A DNA stretch of 64,000 nucleotides, from the NCBI GenBank assembly GCA_958295525.1, contig OY282355.1, forward strand, positions 781,504 to 845,503. Reading direction: 5' to 3'. Positions 1-64,000 of the stretch are shown in pieces. A program made the translations under genes and the position numbers. A model generated the notes under the pieces. It ran no database searches. It saw only the letters and a program-made list of their open reading frames with translations, and had not been told where the DNA came from. This DNA is from an uncultured Dehalococcoidia bacterium (GTDB lineage: Bacteria; Chloroflexota; Dehalococcoidia; Lucifugimonadales; Australimonadaceae). Position 1 is the stretch's first letter; the number at the start of each line of letters is the position of its first letter.

Positions 1-119
1 GGGGGGCGAGCGCGCTTCGCGCCGCCATGTTGGTTCCGCTTACGCGAGCGCAGCAGGCCGCCTACTATAAGCGCATCCGCGCAAGCGCGGATGCGCTCCC
101 CATTACCCCCGGGGCCACG

Positions 120-204
120 TCATTCCCGCGAAAGCGGGATCCTACCTGCCACTGCCCTCGACAGCGGGGCCGTCCGGGGGCGAGATTCCCGCCTGCGCGG
201 GAAT
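120..204. repeat. two dRS3-like palindromic repeats
   Basis: Two intergenic copies of the family found throughout the window, near 122-140 and at 185-204. The second is a perfect ATTCCC-N8-GGGAAT palindrome. An ATG at 203 lies inside this repeat and is therefore a poor start for the next gene. Positions 1-120 hold nothing I recognise. Confidence 0.8.
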
Positions 205-241
205 GACGAATCAGGGGGACGGGTGGGCTAGACTGCGGGGC

Positions 242-1615
242 GTGAGTTTCACGGCGGACCTGCATTTGCATTCTCCTTACGCGATGGGCGTGAGCCGCGC
301 TATTTCGCTGGAGACGCTCGCGTGGTGGGCGGGCGTGAAAGGGCTGGACGCGCTCGCGTGCGGCGACTTCACGCATCCCGCGTGGCTGGCGGAACTGCGG
401 CGCAAGTTGCGCCCCGCCGAGGATGGCCTGTTCGCGCTGCGCGAAGGGGAGGTCTCGAGCGCACCCGGACGGCTGCCCGCCGAGGAAGGGCGAGACGGGG
501 TTCTCTCTCCTGCGGAGAGGCGGGACGGGACTCCCTTTCCTGCGGCGGGCGCCGGAAGCGGGACGCGGTTCGTTCTGGGGACGGAGGCGAGTTGCGTCTA
601 TCCGCAGGGCGGGCGGACGCGGCGAGCGCATCTGCTCGTGCTCGCGCCCGACTTCGCGGCGGTGGACGGCCTTTGCAAGGCGTTCGCTCCGTTCGGCGCG
701 CTGGAGTCCGACGGACGCCCGACGCTGCGGCTGTCGGGGCGCGACGTCGTGGAGGCGGCGTTGACGGTCAGCCCGCTCTGCGAGGTGATTCCGGCGCACG
801 TTTGGACGCCCTGGTACGGCGTCTACGGCTCCAAAGGCGGTTTCGACGCGCTCGATGAGTGCTTCGGCGATATGACGCCGCATATCCACGCCGTCGAGAC
901 CGGCCTGTCGAGCGACCCCGCAATGAATTGGCGAGCGCCGGAGTTGGACGGACGGACGCTCGTGTCGTTCTCGGACGCGCACTCCGCGCCGCGCCTGGGG
1001 CGGGAGTTCACCGTTTTCGCGGGCGCGTCCGGCTACGGGGCGATCATCGAGGGACTGCGGACGGGAGGGGTTGAGTGGACGGGCGAGTTCCATCCGCAGG
1101 AAGGGAAGTACTACTACGACGGCCATCGCAAGTGCGGTGTAAGCGCCGCGCCGGAAGAAGCGGGCGACGGGCGGTGTCCGGCGTGCGGACGCCCGATGAC
1201 GCGGGGCGTGCTTGGGCGCGTGAACTCGGTTGCAAGCCGCGCCGCGCCGTATGGGAACGGAGAACGAGACGCGAGCGGGGAGCGGCGCGGGCAGGGCAGG
1301 GCGGAGGGGGCGCGTCCGCCGTTCCGCCGGCTCGTTCCGCTGGAGGAGATCATCGCCGAAGCGCGGGGGCGCAAAGTCGGGAGCAAGGGGGTCCGCGAGG
1401 CGTACTTCCGGCTGATCGAGCGCGCCGGGCCGGAGTTGCGCGTCCTTACGGAGGCGGACGCGGCGGAGATCAAGGCCGCGTCGGACGGGCGAATTGCGGA
1501 GGGGGTTCTGCGAGCGCGGACGGGCGCGCTGTCGGTCGAGCCGGGGTTCGACGGGCAGTACGGCGTGGTTCGCATCTGGGGCTCGGACGGCGCGCCGTCC
1601 GTTGGCGGACAATAG
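242..1615 (+). CDS. PHP-domain endonuclease Q-like DNA repair enzyme
   Basis: This protein resembles endonuclease Q, which nicks DNA 5' of deaminated bases and abasic sites. The N-terminus carries the PHP metal-binding motif DLHLHS (about residues 6-11) and GDFTHP near residue 43. A zinc-ribbon-like segment follows near residues 295-315 (DGHRKCGV, then CPACGR), which is typical of EndoQ. I chose the GTG at 242 because the upstream in-frame ATG at 203 lies within a dRS3-like repeat, and homologues begin just before the DLHLHS motif. At about 457 residues the length fits the family. Residues 75-125 are rich in G, E and R and look poorly conserved. The gene stands alone. Family assignment is from motifs; substrate specificity is inferred from the family. 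Confidence 0.8.
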   Translation: MSFTADLHLHSPYAMGVSRAISLETLAWWAGVKGLDALACGDFTHPAWLAELRRKLRPAEDGLFALREGEVSSAPGRLPAEEGRDGVLSPAERRDGTPFPAAGAGSGTRFVLGTEASCVYPQGGRTRRAHLLVLAPDFAAVDGLCKAFAPFGALESDGRPTLRLSGRDVVEAALTVSPLCEVIPAHVWTPWYGVYGSKGGFDALDECFGDMTPHIHAVETGLSSDPAMNWRAPELDGRTLVSFSDAHSAPRLGREFTVFAGASGYGAIIEGLRTGGVEWTGEFHPQEGKYYYDGHRKCGVSAAPEEAGDGRCPACGRPMTRGVLGRVNSVASRAAPYGNGERDASGERRGQGRAEGARPPFRRLVPLEEIIAEARGRKVGSKGVREAYFRLIERAGPELRVLTEADAAEIKAASDGRIAEGVLRARTGALSVEPGFDGQYGVVRIWGSDGAPSVGGQ

Positions 1616-1783
1616 GCCGTTGACAGCGGGGCGGGGCGGGATTGAGCATAAGGGCGGCGCGCGGCTCTCCGTCCCTATAGGCTCTGCCTGCACGGTCGGG
1701 ATGCGGGTTACGCAAAGGTCTCCTCTTGCGGAGCGCCCGCGCGGGGTAGAATGGCGTAGACTCGCCGACGAGAGGCGCGGACG

Positions 1784-2359
1784 ATGACGATGGAAACCAG
1801 AGACCCCATAGCCTTCCACGAGGCTCACCGCGACAAGTTGCTCGACCACGCGGCTCTTATGTTGGAAGACGACGACCGCCTTCAGGCGTCGGAGAAAATC
1901 TGGGGCGCCGTCTCTCACGCCATCACCGCTATTGCGAAGAAGAGGAATTGGCCGCACAGCGCCTACGCCGACAAGAGAGACATCGCCCGCTACATCGCGG
2001 AGCAGGCGAATTCCCCCAACATCAACATCCTGTACGACGCGGTGTATCCCTATCACACGAACTTCCACGAGGACATCAGAGACGCCGCCGACATCGGAGA
2101 GGGGATCCGGAGGGCAAAGGAATTTGTGGAATTGCTTAGCGCGGCGGACGCGGCGTTGAGCGCCGGCCAGCGCGCCCCGCATGGGAGAGCGTACCGGGAA
2201 TACGAGAGGCGGCACAAAATAGAGCCTGATCCGCCTTACTCAGCCGAGGAGTGGCGCCGGCACATTGGCCGGCTGGAATCGCAACTGGCGCGGGCGCGGG
2301 CGCAGGCTGCGGCGGCGCTGAGCGAAGAGGAGCCGTCCAAAGCCTCGGGCTCCGCGTAA
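1784..2359 (+). CDS. PaREP1/HEPN-like small helical protein, paralogue 1
   Basis: A 191-residue, mostly helical protein of no certain function. Residues 28-50 include DDRLQASEKIWGAVSHAI, a motif typical of PaREP1-like helical proteins often grouped with HEPN folds. A second copy of this motif is in the protein at 58017-58562, so the two are paralogues. The C-terminal 60 residues are charged and likely coiled. No RNase-type R-x4-6-H motif is evident, so a nuclease role is unsupported. The ATG at 1784 follows a GAGG-containing leader; a second ATG at 1790 is possible. The gene stands alone between EndoQ and the next operon. Confidence 0.6.
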   Translation: MTMETRDPIAFHEAHRDKLLDHAALMLEDDDRLQASEKIWGAVSHAITAIAKKRNWPHSAYADKRDIARYIAEQANSPNINILYDAVYPYHTNFHEDIRDAADIGEGIRRAKEFVELLSAADAALSAGQRAPHGRAYREYERRHKIEPDPPYSAEEWRRHIGRLESQLARARAQAAAALSEEEPSKASGSA

Positions 2360-2506
2360 GAGGCGGCGGCGCCTTTTCCGTATCAGTGCTTCAGCGCCTG
2401 CCGGATTCCTCGCTACGCGGGCAGGGCGGCAAGTTCCGAAAGCGCGGCGGACGCGCTCCGCGTGGGGCGCAGCGGCGACTTCAATTTTTGCGTAAGCAAG
2501 GGAACG

Positions 2507-2752
2507 ATGGACGACATCATCACAATGGAAGAGATTGGGCGGGTGTACGAAGTTACGGACGGCCTCGGCATAGACCGCGAGGCGCTGAACATCGAACTCG
2601 GCAAAGAGGATCCGGGCGGCTGGACGCGGGCGCCGGGCGGGATGATGCGGGGCGAGGTGATCGCGATCACGCTGCCGCTCACGACGCCGCTGGACGACTG
2701 GCTGCCGTCGCTGGAGGCGGGCCTGCGCGAACTGGCCGAGGGGGGAGCGTAG
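2507..2752 (+). CDS. small hypothetical protein upstream of ICL-fold enzyme
   Basis: I do not recognise this 81-residue protein. It begins MDDIITMEEIGRVYE and ends two bases before the next start codon, so it is almost surely co-translated with the isocitrate-lyase-fold enzyme. The ATG at 2507 has AAGGGA eight bases upstream. The frame stays open to a GTG at 2462, but that longer form has no better ribosome site. There are no cysteines, signal peptide or membrane segment. The arrangement hints at a role tied to the downstream enzyme, which is inference only. Confidence 0.55.
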   Translation: MDDIITMEEIGRVYEVTDGLGIDREALNIELGKEDPGGWTRAPGGMMRGEVIAITLPLTTPLDDWLPSLEAGLRELAEGGA

Positions 2753-2754
2753 CG

Positions 2755-3618
2755 ATGCGGACGACGGCGAGGCTGCGCGAATTGCTGGCGGGCGAGAGGA
2801 TGCTGCTCGCGCCGTTCGTCTACGACGGCTTCACGGCGCGCATCGCCGAGGAGGCCGGGTTCGACGCGGCGTATATGTCCGGCTTCGCCACCTCTATGTC
2901 GAGGGGACTGCCGGACGTCGGACTGCTGACGCAGACGGAGATGACGCAGAACGCCGCCGTGATCGCGTCGGCGGTGAGCGTTCCGATCATCGCGGACGCG
3001 GACACCGGCTACGGCAACGCGATCAATGTCCGCCGGACGATCCGCGAGTACGAGCGGGCGGGGGCGGCGGGCGCGCATATCGAGGATCAGGTCGCGCCTA
3101 AGAAGTGCGGCTTCTTCGAAGGCAAGCAGGTGATCGGCGTCGAGGAGGCCGCGCAGAAGATACGGGCCGCGGTCGAGGCGCGCAGGGATCCGGACTTCGT
3201 GGTCATCGGGCGGACGGACGCGCTCGCCGTGAGCGGCTGGGACGATACGGAGCGCCGCTGCCGGGCGTTCGCGGACGCGGGGGCCGATCTGGTGTTCGTG
3301 GACGGGATCCGCTCGCGGGACGACCTGCAGGAGTTCGCGCGGCGCATGGGCGACCTGCCCCGAATGTACAATGGGGAACTCCCGCCGGAGGAGGCGGAGG
3401 CGCTCGGCTTCAAACTGCAAATTCACCGGGGGCCGGTCTTCTCCCTCTATCCGATCATCAAGGAGATGATGGTGGAGTTGCGCGAGAGCGGGCGGGTCGC
3501 GGCGCTGGAGCGCTACGGCGCGGGCGGCGACGTTCGGATGGCCATCGCGCACGCGCTTGGGCTGGGCGAGATCAACGAATTGGAGCGGCGTTACGCCGAC
3601 GGACAGGAGAGCGAATGA
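2755..3618 (+). CDS. isocitrate lyase/PEP mutase family enzyme
   Basis: This 287-residue protein has the isocitrate lyase/phosphoenolpyruvate mutase barrel. DADTGYGN (near residue 82) supplies metal-binding acidic residues, and HIEDQVAPKKCG (near 112-123) holds the active-site loop with the catalytic Lys-Lys-Cys-Gly of lyases. That loop points to a C-C lyase such as methylisocitrate or dimethylmalate lyase rather than a PEP mutase. FVVIGRTDAL follows in the expected place. It starts two bases after the preceding small gene and overlaps the next by ATGA, so the three form an operon. A nearby MmgE/PrpD protein at 12.3 kb would fit a methylcitrate-like pathway, but exact substrate is not shown. 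Confidence 0.85.
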   Translation: MRTTARLRELLAGERMLLAPFVYDGFTARIAEEAGFDAAYMSGFATSMSRGLPDVGLLTQTEMTQNAAVIASAVSVPIIADADTGYGNAINVRRTIREYERAGAAGAHIEDQVAPKKCGFFEGKQVIGVEEAAQKIRAAVEARRDPDFVVIGRTDALAVSGWDDTERRCRAFADAGADLVFVDGIRSRDDLQEFARRMGDLPRMYNGELPPEEAEALGFKLQIHRGPVFSLYPIIKEMMVELRESGRVAALERYGAGGDVRMAIAHALGLGEINELERRYADGQESE

Positions 3619-4019
3619 GCGGCATCACGCTCGTGGAGGCGCAGCGAGTCGTCGCGGCGGCGCTGGCGAAAGCGGAGGAACTGGGGCTGACCGTCGCGGT
3701 GGCCGTGGTGGACTTGCAAACCAGCCTCGTCGCGTCGGCGCGGATGGACGGCACGAATCCGTTCACGCCGGACGTGACGCGCGGGAAGGCGGTTGCGACG
3801 GCGGTGACGAAGGGAACGCCGAGCGGCGCCGCGGCGTCGCGCTTCCCGCAAGGGCTGCTGGACACGGTGCGCGATCTCTACGGCGGTCGCGTCACGTGGG
3901 CGCAGGGGGCGGTTCCGATCTATAAGAACGGCGAACTCGCCGGCGCGGTGGGGGCGGGCGGCGGCCCGCCGGACAAAGACGAAGAGGTCGCGCAGGCGGG
4001 CGCGGACGCGCTGGCTTGA
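3615..4019 (+). CDS. GlcG/HbpS family protein
   Basis: A 134-residue protein of the GlcG/HbpS (DUF336) family, whose members bind haem or act beside catabolic enzymes. The N-terminal VEAQRVVAAALAKAEELGL helix and the glycine-rich AGAVGAGGGPPDKDEEVAQAG end are the family signatures. The start codon overlaps the stop of the isocitrate-lyase-fold gene (ATGA), so translation is probably coupled. No signal peptide is present, so the protein is likely cytosolic. In other genomes this family often travels with aromatic or organic-acid catabolism; the specific role here is unknown. Confidence 0.8.
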   Translation: MSGITLVEAQRVVAAALAKAEELGLTVAVAVVDLQTSLVASARMDGTNPFTPDVTRGKAVATAVTKGTPSGAAASRFPQGLLDTVRDLYGGRVTWAQGAVPIYKNGELAGAVGAGGGPPDKDEEVAQAGADALA

Positions 4020-4072
4020 ACGGCTGAGCACGGCCGGCTGAACCAGTTGAACACGGAGAGAAACGAACGGCT

Positions 4073-4357
4073 ATGACGACGCTCACGGACGCGGCGCTGG
4101 CGGAGGCCAGAGCAAAGGCAACGGAAAAAGCGGCGATGCTTCGGGAGTACTTGGAGTACGTCTACCGCGTCTCCCCGAAGGAGGCGGGAACGCTCCTCTG
4201 CTCCGAGGACGAAAACCCCTATGAGGTTCGGCGCAACCTTATGCTCGCGGCCACGGTGGCGGGCGTTCCCATCGCCTCCACGGTGGAGCGCAAGGCGCGG
4301 CGCGTCACGTTTTCGCTGACGAAGCGGGCGCCCGGAAGGCCGCGCAAAGCGGAATGA
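4073..4357 (+). CDS. small hypothetical protein with basic C-terminal tail
   Basis: A 94-residue protein I cannot assign. The first half is helical and acidic-basic mixed (EARAKATEKAAMLREYLEYV). The last ten residues, KRAPGRPRKAE, resemble an AT-hook-like GRP core. The gene overlaps the start of the CoA-transferase by four bases, suggesting co-translation with it. A GGAGAG site lies upstream of the ATG. The GRP motif could indicate DNA contact, but a single motif in a short protein is weak evidence. Confidence 0.55.
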   Translation: MTTLTDAALAEARAKATEKAAMLREYLEYVYRVSPKEAGTLLCSEDENPYEVRRNLMLAATVAGVPIASTVERKARRVTFSLTKRAPGRPRKAE

Positions 4358-5589
4358 ACGCGCTGGAAGGGCTGAAGGTCGTAGACCTCACGACCATCGT
4401 CTCCGGCCCCTACGCGGCGGCCATTCTCGCCGACTTGGGCGCGGACGTCATCAAGGTCGAGCCGCCGGGCGGCGAGAACGCCCGCAAGTTCGACGGCGGC
4501 GACCCCCGCCTGATGATGGGATCGCTCACGCCCCACGTGATGAACCTCCAGCGCAACAAGCGCGGGATGGTCGTTGACTTGCGAAGCGATGGCGGGAAGC
4601 GAACGCTCGCCGACCTCGCGCGCTGGGCCGACGTCGTGATGGACAACTACCGACCCGGGGTCGCCGAGCGCCTCGGCGTGGACTACCCCTCGCTGCGCGC
4701 GCTCAACCCGCGCGTCATTGCGTGCTCCATCACGGGCTACGGCCTCACCGGCCCGGGGCGGGGCCGCGCCGCGCTCGACGCCACCGTGCAGGCGTTCGCG
4801 GGCGTGATGGGGATGACGGGCGCGCCGGACGGCGATCCGGTGCGGGCGGGGCCGCTCTACGCCGATCTCTGCGCGGGGATGGCGGGCGCGCTGGGCGTTC
4901 TCGCCGCGCTCGCGGCGCGGGAGCGCACAGGCGAAGGTCAGCGCGTGGACATATCTATGCTGGACGTTCAGATGGCGCTCATCAACTATCACGCCGTGAT
5001 GCATCTGATGTCCGGCATTCCCACTCCGCGCACGGGCAACGAAATGCAACTGCACGTTCCCTACAACGCCTACCGCGCAAGCGACGGCTGGGTGTTCGTA
5101 GCGGTGACGGTCGACGCGCACTGGCGGACGCTGACGGCGGCGCTGAACGCGCCGGACTCCGGCATCGCGGGATCGGCGAGGGAGGCCGCCGCGTCGCTCG
5201 CCGACGCCGCGCTCGCCACGCGAGCGGGCCGCATCGCCAACCGCGAGCGAATCAACGCCGCGCTCGAAACCGTCATCGCGGCGCGGACGCGGGACGAGTG
5301 GACGCTCTTCCTCTCGGAAGCGGGCATTCCCGCCGCGCCGGTCAACACGCTGGACGAGGCCGTGCAAGACGCGCAGGCGCGGGCGCGCCGGATGATCGTC
5401 GACGTTCCCCACCCGGAGGGCGGAACCTACGAGGCGACCGGCAATCCGTTCAAGTTGTCGGCGGGAGGCGAGGAGCGCTTCACGGCTCCGCCGACGCTGG
5501 GGCAGCACACGGCGGAGGTTCTGCGCGATGTCCTCGGCTACGATGAGGAGCGCGTCGCGCGGCTCTACGCGGACGGCGCAGTGGGGTAG
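4354..5589 (+). CDS. CaiB/BaiF family III CoA-transferase
   Basis: This 411-residue protein is a family III CoA-transferase that moves CoA between carboxylic acids. The N-terminus has LEGLKVVDLTTIVSGPYAA and LGADVIKVEPPGG, the usual opening and CoA-binding region. ITGYGLTGPGRGRAALDATV (near residue 128-147) contains the aspartate expected to form the anhydride with the substrate. The C-terminal domain ends in TLGQHTAEVLRDVLGY, also typical. Length matches the family. Translation is probably coupled to the small upstream gene through a four-base overlap. Substrate cannot be read from sequence; neighbours suggest a short or branched dicarboxylic acid. Confidence 0.9.
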   Translation: MNALEGLKVVDLTTIVSGPYAAAILADLGADVIKVEPPGGENARKFDGGDPRLMMGSLTPHVMNLQRNKRGMVVDLRSDGGKRTLADLARWADVVMDNYRPGVAERLGVDYPSLRALNPRVIACSITGYGLTGPGRGRAALDATVQAFAGVMGMTGAPDGDPVRAGPLYADLCAGMAGALGVLAALAARERTGEGQRVDISMLDVQMALINYHAVMHLMSGIPTPRTGNEMQLHVPYNAYRASDGWVFVAVTVDAHWRTLTAALNAPDSGIAGSAREAAASLADAALATRAGRIANRERINAALETVIAARTRDEWTLFLSEAGIPAAPVNTLDEAVQDAQARARRMIVDVPHPEGGTYEATGNPFKLSAGGEERFTAPPTLGQHTAEVLRDVLGYDEERVARLYADGAVG

Positions 5590-5679
5590 GGGGGCGGCGA
5601 ACTGCGCCGCCGTAAGTTCGCGCGAGGAGCGGGACAACCGGCGCTTGACGCTTGGGCGAGCATCGCGTAACAAGAGGTT

Positions 5680-7029
5680 ATGGCAACGCAATCCGTCTTG
5701 GAGGCGCCCATCGCGCCAATGGACGCGGCGCCCGGCGCGGCGGACGCCGCCGCTTGCAATTTCCGCGACCCCGCGTTCACGGCCAACCGCGACGCTCCGG
5801 TTCACCGCTGGGCGCCGTGGATCGCAGGCTTCTCCAAGCAATTCGTCGAAGACGCCCTCGACCGGCACGCTCCCACGCATGGCGTCGTGCTCGACCCATT
5901 CGCAGGAGTTGGCACGACGCTTTTGGAAGCCGACCTCGCGGGCCACGAGGCCGTCGGATTTGAGATCAACCCCTACGCCGCGTTCGCCTGCCGAACAAAA
6001 CTCGCCGCTCACCGGGTGGATTCGCCGCGCCTGCGCGAGGCCATATCCGCGTTCGCCGCGTTCGGAGAAACCGCCGACTCGAGCGGCTGCGAGCCGCAAT
6101 CCGCGCCGCCCGCCGGCTTCCGCACGCGAACGCCGTTCTACAGCCCGAATGTGCTGCGGAAGATGCTGCTCGCGCTCGATTTCATCCACACGCTGGACTG
6201 CCCCCAAACCGCCGACCTTTTCAAACTGGCGTTCGCCTCGACGATGGTGCAATGCTCCAACTATTCCTATGAGCCCAGTCTGGGCCGCAAGGCGACCGCC
6301 GGACGCCCCGACGTGGATGATTTCCCCGTTTTCGAGGCGGTCGCAGCCAAGTTGTCCGATATGGCCGGCGACGCCGAATGGAGCCGTCACGCCCGCTCGC
6401 GGCCCGAACGCCCCGACGGGCGCGTATTCGCCCAGTCGTTCTTCGAGGGCTACCGCAGCGTGCCCGCGCAAAGCGTTGACCTGCTCGTCACCTCGCCGCC
6501 CTACTTGAACAACTATCACTACAACCGCAACACCCGGCCCCAACTCTATTGGCTTGGATTCTGCGAGTCTCCGCGCGACTTGAAGAGGTTGGAATCCTTG
6601 AATTTCGGAACCTACTGGCAGAATGCTCGGGAGCGGGACGCTGTGGAAGTAGCCTCGCCGGTCGCCGATCCGGAGATACTGGAGGCGGTCTCCGAAGTGC
6701 GGCGAAAGAATCCTGAGAAAGGCGTCTACGGCGGCAACGGCTGGGCGAACTACGCCGCCCAATACTTCAACGATTGCGGGCGGTTCATCGAAGGCGCGAA
6801 ATGGTGCCTCCGCCCCGGGGGGACGGCCCTCGTCGTGATAGGCAACAGCATTCTGCAGGGCGTGGATATCCCCACCGACCGCTTTCTCGCCGTCATCGCG
6901 GAACGGAGCGGGTTGAACGCCGTCGAGATCCATTCGCCGCGGGACGCGCGCGTCGGAAGCAGCATTGTCAACGCTCGAGTCCCAGGAAGCGGCCGCCTTT
7001 ACGAGTCGGTCGTCGAACTGCGCGCCTGA
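5680..7029 (+). CDS. DNA methyltransferase of a type II R-M pair (TSPPY class)
   Basis: A 449-residue amino-methyltransferase for DNA. Motif I, DPFAGVGTT (residues about 71-79), binds S-adenosylmethionine, and motif IV, TSPPYLNNYHYNR (about 271-283), is the catalytic loop. TSPPY favours N4-cytosine or N6-adenine methylation rather than C5-cytosine. Motif I precedes motif IV. The stop codon overlaps the start of the GIY-YIG nuclease by one base, so this is the protecting enzyme of a restriction-modification pair. Characterised Eco29kI-type nucleases pair with C5-cytosine methyltransferases, so this partnership is unusual. The recognition site is unknown. Confidence 0.85.
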   Translation: MATQSVLEAPIAPMDAAPGAADAAACNFRDPAFTANRDAPVHRWAPWIAGFSKQFVEDALDRHAPTHGVVLDPFAGVGTTLLEADLAGHEAVGFEINPYAAFACRTKLAAHRVDSPRLREAISAFAAFGETADSSGCEPQSAPPAGFRTRTPFYSPNVLRKMLLALDFIHTLDCPQTADLFKLAFASTMVQCSNYSYEPSLGRKATAGRPDVDDFPVFEAVAAKLSDMAGDAEWSRHARSRPERPDGRVFAQSFFEGYRSVPAQSVDLLVTSPPYLNNYHYNRNTRPQLYWLGFCESPRDLKRLESLNFGTYWQNARERDAVEVASPVADPEILEAVSEVRRKNPEKGVYGGNGWANYAAQYFNDCGRFIEGAKWCLRPGGTALVVIGNSILQGVDIPTDRFLAVIAERSGLNAVEIHSPRDARVGSSIVNARVPGSGRLYESVVELRA

Positions 7030-7604
7030 TGCTCTACGACCCGCTGACCTACGACAACCTCATGATGGGGCTTGTCTTCCATTTCCAGAAGCAGCCGCAA
7101 CATTCGCTAGACGAGGCGGCGTCCATCGAGGGGCCGGGCGTCTACGCGCTCTACTACACGGGCGCTCTGCCCGCCTATGCGCCGATAGCGTCAGGCGACG
7201 CTCCGATATACGTCGGCAAGGCGATCCCGCCCGGTTCGCGGAAGGGCGACGCGGTGGACGCGGCTGTCCCCGCTCTCCGGCGCAGAATCAACGAGCACGC
7301 CAAGTCAATCGGGCAGGCCGTCAACCTCGACGCCGACGACTTCCGGTGCAAGGCTCTGGCGGTTCAGCCCGTCTGGATAACGCTTGCGGAGCGGTTCCTC
7401 ATTGACCACTTCCGTCCCGTCTGGAACCTCTGCTTAGACGGATTCGGCGATCATGACCCCGGAGCGGGCAGGCGGAACAGCGAGCGCAGTTGGTGGGACG
7501 CGATGCATCCTGGCCGCGCGTGGGCGACGCAACTGCGAAGCGTCAAAACGCAAGCCGCCGCCGAGGAGCGCGTCCGCTCTTTCTGGACGCTGGACGGCGC
7601 ATGA
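7029..7604 (+). CDS. Eco29kI-like GIY-YIG type II restriction endonuclease
   Basis: A 191-residue nuclease of the GIY-YIG superfamily, close in layout to Eco29kI, which cuts CCGCGG. The two tyrosine motifs are GVYALYY (residues 37-43) and PIYVGK (59-64). R86 and H90 in RRRINEHAKS, E121 in TLAERFLIDHF and N133 in RPVWN keep the spacing expected of the catalytic set. The C-terminal GFGDHDPG and WWDAMHPGR segments are shared with the Eco29kI group. The start overlaps the methyltransferase stop by one base. Target specificity could differ, because the partner methyltransferase is of another class. Confidence 0.85.
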   Translation: MLYDPLTYDNLMMGLVFHFQKQPQHSLDEAASIEGPGVYALYYTGALPAYAPIASGDAPIYVGKAIPPGSRKGDAVDAAVPALRRRINEHAKSIGQAVNLDADDFRCKALAVQPVWITLAERFLIDHFRPVWNLCLDGFGDHDPGAGRRNSERSWWDAMHPGRAWATQLRSVKTQAAAEERVRSFWTLDGA

Positions 7605-7715
7605 TCGCCTCAGAGCCCGTCGTGTCCAACCGGCGGTTGTAGGCAACGGCCAAATACGAGCGGGGCAGGAGGGGCGGCTTGACAAGCCGCCCCCGCGCCT
7701 TGTCCAATCCAACGC

Positions 7716-8882
7716 ATGACGACGCAAACGCACACTCCCGATACGCTGAACGACATCCGGCTCGCCGTGCGCGACGCCTGCAGGAAGTACGACGGCGCGT
7801 ACTGGCGCGGCCTCGACAAGGCGGGCGCCTACCCGGAGGCGTTCGTCCGCGAGATGACCGAACTCGGTTGGCTCTCCGCCCTCATTCCGGAGGAGCACGG
7901 CGGCGGGGGCATGTCGGTGACGGAGGCGAGCGTCATTCTCGAGGAGATCAACCGCTCCGGCGGCGACGCGGCGGCCTGCCACGCGCAGATGTACATAATG
8001 GGCGTCATTCTGAGGCACGGCAGCCCGGAGCAGAAGGCGCGCTACCTTCCCGGCGTGGCGCGCGGCGAACTGCGGCTGCAGGCGTTCGCGGTGACGGAGC
8101 CGAACGCAGGCTCGGAGACGACGCGCATCGAGACGACCGCCGTCCGCAAGGGCGACCGCTACGTCGTCAACGGCGAAAAGACGTTCATATCCCGCGTCGC
8201 GCAGTCCGACCTGATGCTTCTGCTCGCCCGCACCACGCCCTACGACGAACTGACGAACAAGACGGAGGGGCTGTCCGTGTTCGTCGTGGACATCAGAGAC
8301 GCGGGCGAGCGTCTGCGGATTCAGCCCATCGAAATGACGTTCAACCGCCACACCAACCAACTCTTCTTCGACGATTTGGAGATTCCGGCGGAGAACCTCG
8401 TCGGCGAGGAGGGCAAGGGCTTCCGCTGCATCATTGACTCGTGGAACGCGGAGCGCATTCTCATCGCCGCCGAGGCCATCGGGGACGCGCGCTTCTTCAT
8501 CGAGCGGGCGGCGTCCTACGCGAGCGGGCGGGTCGTGTTCGGGCGCCCCATCGGCGCGAACCAGGGCGTGCAACTCCCGATTGCGCGGGCTTACGCGCAC
8601 ACGGAGGCCGCGGACCTGATGCGCTTCGAGGCCGCCGCCAAGTTCGACCGGGGCGAGCGCTGCGGCGCGGAGGCGAATATGGCCAAACTCCTCGCGTCGG
8701 AGGCCGCGTGGGAGGCGGCCAACGCCTGCCTCGACGCGCACGGCGGCTACGGGTTCGCCCGCGAGTACGACATCGAGCGCAAGTTTCGGGAGACGCGCCT
8801 CTACATAACCGCGCCGGTCAACAACAACCTCGTTCTCGCCTACCTCGGCCAGAACGCGCTGGGCATGCCGAGGTCGTACTAG
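7716..8882 (+). CDS. acyl-CoA dehydrogenase
   Basis: A 388-residue FAD enzyme that oxidises acyl-CoA to enoyl-CoA. FAVTEPNAGSETTR (near 128-141), the GEKTFIS segment and DAHGGYGFAREYDIERKFRE (near 342-361) are family signatures for FAD and substrate binding. The usual C-terminal catalytic glutamate motif (EGTxQIQ) is replaced by ITAPVNNNLVLAYLG. An Asn-Ala-Glu-Arg segment in the SWNAERILIAAEAIG helix places a glutamate where isovaleryl-CoA dehydrogenase keeps its base, so the enzyme may use that position. It stands alone, preceded by about 110 bases of apparently empty sequence. Electrons would pass through ETF, perhaps to the Fe-S protein at 43.1-45.2 kb. Confidence 0.88.
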   Translation: MTTQTHTPDTLNDIRLAVRDACRKYDGAYWRGLDKAGAYPEAFVREMTELGWLSALIPEEHGGGGMSVTEASVILEEINRSGGDAAACHAQMYIMGVILRHGSPEQKARYLPGVARGELRLQAFAVTEPNAGSETTRIETTAVRKGDRYVVNGEKTFISRVAQSDLMLLLARTTPYDELTNKTEGLSVFVVDIRDAGERLRIQPIEMTFNRHTNQLFFDDLEIPAENLVGEEGKGFRCIIDSWNAERILIAAEAIGDARFFIERAASYASGRVVFGRPIGANQGVQLPIARAYAHTEAADLMRFEAAAKFDRGERCGAEANMAKLLASEAAWEAANACLDAHGGYGFAREYDIERKFRETRLYITAPVNNNLVLAYLGQNALGMPRSY

Positions 8883-8923
8883 GGCGGGGGCGGGCGGTAT
8901 ACTGCGGGGCTAGGAGGTCGGCG

Positions 8924-9499
8924 ATGCGGAACTTGTTCACCATTGTCATCGAGAGGAAAGCGTTCGACGAAGGCTACTTCGCCTTGTGCGCGGAATTGCT
9001 CGAGCCGAAGGGCGAGGGCGACACGCCTGAGGAAGCGGAGGCCAACCTGATCGCGGCGCTGAAGCGCCACCTCCAAGACAAGCGCGACGAAGGCTTGCGC
9101 GAGGCGGCGCCCGGAGCATCGGTCTCCACCGTCGTCGTGGACGAAGACCGCCAAGCGAAGGCCATCCGGTACGACGAAGACCTGATACTGGAGCGCGCGC
9201 GGCAGATTATGGAGGCGCGGCGCAAGGAAGAAGCCGGCGCTCCCCCTCCGTGGAAGGGAACGCTGCACAACGAGTTCACCGCGATCATTGAGCGTGGCGA
9301 GGACTGGTATGGGGCCACTTGCCCTGTAGTGGGAGGAATCGGGCAGGGGAGGACTATCGCGGAGGTGATGGACGACTTGGCCGACGCCTGCGCGCTAATG
9401 CTCTTGGATGCCCGTGAGCGCGGGCTTGGCGGCTTATCGGACGAGGCCATCCAAAAGACGGTCGCCGTATCCATCCGCGAGCCGGTTGCGGTTTCGTGA
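8924..9499 (+). CDS. hicB: HicB-like antitoxin with two tandem HicB domains
   Basis: This 191-residue protein carries two HicB-type folds. The first is at residues 1-75 (FTIVIERKAFDEGYFALCAE, then GDTPEEAEANL), the second at about 110-185 (NEFTAIIERGEDWYGATCPV, then GQGRTIAEVMDDL). HicB proteins are antitoxins that bind HicA and often their own operator. Ordinary HicB has one such domain. The stop codon overlaps the GTG start of hicA (GTGA), and a TAGGAGG ribosome site precedes the ATG. No obvious separate DNA-binding domain is seen at the C-terminus, so operator binding is uncertain. Confidence 0.78.
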   Translation: MRNLFTIVIERKAFDEGYFALCAELLEPKGEGDTPEEAEANLIAALKRHLQDKRDEGLREAAPGASVSTVVVDEDRQAKAIRYDEDLILERARQIMEARRKEEAGAPPPWKGTLHNEFTAIIERGEDWYGATCPVVGGIGQGRTIAEVMDDLADACALMLLDARERGLGGLSDEAIQKTVAVSIREPVAVS

Positions 9500-9684
9500 A
9501 GAGAGGAGACGTGTTGCGCGGCTTGACGAAGCGAAACTGCGCGTTGCACCACGAAGGCGGGAGGCACTCGATGTGGGAGAACCTGTTCACGGGCGCCAGG
9601 GCGCCGGTTCCACGCCACCAAGAGATACCTAACCACGTCGTAGACCGCATCTGCGACCAACTCGGCGTTCCGAGGATGCGCTGA
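9496..9684 (+). CDS. hicA: HicA family mRNA interferase toxin
   Basis: A 62-residue toxin of the HicA family, which cleaves mRNA. MKRGDVLRGLTKRNCALHHE and the catalytic-type GGRHSMW (His24) match the fold, followed by the conserved APVPRHQEIPNHVV and CDQLGVP. It starts with GTG overlapping the hicB stop by four bases, giving antitoxin-first order and translational coupling. Its stop overlaps the next gene by one base, so the module is embedded in the operon with the CitE-like lyase. All key residues are present, so it may be active. Confidence 0.85.
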   Translation: MKRGDVLRGLTKRNCALHHEGGRHSMWENLFTGARAPVPRHQEIPNHVVDRICDQLGVPRMR

Positions 9685-10577
9685 TGACCGCCGACGCCAT
9701 CGCCCGCTCCTGGCTCTACGTTCCGGCCCACAAGCCGCGAATGATCGAGAAGTCGCTCACGCTGAGCGCGGACGCCGTGATCTACGATTACGAGGACGCC
9801 GTGCCGCCCGCCGAGAAGGAGCGCGCCAGGGAAGTCCTCGCTGGCGCGCTGCCGCCGTCGCCGCCCCCCGGCTCGCCGCGCCGCTACGTCCGCGTCAACA
9901 ACCCGCGCCACGAGCGTCTGTTCGCGGACGACCTCCGCGCCGCTCTGGCGCTCGGCGTCGAGGGCGTCGTTCTGCCGAAGATGGAGCGCGCTGACCAGGT
10001 GCGCGAGGCGAGCGCCGCTCTCGCCGAAGCGGAGCGCGAGCGCGGCGTCGAGGAAGGCGCAACCCGCCTCTGCTTGCTGATCGAGAGCCCTTTGGGCGTC
10101 GTCAACGCCTACGCGATCTGCTCCGCCGACCCGCGCATCGTCGCCGTGCAGTTCGGCGGCGAGGATTTCTCCCGGGAGATGGGTTTGCCGCTCGTGCGGA
10201 CGGGCGAGGCGAAGGAACTCGTGCATCAGCGCGCGGCGACGGCGACGGCTTGCGTCGCGGCGGGAGTCCAGCCGGTGGACGTGATCTGGGCGGGGCTAGG
10301 CGACGTCAGCGGCCTCGAGGCGGAGGCCGCGCAAGCGCGCAGGCTCGGCTACACCGGCAAGGCGGCTATCCATCCGGAGCAGATCGCTCCCATCAACGCC
10401 GCGTTCAGCCCCACGCCCGAGGAAATCGCCTACGCCCGCGAGGTCATTGCCGCGCTGGACGAGGCAATCGCAGAGGGCACGGGCGTCCTCAACTATCACG
10501 GAGCGTTCCTCGAGGAGCCGGTCATCGCCCGCGCGCGCCGAACGCTCGAACTCGCCGAAGGGTTTGGGGTGGGCTGA
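9684..10577 (+). CDS. CitE-like HpcH/HpaI aldolase/citrate lyase family protein
   Basis: A 297-residue barrel enzyme of the CitE/malyl-CoA lyase group, which cleaves or condenses acyl-CoA hydroxyacids. SWLYVPAHKPRMIEKS opens the protein. YDYEDAVPPAEKERAR carries the acidic residues for Mg, and RVNN, LCLLIESPLGV and QFGGEDF follow in the family order. GKAAIHPEQI is the CoA-binding end. The ATG overlaps the hicA stop. No CitF or CitD gene is near, so it is not part of a citrate lyase complex; a malyl- or citramalyl-CoA lyase role is more likely, by inference. Confidence 0.85.
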   Translation: MTADAIARSWLYVPAHKPRMIEKSLTLSADAVIYDYEDAVPPAEKERAREVLAGALPPSPPPGSPRRYVRVNNPRHERLFADDLRAALALGVEGVVLPKMERADQVREASAALAEAERERGVEEGATRLCLLIESPLGVVNAYAICSADPRIVAVQFGGEDFSREMGLPLVRTGEAKELVHQRAATATACVAAGVQPVDVIWAGLGDVSGLEAEAAQARRLGYTGKAAIHPEQIAPINAAFSPTPEEIAYAREVIAALDEAIAEGTGVLNYHGAFLEEPVIARARRTLELAEGFGVG

Positions 10578-10580
10578 TAT

Positions 10581-11165
10581 TCAAGGGCGTTTCTTCCGGT
10601 AGTCTCTGAGGTCTAGGCATGCATTGTAAGTTGCCTTGTCTATCGGGACCCAGGTCGTCCCCGGGATTCCTCTCTTCGAAGAACTTCCCTGCCCCACGGG
10701 GAATGCGGATTCGAATGCAAGCCGCCGTCCCTGTGATTGAGCAATTCGCTTCGCAAATTGGACAGCGGGGCCAAAATCCCAGTCCTGGCTCACAATGACG
10801 GCGACTTCGTACCGTTGCGCGTAGGTTGCCTCGACCAAATCCAGCGCAAGGCTGACGTCAACGCCCTTCTCTTGCCTGCCTACGCCTATTCGCCCTGCGT
10901 AGACATAGATGCCCTTACTCTTCATTTGCCTTATTTTGTTCGACCAGAACCCATGCCAAAACTCCTCAACCGCGTCAGGGACCCCGGTGTAGAAACGAAC
11001 CTCAGTGAGGCGACGGCCTTCCAAGCGGGAGGCCAGCGCGTTCGCCAATTTCTCAACGTCGTAGCTCGGCCACGTGTATGGGGGGAGTGCGGACCCGATC
11101 GACCGCCAAGCGGCTTTGGCTAGGTGAAAGAGGTTCTGGCCGTCTATGAATACGATGACGCGCAT
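10581..11165 (-). CDS. NYN domain (DUF88/LabA-like) protein
   Basis: A 194-residue protein of the NYN family, a PIN-like metal-dependent RNase fold. MRVIVFIDGQNLFHL supplies the first aspartate, GVDVSLALDLVEA (about 118-130) the central pair, and VIVSQDWDFGPAV (about 139-151) the last acidic cluster. These are the residues expected to hold Mg. It lies tail to tail with the CitE-like gene, three bases apart. A good promoter is present at 11249-11277. A related but frameshifted NYN gene is at 25557-26176. The RNA target is unknown. Confidence 0.85.
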   Translation of the reverse strand: MRVIVFIDGQNLFHLAKAAWRSIGSALPPYTWPSYDVEKLANALASRLEGRRLTEVRFYTGVPDAVEEFWHGFWSNKIRQMKSKGIYVYAGRIGVGRQEKGVDVSLALDLVEATYAQRYEVAVIVSQDWDFGPAVQFAKRIAQSQGRRLAFESAFPVGQGSSSKRGIPGTTWVPIDKATYNACLDLRDYRKKRP

Positions 11166-11202
11166 CGCCCCCCGCTAAACGAAAACACCCGCCCCGGGAA
11201 TG

Positions 11203-11220
11203 CTGGACAACTTGTGCCAG
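11203..11220. promoter_or_regulatory. operator-like palindrome upstream of NYN gene
   Basis: CTGGACAACTTGTGCCAG is a near-palindrome (CTGG-CAA / TTG-CCAG arms) between the NYN start codon and its predicted -10 box. In this place it could be an operator in the NYN leader. No matching second copy was found in the window, so this is tentative. Confidence 0.25.
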
Positions 11221-11248
11221 CCCCAAGGGGCGGGGAGGAAGTATTGTT

Positions 11249-11277
11249 AGCATACTCTATCGAAGGTCAGGAGTCAA
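11249..11277 (-). promoter_or_regulatory. sigma-70-type promoter of the NYN gene
   Basis: Read on the minus strand, TTGACT (11277-11272) and TATGCT (11254-11249) are separated by exactly 17 bases. Transcription would begin near 11242 and give a leader of about 77 bases before the NYN start at 11165. The promoter abuts the brnT remnant on the other strand. Confidence 0.5.
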
Positions 11278-11280
11278 CCC

Positions 11281-11373
11281 ATGCAAGTACACACGTGGCG
11301 GAGAGAGAACATCCGCATCATAAGCCTGCGAAAGGCCAAGAAGAAGGAGGAGACGCGCTATGCCTCCGCTTAA
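11281..11373 (+). pseudogene. brnT: 3' remnant of a BrnT toxin gene
   Basis: A 30-codon fragment encodes HTWRRENIRIISLRKAKKKE and ends TRYASA. BrnT toxins normally end with this TER/RIRIISARKA-R-RE pattern, so this is the last third of a BrnT gene. An in-frame stop at 11248-11250 precedes it and the N-terminal part, including the catalytic region, is missing. Its stop overlaps the start of the intact brnA, as in real brnTA operons. The NYN promoter occupies the place where the missing part should be. Confidence 0.7.
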
Positions 11374-11689
11374 GCCTGACCACATCAGCCCGACGGACGA
11401 AGAAGAGGCGCAGATCAACGCGGGCATCGCGCTCGACCCGGACAACCCGGAGTTGACGGACGAGGACGTTGCGCGAATGCGTCCTGCGATAGAGGTCGTG
11501 CCGGAGATCGTCGCGTGGTATCACGCGGAGCAGGAGCGGAAGGCGAGGGAAGCGAATCGCCGCGCCGCTTGCAAGACGCGGGTGACGATCCGCTTCGACG
11601 CCGACGTCGTGGCGCGGCTCCGCGAGGGCGGCCCCGGCTGGCAGACGCGCGCCAACGCCGCGCTCCGCCGCGCCGTCCTCGGGTCGTGA
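11360..11689 (+). CDS. brnA: BrnA family antitoxin, orphaned
   Basis: A 109-residue antitoxin. The C-terminal half carries the BrnA ribbon-helix-helix segment: VTIRFDADVVARLREGG followed by GWQTRANAALRRAV. The N-terminal part (DNPELTDEDVARMRPA) is also typical. BrnA normally neutralises the BrnT RNase and represses its own operon. The toxin gene immediately upstream is reduced to a 3' fragment that still overlaps the brnA start by 14 bases. The antitoxin is therefore alone; it may survive as a repressor or as protection against a related toxin. It could now be transcribed from upstream plus-strand readthrough. Confidence 0.8.
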   Translation: MPPLKPDHISPTDEEEAQINAGIALDPDNPELTDEDVARMRPAIEVVPEIVAWYHAEQERKAREANRRAACKTRVTIRFDADVVARLREGGPGWQTRANAALRRAVLGS

Positions 11690-11782
11690 CGGCGGGTTGA
11701 CGGGGCGCCGCTCCGGCGCGTTGCAAAGAGGCGGGCAGGGCGGTAGAGTACGCCCATCCTGACGGGCGAGGGCGCAATTCGT

Positions 11783-12292
11783 ATGAGCATCAAGGCCGGG
11801 TGGGAAGGGCGATACTTCGAAGACTTGCAGGTCGGCGACGTCTACCGCTCGTCGGTCGGCCGGACGCTGCTCGAGGCCGACAACACGTGGATGACGCTTC
11901 TCACCAACAACGACAACCAGATTCACTTCAACGCGGAGTACGCCAAGCAAACCCAGTTCCAACGCCCGCTGATGAACAGCCTGGTCACGCTCGCCGTCGT
12001 CACCGGCCTGACGGTGCCGGACGTGAGCCGCAACGGCATCAACCTCGGCTGGGACAAGGTGCGCCTCCCGCATCCTGTCTACGCGGGCGACACGCTCTGG
12101 GCGGAGACCGAGGTCGTCTCGGCGCGCGAGTCGCGCTCCGATCCCCGGCGCGGCATCGTCCACATCGCGACGCGCGGCATTCAGCAGGAAGGCGCGGTGG
12201 TCGTCGAGTTCGAGCGCGACGTGATGGTTTGGAAGCGGGAGCACGCCCCCAACGCCGACGTGTTCCCTGAGATCGCCGCGCAGACGGCGTAG
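11783..12292 (+). CDS. MaoC-like hotdog-fold dehydratase
   Basis: A 169-residue protein of the MaoC family, which hydrates enoyl-CoA thioesters. RYFEDLQVGDVYRSSVGRTL is the usual opening. The active-site segment is NDNQIHFNAEYAKQTQFQRP (near 50-69), which has the conserved D-x4-H pair of R-specific hydratases. LGWDKVRLPHPVYAGDTL follows as expected. It is placed ten bases before an MmgE/PrpD gene and likely forms an operon with it. A mesaconyl-CoA or methylfumaryl-CoA hydratase is one candidate; substrate is not shown. Confidence 0.85.
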   Translation: MSIKAGWEGRYFEDLQVGDVYRSSVGRTLLEADNTWMTLLTNNDNQIHFNAEYAKQTQFQRPLMNSLVTLAVVTGLTVPDVSRNGINLGWDKVRLPHPVYAGDTLWAETEVVSARESRSDPRRGIVHIATRGIQQEGAVVVEFERDVMVWKREHAPNADVFPEIAAQTA

Positions 12293-12301
12293 GAGGCGGC
12301 A

Positions 12302-13681
12302 ATGACGACGGCATCCGCAAACGGCGTGACGGCGGCTCTGGTTGACTACGCCCATACGCTCAGATACGAGGACGTTCCGCCGGAGGTTTTGGAGCGGACG
12401 AAGCAGATGCTGCTCGACTTCCTCGGCGTCGCCTACGGGGGGCTGCGCGTCGGGGAGTCGTCCGAGCCGGTCATCAGGGGAACGCTGGACCTCGCGGCGG
12501 GCGCGGAAGGCGGCTCCGTGGTCGTCGGGCGTCCGGAGCGGCTGCCCGCGCACTACGCCGCGTTGCTCAACGCGACTTTCGCGCACAGCATGGACTTCGA
12601 CGACACGCACCGCGAGGCAGTCATTCACATCGGGACGCCGCTCTTCGCAACGCTCTTGGCGCTCGCCGGGGAGCGCGACGTTTCCGGGCGCGACTTCCTC
12701 GCCGCTGCCGTCGCCGGCTACGACGTGACGGGCAAGGTGGGCAAGGCGCACGGAGGCGAGGTTCACGCGCGCGGCTTCCATCCCACCGCCACCACCGGAG
12801 TGTTCGGGTGCGCCGCCGCCGGCGCGCGCCTCCTCGGCTGCACGCCGGAGCAGACCGCCAACGCGCTGGGGCTCAACGTCAGCCAGGCGGCGGGCTCCAC
12901 GCAGTTCCTCGAGAACGGCTCTTGGAACAAACGCTTTCACACCGGACTCGCCGCGCACAACGCCATTATTAGCCTTGCGATGGCCCGGCGCGGCTACCTC
13001 GGCGCGACCTCCCCGCTGGAGGGCCGGCACGGCTATTTCGCGCTGTACGCCAACGGCGCGGACGCATCGCGCTCCCTCGACGGGCTCGGCAGCGAGTTCG
13101 AGGTGATGAACACCGCCGTCAAGCCTTACCCGTGCTGCCGCTACAGCCACGCCGCGATAGACGCGGTGTCCGACATCGCGCGCGCCGAATCGCTCGCTCC
13201 GCAGGACATCGAGCGCATAGACGTAACGATGGGGGAGACGGGCTACGGCCTCGTCGCCGACCCGCCGGACGCCAAGCGCGAGCCGTCCAACGTGGTCGAG
13301 GGGCAGTTCAGCGTCTACTTCGCGGCGGCGGCCTCGGCCGGGCCGGGCGGCTACGCCTGGGACGCCTACGACCGCCTGCGCGACCCGGACGTGCTGCGCC
13401 TGATGCAGCGCACCAACGTAACGCTCGACGCGTCGTTCGGCGCCGGAATGCAAAGCGCGGTCGCCGTCTATGCGGCGGACGGGCGCGTCCACGAGCGCTT
13501 CGTGCCCTTTCCGAAAGGCGAGCCCGAGAACCCGATGACGTGGGACGAGATGCAGGCCAAGTTCACCGAATGGAGCGTTCCCGTCATCGGCGCATCCCGC
13601 GCGTCCCAAGTCATCGATCAAGTCGCGTCCCTTGAGTCGCTCGCCTCGATGCGCGATTTCGCGGCCAACCTCGGCGCGTAA
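12302..13681 (+). CDS. MmgE/PrpD family protein
   Basis: A 459-residue protein of the MmgE/PrpD family, whose members dehydrate 2-methylcitrate or decarboxylate cis-aconitate. MDFDDTHREAVIHIGTPLFA (near 97-116) is the first conserved block. GRDFLAAAVAGYDVTGKVG, GFHPTATTGVFG and NVSQAAGSTQFL follow, then KPYPCCRYSHAAIDA near 275. These cover the known core. GGAGG precedes the ATG, and the gene is ten bases from the MaoC-like gene. Family is clear; the actual substrate is unknown, since SAR202-like genomes often carry many such paralogues. Confidence 0.88.
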   Translation: MTTASANGVTAALVDYAHTLRYEDVPPEVLERTKQMLLDFLGVAYGGLRVGESSEPVIRGTLDLAAGAEGGSVVVGRPERLPAHYAALLNATFAHSMDFDDTHREAVIHIGTPLFATLLALAGERDVSGRDFLAAAVAGYDVTGKVGKAHGGEVHARGFHPTATTGVFGCAAAGARLLGCTPEQTANALGLNVSQAAGSTQFLENGSWNKRFHTGLAAHNAIISLAMARRGYLGATSPLEGRHGYFALYANGADASRSLDGLGSEFEVMNTAVKPYPCCRYSHAAIDAVSDIARAESLAPQDIERIDVTMGETGYGLVADPPDAKREPSNVVEGQFSVYFAAAASAGPGGYAWDAYDRLRDPDVLRLMQRTNVTLDASFGAGMQSAVAVYAADGRVHERFVPFPKGEPENPMTWDEMQAKFTEWSVPVIGASRASQVIDQVASLESLASMRDFAANLGA

Positions 13682-13704
13682 GGGGCGGAGACAGGACGGC
13701 GCTA

Positions 13705-13809
13705 GCGAGGGAGCGTTCCGCGCCCGCGCATTGCGAATCCGACGGCGGCGAGCAGGCCGCCTGCGGCGAGCGTGAGCGTGAGGGCGAGCGGAGGGCTAAC
13801 GCCGCGTTC
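13705..13809 (-). pseudogene. orphan C-terminal membrane-tail fragment
   Basis: Between the MmgE/PrpD gene and livF, a 35-codon minus-strand frame between two stops encodes LALTLTLAAGGLLAAVGFAM followed by RGRGTLPR. A hydrophobic stretch and short basic end look like the C-terminal anchor of an exported protein. There is no start codon or upstream coding, so it may be a gene remnant. The assignment rests on one short segment. Confidence 0.3.
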
Positions 13810-13837
13810 TTAAGCCGGCGCGGGCGGGCGGGGGGCG

Positions 13838-14551
13838 CTAGGCGTCGGTCTCGCCCAGGTAGAGGCGGCCAATTTGCGGGTCGGAGGCGAGTTCGGGGCC
13901 GGGGCCGGTCATTCGCGTTTCGCCGGTGGCGATGACGTAGCCCCGGTCGGAGAGGTTGAGCGCCCATTTCGCATTCTGCTCGACCATCAGGACGGCGACG
14001 CCGGATGCGTTGATTTCGCGTATTTTCTGAAAGACGACTTCCACGTAGGCGGGGGAGAGCCCGGCGGAGGGCTCGTCGAGGATAAGGAGTTTCGGATCGA
14101 GCATCAGCGCGCGGGCGAGCGCAAGCATCTGACGCTGGCCGCCGGAGAGGGAGCCTGCCTTGGCTTTGCGCTTCTCCTCGAGGTCGGGGAACATTGCGTA
14201 GATTTCGGCGGCGCGGGACTTGAGGCCGCTCTTGCGGAGGAAGCCGCCCATCTCCAAGTTTTCGGCGACGGCGAGGGTAGGGAAGATGTTCTCGGTTTGC
14301 GGAACGTAGCAGAGGCCGAGGGGAATGCGGCGGTCGGCGGGGAGTTTTTCGATGGAGCGTCCATCGAAGCGGATGACGCCTGCGGCCGCCGGGACGATGC
14401 CGACGATGGCTTTCATCATCGTGGACTTGCCGGAGCCGTTGGGCCCGATGATGGTGACGATTTCGCCCGGGTCGACGGCGAGGTCGACGCCGTGGAGTAT
14501 TTCCGCGCCGCCGTAGCCCGCGCGAACGCCCGCCGCTTCGAGGAGAGGCAT
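13838..14551 (-). CDS. livF: LivF-like ABC transporter ATPase
   Basis: A 237-residue ATP-binding subunit of a branched-chain amino acid-type ABC importer. Walker A is GPNGSGKST (near 36-44), the signature is LSGGQRQM (near 134) and Walker B is LLILDEPSAGL (near 154-164). The end ASDPQIGRLYLGE is diagnostic of LivF. It lies three bases downstream of livG. No permease (LivH, LivM) or binding protein is adjacent, so the rest of the transporter must be elsewhere or this is a split locus. Substrates of this class include amino acids, urea and aromatic acids. Confidence 0.9.
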   Translation of the reverse strand: MPLLEAAGVRAGYGGAEILHGVDLAVDPGEIVTIIGPNGSGKSTMMKAIVGIVPAAAGVIRFDGRSIEKLPADRRIPLGLCYVPQTENIFPTLAVAENLEMGGFLRKSGLKSRAAEIYAMFPDLEEKRKAKAGSLSGGQRQMLALARALMLDPKLLILDEPSAGLSPAYVEVVFQKIREINASGVAVLMVEQNAKWALNLSDRGYVIATGETRMTGPGPELASDPQIGRLYLGETDA

Positions 14552-14554
14552 CGC

Positions 14555-15319
14555 TCATCCTCCGAGGTAGGCGCGGACGACCCGCTCGTTGCGCTGGACG
14601 TCGGCGGGCGCGCCTTCGATGAGGACGGAACCCTCGCTCATTACGATCACGCGGTCGCAGAGGCGCATCACGAGGTCCATATCGTGCTCGATGATGAGGA
14701 AGGCGACGCCGCGTTCGTCGCGGGCGCGGGAGACGCCGTCGGTGAGGCGGCGCATCAGGGTGGGGTTCACGCCCGCGCCGGGCTCGTCGAGCAGCACGAG
14801 GCTGGGCTTGGCCATAAGCGCGCGGGCGAGTTCGAGGAGTTTCTTCTGGCCGCCGGAGAGATTTTCGGCGAGGAGGTTGGCGGATTCGGACAGGCCGACG
14901 TAGTCGAGGACGGCGCGCGCTTGGTCGGCGATGGCGCGCTCTTGCCGCTTGACGGCCCAAGGGAAGGCGATTGCCCTCCACATGCTCTCGCCGATCTGGC
15001 CGGACGGCACGATCATCAGGTTATCGATAACGCGCATTTTTTTGAGTTCGCGGGGGATCTGGAAGGTGCGGACGACGCCTTTTTGGAAGATGCGGTAGGG
15101 GGGCAGCCCGTCTATGCGCTCGCCGCGGAAGAGGATGCGGCCTCGGGTGGGCTTGCGAACGCCTGTGATGAGGTTGAAGAGGGTTGTCTTGCCCGCGCCG
15201 TTCGGCCCGATGAGGCCGGTGATGGAGCCTTCCGCCAGGCGCAGGGAGCAGTGGTTGACGGCGTGGACGCCGCCGAAGTCCATCACGAGGCCGCGCGCGC
15301 TCAGTATTGCGGATTCCAT
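14555..15319 (-). CDS. livG: LivG-like ABC transporter ATPase
   Basis: A 254-residue ATP-binding subunit paired with LivF. Walker A is GPNGAGKTT (near 37-45), the signature is LSGGQKKLLELARAL (near 155) and Walker B is LVLLDEPGAGV (near 177). MDFGGVHAVNHCSLRLAEGS and NLITGVRKPTRGRI are characteristic of LivG. It is the first gene of a two-gene minus-strand operon. Upstream is about 290 bases of repeat-rich DNA with no obvious promoter. The missing permease genes mean the substrate cannot be guessed from context. Confidence 0.9.
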   Translation of the reverse strand: MESAILSARGLVMDFGGVHAVNHCSLRLAEGSITGLIGPNGAGKTTLFNLITGVRKPTRGRILFRGERIDGLPPYRIFQKGVVRTFQIPRELKKMRVIDNLMIVPSGQIGESMWRAIAFPWAVKRQERAIADQARAVLDYVGLSESANLLAENLSGGQKKLLELARALMAKPSLVLLDEPGAGVNPTLMRRLTDGVSRARDERGVAFLIIEHDMDLVMRLCDRVIVMSEGSVLIEGAPADVQRNERVVRAYLGG

Positions 15320-15439
15320 GACGGATACCTCCGACTGCGCTGTTCATTTTACCACGCGGGGCGGCCCGGCGGGGGCGAGGCTCCCGCTTCGCGGTCAGGA
15401 CGTGGGCGCGTGGGGCGCTTTGGAGACGGGGCGCGTTGC

Positions 15440-15600
15440 GCGGCCTCTGGATTCCCGCCTACGCGGGAATGACGGGGCAGGGGGGCGGGGAACGACGATG
15501 AGGGCAGGGGCGCAGGGGCGCGAGATTCCCGCCTACGCGCGGGAATGACGGCAGAGGTCGGGTTTCCGCATGCGCGGGAATGACGGGGGCAGGGGGCCGG
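15440..15600. repeat. dRS3-like repeats between livG and zinc-ribbon gene
   Basis: Three copies in the GATTCCCGCC...GGGAATGAC orientation lie near 15448, 15528 and 15560; the middle copy has extra bases in its centre. The 15320-15613 interval holds nothing else recognisable. Confidence 0.75.
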
Positions 15601-15613
15601 CGCGAGGGTTCCG

Positions 15614-15853
15614 CTAGGCGACTTCGGAGGCGAGGACGTCCTGCCGGGCTTTGGGGGAGCGGTTCTTCTTGGGGCTGTTGTTGAAGCCGATGTTGTCTTC
15701 GAAGGGGTGGAACTCGCGGGACTTGCCGCAGTACTTGCACTCGCCGGCCATCGTCGCGCTGGGGGAGCCGACCAGCCAGTGGTGGGCGCCCGTGGGGGAG
15801 GCTTGGCAGAGGCTGGCCTCGATGTTGATCTTCGGCTGGGTCTTCGTTGTCAT
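15614..15853 (-). CDS. small single zinc-knuckle protein
   Basis: A 79-residue protein, MTTKTQPKINIEASLCQASP at the start, with one CKYCGKSREFHPF motif near residues 40-52 and an upstream Cys and His pair (SLCQ, AHHWLV). These could form a single zinc site. The C-terminus is basic and ends ARQDVLASEVA. The ATG at 15853 is preceded by GGAGG. It starts about 40 bases upstream of the 3' end of the tmRNA, in the same orientation, so it may be co-transcribed. Function is unknown. Confidence 0.6.
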   Translation of the reverse strand: MTTKTQPKINIEASLCQASPTGAHHWLVGSPSATMAGECKYCGKSREFHPFEDNIGFNNSPKKNRSPKARQDVLASEVA

Positions 15854-15892
15854 CTCCGTCCTCCAATACCGGCATTCGCAAAGGCAAGCCGT

Positions 15893-16243
15893 TGGTGGAG
15901 ATGGGGGAGGGTCGAACTCCCCGTCCAAGAGACGCCCAGCGCGGATGTGCTACAGGCTTATCCGGCGTTTGTTAGGTGATCGGGCGGGCCCACCGGCGGG
16001 CTGTCCCGTCACCTGCCGCGAAGTCTTAGGTGGCTCGCAGCGGCGTCGGAGCCACTGGACCCCGGCTGTATGGCGCTCTCGGGGGCCGCCGGAGTTGGCT
16101 TCCCGGAGCGTGGCTGCGCTGTCTAGGCAGCCAAGGCGACAGGTTCGTCGGCAGTTGATGTTTTGCCGTCTGTTTAGCGAGTGTGCGGCGAACTCGGCCT
16201 GCAATCCTGCCAAGCAGATCCCCTGTCGAAACCACGCATCCCC
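15893..16243 (-). ncRNA. ssrA: tmRNA (SsrA)
   Basis: One-piece tmRNA that rescues stalled ribosomes. The 5' end GGGGATG (16243-16237) pairs with CATCTCC near the 3' end, followed by encoded ACCA at 15893-15896. The T-arm sequence GGGAGTTCGACCCTCCC is next to it. The tag frame is at 16167-16123 and reads GKTSTADEPVALAA then TAG. The ALAA ending is the usual protease-recognition end. The resume codon is inferred from position. smpB, its protein partner, is immediately upstream on the same strand. Confidence 0.92.
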
Positions 16244-16411
16244 ACAGCGGAACTGACCTTAGCCCGAACTCTATCACGCCCTGCGGGTTATGTCAAATTG
16301 GGGGTGTCGCGCGCCGGGCGCGGGCGGCGGGAGGATAGGGGCCGGGGGCGAGATTCCCGCCTGCGCGGGAATGACGATAGCGGCGGGGTAGGGCGCGGCG
16401 CGCCGGTCGCG

Positions 16412-16918
16412 TCACCGGCCGCGGAGCGCGCGGGCGATTTCGCGGTCGGCGTCGCGCCGCATAATCGCTTGGCGCTTGTCGTAGCGCCTCCTGCCTTTGG
16501 CGAGCGCGATCTCGATTTTGGCGTAGTGGCCTTTGATGTAGACGCGCAGGGGGACGAGCGTGAGGCCGCGCTCGTTGGCGGCCCGGCCAAAGCGAGCGAT
16601 CTCCCCCGCGTGCATCAGCAGTTTGCGCGGGCGGACGGGCTCGTGCCCCCAGGGGCCTGCGCTTTCCCACGCGGCGATGTGCATATTGTGGAGGAGCGCC
16701 TCGCCGTTGCGGATCTGGGCGTAGGCGTCGCGGATGGTCACGCGGGCGGCGCGGACGGACTTGATCTCCGTGCCCGTGAGGACGACGCCGGCCTCGACGC
16801 GATCCATAATGTCGTAGTCGAAGCGGGCGCGGCGATTGTCCGCGACGGTGCGGACGCGGGGCTCGCCGGAGGGCTGCGCGGCCTGCTTGCTCTGCTTCTT
16901 TTTGCGTTTGGAGGGCAT
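16412..16918 (-). CDS. smpB: SsrA-binding protein SmpB
   Basis: SmpB binds tmRNA and carries it to stalled ribosomes. The 168-residue protein has ADNRRARFDYDIMDRVEAGV, LTGTEIKSVRAARVTIRDAY, and the ending KGRRRYDKRQAIMRRDADRE that inserts in the mRNA channel. A lysine-rich N-terminal extension of about 25 residues is present (MPSKRKKKQSKQ). It is four bases downstream of the CtpA-type protease gene and upstream of ssrA, all on the minus strand, so the three probably share a promoter upstream of 18220. A dRS3-like repeat near 16350 separates smpB from ssrA. Confidence 0.95.
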   Translation of the reverse strand: MPSKRKKKQSKQAAQPSGEPRVRTVADNRRARFDYDIMDRVEAGVVLTGTEIKSVRAARVTIRDAYAQIRNGEALLHNMHIAAWESAGPWGHEPVRPRKLLMHAGEIARFGRAANERGLTLVPLRVYIKGHYAKIEIALAKGRRRYDKRQAIMRRDADREIARALRGR

Positions 16919-16921
16919 CGG

Positions 16922-18220
16922 TCAGCGTCCTATCATCCCGCGCACGGCGGCGGCGGCGGCTTCGAGAGGCTCGTCCGCCTCGACGGCCTCGCCGGAAGAT
17001 TGATGCGCGCCGCAGAGGTCGTCGAGCGCGCCCGTGAACGAGCCGGGCAGCCCCGGGGCGGCCTCATCTCGGGCGTAGACGGCGCATAGTTCGGCGGCGA
17101 GTTCGCCGATGCGCCCCAGCGCTTGCACGTCCACCTGATCGCCGACGCGAGCGTCGGGCGTAATGCCCTCGCCTTCGATCATGCGTCCGTTAGGAGTATG
17201 CCAGCGGGCGATGGTTACGTGCAGCCCCGCGCCGGACTCCAGTTCATGGAGCACGTTGACCGAGCCTTTGCCGAAGGTGCGCGCCCCAACGATGACGGCG
17301 CGCTCGTGATCCTGCAGCGCTCCGGCGACGACCTCCGACGCGGATGCGGAGTAGCCGTCCACGATGACGGCGAGGGGAAGGTCGTAGGCGGTTCCGCCGC
17401 CGGTTACGCTTTCCACGGTCTCGGAGCCGTCCGCGTCCACCCAGCGGATGACCTCGCCCTCGCGCACGAATTCGGAGACGACGCCGACCGCTGCGTTGAC
17501 GAGGCCGCCGCCGTTGCCGCGCAGATCGAGCACGAGGCCCCGCGCGCCGTGCTCGCGCAGTCCGGCGACGGTGGCGCGCAAGTCCTCCGGCGTTGGGGCG
17601 TCGAACGACGCGATGCGGACGTAGCCCACGCCGTCCGCTTGCAAGCGGGATTGAACGGAGTTCGCGGCGATGACGCCCCGGACGATGGCGATGTCCATAG
17701 GCAACGGAGCGCCCGGACGGGAGACGGTGAGCACGACCTGCGTGCCTTTCGGGCCGCGTATGAGCGACACGGTCTCCTGAAGCGTGAGGCGCTCGATGGA
17801 TTCGCCGTTGACGCGGAGCACGACGTCCCCGGCCATCAGTCCGGCGTCGAGCGCGGGAGAGCCTGGCAGCGGGCCTAAGATGACGACGCGCCCGTTGGAT
17901 TCGGTTACGCTCGCGCCGATGCCTTCGAAATCCTCGCGCTGGCCTTGCAGGGCGAGCGTGAAGGCTTCGTAGCGCTCCGGCGGCAAGTACGCGGTGTACG
18001 GGTCGCCGAGGTGGTCGAGAATGCCATTGATGGCCGCGAGTTCCATCGCCTCGTCGGAAACCTTGCCGCGGTCTATGAAATCTTCCTGCAGGCGTTGGAC
18101 GACTTCGTCGAGGTCGCTGCGGGGCGGCTCCTGCGCGCACGCGAGGGCGGCGGCGAGGATGGCCGCAACCGCGAGGGATGGGCGGAAGGCCGCAAGCAAT
18201 CTGGGGAGTCGCGCCGTCAT
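16922..18220 (-). CDS. ctpA: C-terminal processing peptidase, S41 family
   Basis: A 432-residue exported serine protease. A signal-peptide-like N-terminus with AILAAALACAQ could be a lipobox (LACA). The PDZ domain is near 90-170 (GIGASVTESNGRVVILGPLP). The S41 domain follows with VLDLRGNGGGLVNAAV, the nucleophile in DGYSASASEVVAGAL (near 290) and the lysine in ARTFGKGSVN. Length fits the CtpA family. It precedes smpB by four bases. CtpA and tmRNA are both protein quality-control functions, so the operon may be coherent, by inference. Confidence 0.92.
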   Translation of the reverse strand: MTARLPRLLAAFRPSLAVAAILAAALACAQEPPRSDLDEVVQRLQEDFIDRGKVSDEAMELAAINGILDHLGDPYTAYLPPERYEAFTLALQGQREDFEGIGASVTESNGRVVILGPLPGSPALDAGLMAGDVVLRVNGESIERLTLQETVSLIRGPKGTQVVLTVSRPGAPLPMDIAIVRGVIAANSVQSRLQADGVGYVRIASFDAPTPEDLRATVAGLREHGARGLVLDLRGNGGGLVNAAVGVVSEFVREGEVIRWVDADGSETVESVTGGGTAYDLPLAVIVDGYSASASEVVAGALQDHERAVIVGARTFGKGSVNVLHELESGAGLHVTIARWHTPNGRMIEGEGITPDARVGDQVDVQALGRIGELAAELCAVYARDEAAPGLPGSFTGALDDLCGAHQSSGEAVEADEPLEAAAAAVRGMIGR

Positions 18221-18585
18221 AGGCTTAATCGTAGCAGGGCGAGGGGCGGAGCGGGCGGCGGGCCTGCGGCGCGTCCCCGTGTTCCATTCCTGCCTACTTT
18301 ACATAACTATAATAGTGCGCCATTGCGGACAACCGATGAAAATGAGGGAGGAGGGCCGAGACTAACGCAGCCCGGTCGGCTCCCGGCATTCTACGGCTCC
18401 GCCGATGCTACGGTTCCGCCGATGGCTTTATGGCGCGGACTTCTATCGTAGCGCTCTGACCGTGCCGGATGGACGGCCCTTTTTGGAATCCCGCCCCCGA
18501 TGTGGCGCGCAGCGCATCGCCGTTCCCGCCATGCCGTCATTCCCGCGCAGGCGGAAATCTCGCCCCCGATGTGGCGCGCAGCGCC
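18221..18585. other. intergenic region with short direct repeats
   Basis: No gene is supported here. A rare AT-rich patch (18296-18313) contains a perfect TATAAT at 18308-18313 on the plus strand but no good -35 box. A 24-bp stretch containing CCCGATGTGGCGCGCAGCGC occurs twice (near 18490 and 18560), the second next to an imperfect dRS3-like repeat at about 18539. Confidence 0.4.
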
Positions 18586-18954
18586 CTACAGCATGTCTGC
18601 GAGCCTCAGTATGCCTGCTTCTATCACTGCCCCTATCACTGCGCCTATCGCCACATGCCTGATCGTCGTGCCGCGGGCAGTGGAGAGTATCCGCTTGCGC
18701 TCCGCCTCACGGTCTAGGTAGGCTTCATCGGCTTGGTGTGCACTAGCGATGTCCTCATACCACTGATGCCTGTCGGTAACCCCGTACTTGTAGCGGCGTT
18801 CCCTAGCCTTCGCCGCCGCCATCGCAAGACCTTTGCCAAGCGGCATCGGCGTGCTCGCATCCAACGGCACCGCATACTCGGACTCCGCAGCCGCCTCGCG
18901 CTCCTCATCGGCGTTCCGCTCTTCAGCCTGTTCCATCGTGTCCTTCGTAGCCAT
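18586..18954 (-). CDS. small protein with C-terminal membrane segment
   Basis: A 122-residue protein I do not recognise. Residues 1-35 are acidic, the middle is charged and helical (AKARERRYKYGVTDRHQWYE) and the last 22 residues (HVAIGAVIGAVIEAGILRLA) form one hydrophobic helix. This gives a tail-anchored layout. The ATG at 18954 has AAGGAGG upstream and is better than the longer open frame from 19176. It is divergent from the methyltransferase-HNH gene, about 190 bases away, so the two may share a control region. Confidence 0.6.
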   Translation of the reverse strand: MATKDTMEQAEERNADEEREAAAESEYAVPLDASTPMPLGKGLAMAAAKARERRYKYGVTDRHQWYEDIASAHQADEAYLDREAERKRILSTARGTTIRHVAIGAVIGAVIEAGILRLADML

Positions 18955-19147
18955 CGCTGGCCTCCTTCTTGTCAGAGACGCGAATTCCGCGCCGCCTCTA
19001 GCATTACCAGCGAACCGATTCCATCGCAAGCGCCTAGTGTCCTGTTTATCCCACTTCCCTCCACCCTGTGCCACACGCCCCTTGACAACCCCGCCCCCGC
19101 TGCGCCATCGTAGTCTTGACCTACACTCCGCAGGAGCGAGGAAACCC

Positions 19148-20656
19148 GTGGCCGTCCAAAACTTCCCCGACAACATCCTCTACGAACTCGACAACCTCGA
19201 CGTCCTGCGCGGCATGAACAGCGCGACCGTAGACCTCATCGCTACTGACCCGCCATTCAACACCCAGCGCAACCGCAGTGGCGCCGCAGGCTTCTACGTC
19301 GATAACTGGAAGTGGGGCGACGCCGGCATCCTCCCCGACCAGTGGGCGTGGAACGAAGTCCATCCCGTCTGGCTCGAGCAGATCAAAGACGATAATCCCG
19401 CCCTCGCCGACGTCATACACGCCGCCCGAACCGCGCACGACGACGGCATCGCCGCCTTCCTCTGCTTCCTCTCCGTTCGCCTAATGGAGTGCAACCGCGT
19501 GCTGAAGCCCACCGGCAGCATCTACCTGCACTGCGACCACGCGGCCAACGGCTACATTCGTATGGCGATGGACGCCATATTCGGCCCGAAGAACTTCCGC
19601 AACGAAATCGTCTGGTGCTACTCCGGCGGAGGCCAGCCTAAGAAAGACTTCCCTCGGAAGCACGATACGATTTTCCGATACAGCAAAACCGCCGACTACG
19701 TATTCAACCCCGATGACGTCAGAGTTCCTTATGACTCCGACTACAAGGCCACGATGTTCACGGGCGAAGATACGCGGGCGCCCGGACGAACATATACGCG
19801 CAACCCGAAAGGGAAAGTCGTGGAGGACTGGTGGCGCAACATTCCTCGTCCGTATGGAGACAAGCGCACGAATTCGCCAGACGAGAAGCCATTAGCCCTA
19901 TACGAGCGCATCGTCCTAGCGAGCAGCAAGCCGGGCGACCTCGTGCTCGACCCGTTCGCAGGCTGCGCCACGACCATAATGGCGGCGCGGAAGCACGGAC
20001 GCCGCTGGGTCGGCGTCGATCGGCGCATTGACGCCCGCTTCCATGTCGTTTGCCGAATGGCCGGAATGAAGGCAGCGGACGCTGAGAAAATCCGCGAACG
20101 CCCCGACTTGGCGGATTGGCTCAACGATCAACTCGCCAAGTACGACGCGCACTACAGCACGGACGCGCCGCAGCGGACAGACGAGGGCGAGAACGCCGCG
20201 CCGGAGTTGGGGCCGGTCTACATGCTTTCCCGCGCCCAGCAGCAACCGTGGCAGCGGCTTAGGCACTCCGAAATGCGCGGAATCCTGCAGCGGGCGCAAG
20301 CGAATACGCCGGGAACGCGCGTCGTCTGCGCCGGTTGCGGGCGCGAACTGGAAGAGCCGTTTATGGAGTTGGATCACGTCACGCCCAAGAAGGACAACGG
20401 CGAGAACTACATCACGAATCGCATTCTCCTCTGCGGCCCGTGCAACGGAAAGAAGAAGGCCGACCGCACGCTATCCGGCCTCCATCGGGAGAACAAGCGC
20501 GACGGCTGGATGCTCGACGAGCCGAAAGCGCAATCTGCGATGGCCGCCGTCCGCCGCGCCTCCGCAAGAGTGCGCGACGCCTGGAACTCGCCCGACGTGC
20601 AGGATATGGTCGCCGCCGCCCGGGGCGAGGGTGCGCGACGCATGGAACTCGCCTGA
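19148..20656 (+). CDS. DNA methyltransferase fused to an HNH nuclease domain
   Basis: A 502-residue fusion. Residues 1-310 are a beta-class amino-methyltransferase: motif IV DPPFNT (34-39) comes before motif I DPFAGCATT (about 268-276). An HNH domain follows: CAGC (394-397), ELDHVTPKKDNGENYITNR near 406-424, and CGPC near 430-433, giving a Cys4 zinc site and the catalytic His and Asn. One chain thus holds modification and potential cleavage activity. The GTG at 19148 has AGGAGCGAGG upstream and the conserved domain starts just after it. The last residues are altered by a tandem duplication (20570-20707). Recognition sequence is unknown. Confidence 0.82.
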   Translation: MAVQNFPDNILYELDNLDVLRGMNSATVDLIATDPPFNTQRNRSGAAGFYVDNWKWGDAGILPDQWAWNEVHPVWLEQIKDDNPALADVIHAARTAHDDGIAAFLCFLSVRLMECNRVLKPTGSIYLHCDHAANGYIRMAMDAIFGPKNFRNEIVWCYSGGGQPKKDFPRKHDTIFRYSKTADYVFNPDDVRVPYDSDYKATMFTGEDTRAPGRTYTRNPKGKVVEDWWRNIPRPYGDKRTNSPDEKPLALYERIVLASSKPGDLVLDPFAGCATTIMAARKHGRRWVGVDRRIDARFHVVCRMAGMKAADAEKIRERPDLADWLNDQLAKYDAHYSTDAPQRTDEGENAAPELGPVYMLSRAQQQPWQRLRHSEMRGILQRAQANTPGTRVVCAGCGRELEEPFMELDHVTPKKDNGENYITNRILLCGPCNGKKKADRTLSGLHRENKRDGWMLDEPKAQSAMAAVRRASARVRDAWNSPDVQDMVAAARGEGARRMELA

Positions 20657-20707
20657 CGTCGAACTCGCCTGACGTCCAGGAGATGGTCGCCGCCGCCCGG
20701 GGCGAGG
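20570..20707. repeat. tandem duplication at the 3' end of the MTase-HNH gene
   Basis: A 61-bp unit (20570-20630) is repeated at 20631 onwards, and the second copy holds a further perfect 16-bp tandem repeat (GAACTCGCCTGACGTC at 20645 and 20661). Neither length is a multiple of three, so the original end of the protein, apparently VQEMVAAARGEG, was shifted out of frame and replaced by ARRMELA. Confidence 0.8.
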
Positions 20708-20726
20708 GGTAGGCATTCGTCATTCC

Positions 20727-21775
20727 TGTAGATGTCAACTAATTCGTTGACAGATCCTGCAGGGCTTGGAGGGGCGTCCTGCCACCCAGACCCTGATGCG
20801 GCCTCTCCGTGTTGTAGTACAGCAGGTACAGCCCCAACTCCTCCTTCAACTCCTCCGCCGTCTCGAACGTCGTCCCCTCCAGCACGTCCTCGTTCAGCGT
20901 CCGCCAAAACCGCTCCACCTTCCCATTCGTCTGCGGGCGATACGGCCGCGTGTACCGATGCTTGATCCCCAACTCCACGAGCAACCGCTCCATCGGATGC
21001 CCCGCCGCGTTCGCCCGCGACGCCACCTCCGGCCCGTTGTCCGTCAGCAGCGCCTCGAACCTCACCCCGTACTCCGCGTTCAGCGCGTTGATCCCCTTGA
21101 GCGCCGCGAACATCACGCTCAGGCTCCGCAGATCGTCCACCACCTCCGCCCAGGCCAGCCGCGTGCAGGAGTCCAGCACGCACACGATGTAGCGGCGCCG
21201 CGCGCTCCCCACGATCTGGTCTTTGCCGAGGTAGTGGCAGTCGAGATGCCCCAACTCCCCGGCGCGGGTCTTGATGATCCGGCGTTTGGACTGCTGCATG
21301 GGAGGGGTCAACCGGTTGAGGCCGTGGCGTTCGCAGATGGCGTAGATGGTGGTGGGCTTCGGCGTGTTCTCGCCGAGGGTGGGCTTGAGGATAGCGAAGA
21401 TTTCGTAGCGGTTGTTGCCCTTGCGCCGGTGAGCGAGGACGAGCTGCTCGATGAAGGGGAGGGTGCGGCGTGTTCGCCAGCGCGGGCCGCGCTTGGCGGG
21501 CAGGAGCGCGCTGGGGTCGCCGCCGGAGGCGAGGTAGCGGTTGTAGTATTTGGCGAAGGTCTGGCGGTTGACGCCGTGGAAGGCGTAGAAGTCCTGGAGG
21601 AAGCGGAACTTGGGGTGCCTCTTGGCCTTGACGAGGAGGTACTCGCTGATGAGGAAGCGCCACTTTTGGGTGTAGTTGCGCTCGATGGTCCGGTCGTTGC
21701 GGTTGTCGCGCATGTTCGTCTCCAGATGGCCTGTTCGCCGGGCCAATTCTGTCAACGAATTACCTAACATCTACA
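20727..21775 (-). mobile_element. complete IS481-like insertion sequence
   Basis: A 1049-bp element. Its ends form 28-bp inverted repeats starting TGTAGATGT and sharing AATTCGTTGACAGA, with three mismatches. The flanks are ATTCC at 20722-20726 and ATTCC at 21776-21780, a 5-bp target duplication. Joining the flanks restores a perfect dRS3-like repeat. One transposase gene spans almost the whole element. Confidence 0.88.
20739..21770 (-). CDS. IS481-like DDE transposase
   Basis: A 343-residue transposase with an N-terminal helix-turn-helix region and a DDE integrase core. The acidic residues are in GELGHLDCHYLGK, LLTDNGPEV and NGKVERFWRTLNEDVLEG; YNTERPHQGLGGRTPLQAL is the usual end. The frame runs without interruption from the right inverted repeat to the left, and both the first ATG and the stop lie in the repeats. 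A start further in (MRDNRNDRT) is possible. All catalytic residues are present, so the element may still be mobile. Confidence 0.92.
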   Translation of the reverse strand: MLGNSLTELARRTGHLETNMRDNRNDRTIERNYTQKWRFLISEYLLVKAKRHPKFRFLQDFYAFHGVNRQTFAKYYNRYLASGGDPSALLPAKRGPRWRTRRTLPFIEQLVLAHRRKGNNRYEIFAILKPTLGENTPKPTTIYAICERHGLNRLTPPMQQSKRRIIKTRAGELGHLDCHYLGKDQIVGSARRRYIVCVLDSCTRLAWAEVVDDLRSLSVMFAALKGINALNAEYGVRFEALLTDNGPEVASRANAAGHPMERLLVELGIKHRYTRPYRPQTNGKVERFWRTLNEDVLEGTTFETAEELKEELGLYLLYYNTERPHQGLGGRTPLQALQDLSTN

Positions 21776-21860
21776 ATTCCCGCGTAGGCGGGAATCTCGC
21801 CTGTTTCGTCCCTCCCGCCTACGCGGGAATGACGGTGTAGGAGGAGCCTAACGCCGCCCC

Positions 21861-22208
21861 TCAGCGGGCGCGGATGAAGCCGAGGCCCTCGTTGCCGTCC
21901 TCCATGCCGCCGCGATAGAGAAACTCGCCTTCCGGCGTCGTCTTGCGGGCGGTGAACTCGCGGAGGTCGAGATGCACGGTCTCGCCGCCCTCGCACTCGA
22001 CGGCGACGCGCAGGCCGTCGCGCTCCGTCACGCGCAGCGGCCGCCGCTCGAAGACGTTGCCCGCGCCGACGTCGAGTTTCAGCAGCGGCTCGGCGGCGAG
22101 CACGGCGGCGGCGGAGCCCATGCGCTCGCCGTCGGCGAGGATGAAGCAATCGGCCTCGCAACTGAAGAAAGGCTTCGCGGGCATCTCGAAGGTTTCGCCG
22201 TCCGTCAT
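21861..22208 (-). CDS. small hypothetical protein
   Basis: A 115-residue protein of unknown function, mostly predicted beta strand. Notable segments are KPFFSCEADCFILADGERMG and ETVHLDLREFTARKTTPEGE. It contains two cysteines, no signal peptide and no membrane segment. It follows the small acidic protein by 41 bases in the same direction, so it may be the last gene of the dapL-hflX operon. It is next to the IS element but seems intact. Confidence 0.5.
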   Translation of the reverse strand: MTDGETFEMPAKPFFSCEADCFILADGERMGSAAAVLAAEPLLKLDVGAGNVFERRPLRVTERDGLRVAVECEGGETVHLDLREFTARKTTPEGEFLYRGGMEDGNEGLGFIRAR

Positions 22209-22249
22209 CGCGGAGCCTCCGCCAACAGTGTCCGCCCTGCCCCGGACGG

Positions 22250-22459
22250 CTACTCGTCGTCGTCATCCTCGTCGCCGTAGTCGTCCTCTTCGTAGGCCGT
22301 GGCGCGGTACTCCAGCCACGCGAGCAGGAAGGCGTAATCCTCGGCGGTGAGCGTCGCCTTGCCGATGACTCCGGCTTCCGTGATCTCTTTCACGCGGTTG
22401 AGCACGACCTCTTCGGCGCGCTCCTCCAACTGCTGCACCTGTCTCTCCGTCATCGCCAT
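22250..22459 (-). CDS. small acidic protein overlapping hflX
   Basis: A 69-residue protein of unknown function. The first 40 residues are a charged helix ([20 protein letters not shown]). The end is an acidic run ([13 protein letters not shown]). Its ATG at 22459 lies ten bases inside the 3' end of hflX, in another frame, so translation is likely coupled. Acidic tails of this kind can bind basic proteins or ribosomal surfaces, but nothing more can be said. Confidence 0.6.
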
Positions 22460-23640
22460 GCGCGGGCTCCTTTCGCGGCCAACCGGCTCGCTGGGGGAGC
22501 ATTATCGCCTATTTGCGCCGCGACCGCATCCATGAGCCCGCGCAGGCCCGCGCCGGAGACGGCGGAGGTGAGCACGGCGGCCACGCCGTCCGCGCCGGGC
22601 GAAGTGTAGGCTTCACGGAGGGCGGCGGACGCCTCGGGCGCGAGGAGGTCGGCCTTGTTGAGCGCGAGCACGCGCGGGGCGCCGCTTAGATCGAGGCTGT
22701 CGAGGATGTCCTCGACGACTTCGACGCGCTCCGCCGCGTTGGGGCGCAGGATGTCCACGACGTGAACGAGGACGGCGGCGTCTTGCGCCTCCTCCAGCGT
22801 GGCGCGGAATGCGGCGACGAGCGTCGTCGGCAACTTGGCGATGAAGCCGACGGTGTCCGTGAAAAGCGCGGCGGTTCCGTCCGGCAAGCGAACGCTGCGC
22901 GTCACTGGATCCAGCGTGGAGAAGAGTTGGTCGCGGGCGTCGACGTCCGCTCCCGCGAGCGCGTTGAGCAAACTGCTTTTCCCCGCGTTGGTGTAGCCGA
23001 CGAGCGCGACGACGGGCATCGCTTGCCTGCGGCGGCGCGCGCGATGCTGGGCGCGGCGGCGGCGCACCTGCTCCAGTTCCGCCTTCAGCCGCTGGATGCG
23101 GCGCCCCGCGAGCCGCCGGTCGGTCTCGATCTGCGTTTCGCCGGGGCCGCGCGTCCCGACGCCGCCCCCAAGCCGCTCCAAGTGGCTCCACTGCCCCGCG
23201 AGGCGCGGCAGCAGATACTCCGCTTGCGCCAACTCGACTTGCAGACGCCCCTCCCGCGTTCGGGCGCGCCGCGCGAACACGTCCAAAATGAGCGCCGTGC
23301 GGTCCAGCGTCTTCACCTGCTCGCCCAGGGCCCGCTCCAAGTTGCGCTGCTGCGTCGGCGTCAGTTCGTCGTCGCAGATCACGGAATCGAAGCCGGCCTC
23401 GCGGCGCGCCTCCCGAATCTCGTCCAACTTGCCTTTGCCGACGTAGGTTTGGGACGGCGCGTCCAATTGCTGCGACATCACGCCGGCGACTTCCGCTCCC
23501 GCCGCCTCGGCGAGTTGCGCGAGTTCGTCAAGGGAGTCTTGGAGCGCCCACGTCGAACGCCGCCCTTTGACGCCGACGCCGACGAGCAGCGCTCGCTCGC
23601 GCCGCCCGCCCGTCTCCGCAGGCGCGTTCCGCCGCGCTAT
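22450..23640 (-). CDS. hflX: ribosome-splitting GTPase HflX, non-standard start
   Basis: HflX binds the large ribosomal subunit and splits stalled ribosomes. The N-domain has [12 protein letters not shown] and [35 protein letters not shown] is the family signature, and the G domain has [10 protein letters not shown] (G1), [10 protein letters not shown] (G3) and NKAD (G4). The first ATG is at 23481, but the conserved start of the family, here [18 protein letters not shown], is encoded upstream in frame. No ATG, GTG or TTG precedes it after the dapL stop at 23659. An ATA at 23640 with AGGGGG upstream fits best; CTG at 23589 is the alternative. It lies 18 bases after dapL. Confidence 0.9.
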
Positions 23641-23658
23641 GGCGCGCCCCCTGCCCGC

Positions 23659-24837
23659 CTACCGCGCCGGAGCCTCGGGCAGGCGCCAGCCTTCCAAGCG
23701 GCGCAGGCCCTCCTCCAAGCGGTCGTCGGGCGTCGTGAGCGAGAGGCGTATGTAGCCCTCGCCGGCCTCGCCGTAGCCGCGCCCCGGGGTCACGACCACC
23801 GCGTGCTCGTCCAGCAACTCAGTCGCCAGTTGCGCCGACGTCCATCCCTCCGGGCAGCGCGCCCAGACGTAGAAGCCGGACTTGGGGCGGTTCACTCGCA
23901 GGCCAATCGCCGTGAGCGCGTCCACTACGCGGTCGCGCCGCCTGCGGTAGATTTCGTTGTTCGCCTGCTGCCACTCGGGCGTGGCGTTGTCCAGCGCCTC
24001 GACGCCCATATACTGCACGGCCTGCGGAATGCCGGAGTCCAAGTTGGACTTCACGCGGACGAGCGCGTCTATCAGTTCGGGGTTGCCCACGGCCATGCCG
24101 ATGCGCCAGCCGGTCATATTGTAGGTCTTGGAGAGCGAGTGAAACTCGATGCCGACGTCCATCGCGCCCGGCGTCTGCAGGAACGACGGAGCGACGTAGC
24201 CGTCGAACGTCACCTCCGAATAGCAAGCGTCGTGGCAGACCGCGATGTCGTATTGCTTGGCGAACGCGACGACCTCCGCGAAGAGTTCGGGCGTGCCGAG
24301 CGCGCCGGTCGGGTTGTTCGGGTAGTTGATCCAAAGGACTTTGGCTTTGCGCGCGACGTCCTCCGGCACGGCGGAGAGGTCGGGGTGGTAGGCGTTCTCC
24401 TCCAGCAGCGGCATCAGATGCGAGACGCCGCCCGCGAACATCGTGCCGACGGCGTAGACGGGATACGCCGGGTCGGGCACGAGCGCGACGTCGCCGGGAT
24501 CTATGAGGCACAGCGCCATGTGGCCGATGCCTTCCTTCGCGCCGATGAGCGGGACGATCTCCTTGTCGCCCAACTCGATGCCGAACCGCCGCGCGTACCA
24601 GCGCGCGATGGCCTGGCGCGTCTCCGGCAAGCCGTCGGACTCCGGGTAGCGGTGGTTCGGCGGATCGTCCGCCGTCCGCTTCAGCGCGTCGAGGATATGG
24701 GCGGGCGTCGGAACGTCCGGGTCGCCGATGCCGAAAGAGACGACGTCGGCGCCCTGGGCGCGCTTCTCCGCGATCTTCCGGCTGATCTCCAGAAAGAGAT
24801 ACGGCGGGAGTTGGGCGAGCCGGTTGGCGAGTTGCAT
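23659..24837 (-). CDS. dapL: LL-diaminopimelate aminotransferase-like enzyme
   Basis: A 392-residue PLP enzyme of the DapL type, which makes LL-diaminopimelate from tetrahydrodipicolinate for lysine and cell wall. PPYLFLEISRKIAEKRAQG at the start and VSFGIGDPDVPTPAHI are typical. DPAYPVYAVGT, NYPNNPTGA (PLP ring contact) and HSLSKTYNMTGWRIG follow; the lysine in SLSK binds PLP. Length fits. It is the first gene of an operon with hflX. Other class I aminotransferases share most motifs, so DapL rather than a general aspartate-type enzyme is likely but not certain. Confidence 0.85.
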   Translation of the reverse strand: MQLANRLAQLPPYLFLEISRKIAEKRAQGADVVSFGIGDPDVPTPAHILDALKRTADDPPNHRYPESDGLPETRQAIARWYARRFGIELGDKEIVPLIGAKEGIGHMALCLIDPGDVALVPDPAYPVYAVGTMFAGGVSHLMPLLEENAYHPDLSAVPEDVARKAKVLWINYPNNPTGALGTPELFAEVVAFAKQYDIAVCHDACYSEVTFDGYVAPSFLQTPGAMDVGIEFHSLSKTYNMTGWRIGMAVGNPELIDALVRVKSNLDSGIPQAVQYMGVEALDNATPEWQQANNEIYRRRRDRVVDALTAIGLRVNRPKSGFYVWARCPEGWTSAQLATELLDEHAVVVTPGRGYGEAGEGYIRLSLTTPDDRLEEGLRRLEGWRLPEAPAR

Positions 24838-25062
24838 AGCGTTGCGGGAACCTCTCAGCGCATGACGCGCATCGGCGGAGATTATACCCGAACTCGCGGC
24901 GCCCTACCCGCCTTGCGCGTCGGCGGGAGGCAACAACCCCGCCCGGCGCCTTACCCGCTTGGCGCGGCCGCAGGAGGCAAAGGAGGCGCTGCCTCCATAC
25001 GCGGCCACGTCATTCCCGCGTAGGCGGGAATCCAGGAGAGACTAAAGAAGGCGTGAAAGAGG

Positions 25063-25098
25063 CTAGCAGCCCTTCCGCCGCTTACCCTTCCCCTTGCC
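25063..25098 (-). pseudogene. tail remnant of a fourth Nmad2-like gene
   Basis: Twelve codons on the minus strand read GKGKGKRRKGC and stop. This matches the C-terminal tails of Nmad2 copies 1 and 3 (KGKPGKGC and KGKRGKGC). Nothing of the upstream domain remains; cassette A lies there instead. Confidence 0.6.
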
Positions 25099-25115
25099 TG
25101 CGCCTACTCAAGCGC

Positions 25116-25145
25116 TTGACAAGCGCAAAACGCTTGCGCTATGAT
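25116..25145 (+). promoter_or_regulatory. promoter of cassette A
   Basis: Perfect TTGACA (25116-25121), 18-base spacer, TATGAT (25140-25145). The -35 box is inside the palindrome GCGCTTGACAAGCGC, and the spacer holds AGCGCAA...TTGCGCT, so a repressor site is possible. Confidence 0.7.
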
Positions 25146-25151
25146 TGCTTC

Positions 25152-25206
25152 ACCACCCCAGCGGTTGACGCTGCTGGCCCGACGCCCCCGCAAGGGGGCG
25201 TTTCTT
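25152..25206 (+). ncRNA. candidate small RNA, cassette A
   Basis: A promoter with a consensus -35 box is followed by about 55 bases that fold into two hairpins, the second a clear intrinsic terminator. The first hairpin forms between CCCAGCGG and CGCTGCTGG. No plus-strand gene follows. Two more copies are at 25425 and 26232. An alternative is a tiny leaderless peptide starting at the ATG in TATGAT, but the terminator would lie inside that frame. Confidence 0.5.
25183..25206 (+). terminator. intrinsic terminator of cassette A
   Basis: CGCCCCC-GCAA-GGGGGCG stem-loop (25183-25200), 7 perfect base pairs, followed by TTTCTT. Confidence 0.75.
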
Positions 25207-25388
25207 CGTCGTCGTCGCCGCGAGGCAACCCCGTCGGCGCCTTACCCGCCTGGCGCCGCCGCGAGGCAACCCCGCCCGGTGCCTTATCTGCCTGGCGCGG
25301 CGGCGGGGAGGCAAAAGGAGGCGCTGCCTCCATACACGGCCACGTCATTCCCGCGTAGGCGGGAATCCAGGAGAGACTAAAGAAGCGC

Positions 25389-25418
25389 TTGACAAGCGCA
25401 AAACGCTTGCGCTATGAT
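25389..25418 (+). promoter_or_regulatory. promoter of cassette B
   Basis: TTGACA (25389-25394), 18-base spacer identical to cassette A, TATGAT (25413-25418), with the same palindromes. Confidence 0.7.
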
Positions 25419-25424
25419 GGTTTC

Positions 25425-25480
25425 ACCACCCCAGCGGCTGACGCTGCTGGGCCGACGCCCCCGCAAGGGGGCGTTTCTTT
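25425..25480 (+). ncRNA. candidate small RNA, cassette B
   Basis: Nearly identical to cassette A from the promoter to the terminator. The first hairpin is better formed here: CCCAGCGG pairs with CGCTGCTGGG around a six-base loop, with one G-U pair. It arose by the local ~270-bp tandem duplication. No gene follows on the plus strand, so the transcript would be free-standing. Confidence 0.5.
25456..25480 (+). terminator. intrinsic terminator of cassette B
   Basis: Same stem-loop as cassette A at 25456-25473, followed by TTTCTTT. Confidence 0.75.
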
Positions 25481-25556
25481 GTCGGCGCCGCCGCGAGGCA
25501 ACCCCGCCCGGCGCCCTACCTGTTCCGGCGCGTCAACTGCAGGCGTCCCATTCTCT

Positions 25557-26176
25557 TTACCGCCAACTCTCCGGACGGCTGACCACGTGACCGTCCGCCT
25601 TGACGACAAGGTCGGGAAACAGGCTGTCGATCAGCGCCCTGCGCCATATCGGAAACGCCGCTGTGGCGACTGCGCGCAGATGCTTTGAAGCGCGACCGGG
25701 AGGGAACGCGGCGATGACTCGCTTGTCAGGAAACCTGTGGCGCGAGGCGTTCACCGGGCCGACCAGGTCGCTGTCGGCGGAGACGATGACCGCCGTATCA
25801 AAGGCGTCGTCCTGCGCGTCGCCGAGCAACGCGACCGCGATGTTCACGTCGGTCATTTTCTCTTCGTAGGTCGTCCATTGCGCCCCGCACGCGGCGCAGG
25901 AACGCCGCTTGGACAGGAAATGGCCTAATGGATGTGGAAGTCCGGCAGCGTCCCAAGCGCGTCGAGGAAGGCCTGCTGCCGTGCGGGCTTGTCCGGGTCG
26001 TCGGGGCCGGGACGCACGCGAGCGGAGAAGTAGCGGACCGCCGCGAGCGTCTGCCCAGGGAGCAGCAGATTCTCCGCAAGGCGGCGGAGGTTGAGCCAGT
26101 TGTAGCGTCGCCAACCTGCGGCCCGTAGCCCATAGTAGAGATTGAACCCGTCAATATAGGCGATCACTCGCTGCAT
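25557..26176 (-). pseudogene. NYN domain gene broken by a frameshift
   Basis: Two frames together encode one NYN-type RNase. The first (26176 to about 25928) starts MQRVIAYIDGFNLYYGLRAA with the first catalytic aspartate and ends LPDFHIH before a TAG. The second continues LGHFLSKRRSCAACGAQW, with EKMTDVNIAVALLGDAQDD and TAVIVSADSDLVGP carrying the remaining acidic residues. Joining needs a -1 shift at about 25925-25930, and no classic slippery heptamer is present. A lost base in the genome or an assembly error is the simplest cause. The sequence is otherwise intact, so the break is recent or artificial. Confidence 0.75.
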
Positions 26177-26195
26177 CCCGCGCCTCCGGCAGCGC

Positions 26196-26225
26196 TTGAC
26201 AGGATGCAAGCGGCTCGTCTATGAT
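26196..26225 (+). promoter_or_regulatory. promoter of cassette C
   Basis: TTGACA (26196-26201), 18-base spacer, TATGAT (26220-26225). The spacer differs from A and B in sequence but not in length, so the two boxes have been conserved while the palindromes have not. Confidence 0.68.
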
Positions 26226-26231
26226 CATCAT

Positions 26232-26289
26232 ACCACCCCAGCGGTTGACGCTGCTGGGCCGACGCCCCCGCAAGGGGGCGTTTCTCTCT
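26232..26289 (+). ncRNA. candidate small RNA, cassette C
   Basis: The third copy keeps both hairpins exactly but differs in the first bases of the transcript (CATCATACCACCCC). It lies between the NYN pseudogene (divergent, 20 bases from its start to the -35 box) and the end of Nmad2 copy 1 (convergent). Conservation of boxes, hairpins and terminator but not of the surrounding bases supports a functional RNA unit. Confidence 0.5.
26263..26289 (+). terminator. intrinsic terminator of cassette C
   Basis: The same 7-bp GC stem with GCAA loop at 26263-26280, followed by TTTCTCTCT. Confidence 0.7.
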
Positions 26290-26342
26290 TGAGGCAACCG
26301 CGCGCGCCATTGACGCGAGGCGCCCCTGCCCGTTCCGGCGCG

Positions 26343-26861
26343 TCAGCAGCCCTTCCCCGGCTTGCCCTTCCCCTTGCCGTCCGCCTCGAGCATCGCCGTC
26401 GGTGTTCCTAAGCAACCCTTCCTTTGCCTCTTGAACCACTTCAAGAATTCAGGAATGAGCGGGGCGTTGGCTGTGCTCTTATATCCATGCCCATCGAGAA
26501 TGAGGCCGCCCAGGGACTCAGGGAGAGTCCGCCCCTCGCCGCCCCGGTAGACGAAGTCGTCACTGATCAGCACGCGGCTGGCCTCGGCGATTTCCTCTTT
26601 CGAGTTGGTGTCGTTGTAGTCACCCCGCCTCTCCTTGAAACGCGGGTCCTGCAAGTAGCGGTCGTGCTCCAGCGCCTCGGTCACCCGCATCGCGTAGACG
26701 AGGCGGTTGCCCAGGTCCTTCTTCCCCAAGCCGACCACGTAATCGCCCTCTTGGACGTGCGGGCGCATCGGGTATTTGCAGTACGCAAGCGTGCAGAAGC
26801 CATGGAACGGGTTCGGGGCGTACCCTGTGTCGCTTGCCACGATGTAAGAGAAGAGCCTCAT
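26343..26861 (-). CDS. Nmad2-like DNA hypermodification-associated protein, copy 1
   Basis: A 172-residue protein resembling nucleotide modification-associated domain 2 (Nmad2), a family known by context from DNA base hypermodification loci. Signatures are MRLFSYIVASDTGYAPNPF, GFCTLAYCKYPMRP, EGDYVVGLG, LVYAMRVTEAL and VLISDDFVYRGG. The tail KGKGKPGKGC is Gly/Lys-rich and ends in Cys. The ATG at 26861 has GGAGG six bases upstream, inside a leader identical in all three copies. It is the most diverged copy and the last of the tandem set. Its biochemical activity is unknown in any organism to my knowledge. Confidence 0.72.
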   Translation of the reverse strand: MRLFSYIVASDTGYAPNPFHGFCTLAYCKYPMRPHVQEGDYVVGLGKKDLGNRLVYAMRVTEALEHDRYLQDPRFKERRGDYNDTNSKEEIAEASRVLISDDFVYRGGEGRTLPESLGGLILDGHGYKSTANAPLIPEFLKWFKRQRKGCLGTPTAMLEADGKGKGKPGKGC

Positions 26862-27004
26862 CGCAACCTCCAATTTTCGCTATCCGCTTGCCAGCAGCAT
26901 AGCATCGTCCGGGCGATCGCGCGCGCCATTGACGCGAGGCGCCCCTGCCCATTCCGGCGCGTCAGCAGCCCTTCCCCCGCTTGCCATTGCCTGCCGCAGC
27001 CGGC

Positions 27005-27556
27005 TTAGGCGGCAGAGTCAGTCGGCTCCCCCAAGCGGCCTTTCTCCTGCTCGGCGAACCACTCGACGAACGCTTGGACCTCTTCCTCGCTGAATTTGCG
27101 CCTATGCCCGCGGAAATTGGGCTTGTTCCCGCGCGTTTCGCGGTGGAAGACGGACACCAGGAAGCCGAGGGGTTCGGGGATTGGGCAGGTCTTGCTCCCC
27201 CAATACGTGAAGCGCTCGGCGTCGCTGATCAGCGCATACTTGCCGCCAGTGTCCAAGTCGATGTCGTTGTCGCCCATCGCTTCCTTCCCGCCCGCGCTCT
27301 TGTCGGGGCGCTTGGCGAGAAAACGCGAGTCGTTCCAGTACTCGTCGAACGTCATCTTGTCCGTGACTTGCATGGCGTAGATGATGCGCCAGTCCCCACC
27401 CTTGCGCAGGCTCTCGCCTGCAAGCCCCACGACGTAATCTCCAACCTGAGCCACGCTGCGTGTCACGGGCATGCAACGCGCGAGCGTGCAAACGCCATGG
27501 AACGGGTTCGGAGCGAACCCGTCGTCATCGGTCATGACATAGGCAAAGAGCGTCAT
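27005..27556 (-). CDS. Nmad2-like protein, copy 2, shortened tail
   Basis: A 183-residue Nmad2-like protein close to copy 3. It shares APNPFHGVCTLARCMP, AQVGDYVVGLAGESLRKGG, IIYAMQVTDKMTFDEYW and the RKFSEEEVQAFVEWF segment. It ends PTDSAA where copy 3 continues into a Lys/Gly tail. The DNA after the stop still resembles the tail-coding sequence, in a shifted frame, so a one-base loss removed the tail. An insertion relative to copy 3 is visible near residues 135-150 (SVFHRETRGNKPNFRGH). Leader and ribosome site are the same as in the other copies. Confidence 0.7.
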   Translation of the reverse strand: MTLFAYVMTDDDGFAPNPFHGVCTLARCMPVTRSVAQVGDYVVGLAGESLRKGGDWRIIYAMQVTDKMTFDEYWNDSRFLAKRPDKSAGGKEAMGDNDIDLDTGGKYALISDAERFTYWGSKTCPIPEPLGFLVSVFHRETRGNKPNFRGHRRKFSEEEVQAFVEWFAEQEKGRLGEPTDSAA

Positions 27557-27654
27557 CGCAACCTCCAATTTTCGTTATGCGGCCGCCAGCAGTGTAGCAT
27601 CGTCCGGGCCGGAGCGCTCCGCTTGACGCGAGGCGCCGGCGCTTGGGCGCGTGC

Positions 27655-28224
27655 CTAGCAGCCCTTCCCTCGCTTGCCCTTCCCTTTCGCACCCGGCTTA
27701 GGCAGCGGGGCTGTCGGCTCCCCCAAGCAGCCTCGGGGTTGGCTGTTGAACCACTCGACGAACGCTTTGACCTCTTCCTCGCTGAAGTTGCGCCTGTGCC
27801 CGATTGCCCACGGGATGAAGGGCGTGACCAGAAACCCGAGGCTATCGGGCACAGGCATCTTTTCACTTCCCCAGTACGTGAAGCGCTTGGCGTCGCTGAT
27901 CAGCGTATACTTGCCGCCGGTGTCCCCCTGGTAGTTGTCACCCATCGCTTTCTCCCCGCCCGCGCTCCTATCGGGGCGCTTGGCGCGGAAACGCGAGTCG
28001 CTCCAGTATTCGTCGAACGTCATCTTGTCCGTGACTTGCATGGCGTAGATGATGCGCCAGTCCCCTCCCTTGCGCAGTTGCTTGCCTGCGAGCCCCACGA
28101 CGTAGTCCCCGACTTGAGCCGCGCTCCGCGTCATAGGCATGCAACGCGCGAGCGTGCAGAAGCCATGGAAGGGGTTCGGGGCGTGCCCTGTGTCATGGGT
28201 CAGGACATAGGCAAAGAGCGTCAT
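27655..28224 (-). CDS. Nmad2-like protein, copy 3
   Basis: A 189-residue Nmad2-like protein, nearest to the Nmad3-like gene. It begins MTLFAYVLTHDTGHAPNPFH and carries RIIYAMQVTDKMTFDEYW, KYTLISDAKRFTYWGS and a full tail GAKGKGKRGKGC. It begins 18 bases after the Nmad3-like stop, so the cluster is probably one operon read leftward. The near identity with copy 2 in the central region indicates recent duplication. The conserved cysteine pair in the CTLARC segment could bind metal; this is inference. Confidence 0.72.
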   Translation of the reverse strand: MTLFAYVLTHDTGHAPNPFHGFCTLARCMPMTRSAAQVGDYVVGLAGKQLRKGGDWRIIYAMQVTDKMTFDEYWSDSRFRAKRPDRSAGGEKAMGDNYQGDTGGKYTLISDAKRFTYWGSEKMPVPDSLGFLVTPFIPWAIGHRRNFSEEEVKAFVEWFNSQPRGCLGEPTAPLPKPGAKGKGKRGKGC

Positions 28225-28242
28225 CGCAACCTCCAATTTTCA

Positions 28243-29004
28243 CTATGCGCTCGCCAATAGCATAGCATCGTCCGGGCCGGAGCGCTCCGCTATCCATTCC
28301 CGCAAGGCCGTTGCGCGACGCTCCTGCTCGGCGATGCCCGTGTCCAGCATTCGGCGGCAAGAGCGCGTGTAGGAGCCGATGACCTGCAGGTCGGACTTGC
28401 CGCCGCCCCATCGCCACGGAGCGCCGTCGGCTGCCCGGAACGCCGCATCGCAAATTTCCCGGTTCACCGGAACCGCGCGACGAAACCTGCGCGAGCGGCT
28501 CGATCCGGCGACGCCCAGGAATCGCGCATCGCCTCTGACGGCGTGGGCGTTCTTGGCGAATCTGTCGCGCCCGCCCGATTGCGGCGTTACGAATTCGGCG
28601 TAGTCCACCGAGAGCCCGCCAATCAGATGGAACCCGAATTCCCCTGTTCGCTCGCCGCCCGCCCAGCGCTCCAACCGCGCAAGGAACAGCAAGGCGTCCC
28701 CTGCTTGCAGTCCTCTGAGCGCGGAAGAGCGCCCGTTGTCGCCGTTGTCGCCGTAAGTGAGCGTCTCGAATTCGGGGTCGTTGTGGCAGGCCGCGCCCCG
28801 GAGGCGCTGCGGAACGTAGCGGAGCAAGTCGCGGCTTGGGTCGTTATGCGAGCGCAAGTCGGAGTAGCGGACGGCGCCCGGCGGCGCGATGGCGGGTTGG
28901 CCGCCCTCAGGGATGGGGATGAACTCGAACGAGCCGTCATCGAAAAGCGGACTGGTGAAGCCGTGGCTCGAGTTCGAGCCGACATTGGCCAGATAGACGC
29001 GCAT
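28243..29004 (-). CDS. Nmad3-like DNA hypermodification-associated protein
   Basis: A 253-residue protein matching nucleotide modification-associated domain 3 (Nmad3) in its opening: MRVYLANVGSNSSHGFTSPL, FDDGSFEFIPIPE, and VRYSDLRSHND. ACHNDPEFETLTYGDN and GLQAGDALLFLARLERW follow, and the end GPDDAMLLASA is repeated as a remnant after each Nmad2 copy. Nmad3 is known by gene context with modified-base systems. It is the first gene of the leftward cluster. No TET/JBP, thymidylate synthase-like or glycosyltransferase gene is near, so how a base would be modified here is open. Confidence 0.72.
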   Translation of the reverse strand: MRVYLANVGSNSSHGFTSPLFDDGSFEFIPIPEGGQPAIAPPGAVRYSDLRSHNDPSRDLLRYVPQRLRGAACHNDPEFETLTYGDNGDNGRSSALRGLQAGDALLFLARLERWAGGERTGEFGFHLIGGLSVDYAEFVTPQSGGRDRFAKNAHAVRGDARFLGVAGSSRSRRFRRAVPVNREICDAAFRAADGAPWRWGGGKSDLQVIGSYTRSCRRMLDTGIAEQERRATALREWIAERSGPDDAMLLASA

Positions 29005-29316
29005 ATCCTCTTCTCCTCTAGTCCGTAATGGCGTGTTGCCCCTACCCTACTCCACCGTGTCGCCCTCCGTTGCGCGCCGCTCCCGCTCGGCGATGCTCCA
29101 ACGGCGGCGGAGGCTAACCTTACTCTAATAACCAAGACGACTCAAAGGCTCAACGCTCCGTTCCGCGTCTAGGAGCAACTGGCCGATGAGACGAATGAAC
29201 CGTCCTAGTCGCGGAATTCGCGGGGCGCAAAGCGCAAACGGAGCCATGCGCGCCCGCCCGCAGCGGCGTATGATGAGACATCATCCGCCCCAGAACCGGA
29301 ACGAGGAGAGCGAACG
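29005..29316. other. intergenic region with an Nmad3 3'-end remnant
   Basis: At 29067-29096, thirty bases match the 3' part of the Nmad3-like gene (near 28308-28337) with two differences, encoding IAERERRAT on the minus strand. The rest has no gene. TATGAT at 29269-29274 and the palindrome TGATGAGACATCA (29271-29283) lie just upstream of the SDR gene and may be its -10 box and an operator. Confidence 0.45.
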
Positions 29317-30231
29317 ATGACGGAACTGACCGGCAAGGTTGTGGCGATCACCGGAGCGGCTCGCGGAATGGGCCGCTCCTTCACGCGCGCGTTTCTCGCG
29401 GAAGGCGCGAAAGTCGTGGCGATGGACCTCTCGTGGGAGCCGACCGGCTTCTCCGGCGACGCGGACTCCGCTTTCCTCGACGAGCTGCGGGCGCGCCCCG
29501 ACGACGTCATTGTCGCCGGAGCCGACGTCACCAGCGACGCCGAACTGGACGCCGCCTACGACGCGGCGATGCGGAAGTGGGGAACCTGCGACGTTCTCGT
29601 CAACGACGCCGCGATGCGCCAGCGCATCCTCTTCCCCCCGACGGGCCGCACGACCACGCTCGAAACGAGCGACGAGGACTGGGAGCGCGCGTTCGCGGTC
29701 AACGTGTTCGGCGCCCTCAAGGCCACGCGCCGGTTCATCCGCCCGATGATCGCGCAGCGCTCCGGCAGCGTTATCTCCGTCATCAGCAGCGGCGCGCTTC
29801 ACCACTCCCACGGCGGCGCCTACCGCGCGCTCCGCCCCAACAGCCGCGAAATGCCCTATCAGGCGACGAAAGCCGCCCTCCTCACGACGATGTTCTACCT
29901 GGCCGACGAGGTCCAAAACGACAACGTCGCGGTCAACGTGATGGTGCCCGGCCACACCCGCACGACCGGGTTCGATGAGCAGAACATCGCCCGGCGGGAG
30001 TTGGGGATGAGCAACCCCAACGCGCCCCTCCCCCTCCGCGCCGACCACATGGTTCCTCTCGCGCTCTTCCTCGCCAAGCAAGACGCCGCGAGCGAGGTCA
30101 CCGGCAAATGCTTCGACGTCCCCACCTGGAACATCGAGCACGGACTCGGCGGGCAACTCGCCTGGGAAGACCCTGAGGGAACCGCGGTCTCCGAGAACGC
30201 CGAACTCGCCGCCGCCGCGCGCTCCCGCTAA
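29317..30231 (+). CDS. SDR family oxidoreductase
   Basis: A 304-residue short-chain dehydrogenase using NAD(P). TGAARGMGRS (13-22) is the cofactor glycine motif, DVLVNDAAM replaces the usual NNAG, and the active site has VISSGAL and YQATK (Tyr and Lys, near 191-195). The C-terminal extension beyond the usual 250 residues is polar. The ATG at 29317 is preceded by GAGAGCGAACG. It is followed by a small membrane protein gene. Substrate unknown; SDRs of this kind often oxidise hydroxy-acids or dihydrodiols. Confidence 0.88.
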   Translation: MTELTGKVVAITGAARGMGRSFTRAFLAEGAKVVAMDLSWEPTGFSGDADSAFLDELRARPDDVIVAGADVTSDAELDAAYDAAMRKWGTCDVLVNDAAMRQRILFPPTGRTTTLETSDEDWERAFAVNVFGALKATRRFIRPMIAQRSGSVISVISSGALHHSHGGAYRALRPNSREMPYQATKAALLTTMFYLADEVQNDNVAVNVMVPGHTRTTGFDEQNIARRELGMSNPNAPLPLRADHMVPLALFLAKQDAASEVTGKCFDVPTWNIEHGLGGQLAWEDPEGTAVSENAELAAAARSR

Positions 30232-30304
30232 CCGGCGACGAGAGACTGGCCGCAAGGCGGAACCTACTGGACGCGCCGCCCGAAACGAGCAGGAGCAACC
30301 GGCT

Positions 30305-30520
30305 ATGAGCGACGAACCGAACGAGCGAACCGGCCCCCCGGCGGTCTCCCGCCTGCCCGCCAAGCGGAACCTCGGCGGCGGGCGCCGGTGGCTGCTGCCG
30401 TCCGTCATCGCCGCGGCGGCGCTGCTTCTCCTGCTCCGGCGGAGGCGCGGCAAGAAGCAGTGGTGGGAGGAGTTCGCGGACGCCAACGGCCCGCAGATCC
30501 CTCGCCCGCCCGACGGCTAA
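30305..30520 (+). CDS. small single-pass membrane protein
   Basis: A 71-residue protein with one hydrophobic helix (WLLPSVIAAAALLLLL, residues 29-44) followed by RRRRGKKQWWEEF. The basic residues after the helix favour the C-terminus facing the cytoplasm. No family recognised. It lies 73 bases after the SDR gene, in the same direction, and is convergent with the hydrolase gene. Confidence 0.55.
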   Translation: MSDEPNERTGPPAVSRLPAKRNLGGGRRWLLPSVIAAAALLLLLRRRRGKKQWWEEFADANGPQIPRPPDG

Positions 30521-30535
30521 ACGCCCGCCCGACGG

Positions 30536-31318
30536 CTAAACGGAGAAGTCGAACGCGATCTGCGGGTCGGCGTCGAACTCCACGTTCGGCCCCTCGCCGA
30601 GGCGCCCCGCGAAAGCGTCCGCGAAGAACCCGGCAAGCAACTCCCACGATTCCTCCGACGCCGCATGCCGGTAATCGTTCGGGCGCGTGCTGTTCAGCCA
30701 GCCGTGCGGCGTGTCCGCGAAAACGCGGATGCGGGCGCGCTTCCCCAGCGCCTCCAACTCCCCCCGGAACCGGCGCGCGTTCTCCAGCGGCACGAGCGGG
30801 TCGTGCTCGCCGAACCCCGCGAACATCGGCGCGCTCACCCGGGGCAGAAACGCCGGCACGCTCTCTTGCCCCGCGAACGTCGGCTCGTAGTCGCGCGGGT
30901 AGATGCCTCCGTGAAAGAAGGCGATGGCCGTCGCGTCGCGCCCCGCCGCCGAATAGACCATCGGCGTCCGCCCGCTTTGGCAGAAGCCGACGATGCCGAT
31001 CTTCGAGGCGTCCACGAACGGCAGCGTCCGCATAAACGCGATGGACTCGTCAATGTCGTCTATCGTCTGCTGGTCCGTGGGGTCGTAGCGCGCCTCCGAG
31101 CGTTCGATGGGGCCGCGCTCGCCTTCGTAGCGGTGGAACAGGTCGGAGAGGCAAGCGGCGTAGCCGTAGGAGGCCATCCGGCGGAGGATGTTCCAACTCT
31201 GCTCGACGGGCCCGTAGCGCTCGTGCAGCATCACCATCAGCGGGCGCGGGCTGTCCTCGTCGGGTTGCGCGCGCCAGAGGCGCATCCCGCTTTCCAAAAC
31301 GTGTTCGGTGATCTCCAT
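30536..31318 (-). CDS. dienelactone hydrolase family protein
   Basis: A 260-residue alpha/beta hydrolase of the dienelactone hydrolase type, which opens lactones in aromatic-ring breakdown. The nucleophile is the cysteine in VGFCQSGRT (near 140), with Asp in FGEHDPLVP (near 188) and His in DTPHGWLN (near 222). MLHERYG carries the conserved glutamate. It has no signal peptide. It lies near Rieske and LigB-type oxygenases, so a role in the same catabolism is plausible but the gene is not in an operon with them. Confidence 0.85.
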   Translation of the reverse strand: MEITEHVLESGMRLWRAQPDEDSPRPLMVMLHERYGPVEQSWNILRRMASYGYAACLSDLFHRYEGERGPIERSEARYDPTDQQTIDDIDESIAFMRTLPFVDASKIGIVGFCQSGRTPMVYSAAGRDATAIAFFHGGIYPRDYEPTFAGQESVPAFLPRVSAPMFAGFGEHDPLVPLENARRFRGELEALGKRARIRVFADTPHGWLNSTRPNDYRHAASEESWELLAGFFADAFAGRLGEGPNVEFDADPQIAFDFSV

Positions 31319-31517
31319 TCGCTCGCTCCTTTGCGGAATGCGGCAACTATACGCGAATCGCGGGCGGCAAGTTCAGTCGTTGGGGGCAGTTCACGAGCGC
31401 GGGGCGTGTTTGGGGCGCGGAATTCCCGCTCCCGGACGACGGGCGCGAATAGCCCGCGCATTGCGCTGCGGATTAGCGTATCCTTCCGCCGACTGCAACC
31501 GGGACTGAACCGGGAGG

Positions 31518-32906
31518 ATGCCGATGCTCTCCGCCGAGGACACCGATCTGCTGTGCAGGGTGGGGCCCGGGACGCCGATGGGCGAGTTGATGCGGCGCTA
31601 CTGGCTGCCCGTCGGCTATTCGTGGGAGTACGAGACCGACGGCCAGCCCCAGCGCGTCCGCGTGCTGGGCGAGGACCTCGTCGCTTGGCGCGCGTCGGAC
31701 GGAACGCCCGCTTTCACGGAGCCGCAGTGCCCCCACCGGGGCGCCGGCTTCTTCTACGGGCGCAACGAGGAGTCCGGCCTGCGCTGCGCCTACCACGGCT
31801 GGAAGTTCGACGCCTCCGGCCAGTGCGTGGATATGCCGAACGAGCCCGCCGAGAGCAATTTCCGCCGCAAGGTGCGGATCCGCGCCTACAGAGGGGCGGA
31901 CTACGGCGGCGTGACCTGGATCTATATGGGGCCTCGGCAAGACGACCCCCCCGGCGTTCCGCAGTTCGAGTGGGGGCTGACGCCGCCGGAGAACGTGAGC
32001 CACGCTCAGAAAATCGTCTACGAGTGCAACTGGATGCAGGCGCTGGAAGGCGAGTTGGACTCGACGCACGTCTATGTCCTGCACCGCCGCCTGAACGCGG
32101 ACGATTCCCCGCGCTACGGCCTCTTCCACAACGATCAGCGGGCGCGGTTCCACATCGAGGAGAAGCCCTACGGATTCACCTACGGCGCGGAGCGCAGCGA
32201 ACTCGACGGCAACGTCTACTGGCGCACCACCCAGTTCCTCTTCCCCGTCTACGGAATGTTCCCCGCGCAGGACGGCGTCGTGCCCCTCTCCGTCTACCTT
32301 CCGGTGGACGACCATCACACGCTGCATATGGGCGTTTGGTGGAACCCCGCGGGAGCGATGCCCGGAGCGGCGCAGGAGTACGGGAGGCCGCGCGAGGCGC
32401 TCGCGGAGGAGCCCGGGATGCTGGCGCCCGGCGTCGGCCCGATGAAGCCGGAGCAGCGCGGGCGGTTCTTCTCCAAGTGGTGGCCGCAGGCCGCGCCCGA
32501 CAGCGACTTTCTCATGGACGTCCGGGCGAAGCGGGCGCGGAACGCGACGGGCATCCCGACGGTGCGGCTGCAGGACTCGGCGGTCATTCACAGTATGGGC
32601 CGGATTATGGACAGGACGCGCGAGCATCTGGGCACGACGGACGTGAGCATCATTCGGGCGCGGCGTATGCTGCTGCGCGCGGCGATGCAATTGCGCGAGG
32701 ACGGAACGCCGCCGCCCGGGTCGGAGCGCCCCCAGGATTACTACGTCCGCTCGTGCGCCGCTATCCTGCCGCCCGGCGCGGACTGGGAGGCGGAATTGGA
32801 CGACTGGCACAACTGCCGGACGAGCGAGCCGCCGCGCAAAGTCGCCGAGGCGAATCGCGCGTTCAAGGAGCGCGCGCTGCCCGGAGAGCCGGCCTACCGA
32901 ACCTAG
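31518..32906 (+). CDS. Rieske oxygenase alpha subunit, first
   Basis: A 462-residue ring-hydroxylating oxygenase of the phthalate dioxygenase type. The Rieske 2Fe-2S site is CPHRGAGF and CAYHGWKF (near 72-98). The mononuclear iron site follows in EGELDSTHVYVLHRR (near 178-192), with His, His and an Asp bridge. A GGAGG site precedes the ATG. A similar oxygenase is 95 bases downstream in the same direction. No ferredoxin or reductase is adjacent, so electrons must come from elsewhere. Substrate unknown. Confidence 0.9.
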   Translation: MPMLSAEDTDLLCRVGPGTPMGELMRRYWLPVGYSWEYETDGQPQRVRVLGEDLVAWRASDGTPAFTEPQCPHRGAGFFYGRNEESGLRCAYHGWKFDASGQCVDMPNEPAESNFRRKVRIRAYRGADYGGVTWIYMGPRQDDPPGVPQFEWGLTPPENVSHAQKIVYECNWMQALEGELDSTHVYVLHRRLNADDSPRYGLFHNDQRARFHIEEKPYGFTYGAERSELDGNVYWRTTQFLFPVYGMFPAQDGVVPLSVYLPVDDHHTLHMGVWWNPAGAMPGAAQEYGRPREALAEEPGMLAPGVGPMKPEQRGRFFSKWWPQAAPDSDFLMDVRAKRARNATGIPTVRLQDSAVIHSMGRIMDRTREHLGTTDVSIIRARRMLLRAAMQLREDGTPPPGSERPQDYYVRSCAAILPPGADWEAELDDWHNCRTSEPPRKVAEANRAFKERALPGEPAYRT

Positions 32907-33000
32907 ACGCGGCGCCCTGCCGCGCTGATATGATTGCGGAGCGCGGCCACTCAGCCGCCTTGAGCCGCAGGCTTAACGCCGTAAGGCATAGGAGGGAGCG

Positions 33001-34353
33001 ATGCTGACGCAGGAAGCGAACGACCGCTACACGAAGGTCGGCCCCGGCACGCCGACGGGCGAACTGATGCGCCGCTACTGGCACCCCGTCGCAGCCGTCT
33101 CGCAGATGAACGACAAGTGGACGATGAAGACCCGCATCCTCGGCGAAGACCTCATCCTCTACAAAGACCGCTCCGGCGCGTTCGGCCTCATCGAGCCCCA
33201 CTGCGCCCACCGCCGCATGAATATGATCTACGGCATCCCCGAGGAGCACGGCGTCCGCTGCCCCTACCACGGCTGGCTCTACGACGAGACGGGGCAGTGC
33301 ATCGAGCAGCCGTACGAGGAGACGGAGGACCCGGAGGCGCGTTTCAAGGACAAGGTCAAGATGCGCGCGTACCCCGTTGAGGTGAAGGCGGGGCTGGTGT
33401 TCGCGTACCTGGGCCCCGCGCCGGCGCCGCTCGTGCCGAACTGGGACGTCTTCGCCATAGACGGCGTGATCCGCGACATCGGCCTCGCCGTCCTCCCCTG
33501 CAACTGGCTGCAGTGCCAGGAGAACTCGCTCGACCCCGTGCACCTGGAGTGGCTGCACGGCTACTGGTCGAACTTCGTCTCCGAAATGCGGAACGAGCCG
33601 GAGCGCCGGCGGACGATTCGCCGCCACGCCAAAATCGCGTTCACGGAGTACGAGTACGGCATCTACAAGCGCCGCGTGATGGAGGGCGGGTCAGAAGAGG
33701 ACACGTCGTGGCGCGAGGGGCACCCCATCATCTTCCCCTACTACCTGCGGCAAGGCGGCGACGGCTTCGACCGCTCCAAGTGGGGAATGACCGGCCCGGC
33801 CGTGCAGATCCGCGTTCCGGTGGACGACACCCACACGGCGCACTGGTGGGTGATGTGCCATCCGGCCGAGGAGGGCGCGCCCGAGCAAGCGTTCGAGTCC
33901 GTTCCCTTCTTCCAACCCCCCGTCATCGAACTGGACGCCGAAGGCCAGCCGCAGTACCTCATCCTAGACAGCAACTCGGCGCAAGACCTCGCCGCGTGGG
34001 TCACGCAAGGCGGCGTCGCCGACCGCACCGGCGAGCACCTCGGCCGCTCCGACAAGGGCGTCATTATGTTCCGGCAAATGCTGGAGGACAACATCAAGAT
34101 CGTGGAGGACGGCGGCGACCCGATGAACACGTTCCGCGAGCCGGAAGCGAACGTCTACCACGGCATGGTTACGGAGTACCCGAAGGAACTCGCCGCCAAG
34201 ATCAATCCGAACGACCTCGGCGGAACGGGAACCGGCGGAAGCGTGTACGAGCGGCAGGGCATGGCGAGCAAGTACAGCCCCATTCTGAACCGGCGCGGCG
34301 TGCAAGGCGGCGAGGACGCCTCGGAGCGGCGCAGGCTCGTGGGGCAAAATTAG
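33001..34353 (+). CDS. Rieske oxygenase alpha subunit, second
   Basis: A 450-residue paralogue of the preceding oxygenase. Both begin with VGPGTPxGELMRRYW. The Rieske site is CAHRRMNM and CPYHGWLY, and the iron site is ENSLDPVHLEWLHGYW. It lacks the usual Gly after the first CxHR. A GGAGGGAGCG site precedes the ATG. Co-directional with the first Rieske gene, the Usp gene and the LLM oxidoreductase gene, it could be part of one operon. The two oxygenases may act on different substrates or form a mixed oligomer; the sequence cannot tell. Confidence 0.9.
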   Translation: MLTQEANDRYTKVGPGTPTGELMRRYWHPVAAVSQMNDKWTMKTRILGEDLILYKDRSGAFGLIEPHCAHRRMNMIYGIPEEHGVRCPYHGWLYDETGQCIEQPYEETEDPEARFKDKVKMRAYPVEVKAGLVFAYLGPAPAPLVPNWDVFAIDGVIRDIGLAVLPCNWLQCQENSLDPVHLEWLHGYWSNFVSEMRNEPERRRTIRRHAKIAFTEYEYGIYKRRVMEGGSEEDTSWREGHPIIFPYYLRQGGDGFDRSKWGMTGPAVQIRVPVDDTHTAHWWVMCHPAEEGAPEQAFESVPFFQPPVIELDAEGQPQYLILDSNSAQDLAAWVTQGGVADRTGEHLGRSDKGVIMFRQMLEDNIKIVEDGGDPMNTFREPEANVYHGMVTEYPKELAAKINPNDLGGTGTGGSVYERQGMASKYSPILNRRGVQGGEDASERRRLVGQN

Positions 34354-34412
34354 CCCGAGCCTCCGCGGGGCGCGAACCCGGAGCCCCGGAGGCCGTAGAG
34401 GAGGAGCGACCG

Positions 34413-35357
34413 ATGTATTCCTGTGTGCTGGTTCCCCTGGACGGCTCGGACCTGTCGGCGCAGGCGCTGCCCTACGCCAAAATGGTGGCTAAATCCACCG
34501 GGGCGACGCTGCTGCTGCTTCGCGCCGTCAACTCCTACCCCCGCGAGTTGGTGCAGCCCGGCCTCGCCGCCTACCGCCGCGACGACGGCGGAATGCCCTC
34601 GTCGGAAGAGTGGGACGAGGTGCGCGACAAGATCAACGCGGGCGCCGACGAGTACCTTGCGCGGATGGCCGCCTCGGTCGAGAGCGAGGGGCTGCAGGTG
34701 GAGATCGCCCTGCGGGAGGGCTCGCCCGAGGACGTCATTATGAGCGAGGCCTCCAAAGACTCGGCCACGCTCGTGGCGATGGCCACGCACGGGCGCTCCG
34801 GCGTCGGGCGCTGGCTGATGGGCAGCGTAACCGACAGAATCGTGCGCGGCGGAGAGAACCCCACCCTCGTCATTCGCGCGCACGAAGACCGCCCGAACGA
34901 GGCGCTTCCCATCAACCGCGTCGTCATCACCGTGGACGGCTCCCCCGTGTCCGAATCCGCGGAGCCCCACGCCGTTGCGATGGCCAAGTCGCTCGGCGTC
35001 GGCATCACCGTGCTCCGCGCCGTGCCGCCCTCCAGTTACGGCGAGACGTTCGCCGAGTTCGCCCCTTCCTCCTACGCCCAGCACTTCAACGACGAAGTGA
35101 AGTCGGAGGCGCAGGGATACGTCGACGAGAAGATCCGCGAAATCAAAGCGCTCGGCATCGAAGACGTGAATGGGCGCGTCGCCGACAGCCAGCCGGGCAA
35201 CGCCATCCTCGACGAGGTCGGCGACGAGGGCGACGAGTTGGTCGTTATGGCCACGCGCGGACTCTCCGGCGTCGGGCGCTGGCTGATGGGCAGCGTAACC
35301 GACAAAGTGATCCGCCACAGCCCCGGCCCTGTGCTCGTCGTGCGGATGCCGGAATAA
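34413..35357 (+). CDS. tandem universal stress protein
   Basis: A 314-residue protein made of two Usp domains (1-150 and 160-314). Each ends in the nucleotide-binding loop: MATHGRSGVGRWLMGSVTD in the first and MATRGLSGVGRWLMGSVTD in the second, with the G-x2-G-x9-G(S/T) pattern of ATP-binding Usp. The first opens with VLVPLDGSDLSAQALPYA. GAGGAGCGACCG precedes the ATG. It lies between a Rieske and an LLM oxidoreductase gene. A general stress role is known for the family; a link to the oxygenases is only positional. Confidence 0.92.
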   Translation: MYSCVLVPLDGSDLSAQALPYAKMVAKSTGATLLLLRAVNSYPRELVQPGLAAYRRDDGGMPSSEEWDEVRDKINAGADEYLARMAASVESEGLQVEIALREGSPEDVIMSEASKDSATLVAMATHGRSGVGRWLMGSVTDRIVRGGENPTLVIRAHEDRPNEALPINRVVITVDGSPVSESAEPHAVAMAKSLGVGITVLRAVPPSSYGETFAEFAPSSYAQHFNDEVKSEAQGYVDEKIREIKALGIEDVNGRVADSQPGNAILDEVGDEGDELVVMATRGLSGVGRWLMGSVTDKVIRHSPGPVLVVRMPE

Positions 35358-35366
35358 GAGGCGCGA

Positions 35367-36254
35367 ATGGAGATAGGCGTCGCGTTCCCCAAACTGATGC
35401 CCGCGAACAACGGACGCCTCCTCGTCGAGTGGGCGCTCCGGGCCGACGCGGGACCCTTCTCCTCGCTCGCTCAGATAGACCGCCTCGTCTACGGCAACGC
35501 GGACGTCCTCGTAGCGATGGCCGCCGCCGCGGCGGTGACCGAGCGCGCGCGGCTTATGCCGACGGTGCTGATCGCTCCGCTCCGCGGCGCCGCGCTGCTT
35601 GCGAAACAGGCTGCCAGCATAGACGCCGTGTCCGGCGGGCGCCTCGTGCTGGGGCTAGGCGTCGGCTCGCGCCCCGACGACTTCGCCGCCGCCGAAGCGC
35701 CGATGGCGCGGCGCGGCAGGCGGTTCGAGGAGCAGATCGCGGCGATGCGCCGCGCCTGGGCCGGCGAGCCGTTCAGCGAAGGCGTCGGCCCCATTGGCCC
35801 GGCGCCCGCCCGCAAAGAGGGGCCGCCGTTGCTGATCGGCGGGCGTTCGGAAGCCGCGCTTCGCCGCTCCGGCAGGCTCGGCGACGGCTACATCGCGGGG
35901 AGCGCGGGCAGCGCGGTCTCCAATCAGGCGCAAGAGACGCTCAACTACTACCGCGTCGTCGAGGCGGCGTGGAAGGACGCAGGCAAGCCCGGCAAGCCGA
36001 GGCTCGTCGCGGGCCTCACCTGCGCATGGGGCGCCTACGGCGCGGCGCGAACCGCCGAGTCCATTCGCGCCTACTACGCCTTCCGCGGCGAGGCCGCCCG
36101 AACGATGGATGTGCAGGTTCCCTCCACCGCCCAAGCGCTGCGCGACGCCGTCCGCGCCTACGAGGACATCGGCTGCGACGAACTCATCCTCGAGCCCGGC
36201 CTCGCCGACCTCGACCAGATAGACCGCCTCGCCGACTTCGTCGCCGGCCTGTGA
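35367..36254 (+). CDS. LLM class flavin-dependent oxidoreductase
   Basis: A 295-residue luciferase-like enzyme. MEIGVAFPKLMPANNGRLL opens the barrel, LGLGVGSRPDDF (near 93) contacts the flavin, and RRFEEQIAAMRRAW and PPLLIGGRSEAALRR are family signatures. These enzymes use FMN or F420 to oxidise or monooxygenate diverse organics and are strongly expanded in SAR202-like genomes. It starts nine bases after the Usp gene. Cofactor choice is not clear from sequence. Confidence 0.87.
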   Translation: MEIGVAFPKLMPANNGRLLVEWALRADAGPFSSLAQIDRLVYGNADVLVAMAAAAAVTERARLMPTVLIAPLRGAALLAKQAASIDAVSGGRLVLGLGVGSRPDDFAAAEAPMARRGRRFEEQIAAMRRAWAGEPFSEGVGPIGPAPARKEGPPLLIGGRSEAALRRSGRLGDGYIAGSAGSAVSNQAQETLNYYRVVEAAWKDAGKPGKPRLVAGLTCAWGAYGAARTAESIRAYYAFRGEAARTMDVQVPSTAQALRDAVRAYEDIGCDELILEPGLADLDQIDRLADFVAGL

Positions 36255-36282
36255 GGGAGAGCGCGTAGCGCATCGTCATTCC

Positions 36283-36815
36283 CGCGCCCCTATCGTCATT
36301 CCCGCGTAGGCGGGAATCTCGCCCCTGTCCGCAGCGCGCAGGCGCCATCTCCCCACATCGTCATTCCCGCGCAGGCGGGAATCCCGCGGCGCGCAAGCGC
36401 CCCCTGTCCCGTCATTCCCGCGTAGGCGGGAATCCCGCGGCGCGCAAGCGCCCCCTGCCCCGTCATTCCCGCGTAGGCGGGAATCCCGCCCCTGGACGGG
36501 GCGCGCATCGCATCGTCATTCCCGCGTAGGCGGGAATCCAGGACGGTGCGCGCATCGGCGGGGTACGCCGACTGCGCGGCGCAGGGCGATGGCGCCATCT
36601 CCCCGTCCCGTCATTCCCGCGTAGGCGGGAATCTCGCCCCGTCGCGCCCGCGCCCCGGTGGGGTTCCCGCATGCGCGTGAGGCGCGCCCTATCGTCATTC
36701 CCGCGTAGGCGGGAATCCAGCAGCGCGCAAGCGCCGGACGATGCGCGCAGCGCATCGTCTCCAAATCACCCCCGGGGCCACGTCATTCCCGCGTAGGCGG
36801 GAATCCAATGCAAAC
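36283..36815. repeat. large array of dRS3-like palindromes
   Basis: About nine copies of ATTCCCGCGTAGGCGGGAAT and variants (one with GCAGGC) lie in one direction, separated by unequal spacers of 30-100 bases. Spacers themselves repeat phrases such as GGCGCGCAAGCGCC. This is the largest array in the window. The 36255-36893 interval holds no gene. Confidence 0.9.
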
Positions 36816-36893
36816 GCCCCGGCGGGCTCGGAAGACCTGCCGGGGCGCATCGGCGGCGATGGACGCGGACGCGGACGCGGGCGCGCCGCTTGC

Positions 36894-37118
36894 CTAACTC
36901 GCCCGTTTGACCTCCAGCGTCTCCCCTGGGGCGAGCGCCACGCGCCGCACGTTGATGCCGAGTTTCAGCAGCCAGTAGCCCAGCGTCGCCTTCGAGACGC
37001 CCAACTCCAGCGCCGTCGCCGAGAGGCCGTTCTCGTTGATCTTCTCGGGCAGCAGCCGCTCCAACGGCTGGAGGAAGCGATCCTCCACCTTCTGCATAAG
37101 CCGAGTCTTGCGCGCCAT
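36894..37118 (-). CDS. small helix-turn-helix protein
   Basis: A 74-residue protein with a helix-turn-helix: ENGLSATALELGVSKATLGY (residues 29-48), followed by WLLKLGINVRRVALAPGETL. The DNA-binding helix is likely VSKATLGYWLL. GGAGG is six bases before the ATG, and a possible promoter is at 37153-37183. The protein resembles short regulators or the DNA-binding end of recombinases, but is complete as it stands. No neighbour indicates a target. Confidence 0.7.
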   Translation of the reverse strand: MARKTRLMQKVEDRFLQPLERLLPEKINENGLSATALELGVSKATLGYWLLKLGINVRRVALAPGETLEVKRAS

Positions 37119-37152
37119 TGCAATCCTCCCGCTTCCAAAGTGTTCGGGGCGG

Positions 37153-37183
37153 ATTCTACGCCATCGCCTGACTCAATTGTCAA
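37153..37183 (-). promoter_or_regulatory. possible promoter of the helix-turn-helix gene
   Basis: On the minus strand, TTGACA (37183-37178) and TAGAAT (37158-37153) are separated by 19 bases, slightly longer than ideal. Transcription would begin about 28 bases before the start codon. The region 37119-37489 otherwise holds an AT-rich patch and one dRS3-like repeat near 37343. Confidence 0.4.
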
Positions 37184-37489
37184 GTCTCGGCATACGAGGT
37201 TTCCATTCTTTTGTGTAGACAAAGTATAAGAAACGTACAGAACACGCCTAACTCTGGCTGCTCTCCACATCCGGCGGGCGCGGCTTCCGCCTGCGCGGGG
37301 AACGTCGAGACACGGGGGCGGGAACGGCGCTGCGCTCCCCTACCGTCATTCCCGCGTAGGCGGGAATCCAGGAACATGGAGAACTGATGGGAGCGGCCTA
37401 CCGCCTTCTGCTACAATCCTCGCTACGCTCCGCCGCGCGCCCTACCCCCAAGATCGGCGGGGCGATTCCTATGCGCCGGAGGCCCCGCC

Positions 37490-37981
37490 CTGATCGCCGA
37501 TACGCTCGCCGCCCTGCCCGACGGACTGATCGTCTTCCTAACCGCGATGCTCCCTATCGGCGAACTCCGCGCCTCCGTGCCGCTCGCCATCGTCTCATTC
37601 GATATGCCCTGGCCGCAGGCGCTCGGCCTCTCCGTCGCCGGCAACTTCCTCCCTATTCCGTTCGTTCTCTACGCCCTCCGGACGCTTGGGGCGAGGATCG
37701 AGGCGCAGCAGCACGTCGCCGCCCGGATCCTTCGATGGCGCACCGCCCGCATTGAGCGCTCGTGGGGGCCTCGCGTCCGCCGCTACGGATTCCCCGCCAT
37801 CGCCCTCGCCGTCGCCATCCCTCTCCCCTTCACCGGCGCGTGGACGGGCGCGCTCATCGTCTGGACGCTCCATGAACCCGCGCGCCGGGGGCTCCTCGCA
37901 ATCGCGCTCGGCATAGCCGTCGCAGGAATCGTCGTGACCGCGCTCACCATCGCCGGCGTCGAACTCATCCGCCTCACCTGA
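37490..37981 (+). CDS. small multidrug export family membrane protein
   Basis: A membrane protein of the COG2426 small multidrug-export group, about 163 residues. LIVFLTAMLPIGELRASVPL, LSVAGNFLPIPFVLYALRTL, AIALAVAIPLPFTGAWTGAL and a last helix AIALGIAVAGIVVTALTIAG are the membrane segments; the two ELR/P-rich re-entrant motifs are typical. The first ATG (37547) would cut off the first half of helix 1. A CTG at 37490, seven bases after GGAGG, gives the full helix and is my choice. Transport activity has been proposed for the family but is poorly tested. Confidence 0.7.
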   Translation: MIADTLAALPDGLIVFLTAMLPIGELRASVPLAIVSFDMPWPQALGLSVAGNFLPIPFVLYALRTLGARIEAQQHVAARILRWRTARIERSWGPRVRRYGFPAIALAVAIPLPFTGAWTGALIVWTLHEPARRGLLAIALGIAVAGIVVTALTIAGVELIRLT

Positions 37982-38047
37982 AGCGCTTGAGGGGTAGAAT
38001 GGGAGGCGCGCCCTACACTCTCATCTCTCTCCCGCCCAGCGGGAGAG

Positions 38048-38185
38048 GGGAGCGAGATTCCCGCCTACGCGGGAATGACGGGATGCGCTGAGTGCCACGT
38101 CCGGGGCGAGGTTCCCGCCTACGCGGGAATGACGCGATGCGCTGAGCGCCACGTCCGGGGCGGGATTCTCGCCTACGCGGTCAGG
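38048..38185. repeat. three dRS3-like repeats
   Basis: Three copies in the GATTCCCGCC...GGGAATGAC orientation, each about 52 bases apart and preceded by GTCCGGGGCG or similar; the third is imperfect (GATTCTCGCC). Confidence 0.8.
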
Positions 38186-38241
38186 ACGGGCGATTTGCTG
38201 ATGCGCGGGCAGGACGATTTGCCAATGCAAGGAGGGCGGGC

Positions 38242-38733
38242 GTGAATCCCTGGCGGAAAACGAAACGAAACCACGGCCTCGAGCACGCGACCATCGCGCT
38301 CCTGCTCGGGCGCCCGTCGGGGGCCGGAAGGCCGGTCGCGGGCTACTCCATTCCCGGCGGCTTCTTCGTGGTCGGCGACCTCCCCAGCGGCCACGTCGAG
38401 GACGCCGCCCGCGACGCGCTCCGCCTGATGCAGGAAGGCGACCGCGGCCTGGCGGTCTCGCCCTTCTGCGGAACGACCATCCTCGTGACCGCCGCGCTCG
38501 CAACCGCCGCGTCCGTCGGCGGCTATCAGCGCGCCGGAGGCGGCATGCGCGGATTCAACCGCGCCTTCTCCAACACGGCGATGGCCATCGTCGCCGCGAG
38601 GCCGCTCGGCCGCATCGTTCAGGAGCGCTGCACCACCTCCGCCGACGTCGGATCGATGGCCATCGTCCGCGTCACGCCGAAACGCCTCGGCTCCGTCCGC
38701 GTCCACTGGATCAGCACGAGGTTCGAGGGCTAA
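38242..38733 (+). CDS. DUF6391-like protein
   Basis: A 163-residue protein of unknown function resembling DUF6391 proteins of Chloroflexota and cyanobacteria. NHGLEHATIALLLGR near residue 10 carries the conserved E-H-A-T motif. YSIPGGFFVVGDLPSGHVED follows, and FCGTTILVTAALATAASVGG is a hydrophobic stretch. The E-H-A-T motif resembles metal-protease-like sites, but this is untested. The GTG at 38242 has AAGGAGGG upstream. The last 49 codons are repeated exactly after the stop codon. Confidence 0.65.
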   Translation: MNPWRKTKRNHGLEHATIALLLGRPSGAGRPVAGYSIPGGFFVVGDLPSGHVEDAARDALRLMQEGDRGLAVSPFCGTTILVTAALATAASVGGYQRAGGGMRGFNRAFSNTAMAIVAARPLGRIVQERCTTSADVGSMAIVRVTPKRLGSVRVHWISTRFEG

Positions 38734-38883
38734 GCCGTCGCCGCGAGGCCGCTCGGCCGCATCGTTCAGGAGCGCTGCACCACCTCCGCCGACGTCGGAT
38801 CGATGGCCATCGTCCGCGTCACGCCGAAACGCCTCGGCTCCGTCCGCGTCCACTGGATCAGCACGAGGTTCGAGGGCTAAGCC
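38590..38883. repeat. perfect 147-bp tandem duplication
   Basis: Positions 38590-38736 and 38737-38883 are identical. The unit covers the last 48 codons of the DUF6391-like gene, its TAA and three bases. A start of a third copy (GTCGCCGC) follows. The second copy is not translated because it lies after the stop. Confidence 0.95.
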
Positions 38884-38902
38884 GTCGCCGCCATTCCCCT
38901 TG

Positions 38903-39005
38903 CCCGTCGTTCCCGCGCAGGCGGGAACCTCGCCCCCTTGCTCCGTCGTTCCCGCGCAGGCGGGAACCTCGCCCCCCCTGTCCCGTCGTTCCCGCGCAGG
39001 CGGCG
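38903..39005. repeat. three dRS3-like repeats of the GTTCCC type
   Basis: Three copies of CGTTCCCGCGCAGGCGGGAA with spacing of about 45 bases, the last truncated at its right side. Along with the duplication above, they fill the interval 38734-39035. Confidence 0.85.
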
Positions 39006-39035
39006 GGGCGTCCCACCGCAGACGCTCCCCCTACC

Positions 39036-39818
39036 CTATCGTCCGACGAACACCGGCGGGCGCTTCTCCGCGAAGGCGGTGTGCCCCTCGCGCCGGTCCT
39101 CCGTGAGCGCGAGCATCGCCGAGCAGCGCTGCTCGTACTGAATCCCGCTGTCGAGGTCGACGTCCATCGCGACGTTCACGGCGTTCTTGATGCTCGCGAT
39201 TGAGAGCGGAGGCATCTCCAGCAGGCGCGCCGCCCACGCCCGCGCCTCCGTCAGCAGGCCGCCGGGCGCGGAGACCGCGTTCACGAGCCCCCATGCCTCG
39301 GCAGTCGCCGCGTCGATGAACTTGCCGAACAGCATCATCTCCTTCGCGCGCGCAGGGCCGACCAGGCGCGGAAGCCGTTGCGTTCCGCCTGCGCCGGGGA
39401 GAATGCCGAGCGTCAACTCCGGCAGCGCCATCCGCGCCTCCGTGCTGGCGATCCGCAGATCGCACGCCATCGCCAACTCCAGCCCGCCGCCCGCCGCGAC
39501 GCCGTTCACCGCCGCGACGCTCACTTGCGGCAGACGCTCCAACCGGCGGAACGTCGGCGACAGCACGGCGGACGTCCGAGCGGCGGCCATATCGTCCAGG
39601 CGCTCCGCCCGCTCCTTGATGTCGGCGCCCGCGCAGAACGCCCGCCCCGCGCCGGTGACGATCAGGACGCGCACGCCGCCATCCGTCTCGAGGCGCGCGG
39701 CCAAGTCCTGCAACTCGCCCGTCATCTCGCGGTTGATCGCGTTCAGCCGTTCCTGCCGGTTCAGCGTCAGCACGCCGAGCGCGCCGTCCGTCTCGAACTG
39801 CATCGTGCGGTAAGTCAT
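39036..39818 (-). CDS. enoyl-CoA hydratase/isomerase family protein
   Basis: A 260-residue crotonase. GAGRAFCAGADIKERAERL (near 57-75) forms the first half of the oxyanion hole and NGVAAGGGLELAMACDLRIA (near 101-120) the second. ALPELTLGILPGAGGTQRLP carries the two catalytic-type glutamates (E in LPEL and, in the helix, position near 141 where Gly-Ala-Gly follows). KRPPVFVGR is the typical end. The ATG at 39818 is better than an upstream frame to 39974. Hydration of enoyl-CoA is the expected reaction. Confidence 0.9.
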   Translation of the reverse strand: MTYRTMQFETDGALGVLTLNRQERLNAINREMTGELQDLAARLETDGGVRVLIVTGAGRAFCAGADIKERAERLDDMAAARTSAVLSPTFRRLERLPQVSVAAVNGVAAGGGLELAMACDLRIASTEARMALPELTLGILPGAGGTQRLPRLVGPARAKEMMLFGKFIDAATAEAWGLVNAVSAPGGLLTEARAWAARLLEMPPLSIASIKNAVNVAMDVDLDSGIQYEQRCSAMLALTEDRREGHTAFAEKRPPVFVGR

Positions 39819-40088
39819 CTCTGCCTCTTCTCCTCGCCTCTCTCTTGGAAGACCTTGCGTAACCTGCCGCTCCCTCGCCGCGAGCGGCCTCTCCCATTGG
39901 GCGAGAGGCTCCTTTGGCGCTCCGCGCCTTCCGGGTTCTCCCGTCCACCCGGGAACGGCGAGTAGTTTATGCAAGGTCTCTTCCCTGGGGTAGACCGTCG
40001 GAGTAGATCGTCCGGCGGCGCGCCTTCCGCCCGTTCCGCTGCGCGGCGAGGTTGACCGCAGGCGCGTCGCGCACTATATTCGCATTAA

Positions 40089-40165
40089 GCCCCAGTAGCT
40101 CAGGTGGATAGAGCGGCTGCCTTCTAAGCAGCGGGCCACAGGTTCGAATCCTGTCTGGGGCGCCA
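40089..40165 (+). tRNA. tRNA-Arg (anticodon TCT)
   Basis: Cloverleaf with acceptor GCCCCAG / CTGGGGC, anticodon stem CTGCC..GGCAG region reading CTTCTAA in the loop, T-loop GGTTCGAATCC, and an encoded CCA end at 40163-40165. The anticodon TCT reads AGA and AGG codons for arginine. Confidence 0.95.
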
Positions 40166-40329
40166 TTCTCCCACGCTCCGCGCCTTCGCATCGCCGTCCG
40201 GCTCCGCCTCGACTCTGCAATAACTACCCCCGGAACACGGCGAGGCGGACGTGAGGAGCCGCTTCCCTTCCTGCGCGGGGCCGCGCGTCATCCTGCGGAA
40301 GCGGAACCCGCTGGGGCGCGCAAGGCGCC

Positions 40330-41088
40330 CTACAAGTCCAACCCCAGCCCGGGCTCCATCCCCGAATAAGGGCGCGGCGTCTCCTCTTCGACGCCTGCGT
40401 GCGCCGCCGCGCCGTCCCGCAACTCCGCTTGCAGCGCCCGCAACAGGCTGATCGCCACCTCGATGTACTCCGGCGTCAACGGCACCGACAGATGCCGGCC
40501 GGACGCCGTCAGTTGCAGATCGGCGCCGCCGGACTCCGGCGCGGCAATTTGCCCCGGTCCCTCAGAGGATTCGGCCGGAATGCTCTGAGCGCGGACAGAA
40601 TGTTCCGACCGTTTCTCTCCCCTCACGGGCCGCGCCAGCGCGCGGATCGCGTCGGTTAGGTGCTTCTGAATGAGCGGAGCCCGCTTCACGATCTCGTCGC
40701 GCGGCGCGCGCGTCACCTCCTCCAGCCCCACGAGCAGCCCCATGTCGTCCGGCAACTCCCCCTCGAAGCGCACGTACAACTGGCTCAGCAACTCCACGCG
40801 CTGGAACGCCTCCGCCGTCGCGTCGAGCGCGTCGTCCGTTCCCGCCGGATGCAGGATGCGCTGCGCCAACTGCGAGACGCGGAGTTCTCCCCGCCCCTCC
40901 ACGAGGCCGAAGTCGCGCAGAGCGGCCACCTTGGCGAACAGCGTTCCGCTCCCCTCCGCCATCCCCAACTCCCACGCCAAGCCTTTGACGCTCACCGTCC
41001 CCTTGAACTTGTTGAGGATGCGGTTCGCGATCTCAACCGCGTCCCCGAACCGGATGTCCGGGTAACTGAACTGCCCCAACTTCGCCAT
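40330..41088 (-). CDS. protein with N-terminal winged-helix-like domain
   Basis: A 252-residue protein I cannot name. Residues 5-80 look like a winged helix: AVEIANRILNKFKGTVSVKG, LAWELGMAEGSGTLFAKVAA and LRDFGLVEGRGELRVSQLAQ. The middle is helical (RVELLSQLYVRFEGELPDD) and a linker rich in S, E and P separates a C-terminal part (LQLTASGRHLSVPLTPEYIE). GGAAGGAGAG precedes the ATG. A regulatory role is plausible from the fold, but the target is unknown. It stands alone, beside a long gene-free interval. Confidence 0.6.
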   Translation of the reverse strand: MAKLGQFSYPDIRFGDAVEIANRILNKFKGTVSVKGLAWELGMAEGSGTLFAKVAALRDFGLVEGRGELRVSQLAQRILHPAGTDDALDATAEAFQRVELLSQLYVRFEGELPDDMGLLVGLEEVTRAPRDEIVKRAPLIQKHLTDAIRALARPVRGEKRSEHSVRAQSIPAESSEGPGQIAAPESGGADLQLTASGRHLSVPLTPEYIEVAISLLRALQAELRDGAAAHAGVEEETPRPYSGMEPGLGLDL

Positions 41089-41870
41089 AGCCGTCTCTCC
41101 TTCCCTCCGTCATTCCTCTGCGGCGCCGCCATTCTATCTGAGCGGCTCTAGAATAATCTAGCGCCCGCTCAGCAAATTCAATAGCGCTCGTCCTGCATTA
41201 TTCTGCAATTCGCTGTCAATCCTCTGGGTAACTGCTAGGGAATCCTCTGAGCGGGCGCAGCAGTTTATCTGATTCCTCTCACGCCTACGGGCCGATGCGG
41301 CAAGACACGCGCCCCTTGCGCGAATGACCACGCGGCGCTATGGGCGCGCTGCGGGCGGTTTCCGAGCACGCGGAGTCTGCGCCGTCAGCGTCCGGCGCGG
41401 AGCGCGGCGCAAGCCGCGTCTGATCCGGCGAATTGACTTCGGAGTCGTCCAAATCCTCAAAATGCGCCCTGCGCGCCTGAAAATCCGCCGCCTCTCCTAA
41501 CCGCTCCTCAAATTCGTTATCGCGCCGTCATCGCGCCGCGGCAGCCCCGAGCGCGCCTCTTCCCAACGAGCGCGGAGCGGCGGCGCCCCCTACCCTGCCC
41601 GACGGCGCCCGCCCAGCGCATCGCCGCTCCCGTCCCGTCGTTCCCGCATAGACGGGAATCCGGCGGCGCGCCAGCGCCGGACGAGGCGCGCAGCGCATCG
41701 TCTCCAAATCGCCCCAACCCGCCACGTCATTTCCTGCGAAAGCAGGAACCCACTGGGGACTGGAAGTTACGCGCCCCCATCGTCGTTTCCGCGTAGGCCG
41801 AGAATCCCGCCCCCTGAGCCCCGCCTGTGCTACGATGACCGCACAACGCTCACGTGAGGAGACGCGCCCG
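41089..41870. other. gene-free interval with AT-rich patch, degraded frame and repeats
   Basis: 41140-41275 is unusually AT-rich, with the inverted repeat CTAGAATAATCTAG and two CTCTGAGCGGGCGC-like sequences; it may hold regulatory sites for the gene to the left. On the minus strand 41527-41285 is open without a start codon and reads DNEFEERLGEAADFQARRAH, possibly a remnant. Imperfect dRS3-like repeats lie near 41635, 41728 and 41780. Confidence 0.4.
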
Positions 41871-42323
41871 ATGCTCAAGGCAGGCGACCCCGCCCCCGAC
41901 TTCACCGCCCCCGACGACGACGGAGGCGAATTCACGCTCAGCGCCTTGCGCGGCAAGAAAGTCATCCTCTACTTCTACCCCAAAGACAACACCCCGGGCT
42001 GCACGCAGGAAGCCTGCGACTTCCGCGACCTCGCGTCCGCCGCTGCGGAGAAAGGCGCCGTTATCGTCGGCGTCAGCCCCGACAGCCCGAAATCCCACGC
42101 CGGCTTCAAGGCCAAGCACGCGCTTCCCTTCGCGCTCGTCGCCGACCCCGGCAAGGAGATCGTCAACGAGTACGGCGTCTGGGTGGAGAAGAAAAACTAC
42201 GGACGCTCCTATATGGGCGTCGCCCGAACCACCTTCGTCCTGAACGAGCAAGGCGCCGTCGCCCGCGTATTCGAGAACGTCAAGGTCAAGGGGCACGCGA
42301 ACGCCGTCCTCGAGTCGCTCTAG
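41871..42323 (+). CDS. bcp: thioredoxin-dependent peroxiredoxin (Bcp/PrxQ)
   Basis: A 150-residue peroxiredoxin that reduces hydroperoxides. The peroxidatic cysteine is in YFYPKDNTPGCTQEACDFRD, with a resolving cysteine five residues later, the Bcp/PrxQ arrangement. KAGDPAPDFTAPDDDGGEF is the usual opening and RTTFVLNEQG the late strand. The ATG at 41871 follows GAGGAG. It is four bases upstream of modA and may be co-transcribed with it. Confidence 0.93.
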   Translation: MLKAGDPAPDFTAPDDDGGEFTLSALRGKKVILYFYPKDNTPGCTQEACDFRDLASAAAEKGAVIVGVSPDSPKSHAGFKAKHALPFALVADPGKEIVNEYGVWVEKKNYGRSYMGVARTTFVLNEQGAVARVFENVKVKGHANAVLESL

Positions 42324-42327
42324 CCCC

Positions 42328-43101
<774 letters not shown>

Positions 43102-43144
43102 GCTTCGGCGGCCCACGCCGCCGGCATCGGCGAGCCGCCCCCGC

Positions 43145-45247
43145 TCACTTCCCCTCCGGCGCGCCCAAACTCTCCGCGAGCAACTCCAGCAGGTCTTTCG
43201 CGCTCTTCCTGTCCTGCTCCCCTTTCGCGCCGATCCCCTCCTCCATCATCTGCAGGCAGAACGGGCAAGACACGCCCACCGCGTCCGCCTCCGTCTCGAG
43301 GAAGTGCTCCGTCCGAATGTGGTTCACCCGCGTTCCGGCCTCCTCCATCCACATTCGCCCGCCGCCCGCGCCGCAGCAGAACCCGCGCTCGCGGCAGCGC
43401 CCCTCTCCCATCTCCACCAGCCGCGCGCCCGGGATCGCCTCGATGATCTCGCGCGGAGCGTCGTACACGTCGTTGTGACGCCCCAGATAGCACGAGTCGT
43501 GGTACGCCACCGACAGCGGAACCGCCTTCGCCGGACGGATGCGCCCCTCGCGGAGCAGCCCCGCGACGAACTCCGTGTAGTGCTGAACCTCGAAATCGCC
43601 TCCGAACTGCGGGTATTCGTTCCGCATCGTGTTGAAGCAATGCGGGCACAGCGCGACGATCCGCCGCGCCCCGTACCTCCGCAGCGTCTCGATGTTTTGC
43701 TCCGCCATCGTTTGGAACAGATACTCGTTCCCCATCCGCCGCGCCGGGTCGCCGGTGCACGTCTCCTCCGCGCCGAGAACGCGGTAGCGGACGCCCGCCA
43801 TACGCAAAACCGACGCCATCGCCCGCGCCGTCTGCTGCCCTCGCCCGTCGAGCGCGGAGGCGCACCCCACCCACAGCACGACCTCGTGCTCCGCGTCCTC
43901 CGCTAGCGTCACCGCGTCGGCGCCCTCCATCCAATCCGTCCGCGACGCCTGCGTCCCGCGCCACGGATGCCCGCGCTGCTCCATCGAGGTCAGCGCGTTC
44001 ATCGCGCCCTCAGGCGCGTCCGCCTCCTCCATCATTAGGAAGCGGCGCATATCCACGATGGTGTCCACGTGCTCCACGAACGCCGGGCACGCCTCCATGC
44101 ACGCGCGGCACGTCGTGCACGACCACAAGACCTCCGGCGTGACCGCCCCATGCACGAGGTCGGACTCGGGGGGCGGAGGCGCCGCGTCCGCCCCTTTCGC
44201 GAGCAGAACCGGCGCGCGCGACTCCATATACGCTTTCGCGTCCTGCACGAGTTTGCGCGGCGAAAGCGGCTTCCCGCTGCGCCACGCCGGGCACTGATCC
44301 TGGCACCGCCCGCAGTTCGTGCAAGCGTCGAAGTCCAGCAACTGCTTGGAGGTCAGGTGCGTCATCTCCCGCGCCCCGAACGTCTCCAGCGCGTCCAAGT
44401 CGCCCATCGGACGCAGCGCGCCCTTTGGCCGCGTCACGGACGAGCGCAGCGCGAGGTTCAGCGGGCTCACGAAAATATGCATCAGCGGGCCGAACCGCCA
44501 TGCCGCGTACACGAACGTCGCCGACATCAGCGCCGCGTGCGCCCACCACAGCGCGAAGTGCGAAACCTCCATCGCGTACACCGTCGCCCCCGCCCCCCGA
44601 ATCGCCAGCGCAATCGCGTAGGAGAAGGGCGACCAGTAGGCCGACGCCGGACTGTAGAGGACGCTCGACGGCTCCAATTCCGTCGCCGCCATCCGCAGCG
44701 ACTGCAGGACGAACCCCGAAAGCGCGCTCGCCATCAGAAACCCCAGCAGCGCGCCGTTCTCCAGCATCGTGTTCAGCCGCGCGGGGCGAACCACGTACCG
44801 CCGCCACGCCGCCAGCCCGACGCCCGCCATCAGCATCACGCCGCCGATGTCCCAGACCAACTCCAACTGCACGGCGATCCTGCTCGTCGGCGAATGCCAG
44901 CCGAGATACCGTTCCGCGTTGAACTCCAGCGCGTCCACCGTCGTGGCGATGAACAGAATGGCGATGCCCCAGAAAATCAGGAAATGCATCGTCCCCGGGT
45001 AGCGCTCGTGACGCGTGAACCGGCGATGCGCGACCGAATCCACAAGCAGCGTCCGCAGCGCCGCTCCCGCCCGCAAGCGCCACGAGCCGAAATCAGGGTT
45101 CGCCTTCCCCAGCCGCCAATAGCGCGCCCGCCGCCACAGCGCCCACGCGACCGCCGCGGCGGAGACGAGCCCCGTGAGATACACCACGGCCCCCAGCGGG
45201 TAGCCGATGTTCCAAAAATCCAGCCTTCCGTTCAGTTCAGGCGGCAA
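43145..45247 (-). CDS. FadF/HdrD-like membrane iron-sulfur oxidoreductase
   Basis: A 700-residue membrane protein. The first 260 residues hold about six hydrophobic helices like the haem-binding NarI-type domain, with several histidines. Two 4Fe-4S motifs follow: CTNCGRCQDQCPAW (near 307) and CTTCRACMEACPAF (near 379). Two CCG-type cysteine-rich domains end the protein (near 495-560, and CCGAGGGRMWMEE near 622). This is the layout of FadF/EMO-type proteins, which are thought to pass electrons from ETF and acyl-CoA dehydrogenases to quinone. No etfAB genes are in the window. The role is inferred from architecture. Confidence 0.85.
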   Translation of the reverse strand: MPPELNGRLDFWNIGYPLGAVVYLTGLVSAAAVAWALWRRARYWRLGKANPDFGSWRLRAGAALRTLLVDSVAHRRFTRHERYPGTMHFLIFWGIAILFIATTVDALEFNAERYLGWHSPTSRIAVQLELVWDIGGVMLMAGVGLAAWRRYVVRPARLNTMLENGALLGFLMASALSGFVLQSLRMAATELEPSSVLYSPASAYWSPFSYAIALAIRGAGATVYAMEVSHFALWWAHAALMSATFVYAAWRFGPLMHIFVSPLNLALRSSVTRPKGALRPMGDLDALETFGAREMTHLTSKQLLDFDACTNCGRCQDQCPAWRSGKPLSPRKLVQDAKAYMESRAPVLLAKGADAAPPPPESDLVHGAVTPEVLWSCTTCRACMEACPAFVEHVDTIVDMRRFLMMEEADAPEGAMNALTSMEQRGHPWRGTQASRTDWMEGADAVTLAEDAEHEVVLWVGCASALDGRGQQTARAMASVLRMAGVRYRVLGAEETCTGDPARRMGNEYLFQTMAEQNIETLRRYGARRIVALCPHCFNTMRNEYPQFGGDFEVQHYTEFVAGLLREGRIRPAKAVPLSVAYHDSCYLGRHNDVYDAPREIIEAIPGARLVEMGEGRCRERGFCCGAGGGRMWMEEAGTRVNHIRTEHFLETEADAVGVSCPFCLQMMEEGIGAKGEQDRKSAKDLLELLAESLGAPEGK

Positions 45248-45320
45248 CGCCGTCTCTCCTTGCCTAGCATCCGCCGCTCCGCCGCGCCCCTGCCCGCCCC
45301 CGCCCCTGGGCGTTGGGCAG

Positions 45321-45382
45321 GGCGCGCCTAATCGTAGGGGGCGGGCGCGGAACGCGCAACAGGGGGATGAGTCGCGCAGCGC
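45321..45382. repeat. 62-bp dispersed direct repeat, copy 1
   Basis: Starts GGCGCGCCTAATCGTAGGGG and ends GTCGCGCAGCGC. A second copy is at 48639-48697 with a three-base gap and two changes. It lies in a gene-free stretch (45248-45586) that holds nothing else recognisable. Confidence 0.8.
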
Positions 45383-45586
45383 ATAAGCGCCTTAGTCCGG
45401 ATCGACGCCCGCCGCCGCTGGAGCATAGTAGAGACGCGGCAAGCAGCGCGCAACGGGGCAATGACGCGGCGGCGCCGCTTGACCAATACGCGGCCCCACG
45501 CTGCGGGGTCAGAGCGCAAGGCAAGAGGAGCGCTATACTGGCTTCGTTCCGTTGTCCGCCGCGCTTCGCTCACAGGAGACGCTTCA

Positions 45587-45976
45587 ATGACGCAAGCCGC
45601 CGCTTCGACCACAGCGACCAGGCGCTCCGTTCCGTTGGAGGTGACGCCGGAGGCGCGCCCGTTGCTGACGCCGTTCCGTGAGCGGACGTTCCGCGCGATG
45701 CACGAGGCCGCGCTCGAGGACGGCGGCGCGGAGGTCATCGTCAGCGCCGCGATTGTCCTGCGTGAGTCGCCAAGCCCGGACTTCGACCCTGACCTCACGC
45801 TCTTCTGCGAGGTGGACGCCTCTTGGGAGAAGGCGTTTGAGGCGAAGCGCCGCATAATCCGGCGCGTGACGGATGTCCTCTTCCCGTCGTGGTCGGAGGC
45901 GGAGCGCAGCGATTACGCGCGATTGCTTGGCTGCAGCGTCATCCCCACTCAGGAGCGCATCATTGCGTCCGCTTGA
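45587..45976 (+). CDS. hypothetical protein coupled to a HEPN-like gene
   Basis: A 129-residue protein of no assigned family. Central sequence: ALEDGGAEVIVSAAIVLRES and DLTLFCEVDASWEKAFEAKR. A CAGGAGA site precedes the ATG. Its 3' end overlaps the start of a HEPN-like gene by 14 bases. Two-gene units in which a HEPN protein follows a partner are often toxin-antitoxin pairs, but the partner here does not show a nucleotidyltransferase motif (GSxxxG), so its role is open. Confidence 0.55.
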   Translation: MTQAAASTTATRRSVPLEVTPEARPLLTPFRERTFRAMHEAALEDGGAEVIVSAAIVLRESPSPDFDPDLTLFCEVDASWEKAFEAKRRIIRRVTDVLFPSWSEAERSDYARLLGCSVIPTQERIIASA

Positions 45977-46166
45977 TTTCTACGACCTCGGCGTCCGTTT
46001 AGCGGAGCCCGGACGAACTGAGGCGGAGCGGCGGACGGCGGTGAGCCGGATCTACTACGGGCTGCTGCATGAAGCGGCCTGCCGCTATTTCAGAGAGAAC
46101 CCCGACGCTCCGCCCATTCCCGCCCCCTACCCGTCATTCCCGCGCAGGCGGGAATCTCGCCCCTGA
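45963..46166 (+). pseudogene. HEPN-like gene truncated by repeats
   Basis: From a TTG at 45963 (AGGAG seven bases upstream) the frame encodes RPLDFYDLGVRLAEPGRTEA then RTAVSRIYYGLLHEAACRYF, typical of the first two helices of HEPN proteins. After residue about 50 the frame reads PSFPRRRESRP, the translation of a dRS3-like repeat, and stops. The rest of the HEPN domain is missing. The repeat array has therefore replaced the 3' part of the gene. Confidence 0.6.
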
Positions 46167-46350
46167 CGGGGCGCGCACCCGCCCCGTCACTCCCGCCCCA
46201 CGCGCCCGTCATTCCCTCGTAGGCGGGAACCTACCCCCTTGCCGTCATTCCCGCGTAGGCGGGAATCCAGAGGCGCGCAGCGCCGGACGGGGCGCAAGCC
46301 CCGTCTCCACGTTATCCCGGGCCACGTCATTCCCGCGTAGGCGGGAACCT
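46128..46350. repeat. array of dRS3-like repeats
   Basis: Five copies near 46134, 46204, 46243 and 46325, some imperfect (ATTCCCTCGTAGGCGGGAA), in one direction. They interrupt the HEPN-like gene and fill the space before the LigB gene. Confidence 0.85.
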
Positions 46351-46513
46351 CGCCCCCGGACGGCGGCGTCTGGGCTGCCGGTGGGTTTCGGCGTATGCTC
46401 GCCCGAGCGTGGATTGAGGCGGCGCGTTGCGGAGCGCGCCCGCAAAGCCTATGCTTGTCCGGCGACGCAACGCTGCGCGCTCCGCGCCGAACGGGCGCGA
46501 TAGGAGGCCGCTG

Positions 46514-47473
46514 ATGGCAAGCATCGTTCTGGGAATCGGCAGTTCGCACGGGCCCTCGATTCAGACCGACTCGAGCGGGTGGCCGCGCCTCGGGGACGCG
46601 GACACGCGCGACCCGCGCTTCGACTATCAGCGGCTGCTGGCCGCCGCGCCGCCGGACATCGCGGAGCAGGTCGCGCCGGAGAAGCAGCGCGAGCGGCACG
46701 CCGCCGCCCACGCCGCCATCGGGCAGTTGCGCGCCGCTCACGACGACGCCCGCCCCGACGCGGTGGTCGTCGTGAGCAATCCGCACCGCGTGTGGCCGGA
46801 CGAAACGAAGGCGGTGTTCGCCGTAATGCGCTCCGTGTCGCTGCCGGTGGCGGGACGGCAGCCGTTCGACCCGGACGCGCGGTTCCGCAGCAACGAGGAG
46901 CGCGCGGAGCCGGAAGTCGCGTCCCGCGCCGGACAGCCCGAACTCGCGGAGCATCTGATCGCGGCGCTGAACGGCGAGGGATTCGACGTCGGATGCGGCG
47001 ACGGCGTGCGGGAAGGCCACGCGCTGGACGACGCGTTCGCCTACGCCTTCAACTACGTGCTGCCGGAGGACGCGCCGCCGCCCGTCGTGCCGTTTATGGT
47101 GAGCCGCTACCTGCCCTATCAGGCGACGGCGGCCCGCTGCTACGCGCTCGGCCAGGCGCTGCGCCGCGCCGTGGGGTCGTGGGAGGCGGACGCCCGCGTC
47201 GCGCTGATGGCCTCGGGCGGGCTGAGCCATCAGGTGATAGACGAGGAGTTGGACAGAGGCGTCATCGCCGCGTTGGAGAGCGGCGACGAGCAGGCGCTCT
47301 GCGCGTTGGATCGGGAGCGGCTGAACGCGGCGCCCGGCACGCCGGAAATTCTGAACTGGGTGACCGTGGCGGGGGCGATGGCGCCGGCGCGGATGACGCT
47401 GCTGGACTACCTGCCCTGCTACCGCTCGCTCGCGGGGACGGGGCACGGGCTCACGTTCGGCGTATGGCGGTGA
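46514..47473 (+). CDS. LigB-type class III extradiol dioxygenase, first
   Basis: A 319-residue protein of the LigB/protocatechuate 4,5-dioxygenase family, which opens catechol rings with Fe(II). Expected iron ligands are His in GIGSSHGPSI (near 11) and His in VVVVSNPHRVWPDE (near 83). VPFMVSRYLPYQATAARCYA and ALMASGGLSHQVIDE, with a histidine near 237, follow in the family order. AGGAGG precedes the ATG at 46514. A paralogue is at 48910-49914. No ferredoxin or small subunit gene is adjacent. Confidence 0.82.
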   Translation: MASIVLGIGSSHGPSIQTDSSGWPRLGDADTRDPRFDYQRLLAAAPPDIAEQVAPEKQRERHAAAHAAIGQLRAAHDDARPDAVVVVSNPHRVWPDETKAVFAVMRSVSLPVAGRQPFDPDARFRSNEERAEPEVASRAGQPELAEHLIAALNGEGFDVGCGDGVREGHALDDAFAYAFNYVLPEDAPPPVVPFMVSRYLPYQATAARCYALGQALRRAVGSWEADARVALMASGGLSHQVIDEELDRGVIAALESGDEQALCALDRERLNAAPGTPEILNWVTVAGAMAPARMTLLDYLPCYRSLAGTGHGLTFGVWR

Positions 47474-47522
47474 CCGCCGCGCAATCGCAGGCCGATGCAA
47501 CGCAAAAGAAGGCGTTCGCGGA

Positions 47523-48002
47523 TCAGCCGCGCGCGGCGACGGCCTCCTCTATCTGGCGCAGCACGTCCTCGTCGGGCCGCGTGACGTCGAGGTCGGCGCG
47601 GAAGGGCTGCTTCACGCCCTTCACGGAGAGCGAATAGTAGACCTCCAGCCGGTTGTCCTCCGGGTCGCGGAAGTAGACGCTGGCCGTGTTGCCGTGCGTC
47701 ACCACGGAATCGATCGTCACTCCCTCCTCCTGGAAGCGGCGGTGGAACTCGCGCACGTCCGCCACGCTGTCGGCGTGAAACGAGACTTGCTGAACGACCT
47801 TGACGTCGGCGTCGCCCGTCCTGCCGGTTATGAGGAACAACTCGTGGTGCTCCTCGTCCGGCCTCGCGGAGAGGAAGACCATTTGCCGCTCGGCGCTCTC
47901 GTCGGTGACGGTCATTCCGAGCACGCGGGTGTAGAAGTCCCGCATCGCGCCGAGGTCGTTCACGAACAAGCCGACATGTCCCAACGAACTGACTTTCGCC
48001 AT
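47523..48002 (-). CDS. VOC family ring-cleavage-type protein
   Basis: A 159-residue vicinal oxygen chelate protein. The two half-domains start LGHVGLFVNDLGAMRDFYTR and VVQQVSFHADSVADVREFHR, and DPEDNRLEVYYSL carries the last metal ligand. His near 9, His near 77 and Glu near 131 match the extradiol-type 2-His-1-carboxylate set. AAGGAGAG precedes the ATG. It is convergent with the LigB gene and 43 bases downstream of a hypothetical gene, in the same direction. Either a catechol dioxygenase or a related activity is possible. Confidence 0.8.
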   Translation of the reverse strand: MAKVSSLGHVGLFVNDLGAMRDFYTRVLGMTVTDESAERQMVFLSARPDEEHHELFLITGRTGDADVKVVQQVSFHADSVADVREFHRRFQEEGVTIDSVVTHGNTASVYFRDPEDNRLEVYYSLSVKGVKQPFRADLDVTRPDEDVLRQIEEAVAARG

Positions 48003-48045
48003 AACGCTCTCTCTCCTTTGCGGCTTTGTCGCGCCCTTGACGAGG

Positions 48046-48600
48046 CTACGCCTTCGACTGGGCGAGGCGGTCGCGCGAGTCGAAGCCGCCCTCCAGGATG
48101 CCGAAGAGGATGCCCCACTCGCCGTCGCGGTGGACGAGGCACGGCACTTGGTGGTTCTGATCGGGGCTGCGCCAGATCGTGCCGGGAAAGACGAGGGCGT
48201 ACCGCCGCCACTCCTCGGCGATGCCGTCGGGGCCGGCGAGCAGACGCTCGGCCTGCCGCTGCCCGGGGAGGCCGTCCATCCCCATAATGAGGTCCACCAT
48301 CGGCTCGCCGACGAGGTCTTCCGAGCCTTCAGGGAAGCCGCCGCCAACGATGTCCGCCGCCGCGATCATCGGCGCGTCGGGGTCGTCTCTTACGAGCGTC
48401 CAGCCCTCCTCGCTCTTGTCGTGCCGCAGAGCGGGGGGGCCGGACTCCGCCGCCGTTCCGCCGAGCGCGGCGGCGAGCGCGGCGCGCAGCCGGTCGGGGT
48501 CGGCGGCCCACGCCCGCGCCGTCTCCTCGTCAATGTCGGGCGGAAGCGCAGCGGCAACCGCGCCTGCGAATTCGAAGCGCCAATCTGGGGCCGTCGTCAT
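48046..48600 (-). CDS. hypothetical protein
   Basis: A 184-residue cytosolic protein of no known family. Notable parts are PPDIDEETARAWAADPDRLR, GLPGQRQAERLLAGPDGIAE and the W-rich end TIWRSPDQNHQVPCLVHRDG then EWGILFGILEGGFDSRDRLA. It has one cysteine and no membrane segment. The next gene in the direction of reading encodes the VOC protein, 43 bases away, so an operon is likely. Confidence 0.5.
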   Translation of the reverse strand: MTTAPDWRFEFAGAVAAALPPDIDEETARAWAADPDRLRAALAAALGGTAAESGPPALRHDKSEEGWTLVRDDPDAPMIAAADIVGGGFPEGSEDLVGEPMVDLIMGMDGLPGQRQAERLLAGPDGIAEEWRRYALVFPGTIWRSPDQNHQVPCLVHRDGEWGILFGILEGGFDSRDRLAQSKA

Positions 48601-48638
48601 TCGTCGCCTCCTATGCCGCGCCGCCTTGCGTTCGGGCG

Positions 48639-48697
48639 GGCGCGCCTAATCGTAGGGGGCGAACGCGGAACGCGCAACAGGGGGAGTCGCGCAGCGC
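48639..48697. repeat. 62-bp dispersed direct repeat, copy 2
   Basis: Second copy of the repeat at 45321-45382, lying between a hypothetical gene and tRNA-Ser. Confidence 0.8.
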
Positions 48698-48769
48698 GCT
48701 CAGGCGGCGACGCCTTAGCATTTCGTCTCACCCCCTCCCATGCCCTGCTATCATTGCCTTGCGTCTTGC

Positions 48770-48860
48770 GGAGGGATGGCAGAGCGGACGATTGCGGCGG
48801 TCTTGAAAACCGCAGCGCCGGCAGACGGCGCCGTGGGTTCGAATCCCACTCCCTCCGCCA
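48770..48860 (+). tRNA. tRNA-Ser (anticodon TGA)
   Basis: Class II tRNA with a long variable arm (CGCCGGCAGACGGCG). Acceptor GGAGGGA pairs with TCCCTCC, the anticodon loop is CTTGAAA, the T-loop is GGTTCGAATCC and CCA is encoded at 48858-48860. The anticodon TGA reads UCA serine codons. Confidence 0.95.
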
Positions 48861-48909
48861 TGCGGCAGGCTCCGTCCCGATCAGTCGGCGTCCGGCAAAG
48901 GAGGCTCTG

Positions 48910-49914
48910 ATGGCCGAAATCGTTCTCGTCGAAGCGTGCTCCCACTCCCCCTTCCTCTACATGGAGCCTCACCAGTGGAACGAGGTGCGGAACGCGCGCC
49001 CGCCCACGCCTCACAACCCGGAGATGTCGGAGGAGGAGAACGCCGCGCAGCACGCCCGCTGCCTAGCGGCCTTCGACGTCCTCCGCGAGAAAATGGAGGC
49101 CGCCAAGCCCGACGTCATCCTGATCTTCGGCGACGACCAGAAAGAACTCTTCGACCTCGACAACTTCCCGGCGTTCGGGATATTCGTCGGCGACGAGTTC
49201 GAGGGCTACCGCACGGTCGCCAGGCAAGGCATCGTCCCCGGCGGGCAGCGCGGGTGGCGCGAGCGCACCCCCGAAACGTGGGTCGCCGTCAAGAACCATC
49301 CCCAACTCGCGCAGGAACTCGCCGTCGGCCTCACGCGCCGCGACTTCGACATCTCCTTCAGTTTCGACGCCCCCAACAAAGAGCACGGGATGGGCCACGC
49401 CTTTATGCGCCCGATGCACCGCATCGTCCCCAACTTCGACGTCCCGATGATCCCGTTCTTCGTCAACTGCTACTTCGGCCCGCAGCCCTCCGCCAACCGC
49501 TGCTACCGGCTCGGCAAGGCTGCCCGCGAGGTCATCGAAGCCTCGCCGCTCGACCTCCGCGTCGCCGTCATCGGCTCCGGCGGCCTCTGGCACACGCCGG
49601 GCAGCCCGACCGCCTGGCTAGACACGGACTTCGATCAGCGCATCCTCTCCTGCATTCCCGCCGGCGACGGCAAGGCGATGGCCGACGCATTCGACGCTCA
49701 GGGCGCCGAGCCGCCGCCCGACTACGACCCGAAAAACTCGCGCTGGGTGGACGGCGGCACCGGAATGTACACGGGCATCGGCAGCGGCACGGGCGAAACC
49801 CGCAACTGGGTCGCCGCCGCAGGCTCCGCCGACGGCAAACCGGGCGTCGTCGTGGACTACGTCCCCGTCTACGCATCCCCGTGCGGGATGGGCTTCGCCT
49901 ACTGGGAGATGTAG
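48910..49914 (+). CDS. LigB-type class III extradiol dioxygenase, second
   Basis: A 334-residue paralogue of the LigB protein at 46514. VLVEACSHSPFLYMEP carries the first histidine (near 12). At the place of the second histidine it has VILIFGDDQKELFDLDNF, with Asp-Asp-Gln instead of Asn-Asp/Pro-His. FSFDAPNKEHGMGHAFMRPM and VAVIGSGGLWHTPGSP follow. The changed position makes a normal iron site uncertain, although this DDQ variant is common among SAR202-like homologues as far as I recall. The gene starts 50 bases after tRNA-Ser and is followed by a repeat. Confidence 0.8.
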   Translation: MAEIVLVEACSHSPFLYMEPHQWNEVRNARPPTPHNPEMSEEENAAQHARCLAAFDVLREKMEAAKPDVILIFGDDQKELFDLDNFPAFGIFVGDEFEGYRTVARQGIVPGGQRGWRERTPETWVAVKNHPQLAQELAVGLTRRDFDISFSFDAPNKEHGMGHAFMRPMHRIVPNFDVPMIPFFVNCYFGPQPSANRCYRLGKAAREVIEASPLDLRVAVIGSGGLWHTPGSPTAWLDTDFDQRILSCIPAGDGKAMADAFDAQGAEPPPDYDPKNSRWVDGGTGMYTGIGSGTGETRNWVAAAGSADGKPGVVVDYVPVYASPCGMGFAYWEM

Positions 49915-49988
49915 GCGCGCCGACTGGATTCCCGCCTACGCGGAATGACGGGGCGCGTGTATAATTCCGGGCGCCGCGACTGCGGCAA

Positions 49989-50087
49989 GACCTTCGCCTT
50001 CACGACCTGGGCCTCTACGACCTTCGCCTCTACGTTATGGGCCTCTACGGCCTGGGTCTCCATGACATTGGCCTCTGCGCCATAGGA
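49989..50087. repeat. 15-bp minisatellite upstream of type IIG gene
   Basis: Six and a half units of 15 bases, of type GACCTNNGCCTCTAC, run from 49989 to about 50087. The units are diverged, but the period is exact. The array ends about ten bases before the ATG of the restriction-modification gene and includes the region of its ribosome site (AGGAGGG at 50084-50090). Confidence 0.85.
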
Positions 50088-50097
50088 GGGTTCCTCT

Positions 50098-53000
50098 ATG
50101 CCCGCCGACGCGGTGTATGAGGACGTCGCCGAGCGTTTGCGGGACGGGTTCCGGCGGTTCCGCGAGCGGCGCGACCCGACGGAAGCCGACGTCCGGCAAC
50201 TGGTGGTCGGGCCTGCGCTCGCGGCGCTGGGCTACTCCGACCCTTACCGCCGTCCCGAGCGCGGGGCCGGACGAAACCGGCCGGACGAGATCTGCTACAC
50301 GTCGGAGCGCGTGGACGAGTCCGGCTACGCGGCGCTGATCGTCGAGGCGAAGACTCACGGCGCAAGTTTCGACCGGCCGTCCGGCGGAATGCGCTCGGCG
50401 TCTCCCGACCGGCAGGTTCAGCGCTATCTGCGGCAGCATCCCGCGAGCGGGCCGAACACCATCGGCGTTCTGACCGACGGCGTCCGCTGGCGGCTTTACG
50501 AGCGCGCAGGGAGCGCGACGTCGTTGGACGTCCGCTTTCTGCGCGAGTACGACTTCGCTTCCATCGCAACCGCCGCCGCGCCGCCGCCGTTCACGGAGGG
50601 GACGGACGCGCTCCGCGAGTTCGTGGATTATCTCTGCCGCGAATGCGTTATCGAGCGGATGCGCGGAGCCCCGCGCGTCCGCAGGCCGCGGCTCGATAGG
50701 ACGGAGCGCCTCTTGGCCGCGTTCGCGCAGGGAGCGCCGGAGCCGGACGCGGTTCTGCCGCATCTGCTCGGCGGAAGAATGGCGGAAATCTCTTACGATC
50801 TCGCCGCGCGCGCTTCGCTGGAGGGCATTCTGCTGGACGCGCACGAGCGCGATTGGGACGCCTACGCCTACGCGGAGGGAACGCCGCTGCCGCCGCCCGC
50901 GACCGGACAGGGGACGCTCCCCATGCTCGGAGAGCGGCAAGTGGCCGTCGCCGTCGCGCGGTTCACGCCGGACCCGGGCGGCCTGAGCCGGGGCGACGCG
51001 GCGCTGTGCGCCCGCGCGTTCGCCCGGGCCTCGAACGCGGGGGTGAGCGCGCTGCTCGCCTATCAGTTGACGGACGGCGGAGCGGCGGAGGCGCGGCTGG
51101 CGGCGTGCGCGGGAGGGCGCGTCGCAATGACGGCGCCGTTCGACCCGGAGATGCCGTCGCCTGCTGCGAAAGCGGCCATCGAGGAGGTTCTCGCCGCCCT
51201 CGCCGCGCCGGAGACGACCGCCGACCGCCTTCTCGCGCCCCTCGACGTCGCTCCTCTGCGCCAGCGGTTCTACGCTCAGGTCTCGGCGTGGACGAAGCGG
51301 CTGGCGGCGGGGAAGAATCAAACGCAGCGGGAGGCCGCGCTCCGGCACCTCATCCGCGTGATGTTCGCGTGGATTCTGAAAGAGGACGGGCTGATTCCCG
51401 CCGAACTGTTCGAGCGAGGGTTCGCCGACGCCGCAATGCTCGACGCCGACCGCTATCACGCGGATATGCTGCGCTTCCTCTTCCATCAGCGGCTGAACAT
51501 TCCCGAAGAGAGGAGAGACCCGCATCCGAACGCGGCGGTGGACGCGGTTATGGAGGACGCGCCGTTCCTGAACGGGTCGCTCTTTATGGAGCAGGACGGC
51601 GACGCGGAACTGGACATCCCAGCCGCCGGGTATTGGAATTTGGACGAGGACGACCCGGGGCTCTTCACTATCTTCTCGCGCTATCACTGGACGACGGACG
51701 AGCACCGCCCGGGGGAGAGCGACCAGACGCTCGACCCGGAACTGCTGAGCAACCTCTTCGAACGGCTAATTCTGCCAATCGAGAGCGACGAGGCGCTCGA
51801 CCGGCAGCCGCGCGGCACGTATTACACGCCCGCCGACGTGACCGACGAGATGGTGAAGGACGCGCTCGCGGCGGCGGCCCAAACGCACGCGCCGAGAGGA
51901 GCGACGGACGAGCAACTGCTCGGCCTGTTCGGGGACCGGGGCGCGCCGCTTCCGGCGATGAGCGACAGGGAGCGGCGACGGCTCGCGGAGCGCGTCCGCG
52001 CAATTCGCGTCTTCGACCCCGCCGTCGGCTCCGGGGCGTTTCTGTTCGGTTGCCTCACGGCGATCCAAACCGCGCTGGAGAAGTTGGAGCCGGAAGCCCC
52101 CGAACCGACGCCGGAGATTATCAAGCGCCAACTGCACGGGCAGGACATTCACGCGCTCGCGGCGCAGATCACGCGCCTGCGGCTTTTCATCGCGCTCAAG
52201 GCGGCGGACAGGAAGGCGAACCGCGACGCCCCGCTGCCCAACTTGGAGGCGCGCGTCGTCTGCGCCGACACGCTCGGAACCGTCGCAGATCCCGAGTGGC
52301 GGCCCAGCCGCTCAGGGCAACTCGCCGACCCCGGGCTTATGGGCGCGCTCCGAACGGTCGCGGACGCCCGCGGATCGTGGATAGACGCGCACACGGAAGA
52401 GGAGAAGCAAACCGTGCTGCAAGCGCACGGCGAGGCGAGCGAGCGGCTGAGCCGTCTGCTTCGGGAGAACGGCCCGCTGGTCTCGCCGGAGTTGGCGGAG
52501 TTCGCGGAGCGGACGCCGCTCTTCCACGCCAATCCCTTCCCTTCGAAAACCGACCCGCGGCTCCTCTTTCACGAGGATCCGTGGAGCGGGTTCGACGTCG
52601 TCATCGGCAATCCCCCCTACGAGGCGCTGCGCGAGTCCATGAGCGTCGACGAGATCAAACTGCTCGCGGAGCGCAAGCGCTACCGGACGACGAACACGGG
52701 CAACCTGTACCCGCTCTTCTGCGAGGCCGCGCTCGCGCTCGCTAGGCCCGAGGGCGGCGTCGTCACGATGGTCGTTCCGCTCTCCGTTGCGTTCGGCCAG
52801 CGGGAGCGGACGCTGCGGGAAGTTTTCGAGGCCCGCTGCGCGGCGATCAACTTGCGCCACTACGACGTTCGCCCTGACGCCATATTCAACGCGAGCCCCA
52901 CGGTCAAGACCCCTGATAACACGCAGCGCGCGACGATCATCACCGCCGCGTTGGGGAAGCGTAGGACGCCGGTCATCCAGACCACCGGCCTGCAACGCTG

Positions 53001-53658
53001 GCCAGCGAGGGAACGGAGTCAATGTCTCGCGTTGCGGGGGATGGCGCCCGTGCAGCGGCTGGGGAACCGCGCTGACGAAAGCATTGCAAGGCAATGGCCG
53101 CGCGTGCCCACGACGGAAGTCTGGCGGATGGTGGATCGGATACTCGCGCAGAAGCGCAGCGTCGGAAACTACTGCGTTGAAGAAGGGGTTGCGCTCAGGT
53201 TCCGTCAATCAGGCCGGTATTTCATCAGCACGACTCCGGGCGGAGCACTGCCTCCGAGCAAGGAGAATATGTTCGCGGTCGCCAACCATGACGATATGCG
53301 GCTCGTGATGGCCGCCCTCAACGGACACGCGGGGTACGCTTGGTGGGCGATGTTCGGAGACGCGTTCCACGTGAAAAAGAGCGAGATTACGACGCTCGCC
53401 GTTCCCGACGCTTGGGCGGCGAATCCGGCGGAGGCCATCGGACTCGGCCAACGCTTGATTGACGCGATGCCGGCGTCCGCAGTCTCTATGCCGATGCACG
53501 GCAAGGAATGGCCGAACGTTAACTTCCACGCTCACGCGCCTGATCTGATCGAGGAGATAGACCGGCTGTACATCGAGGCGCTGGGTCTGCCGGTGGAGCC
53601 GCTGCTGACGCACTTGCGGATTATGCGCTCCAACCGCAGTTGGGATTTCGGGGGGTGA
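50098..53658 (+). CDS. type IIG restriction-modification enzyme
   Basis: A single 1186-residue chain. The N-terminal nuclease has the PD-(D/E)xK pattern: RPDEICY (D63) and ALIVEAKTHG (E83, K85). A helical connector spans about 170-560. The N6-adenine methyltransferase follows with motif I FDPAVGSGAFLFG (near 638) and motif IV IGNPPYEAL (near 837). The C-terminal 300 residues are the likely target recognition domain. This is the Eco57I/type IIG layout, which both methylates and cuts near an asymmetric site. All core motifs are intact. A 15-bp minisatellite precedes the start codon. Defence against phages is the expected role. Confidence 0.88.
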   Translation: MPADAVYEDVAERLRDGFRRFRERRDPTEADVRQLVVGPALAALGYSDPYRRPERGAGRNRPDEICYTSERVDESGYAALIVEAKTHGASFDRPSGGMRSASPDRQVQRYLRQHPASGPNTIGVLTDGVRWRLYERAGSATSLDVRFLREYDFASIATAAAPPPFTEGTDALREFVDYLCRECVIERMRGAPRVRRPRLDRTERLLAAFAQGAPEPDAVLPHLLGGRMAEISYDLAARASLEGILLDAHERDWDAYAYAEGTPLPPPATGQGTLPMLGERQVAVAVARFTPDPGGLSRGDAALCARAFARASNAGVSALLAYQLTDGGAAEARLAACAGGRVAMTAPFDPEMPSPAAKAAIEEVLAALAAPETTADRLLAPLDVAPLRQRFYAQVSAWTKRLAAGKNQTQREAALRHLIRVMFAWILKEDGLIPAELFERGFADAAMLDADRYHADMLRFLFHQRLNIPEERRDPHPNAAVDAVMEDAPFLNGSLFMEQDGDAELDIPAAGYWNLDEDDPGLFTIFSRYHWTTDEHRPGESDQTLDPELLSNLFERLILPIESDEALDRQPRGTYYTPADVTDEMVKDALAAAAQTHAPRGATDEQLLGLFGDRGAPLPAMSDRERRRLAERVRAIRVFDPAVGSGAFLFGCLTAIQTALEKLEPEAPEPTPEIIKRQLHGQDIHALAAQITRLRLFIALKAADRKANRDAPLPNLEARVVCADTLGTVADPEWRPSRSGQLADPGLMGALRTVADARGSWIDAHTEEEKQTVLQAHGEASERLSRLLRENGPLVSPELAEFAERTPLFHANPFPSKTDPRLLFHEDPWSGFDVVIGNPPYEALRESMSVDEIKLLAERKRYRTTNTGNLYPLFCEAALALARPEGGVVTMVVPLSVAFGQRERTLREVFEARCAAINLRHYDVRPDAIFNASPTVKTPDNTQRATIITAALGKRRTPVIQTTGLQRWPARERSQCLALRGMAPVQRLGNRADESIARQWPRVPTTEVWRMVDRILAQKRSVGNYCVEEGVALRFRQSGRYFISTTPGGALPPSKENMFAVANHDDMRLVMAALNGHAGYAWWAMFGDAFHVKKSEITTLAVPDAWAANPAEAIGLGQRLIDAMPASAVSMPMHGKEWPNVNFHAHAPDLIEEIDRLYIEALGLPVEPLLTHLRIMRSNRSWDFGG

Positions 53659-53663
53659 CGGAG

Positions 53664-53870
53664 GGCGAGGTTCCCGCCTACGCGGGAATGACGGGCCAGT
53701 AGGTTCCTGCTTTCGCAGGAATGACGTGGCGCGTGGGGTGATTTGGAGACGATGCGCTACGCGCATCGTCCGAGGACGAGGTTCCCGCTTTCGCGGGAAT
53801 GACGAGGCACAGGGGCGCTACGCGCCGACTGGATTCCCGCCTACGCGGGAACGACGGGACCCGGGGGCGG
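53664..53870. repeat. array of dRS3-like repeats
   Basis: Four to five copies, including CGCGAAAGCG-type variants (GTTCCCGCTTTCGCGGGAAT), fill most of 53659-53995. One lies only 14 bases after the stop of the type IIG gene. No other feature is seen there. Confidence 0.85.
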
Positions 53871-53995
53871 GAATGACGGGGCAAGGGGGGCGCTTCTTGC
53901 CGCGCGGCGGCGGGCGGGGTAAGATTAGCCGCATCCTATGGACTGACCGGGGCGCGGCGGCGTTCCCGCGCATCCGAATTTCCGAAAGGCGGCTC

Positions 53996-55513
53996 ATGCA
54001 CGACGATCCCTGGGAGCACGGACACTACGGCGAGGAAGATGAGGTCGTCTTCGGCTCGATAGCGGATGACGGCTTTCCCATCAACCCGGACTGGCTGCGG
54101 CTGACGAGCGTGGGAATAGACATTGGGTCGTCCACGTCGCACCTGATGTTCTCGAAACTGGTGATGCGGCGGCGGAGCACGCAGATGTCGAGCGAGTTCG
54201 AGGTCGTCTTCCGGCAGGTGCTGCACCGCTCCCCTATCCTGCTGACGCCTTACTCCGACCCGGACACGATAGACACGGACGCGCTGGGCGATTTCGTGAA
54301 GGCGAGTTACGCCGAGGCGGAACTCGCGCCGGAGGACATAGACACCGGGGCGGTGATCTGCACGGGGGAGGCGGTGCGGAAGCACAACTCCGAGGCGATC
54401 ATCCGCATGCTGGCCGCCGCCGGAGGGCGGTTCGTCTGCGCGACGGCGGGGCCGAACCTGGAGGGCATTCTCGGGGCGCACGGCTCCGGGGCGGCGGCGC
54501 GCTCGCTCAAGATCGGCACGGGAATGAACGTGGATATGGGCGGAGGCACTTGCAAAGTCGCCATCGTTCAGGGGGGGAAGGTCGCCGAGACGATGGCGAT
54601 CAACGTCGGGGCGCGGCTCATCGCCTGGGACACGGACGGCGTGGTGGAGCGCATCGAGGAGGCGGGGCGCACGGTGGCGCGGAGCGTCGGCGTGGAAGTC
54701 GAGGTCGGCAAGCCGATAGCGGACGCGGACAGGGAGAAGGTCGCGGAGAAACTGGCCGACCTTCTGTTCGAGGCGCTGCGGCGGGGCGAGTACTCCCCGC
54801 TGGCGTCGGAACTCGTCGTATCGGGGCCGCTGGCGTACAAGGGGCCTGTGGACGAGATCGGCTTCTCCGGCGGCGTCGCGGAGTACGTCTACGACTACGA
54901 TCAGCAGGATTACGGCGATATGGGGCCGCTGCTCGGGGCGGCGGTGCGGACCCGCCTGCCGTCGCTGGGCGTTCCGCTGGCGGGCAGCGCGGAGCGGATC
55001 CGCGCGACGGTGATCGGGGCGTCGCAGTACACGGTGCAGGTGTCGTCCAGCACGGTGTTCGTCTCCAATCCGGAGTTGCTGCCGCACCTCGACTTGCAAG
55101 TCGTGCCCGCGTATCTGCCGGACGACCCGAACGATCTGACGCGGGAAACGGTGGAGCAGGCGATAGCGCGCGGCTTCGATCGCCTGGACGTCGCGCATGA
55201 CGATTTGGGCAAGCCCATCGCGCTCGCGCTGCTGGGGCCGGTGATTCCGACCTACGACTCCATACGCGCCATCGGCGGGGCGATTATGGACGCGCTCTCG
55301 CGGCTGAGCGGCCAAACGTGGACGGTCGTGCTGAGCGCGGACGTCGCGGGTCTGGTGGGCTCGATGCTGAAGAACGAGTACAAGGTCGAGCCTGAGGTCA
55401 TCGTCGTGGACGGGATCACGGTGGGCGAGTTCAACTTCATTGACCTCGGGGAGCAGTTGGAGTCGGTGGAGGCGATTCCCGTCGTGGTGAAGTCTCTGGT
55501 CTTCGAGGGGTAG
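53996..55513 (+). CDS. EutA-like ethanolamine ammonia-lyase reactivating ATPase
   Basis: A 505-residue protein of the EutA family, actin-like ATPases that remove damaged cobalamin from ethanolamine ammonia-lyase. SVGIDIGSSTSHLMFSKL (near 38-55) is the phosphate-1 loop, MNVDMGGGTCKVAIVQGGK (near 178-196) the phosphate-2 loop. EAVRKHNSEAIIRMLAAAGG and GFSGGVAEYVY follow. The ATG at 53996 is preceded by AAAGGCGG. No eutB or eutC gene is in the window, so the partner enzyme is elsewhere or different. The last 60 residues are typical for the family. Confidence 0.8.
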   Translation: MHDDPWEHGHYGEEDEVVFGSIADDGFPINPDWLRLTSVGIDIGSSTSHLMFSKLVMRRRSTQMSSEFEVVFRQVLHRSPILLTPYSDPDTIDTDALGDFVKASYAEAELAPEDIDTGAVICTGEAVRKHNSEAIIRMLAAAGGRFVCATAGPNLEGILGAHGSGAAARSLKIGTGMNVDMGGGTCKVAIVQGGKVAETMAINVGARLIAWDTDGVVERIEEAGRTVARSVGVEVEVGKPIADADREKVAEKLADLLFEALRRGEYSPLASELVVSGPLAYKGPVDEIGFSGGVAEYVYDYDQQDYGDMGPLLGAAVRTRLPSLGVPLAGSAERIRATVIGASQYTVQVSSSTVFVSNPELLPHLDLQVVPAYLPDDPNDLTRETVEQAIARGFDRLDVAHDDLGKPIALALLGPVIPTYDSIRAIGGAIMDALSRLSGQTWTVVLSADVAGLVGSMLKNEYKVEPEVIVVDGITVGEFNFIDLGEQLESVEAIPVVVKSLVFEG

Positions 55514-55518
55514 CGCGC

Positions 55519-56163
55519 ATGGGCGGCCGCGGCGCGGAAGCGGCGCGTTCCGGCGCCGGAGCGCGTTTCCCTGACTTGCCGGAGCGACGCTACGAGGTCA
55601 TCTACGCCGACCCGCCCTGGGACTACAAGGGGCAGTTGCAGCACGCGGGGCCCGGGAGCGGCGACACGGGCGGCGCGCTGCGCCACTACCCCACCGTGAC
55701 GCTCGGCGACCTGAAAAATTTGGACGTTTCGCGCATCGCGGCGGAGGACAGCCTGCTCTTTCTCTGGGCGACGAATCCGCACTTGGATCAGGCCATCGAA
55801 CTGGGCAAGGCGTGGGGGTTCGCTTGGGCGACCGTGGCGTTCGTGTGGGACAAGGTTCGGGTCAACCCGGGGTTCTACACGATGAGCCAGTGCGAACTCT
55901 GCCTGGTGTTCAAGCGCGGGAAGATCCCCGCGCCGCGCGGCGAGCGGAACGTCCGCCAACTGGTCACCGCCGAGCGCGGCCCTCACTCCGCCAAGCCTGA
56001 GGAAGTCCGCCGCCGCATTGATCTGATGTTTCCCCGCCAGCGCAAGATCGAACTCTTCGCCCGACGGGTCGCGCGGGGCTGGGACGTTTGGGGAATGGAA
56101 TGCAGCGCCGGCCCGGCGCCCCTCCCCTGCCCCGAACGCTCCGGCGTTCCGGCGGCGGGCTGA
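55519..56163 (+). CDS. MT-A70 family adenine methyltransferase
   Basis: A 214-residue N6-adenine methyltransferase of the MT-A70 type. YEVIYADPPWDYKGQ carries the DPPW catalytic motif (near 30). LFLWATNPHLDQAIELGKAW and VWDKVRVNPGFYTMSQCELC follow, with RQKIELFARRVARGWDVWG at the end, the usual order. It starts five bases after the eutA-like gene and so may be co-transcribed, although no functional link is known. It has no adjacent nuclease, so an orphan regulatory or phage-derived role is possible. The last 20 residues are proline-rich and unconserved. Confidence 0.88.
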   Translation: MGGRGAEAARSGAGARFPDLPERRYEVIYADPPWDYKGQLQHAGPGSGDTGGALRHYPTVTLGDLKNLDVSRIAAEDSLLFLWATNPHLDQAIELGKAWGFAWATVAFVWDKVRVNPGFYTMSQCELCLVFKRGKIPAPRGERNVRQLVTAERGPHSAKPEEVRRRIDLMFPRQRKIELFARRVARGWDVWGMECSAGPAPLPCPERSGVPAAG

Positions 56164-56179
56164 CGGCTGGGGCGCGGCG

Positions 56180-57475
56180 ATGGCGTTGGCGGGCAGGCGC
56201 AGGCGGATCCGCAAGCCGTTCTACGGCTGGTGGATCGTCTTGGCGTCGCTGTCGTTTCACGGGCTTTCGGGCGCGGCGTTCGGATTCACGTTCGGGCAGT
56301 ACTTGCTGCGCATCGAGAACGATTTCGGCTGGACCAACTTCGCCATCTCCGGCACGTACTCCGCGTCGCTTTTCCTGGCGGGCGTCCTGAGCCCGGCGCA
56401 CGGGTGGCTGCTCGACCATATGAGCCCGCGCTCGCTGATGCTGGCGGGAATCGCCGTGTTCGGCGTGGGGTTCGTCCTGCTTTCGTTCACGGAGACGTTC
56501 GCGTTCTTCTTCCTCGTGATTATGCTGATGTCGGTCGGGTCGAATCTGGCCGGCTGGCTGACGCTCACGACGGTGACGACGCGCTGGTTCCGCCGGAAGA
56601 GGTCGTTCGCGCTGGGGCTGAGTTCGACGGGCATCGGGCTCGCGGGGATGCTCTCGCCGGTCGTCGCGTGGTCGCTGGACACGCACGGCTGGCAAGCGAC
56701 GGCGGCGGGGTCGGGGCTGGCGATTTTGGCGATTGGCCTGCCGCTGAGCTACGTGCTGCGGGGCTACCCGGAGGAGCACGGGTTGCGGCCGGACGGCGAC
56801 GCGGAGCCTCCGCCGCCGGCCGCGGGCGCGGCGCCGTCCCGGGGAACGGACGAGGATGACTTCACGGCGGCGGAGGCGATGCGCGACAGGTCGTTCTGGT
56901 TCGTGTCGCTGGGGCACGGCATCGCGCTGATCGCGGTGTTCGTCGTGCTGGTGCATCTGCCGAAGCACATGGTGGAGGGCTTGGGGTGGAGCGCGACGTC
57001 GGCGCAGAGCGTGATCACGCTCGTCACGTTGATGGCCATCGTCGGGCAGGTCGGCGGGGGCTACCTGGGCGACCGCTACAACAAGACGCGAATGGCGGGG
57101 TTCTGCATGCTGGCGCACGCCGCCGCGATGCTGATTCTCGCCCTCACGACGAGCGGGGCGGTCGCGGTCGGCGCGGTGGTTTTGCACGGGCTGGCGTGGG
57201 GGACGCGGGGGCCGCTGATGATGTCCATTCGCGCCGACTACTACGGGCGGCGCCACTTCGGGCAGATCGCAGGCTACTCCAACGTGATGGTGATGCTGGG
57301 GCCGCTCGCGGGGCCGACGTTCGCGGGCTGGATGGAGGACTCGTTCAGCAACTACCACGCGGCGTTTCTTGCGATGGGGCTATTCGTGGGCGTGAGTTCG
57401 CTGCTGTTCTTCGGAGCGCGGAAGCCTCCGGCGCCGCGGCGAATTCAAGCGTTGACGCTCGCCGGGGCGCGATGA
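56180..57475 (+). CDS. MFS transporter, monocarboxylate/oxalate type
   Basis: A 431-residue transporter with 12 hydrophobic segments. FYGWWIVLASLSFHGLSGAA and FGFTFGQYLLRIENDFGWTN form the first helix and loop. GVLSPAHGWLLDHMSPRSLM holds the loop 2-3 motif G-x3-D-x-x-(G/S)-x-R, and YLGDRYNKTRM the equivalent loop in the second half. This matches the group related to monocarboxylate and oxalate/formate carriers. Its stop overlaps the next start by ATGA. Substrate is unknown; organic acids would fit the catabolic genes. Confidence 0.87.
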   Translation: MALAGRRRRIRKPFYGWWIVLASLSFHGLSGAAFGFTFGQYLLRIENDFGWTNFAISGTYSASLFLAGVLSPAHGWLLDHMSPRSLMLAGIAVFGVGFVLLSFTETFAFFFLVIMLMSVGSNLAGWLTLTTVTTRWFRRKRSFALGLSSTGIGLAGMLSPVVAWSLDTHGWQATAAGSGLAILAIGLPLSYVLRGYPEEHGLRPDGDAEPPPPAAGAAPSRGTDEDDFTAAEAMRDRSFWFVSLGHGIALIAVFVVLVHLPKHMVEGLGWSATSAQSVITLVTLMAIVGQVGGGYLGDRYNKTRMAGFCMLAHAAAMLILALTTSGAVAVGAVVLHGLAWGTRGPLMMSIRADYYGRRHFGQIAGYSNVMVMLGPLAGPTFAGWMEDSFSNYHAAFLAMGLFVGVSSLLFFGARKPPAPRRIQALTLAGAR

Positions 57476-57969
57476 CGGGGGCGCGGGCCGCGCTGCGCTG
57501 GTTGTGCGCCATCGAGCATTGGACGGCGCTCGTCGCGCTTGGGCTCGCCGTTATGCTCGTCGCGCAACTCGCAGGCGTCGGGCTTGGCTTCACCTCCATC
57601 GCAAGGTCGCCGCTCGGCGTAGTGGAGGCGCTCTATCGAGCGTCGCAGGACGGCGACTACGACGCGGCGCTTGCGCTGCTGGACGAGGCGGGGCGCGCCG
57701 AGGCGCGGGCGATGGGCGCGGACGCCTGGCGCGAACTCGTTGACGGCTTGTCGCTGGGGCGCACGATCACGGAGACGCAGGCCGGGAGCCAGCGGCTATA
57801 CCGCGACAACGCGGTGGTCGGAATGCTCGTGCTTCACGCGGACGGACGCATTGAGCCGCGCACCGAGGAACTCGTGCAGGAGGGGCGCCACTGGCGCGTG
57901 ATGTGGCCGCCCGGAACGCGCCTCTTCCTCGAGACGATGCGGAAGTACGACCCGTGGTTCGGGCGTTAG
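57472..57969 (+). CDS. membrane-anchored NTF2-like protein
   Basis: A 165-residue protein with one N-terminal membrane helix (ALVALGLAVMLVAQLAGVGL, residues 20-39). The soluble part has SPLGVVEALYRASQDGDYDA and EELVQEGRHWRVMWPP, the helix and last strand of NTF2/DUF4878-like folds. It overlaps the MFS gene by four bases and is therefore translationally coupled. The soluble domain would face outside. Function unknown. Confidence 0.65.
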   Translation: MTGARAALRWLCAIEHWTALVALGLAVMLVAQLAGVGLGFTSIARSPLGVVEALYRASQDGDYDAALALLDEAGRAEARAMGADAWRELVDGLSLGRTITETQAGSQRLYRDNAVVGMLVLHADGRIEPRTEELVQEGRHWRVMWPPGTRLFLETMRKYDPWFGR

Positions 57970-58016
57970 GCGCAGGGCGCCCTTCCCGCGTATAATGCGC
58001 CGCAGGAGGGCGAGCA

Positions 58017-58562
58017 ATGGTTACGCGAGCGGCGCAGCCGCTGATAATTCACGAGGCCGACCCGATTGCCCCGCACGGCAAGCACAGGGACACGCTCTAC
58101 AAGCATTCCGGCCTGATGGTCAAACAGGGCGACCGCCTGCAGGCGTCGGAAAAACTCTGGGGGGCGGTCGCGCACGGACTCAAGATAGTGGCCGCGAACC
58201 GCAAGTGGCCTTACACGGCCCACGCGGACGCATCCGTCATCATCAAGCATCTCCAAAAAACGCTCAAACAGCGGAACGCGCCGACGGACGCCCGTCTGCT
58301 GCGCCGGCTGTTCCCTATCGCCGAGGATCTGCACCGGAACTTCTATACGGACGAGTTGGAGATGGAAGAGATAGCCGACAGGCGCGAGGACGTCCGAGAA
58401 CTGCTCGCGCTGCTCAAGCGGCTGAATCACGAACTGCCCCGCGACGCGCCGCCGCCCGGCGAGAACCACGCGCAATACTGGCGGCGGGCGAGGGCGGCCG
58501 CCGCGCGGAATCCCGCCGCGACGACTAGAACGCCGCGAGTCCGCTCCAGGCGGACGGTCTGA
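58017..58562 (+). CDS. PaREP1/HEPN-like small helical protein, paralogue 2
   Basis: A 181-residue protein that shares GDRLQASEKLWGAVAHG (near 38-54) with the protein at 1784-2359. HEADPIAPHGKHRDTLYKHS precedes it, as HEAHRDKLLDHA does in the other. The region PIAEDLHRNFYTDELEMEEI has a counterpart YPYHTNFHEDIRDAADI. The C-terminus is basic (TTRTPRVRSRRTV). A GGAGGG site precedes the ATG. The two genes are 56 kb apart with no shared neighbours. Function unknown; the tail could bind nucleic acid. Confidence 0.6.
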   Translation: MVTRAAQPLIIHEADPIAPHGKHRDTLYKHSGLMVKQGDRLQASEKLWGAVAHGLKIVAANRKWPYTAHADASVIIKHLQKTLKQRNAPTDARLLRRLFPIAEDLHRNFYTDELEMEEIADRREDVRELLALLKRLNHELPRDAPPPGENHAQYWRRARAAAARNPAATTRTPRVRSRRTV

Positions 58563-58702
58563 CGACCTTCCGCGCCCGTTAGTAGGCGGCGGCGCTCGCC
58601 GCTCCATTCTCACCCCAAAGCCGCGTCATTCCCGCGAAAGCGAGTTCCTCCTGCCGTCCTAACCGCGCGGACGCCTGACAGCCGGCGCGCGCCGGAGGCG
58701 CC

Positions 58703-59146
58703 CTACCCGCCTTCCGCCTGATCGGTTCCGGCCCACCCGTGGACGGAGAGGTCGAACGTCACGCCGTCGGGGCCGGTGAACTTGACCTCGACGTTGCCGC
58801 CGCCCGTTTCGTCCGGCCTGCGGTTGTTGTACTCCTCGCGGATCTTCGGCTCGACGTGCTCGACGGCGCCCGCCGCGAGCACCTGCGCCTGCGCCGCGTC
58901 CATATCCCCGACGCCGAAGCCGACGTGGTGCATGCCGGTGCGCTTAGGCGCGCCTTCCGTCACCGACGCCCACTCCTCGCGCCACTTGAGGACGGCCAAG
59001 TTGACGTGGCCGTCGCTGAGGTAGTAGCCCTCGGCGGTGGGCGAGTCCACCCTGCCGACCCGCCGGAGGCCGAGCCCTTCCTCGTAGAATTTCGCAGTTG
59101 CCTCAGCGTCGTCCGTTCCGATGGCGATGTGCCGAATGCGCGCCAT
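58703..59146 (-). CDS. VOC family protein
   Basis: A 147-residue vicinal oxygen chelate protein. IRHIAIGTDDAEATAKFYEE and GMHHVGFGVGDMDAAQAQVL are the two half-domain starts, each with a His metal ligand. KFTGPDGVTFDLSVHGW is the last strand. Its first 20 codons, ribosome site and leader (88 bases) are repeated at 60160-60247, where they are fused to relB. The ribosome site is AAGGAGGAACGCT. Enzyme activity cannot be assigned. Confidence 0.85.
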   Translation of the reverse strand: MARIRHIAIGTDDAEATAKFYEEGLGLRRVGRVDSPTAEGYYLSDGHVNLAVLKWREEWASVTEGAPKRTGMHHVGFGVGDMDAAQAQVLAAGAVEHVEPKIREEYNNRRPDETGGGNVEVKFTGPDGVTFDLSVHGWAGTDQAEGG

Positions 59147-59171
59147 AGCGTTCCTCCTTCGTTGCGCTTTG
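59084..59171 (-). repeat. 88-bp duplication of the VOC gene 5' end, copy 1
   Basis: Identical to 60160-60247 except for one base. It covers the leader, ribosome site and first 21 codons of the VOC gene. Confidence 0.95.
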
Positions 59172-59417
59172 CGTAGCCGCTCTTGCGGGGAGCGTGGACT
59201 AGGTATGGCTAAGGATGGCCTCCCGCCGTTCTTGAGTATGCGCCCCTCGCGCTGATTGGAAAAGGTCTGAGTGTGTTCCCGTCCGAATCAAGACTAGCGC
59301 ATCGTCTGTCCGCTCCCAGACCAACAACCAATCCGGCTCTATATGGCATTCCCATGCGCCGGAGAACTCGCCGGACAAGCGATGCGCCCGGTTGCGAGGG
59401 TCGAGAGGCTGCCCGGC

Positions 59418-59914
59418 GATTACTTTCGGCAATAGAATACGTCCGACCCGTCTGGGGCTCGGACAGCGCGATAGTTACCCGCGTCTCCGTAGTAGCCACG
59501 GTTATTCCATTGCGCCGAAGTCATGCAGCCAGGCCGAAAAGGACGCGAGTGTTCAGGGGGGGTATAAGAGGATGCAGTGTTATGCTTGAAACGAAGGACG
59601 TACTGCACTTCATTCAAGCGGATCGCCCATGCCCTGTCAGGTCCGATCCACGGCACACGGCGATTCCATCCCGCCCGGGCTGCTTCCGGCCACGGCCCAC
59701 CAGCGGACTCCCAGCACTGAGTGTATGGGGATTTTCGGATGCAATGCTCCGTAACCACCTCGCTCGTAGGCATCGCTGTGGGAGTTGGCGCTGGGGTTGG
59801 AGTGGCCGTAGGCATTGGAGTAGCAACGCCGCAACCTACCAACACCATAGCAAAGCACAGCAAAGCAACCCTCATACGCCCTCCTTCAAGGTTATGATGT
59901 CATATCCTGCAATC
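59418..59914 (-). mobile_element. 497-bp inserted cassette carrying a lipoprotein gene
   Basis: This DNA interrupts yafQ so cleanly that removal restores the reading frame. The ends read GATTAC on the plus strand and GATTGC on the minus strand, a six-base imperfect inverted repeat. No target duplication and no transposase or integrase are seen. It has a lower GC content than its surroundings. One lipoprotein gene fills it. How it moved is unknown. Confidence 0.55.
59420..59875 (-). CDS. small lipoprotein of the yafQ-inserted cassette
   Basis: A 151-residue protein with a lipoprotein signal peptide, MRVALLCFAMVLVGCG (lipobox LVGC, Cys15), then a Pro/Thr-rich linker (PTATPTPAPTPTAMP). The mature domain has four cysteines (EHCIRKSPYTQCWESAG, GCMTSAQ, FYCRK), which could form disulphides. 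A very good ribosome site, AAGGAGG, is six bases before the ATG. Base use is less GC-biased than neighbours, a sign of transfer. The stop codon is two bases inside the cassette end. No family recognised. Confidence 0.65.
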   Translation of the reverse strand: MRVALLCFAMVLVGCGVATPMPTATPTPAPTPTAMPTSEVVTEHCIRKSPYTQCWESAGGPWPEAARAGWNRRVPWIGPDRAWAIRLNEVQYVLRFKHNTASSYTPPEHSRPFRPGCMTSAQWNNRGYYGDAGNYRAVRAPDGSDVFYCRK

Positions 59915-60012
59915 CAGAAGCCGCTCAACGACCGCCCAGAGTTTGCCCATATCTCTATTCCGCTTCTGTATCAGCCGAGCGTCCTTCTTGAACTGGTTCG
60001 TCGCTTGCGCTT

Positions 60013-60222
60013 TCACAGCATGACATCCTTCTTCAACTCATCCAGGCTCGCGTACTCCGTAATGCCCTCTCCGGCGCGGGCCTGCCGGATCGCTTCGGCG
60101 GTCGCCGCATTGGGAACTCGCAACGCGAACGGCAACCCGCGATGCAGGGCGACCTGCTTGTAGAATTTCGCAGTTGCCTCAGCGTCGTCCGTTCCGATGG
60201 CGATGCGCCGAATGCGCGCCAT
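60013..60222 (-). CDS. VOC-RelB chimeric protein
   Basis: A 69-residue chimera. Residues 1-21 (MARIRRIAIGTDDAEATAKF) come from the VOC gene at 59146 and residues 22-69 (KQVALHRGLPFALRVPNAAT, then GEGITEYASLDELKKDV) are the C-terminal half of a RelB/DinJ antitoxin. The RelB N-terminus, which binds DNA, is missing. The junction is at TTCTAC (Phe-Tyr), a sequence present in both parents. Its stop overlaps the yafQ start, as in a normal relB-yafQ operon. Expression would come from VOC signals. The toxin-binding part may still be made. Confidence 0.8.
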   Translation of the reverse strand: MARIRRIAIGTDDAEATAKFYKQVALHRGLPFALRVPNAATAEAIRQARAGEGITEYASLDELKKDVML

Positions 60223-60247
60223 AGCGTTCCTCCTTCGTTGCGCTTTG
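60160..60247 (-). repeat. 88-bp duplication of the VOC gene 5' end, copy 2
   Basis: Second copy of the repeat at 59084-59171. The two flank the broken relB-yafQ locus as direct repeats 1,076 bases apart. Confidence 0.95.
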
Positions 60248-60264
60248 TATCCCTTTCGGTAGGT

Positions 60265-60340
60265 TCCCGCCTACGCGGGCAGGCGCTGCGCTGCGCGCCC
60301 TGTCCGGGGGCGAGATTCCCGCCTACGCGGGAATGACGGT
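60265..60340. repeat. dRS3-like repeats before VOC gene
   Basis: One degenerate copy near 60265 (GGTTCCCGCCTACGCGGGCA) and one perfect copy at about 60314-60334. Confidence 0.75.
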
Positions 60341-60432
60341 CAGGGCGGACCGCGCCTACGCGGCCAGGCGATGCCCCATACGGCCTACCGCAGGCGTACT
60401 ATACGCGAAACCCGACGGGGCAGGAGGCAGCA

Positions 60433-60834
60433 ATGGGCGGCATCAGCGGCGTGAATCACGTGGCGGCGATTGCGCGGGATATGGACGAGACGGCGCGCTT
60501 CTACCGCGAGGCGCTCGGCGTGTCCGTGCGGAAGGTCGTGAACGACGAGCCGGGGCGCAGGCACTACTCGTTCGACCTCGGCGGCGAGGGGACGCTGGAC
60601 TTCTTCGAGGCGCCCACCGGAACGGAGGGAACCGCCCGCGACACGGTCGGCGCGCTGAATCACCTGGCGATAACGGCTGCGCCGGAGTTCATCGCGGAGG
60701 CGGAGTCGCGGCTGACGGCTCGCGGCGTCGAGGTGCGCTCCGCCGAGCGCGGGGGGCAGCGGACGATCTATTTCCACGACCCGAACGGGATAGACCTGCA
60801 ACTCTATCCTTCCACCGGAGGCAGCCGGGGATAG
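60433..60834 (+). CDS. VOC family protein, glyoxalase-like
   Basis: A 133-residue vicinal oxygen chelate protein. GVNHVAAIARDMDETARFYR (residues 6-25) and ALNHLAITAAPEFIAEAESR (near 76-95) open the two halves, and FHDPNGIDLQLYPS carries the last metal ligand. This differs from the VOC protein at 58703 and is not a recent duplicate. A CAGGAGGCAGCA site precedes the ATG. It is unlinked to other genes. Substrate unknown. Confidence 0.85.
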   Translation: MGGISGVNHVAAIARDMDETARFYREALGVSVRKVVNDEPGRRHYSFDLGGEGTLDFFEAPTGTEGTARDTVGALNHLAITAAPEFIAEAESRLTARGVEVRSAERGGQRTIYFHDPNGIDLQLYPSTGGSRG

Positions 60835-60835
60835 A

Positions 60836-60960
60836 TTCCCGCCTACGCGGTCAGGGCGGGACAGAGGGAACGACGATGCGCTGCGCGCTTCGTCAAGGGG
60901 GCGAGATTCCCGCCTACGCGGGAATGACGGGATATGGGGCGCGGGAATGACGGGACAGAG
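60836..60960. repeat. dRS3-like repeats after VOC gene
   Basis: One degenerate copy adjoining the VOC stop codon (60835) and one perfect copy at about 60906-60925, followed by a half copy. Confidence 0.75.
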
Positions 60961-60991
60961 GGAACGGGCAGGGCGACCTGCCGGGGAGAGG

Positions 60992-61246
60992 TTAGGGCGA
61001 GGCGGGAGGGTCGTCGGGTGGGGGCTCGTCGCTTTCGTTGAGGGCGGCGAGGATGGCTTCGGCGGAGGCGTGCGTGGCGGCGGCCTCGAGGATGATCTGC
61101 TCGACGGCGTGCTTCACGACGGAAGGGCTGGGCGTGGGCGATATGGCCTCCTCGGCCGCGTTGCGAGCGTGCCGCGCGGCGTCGGCGGCGTGCTCGGCGG
61201 CGTCTATCGCCTGACGGGCGACCCGCTCCACCATCTTCCTGTCCAT
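60992..61246 (-). CDS. small alanine-rich helical protein
   Basis: An 84-residue protein with a long alanine-rich helix (AIDAAEHAADAARHARNAAE) and an acidic, proline-rich tail (DEPPPDDPPASP). The pattern suggests a coiled coil or amphipathic helix. No domain recognised. GAGAGCGA precedes the ATG. The next gene upstream is the small zinc-ribbon protein, 36 bases away, so the pair may be an operon. Confidence 0.55.
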   Translation of the reverse strand: MDRKMVERVARQAIDAAEHAADAARHARNAAEEAISPTPSPSVVKHAVEQIILEAAATHASAEAILAALNESDEPPPDDPPASP

Positions 61247-61282
61247 TCGCTCTCCTCGTTCGGGGCGCGCGGCGGCGCCGAA

Positions 61283-61492
61283 CTATTGCGCCTCGTCTCT
61301 GCGGCGCGCGCTCCGGCTGTTGGACTGAGGCGTCCGCGCTCGCTTGCGCTCCAACTGCTCGGCCTTGCTCATTTTGGAGCGCTTGGCCCGAATCTCATGC
61401 CGCTTGGCGATGCATATCCTGCACACCACCGGCTTGCCTACACCCTCGTACTCTCGAACCTGGCCGCATTGCTGACAAACGAATTCCATCAT
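61283..61492 (-). CDS. small zinc-ribbon protein
   Basis: A 69-residue protein with CQQCGQVREYEG and CRICIAKRHEIRAKRSKMSK, two CxxC knuckles 16 residues apart that would bind one zinc ion. The C-terminal 40 residues are strongly basic (ERKRARTPQSNSRSARRRD), which suits nucleic acid binding. GGAGGAATG precedes the start. Function unknown. Confidence 0.65.
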   Translation of the reverse strand: MMEFVCQQCGQVREYEGVGKPVVCRICIAKRHEIRAKRSKMSKAEQLERKRARTPQSNSRSARRRDEAQ

Positions 61493-61584
61493 TCCTCCTT
61501 CCGTCCGGCGCCGCGACTGCGCGGCGTCGCGTTTGGTTGCCGCCTCCGCCGCTATTCTAACGGCGCCGCGCCCGCGCGGGAGCG

Positions 61585-61680
61585 CGAGATTCCCGCCTAC
61601 GCGGGAATGACGATGCGTTGCGCGCTCCGTCCGGGGGGCGGGATTCCCGCCTATGCGGTCAGGGCGGGGATTATGCGGCG
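61585..61680. repeat. dRS3-like repeats
   Basis: One perfect copy (61588-61607) and one imperfect copy (near 61640) between the zinc-ribbon and beta-propeller genes. Confidence 0.75.
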
Positions 61681-61700
61681 TTGACCGGCGCGGCGGCTTG

Positions 61701-62678
61701 TTACGCCTCGATGCAGTTTATGGGGGCTAATCCCTCCGCGATGCATTTCCATTCGCTTGCGCCGAGCGCCCGGGCGAGGATTTGGCCGCCGTGCGTTCCG
61801 GCGTAGACGGTTCCCTCGTAGTCCACGGCGAGCGCGTCCACGGCTTCCGTGAGGCCGCCGTCCATCAGCGCCTCCCAGCGCTCGCCGCCGTCGAGGCTTT
61901 CGTAGACTTTCGCGACGGCGCCCTCGGGCCGCGCGCTCCAGTTGCGGGGGCGCCCCAGCGTGGCGGACGCGACGAGGCGCTGCGGGGTCGTCGGGTCGTT
62001 GGCGAGCGCGATGGTGTAGAGCGTTTGCAGGCCGTCGCAGCGGGAGCGCCACGATTGCGCTTCGTCGCGGGAGTTGTAGAAGCCGACGCCGGTCACGGCG
62101 AACACGTGATCGGCGCCGCTGTCCGCCGCCGCCGCGAGCCCGTGAATATCCGGGTGAATGCTCTCGCGGGCCTCGCGCCACGTCTCGCCGCCGTCGTCCG
62201 TCGCCATCACGCCGCCGACTTCGACGCCGACGTAGACGCGCCCCGGATGCGTGGGCGACGCGGCCATCGAGCGGATGTTGGGCAGGTGCGGGGAGACGGG
62301 GAACGTCCAAGTCGCGTAGGTGGGGAGTTCCTTGAAGCCGGCGACTTCCGAGAATTCCCCGTCTCCTATGCGGCTGCGGTAGAGTTTCGCCTCGTCCGCG
62401 CCGACGAAGACCGTTCCGTCGAGCGTCACGGCGAGGCTTCGGGCGTCAACGCCGGGGAGCGCGGGCTCCCAGTTCGCCGCCTCCGGCAAGGCGCCTCTGC
62501 TGAACACGCCCTGATCGGTCGCGGCCAGCACGCTGTTCCCGTAGACGCAGATGTTTCCCGGCGGGTCGTACCAGCGGACGGCCTCGACGCGCGCGCCGCG
62601 GAGGTCATGCCGCTCGATTTCCCACGCGCCGTCCTTCTCGTTCAGCGCGACGATGCCGTCGTTCGTTCCCACGAGCAT
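61701..62678 (-). CDS. beta-propeller (BNR/HCF136-like) protein
   Basis: A 325-residue beta-propeller. Several blades carry the Asp-box pattern S/T-x-D-x-G-x-x-W: TDDGGETWREARES, SLDGGERWEALMDG and, degenerate, SRDEAQSWRSRCDG. Blade repeats such as VDALAVDYEGTVYAGTHGG and RSLAVTLDGTVFVGADEA alternate. No signal peptide is present. Such propellers occur in glycosidases, photosystem assembly factors and scaffolds; activity cannot be guessed. The ATG at 62678 is preceded by GGGAGGTGAGCA. Confidence 0.78.
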   Translation of the reverse strand: MLVGTNDGIVALNEKDGAWEIERHDLRGARVEAVRWYDPPGNICVYGNSVLAATDQGVFSRGALPEAANWEPALPGVDARSLAVTLDGTVFVGADEAKLYRSRIGDGEFSEVAGFKELPTYATWTFPVSPHLPNIRSMAASPTHPGRVYVGVEVGGVMATDDGGETWREARESIHPDIHGLAAAADSGADHVFAVTGVGFYNSRDEAQSWRSRCDGLQTLYTIALANDPTTPQRLVASATLGRPRNWSARPEGAVAKVYESLDGGERWEALMDGGLTEAVDALAVDYEGTVYAGTHGGQILARALGASEWKCIAEGLAPINCIEA

Positions 62679-62744
62679 TGCTCACCTCCCGATGACAGAG
62701 CGCTAGGAATATACCACGCTTCGTCAAGCATCGCGCCCCCCGCC

Positions 62745-62950
62745 CATCATTCCCGCGTAGGCGGGAGCCTCGCATCCTTGCCGTCATTCCCGCGTAGGCG
62801 GGAATCCAGTCGGCGCGCAAGCGCCAATTCCCTCCGTCGTTCCCGCGCAGGCGGGAACCTCGCCCCTGTCCCGTCATTCCCACGAAAGCGGGAATCTCGC
62901 CCCCGGACGGGGCGCGCCCCCTGCCCCGTCGTTCCCGCATCGTCTTCGCC
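62745..62950. repeat. array of dRS3-like repeats
   Basis: Five copies of mixed types (ATTCCC and GTTCCC, GTAGGC, GCAGGC and GAAAGC centres) lie between the divergent propeller and HisZ-like genes. Nothing else is seen in 62679-62996. Confidence 0.85.
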
Positions 62951-62996
62951 CCCTGGCGGCGCTACAATAGGCGGCGCGGCGAGCCGCAGGAGCAGC

Positions 62997-64000
62997 ATGA
63001 GCGGAGCAGGAGAGCAATCGTTGCGGCGTCAGCGGAGCGTCGCGGGCGTTCGCGCGCGGCTAGGGCGGTTCTTGGAGCGCCGCAGCTACGCGGCGGTCTC
63101 GACGCCGATCATCGAACCCACCGATCTTTTCCTCAAGAAGTCCGGCGGGGAACTCGCCGCCCAAATGTATTCGTTCACCGACCCGAGCGGACGCCGCGTG
63201 AGCCTGCGCCCCGAGTTCACGTCGTCGGTCGCGCTCGCGTTCGCCGAGAAACGCCTTCCGGGGCCGCTCCCCCAGCGATGGCGGTACGCCGGGCCGGTCT
63301 TCCGGCGCGAGCGCGGCGGAGACGGAGGCGGCGAGTTCGAGCAGTTGGGCGCCGAGTTGATCGGCGCCGGAAGCGCGGCGGCGGACGCCGAAATCCTGGC
63401 GCTTGCGGCGCAAGGCCTGAGCGCGCTGGGCGTGAGCGGCCACCGCCTGCGAATCGGCCACGTCGGAGCCGCGGCGGCGCTCTACGACGCCCTGGGGCTT
63501 TCGGAGCGCTCCCGCGTGTTCCTGATGGGGCGGCTCGCGGCCCTGCAAACGGGCGAGGAATCGCCGGAAAGCGTGCGCGCCAGCGCCGAGCGCCTCGGGC
63601 TGCTGTCGCCCGACGCCGACGAACGCCTCGCGCGCGTCACGCGCCGAATGTCGCCCGAAGACGCGGAGGAGATGGCGCGCGGGCTCGGCGGGCAAGCGTC
63701 GAGCGGCGCCGCCGGGCAGCGAACCCCCCAGGAGATCCTGCGGCGCTACGTGAAGAAATTGCGGCAGACCGACGAGCCCGGAGCGTTCGACCGCGCAGTG
63801 GCGCTCTCCGGCGAGTTGGCGCGGGCGGCGGGGCCCGCGGAGCGCGCCCGGGAGCGCCTCGCCCGCATCGCGTCGCGCTACGGCGCCCCGGACGGCGCCC
63901 TCGCCCCCCTGAACGAAATGCTGGACGCGCTCGCAATGTACGACCTGCGCGGAACGCCCGCCGCCGTGGACGTCGCCCTCGCTCGCGGGCTCGCGTACTA
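62997..64000 (+). CDS. HisZ/HisS-like class II synthetase-fold protein, cut by window end
   Basis: The first 334 codons of a protein with the histidyl-tRNA synthetase catalytic fold. RSYAAVSTPIIEPTDLFLKK and SLRPEFTSSVALAFAEKRL include motif-1 to motif-2 features; YAGPVFRRERGGDGGGEFEQ is motif 2 with its arginine, and LGAELIG follows. VALARGLAYY near the window end matches the ARGLDYYTG histidine-binding loop. The motif 2 loop and EFEQLGAELIG favour HisZ, the regulatory subunit of ATP phosphoribosyltransferase, over HisS. AGGAG precedes the ATG. The C-terminus is beyond the window, so the choice is not final. Confidence 0.8.
   Translation, partial: MSGAGEQSLRRQRSVAGVRARLGRFLERRSYAAVSTPIIEPTDLFLKKSGGELAAQMYSFTDPSGRRVSLRPEFTSSVALAFAEKRLPGPLPQRWRYAGPVFRRERGGDGGGEFEQLGAELIGAGSAAADAEILALAAQGLSALGVSGHRLRIGHVGAAAALYDALGLSERSRVFLMGRLAALQTGEESPESVRASAERLGLLSPDADERLARVTRRMSPEDAEEMARGLGGQASSGAAGQRTPQEILRRYVKKLRQTDEPGAFDRAVALSGELARAAGPAERARERLARIASRYGAPDGALAPLNEMLDALAMYDLRGTPAAVDVALARGLAY

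Follow-up and report, generated by a model that had tools for sequence, protein, structure and literature searches.

A tandem array of Nmad2 genes behind Nmad3 in a Dehalococcoidia genome: a possible modified-base surveillance module

A gene of the Nmad3 family is followed by three tandem genes of the Nmad2 family in the 64,000-nucleotide stretch of Dehalococcoidia DNA analysed here (the window). We propose, with a probability of a little under one half (about 0.48), that this locus is a small, horizontally spread and fast-evolving two-gene module for the surveillance of modified bases, Nmad3-Nmad2, in which the reader Nmad2 has been tandemly amplified. Judged from its predicted PUA/EVE-like fold, Nmad2 is most likely a reader of a modified base or nucleotide and not its maker. 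Nmad3 is most likely a dedicated partner of Nmad2, in the place that is held by a ThsB-type TIR protein in most Nmad2 operons.

Nmad2 and Nmad3 have so far been known by association only. The Nmad families were reportedly named by Iyer and colleagues in 2013, and Burroughs and Aravind are said to have dealt later with TIR systems with nucleotide-modifying genes. Our literature search found no paper on the function of Nmad2 or Nmad3 or on experiments with them; the Nmad5 paper (PMC11846954) was rejected as evidence because it concerns a different family. Known already are the Nmad families and, from the passage of the DefensePredictor paper that lists aGPT-PPlase, MazG, MazG-C and NMAD as predicted nucleotide-modification defence genes, the place of nucleotide-modification-associated domains among such genes (PMC13092281). 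New are Nmad3 as an alternative class of Nmad2 partner and an amplified, loop-free form of Nmad2.

The Nmad3 and Nmad2 genes

An earlier note on this DNA had named one Nmad3 and three Nmad2 genes in the cluster. An HMM search (hmmscan) bore this out for all four, whose positions agree with the note and which pass the curated Pfam cut-offs of 27 bits for Nmad3 (PF18754) and 26.1 bits for Nmad2 (PF18753). The genes are as follows.

28243..29004, minus strand: Nmad3 gene, 253 amino acids, short type, heading the gene run; match to PF18754
27655..28224, minus strand: Nmad2 copy 1; PF18753 E-value 4.8e-45; ATG after GGAGG, 18 nt after Nmad3
27005..27556, minus strand: Nmad2 copy 2; PF18753 E-value 9.7e-44
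26343..26861, minus strand: Nmad2 copy 3; PF18753 E-value 3e-39; divergent

Nmad3 scores 74.4 bits (E-value 1.4e-20) and matches positions 2-172 of the 247 in its profile, not the whole profile. In this short type it differs from the Pfam family at large, and the same form is common to other Chloroflexota Nmad3 proteins. The Nmad2 copies score 135-154 bits and retain the signature residues of the family (D, PNPF, C, R, GD, Y and G), PNPF being part of our search pattern. Matches of this strength far exceed chance, and 14 control genomes gave none to either family. The frames scanned for PF18753 were 27655-28236, 27005-27568 and 26343-26873. To go by the sequence, translation of the three Nmad2 genes likely begins at ATG codons (28224, 27556 and 26861) that each have a GGAGG ribosome site in front of them, rather than at the TTGs further upstream.

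At the protein level, copy 2 shares 77% identity with copy 1, and copy 3 shares 48% with it. Copies 1 and 3 encode a C-terminal tail, which is missing from copy 2. For the pair of copies 1 and 2, dN is 0.19 and dS 0.39, and the resulting dN/dS of about 0.48 indicates moderate purifying selection. A search of the whole host genome (a single contig of 2.5 Mb) found no Nmad2 beyond these three copies and two further full-length Nmad3 genes, at 1374884 and 2356899.

Repeats and the origin of the array

The array is punctuated by repeats, of which a 138-nt block (repeat family D2) is found three times, in register, at 28140, 27472 and 26777.

28140..28277, minus strand: reference block, with ~35 nt from the end of Nmad3, then the ribosome site and the opening codons of Nmad2 copy 1
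27472..27609, minus strand: duplicate of the block before copy 2, with the end of Nmad3 as a relic (family D2, by alignment)
26777..26914, minus strand: duplicate of the block before copy 3, with the end of Nmad3 as a relic (family D2, by alignment)
26922..26981, minus strand: 60-nt block behind copy 2, 97% identical to the block behind copy 3
26303..26362, minus strand: 60-nt block behind copy 3, 97% identical to the block behind copy 2
25065..25098, minus strand: relic of an Nmad2 3' end, 34 nt, 91% identical to a stretch of copy 3 (repeat family D6, by alignment)

Since the end of Nmad3 survives as a relic before copies 2 and 3, Nmad3 followed by copy 1 is the original order, and the duplications have their breakpoints inside the end of Nmad3. 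Copy 1 thus likely occupies the ancestral position. Copies 2 and 3 are 50-73% identical in their coding cores (sliding identity of the units), far less than the 60-nt blocks behind them; this difference suggests that the edges of the Nmad2 units have been homogenised or exchanged. With conserved blocks on either side (the 138-nt block and the 60-nt block) of cores that have diverged to 50-70%, the three genes could form a reader array that diversifies by cassette exchange, in which several base readers with different specificities would serve one Nmad3. We consider this quite improbable.

Predicted structures

AlphaFold2 modelled window Nmad2 copy 1 from 77 sequences with a pLDDT of 88.1 and a pTM of 0.86. 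The top match of this model in a Foldseek search of the PDB was the human EVE protein THYN1 with 5mC DNA (E-value 8e-4, probability 0.99). PH1033, MJECL36 and ZmASCH were the other top matches (E-values in the top range from 8e-4 to 0.08), and weaker ones included VcaM4I, YTH and the McrB N-domain with 5mC DNA. Against an independent library of viral models, the named matches included ASCH, EVE and DUF3850, so members of the PUA superfamily stand among the best structural matches in both libraries. The predicted fold of Nmad2 therefore resembles the PUA superfamily (EVE, ASCH, YTH), that is, readers of modified bases rather than known base-modifying enzymes. TM-scores against PUA-superfamily structures are modest (0.4-0.5), which places the resemblance at the superfamily level. 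Unlike the resemblance in shape, a link of Nmad2 to EVE or ASCH by sequence profile was not found, and a Pfam scan gives Nmad2 only. EVE-like domains have been reviewed as methylated-base binders used in defence (PMC7641849).

Sequence searches found no solved structure for Nmad2 or Nmad3, and Nmad2 has no sequence relative in the PDB. For Nmad3 we modelled a relative (locus L070) that was chosen for its closer alignment, and the result carries to the window protein by homology only. This model (pLDDT 91.8) had no significant structural match; the best was a weak one to the EVE protein PH1033 (E-value 0.26, probability 0.30). An hhalign comparison of Nmad2 with Nmad3 pairs their GD-strand regions with a P-value of 0.002 but a probability of 14%, and is taken as a hint only.

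The window copies differ from the other Nmad2 proteins of our alignment in a loop region. In the alignment of 77 sequences (the three window copies and 74 outside rows), the loop region GDNIY...Q.DS.HS has 3-6 residues in the window copies and 24-33 in all 74 outside rows, so that a loop of about 30 residues is missing. The near-invariant Lys29 is Met in copies 1 and 2 and is kept in copy 3. The missing loop and the Met at Lys29 point two ways: the window lineage may read a different ligand, or it may be decaying and losing function.

Relatives and their gene neighbourhoods

We scanned 84,980 species genomes, of which 427 encode relatives, and analysed the best 80 of the 427 together with 8 viral and 10 plasmid loci. 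Relatives were picked up with the pattern DxGxAPNPF and the loci are the best-scoring ones, so these residues are invariant by construction. This set held 103 Nmad2 domains: 77 directly behind a small TIR gene, nine adjoining Nmad3, the three of the window, and 14 with neither partner. MazG was present at 58 loci, UDG at 35 and genes like 5-hmdU kinase at 33; at one locus (L100), Nmad2 and MazG share one open frame. The Pfam names of these neighbours are ThsB_TIR (Thoeris), MazG_C, UDG and HMUDK_hel. The gene cast around TIR-linked Nmad2 is that of the DefensePredictor passage, whereas the window lacks these companions and the NMAD of that passage is not specified to family (PMC13092281). Likewise, most relatives of the window Nmad2 resemble Thoeris in standing directly behind a ThsB_TIR gene, unlike the window cluster, which has no ThsB TIR gene and Nmad3 as the partner. 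Nor did we see a SIR2-SLOG or macro effector at the window cluster.

The nine Nmad3-linked Nmad2 loci come from at least five phyla, with Nmad3 adjacent or overlapping, and no TIR gene was found in their examined flanks. Further pairs are found at loci L124, L140, L159, L168 and L169. The pair occurs in Myxococcota, Actinomycetota, Planctomycetota, Cloacimonadota, Thermodesulfobacteriota and Chloroflexota, as well as on a Burkholderia plasmid and in two viral contigs. Around these pairs we found no conserved flanks beyond the pair itself, and a PADLOC scan of ten neighbours gave scattered matches only. Defence genes surround the TIR-linked clade, whereas the flanks of Nmad3-linked Nmad2 are unremarkable. 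The earlier note had called the tandem triplet unusual, and we agree, as no other locus compared has three Nmad2 copies behind one Nmad3.

Most Nmad3 genes of the phylum have no adjacent Nmad2, and no widespread recurring neighbour of solo Nmad3 was found. In two viral contigs, Nmad3 lies directly behind a ParB-N6/N4 DNA methylase. Searches of viral contigs with single Nmad3 proteins and with an alignment of the short type gave no match, while an alignment of the long type gave eleven. Annotated phage records contained no relatives of Nmad2 or Nmad3.

Phylogeny and distribution of Nmad2

In a careful tree of 47 rows, all 32 TIR-linked Nmad2s fall on one side of a single branch (support 89/79; 1 change; 90% of bootstraps). 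The sampled TIR-linked Nmad2s thus form one clade, and a switch of partner between TIR and Nmad3 was rare. Window copies 1 and 2 form one clade with the Nmad2 of a congener (100/98), beside an Nmad3-linked row. Copy 3 is placed just outside the TIR-linked clade, a position without starred support.

The host genome has two ThsB_TIR genes unlinked to the cluster, at 1089364 and 88154. Considering that TIR is the usual partner of Nmad2, the amplified Nmad2 could act in trans with one of these two proteins as a scattered Thoeris-like system. Neither gene has Nmad2 or MazG beside it, however, copies 1 and 2 lie outside the TIR-linked clade, and Nmad3 and TIR partners never occur together in the relatives examined. 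We therefore regard action in trans as very unlikely and prefer Nmad3 as the partner of the window Nmad2.

The distribution of Nmad2 is sporadic, with matches over the cut-off in three of 197 genomes of the class and three of the 16 of the family. One congener (G199, locus L124) has the order dapF-Nmad3-Nmad2-dapL with a single Nmad2, whereas in three other congeners dapF and dapL are present and nothing was recognised between them. The window cluster also adjoins dapL, and dapF is not next to it. Between the window and congener G199, DapL is 90% identical, Nmad3 54% and Nmad2 34-45%, so that the module is changing much faster than the genes beside it. The Nmad2 of this congener also lacks the loop and also has Met at the Lys29 site. 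In another genus of the same family, one genome carries a TIR-Nmad2 pair, which shows that both partner forms circulate in the family.

Proposed function

A shape like that of known readers, together with most relatives standing beside immune genes, argues for a detector of modified bases directed against foreign DNA, and the Nmad3-Nmad2 module is probably used in this way. In this model, a phage or another mobile element would bring in modified DNA or nucleotides that bind in a pocket of Nmad2, and the ligand-bound Nmad2 would engage Nmad3 (the TIR protein in most relatives). Nmad3 would then carry out or relay the response. Additional, diverged copies of Nmad2 could widen the range of bases that are recognised. 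Points that weigh against this model are the modest TM-scores, the missing sequence-profile link to EVE or ASCH, the Nmad3 model with no significant structural match, the unremarkable flanks of Nmad3-linked Nmad2 and the loop lost from the window copies.

The reader-like fold and the alternative pairing with ThsB-TIR or Nmad3 turn families that were known by association into a testable claim, namely that they sense modified bases of phages. The sensing of infection by Thoeris-type TIR systems is only starting to be understood, with capsid sensing described in one system (PMC12578639). If Nmad2 is a sensor of such systems, it would represent a second kind of trigger, and Nmad3 would be a candidate effector whose predicted fold has no significant structural match.

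The earlier note had instead suggested a base-hypermodification locus, in which Nmad2 and Nmad3 would be accessory enzymes or binding factors for a hypermodified base of the host DNA. Its family assignments and tandem arrangement hold, but the function does not follow from our results. The note itself had seen no TET/JBP or glycosyltransferase nearby, and we recognised no hypermodification enzyme among the neighbouring genes scanned. The predicted fold of Nmad2 resembles that of modified-base readers and not that of known base-modifying enzymes, and the neighbours of its homologues (ThsB-TIR, MazG_C, UDG and HMUDK) point to defence. Tet_JBP and HMUDK_hel (5-hmdU kinase) had no match in the host genome either, although the control genomes likewise gave none. 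Besides the Pfam family names, hypermodification could draw on the viral contigs with Nmad3 behind a DNA methylase and on a DNA methylase-HNH gene at 18833-20656 of the window. The latter, the nearest DNA methylase, is however 6 kb away, behind a transposase (20739-21770) and other genes. The module is also missing at the site in three of the four other congeners, unlike a core DNA modification. The lack of a recognised enzyme nearby and the absence of the module from congeners make synthesis of a hypermodified base the less likely role, and we judge a hypermodification locus to be quite unlikely. The term "nucleotide-modification associated" may still be right for the surveillance module, in the sense of reading a modification.

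Surroundings of the cluster

The flanking genes scanned around the cluster are ordinary: HflX, an aminotransferase, an SDR dehydrogenase, a dienelactone hydrolase, Rieske oxygenases and a luciferase-like monooxygenase. Closer by are an NYN-domain gene and three RNA cassettes.

25557..26209, minus strand: NYN-domain gene adjoining the cluster; PADLOC HEC-09; NYN E-value 1.1e-6
25116..25206, plus strand: cassette A, a promoter (TTGACA-18-TATGAT) followed by a two-hairpin RNA of ~58 nt with a terminator at its end
25389..25479, plus strand: cassette B, structured as cassette A
26196..26286, plus strand: cassette C, structured as cassette A; overlaps the 5' end of the NYN gene

The earlier note had placed an NYN gene and the cassettes next to the cluster. 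Both are present, but the NYN gene is split near 25928, where the match to HEC-09 changes frame (positions 1-79, then 80-203), and is probably broken by a frameshift. The near-identical cassettes occur nowhere else in the genome, and B and C flank NYN. These three promoter-hairpin-terminator units and the NYN gene could be the functional unit, resembling a toxin-antitoxin pair, with the Nmad genes as bystanders. We consider this highly improbable: the NYN gene is probably broken, no NYN accompanies Nmad3-Nmad2 in the congener, and the cassettes are found neither in that congener nor in the 116 other genomes searched in the order.

The split NYN gene would also fit a locus in decay, namely what is left of an imported defence island whose TIR or other effector is gone and which repeats are now breaking up. 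The 34-nt Nmad2 relic, the loss of the loop in all copies and of the tail in copy 2, and the transposase are consistent with such decay. Against this, all four Nmad frames are open, and codon-position bias together with the dN/dS of copies 1 and 2 speaks for selection. We therefore consider decay unlikely and retain the surveillance module as our preferred reading; the congener keeps an intact Nmad3-Nmad2 pair in the same loop-free form.

Nmad2 and Nmad3 genes in the cluster and elsewhere

In Afipia (locus L100), a single open frame of 774 aa (8001-10325, + strand) comprises both Nmad2 and MazG, apparently as a natural fusion. This arrangement supports a functional link between Nmad2 and MazG. 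Two solo full-length Nmad3 genes lie outside the window in the genome that the window comes from (G000:C1:1374884 and 2356899; loci L013 and L014). On two viral contigs, a ParB-N6/N4 DNA methylase is directly followed by Nmad3 (L162, 3320-5585, +; L163, 2870-5136, +), the methylase being called by Pfam in L162 and by similarity in L163.

Within the cluster, Nmad2 copies 1 and 3 carry an odd GKGKxGKGC tail at their C-terminal ends (window 27657-27706 and 26345-26394), while the matching DNA of copy 2 sits 3' of its stop codon.

Surroundings of the cluster

Three short transcription units, cassettes A, B and C, have the promoter TTGACA-18-TATGAT and an RNA of about 58 nt with two perfect hairpins, the second of which is the terminator.

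25116-25206, +, cassette A
25389-25479, +, cassette B
26196-26286, +, cassette C

No further copies were found elsewhere in the same genome, and no counterpart in 117 other genomes of the order. The NYN gene at 25557-26209 (-; PADLOC HEC-09) is split by a frameshift near 25928; another, at 10581-11165 (-), is intact.

Two adjoining genes lie 5-8 kb from the Nmad cluster.

18833-20656, +, DNA methylase-HNH nuclease fusion
20739-21770, -, integrase-core transposase

The window and loci L013, L017 and L018 contain numerous short interspersed repeats, common to distant intergenic regions of the same genome.
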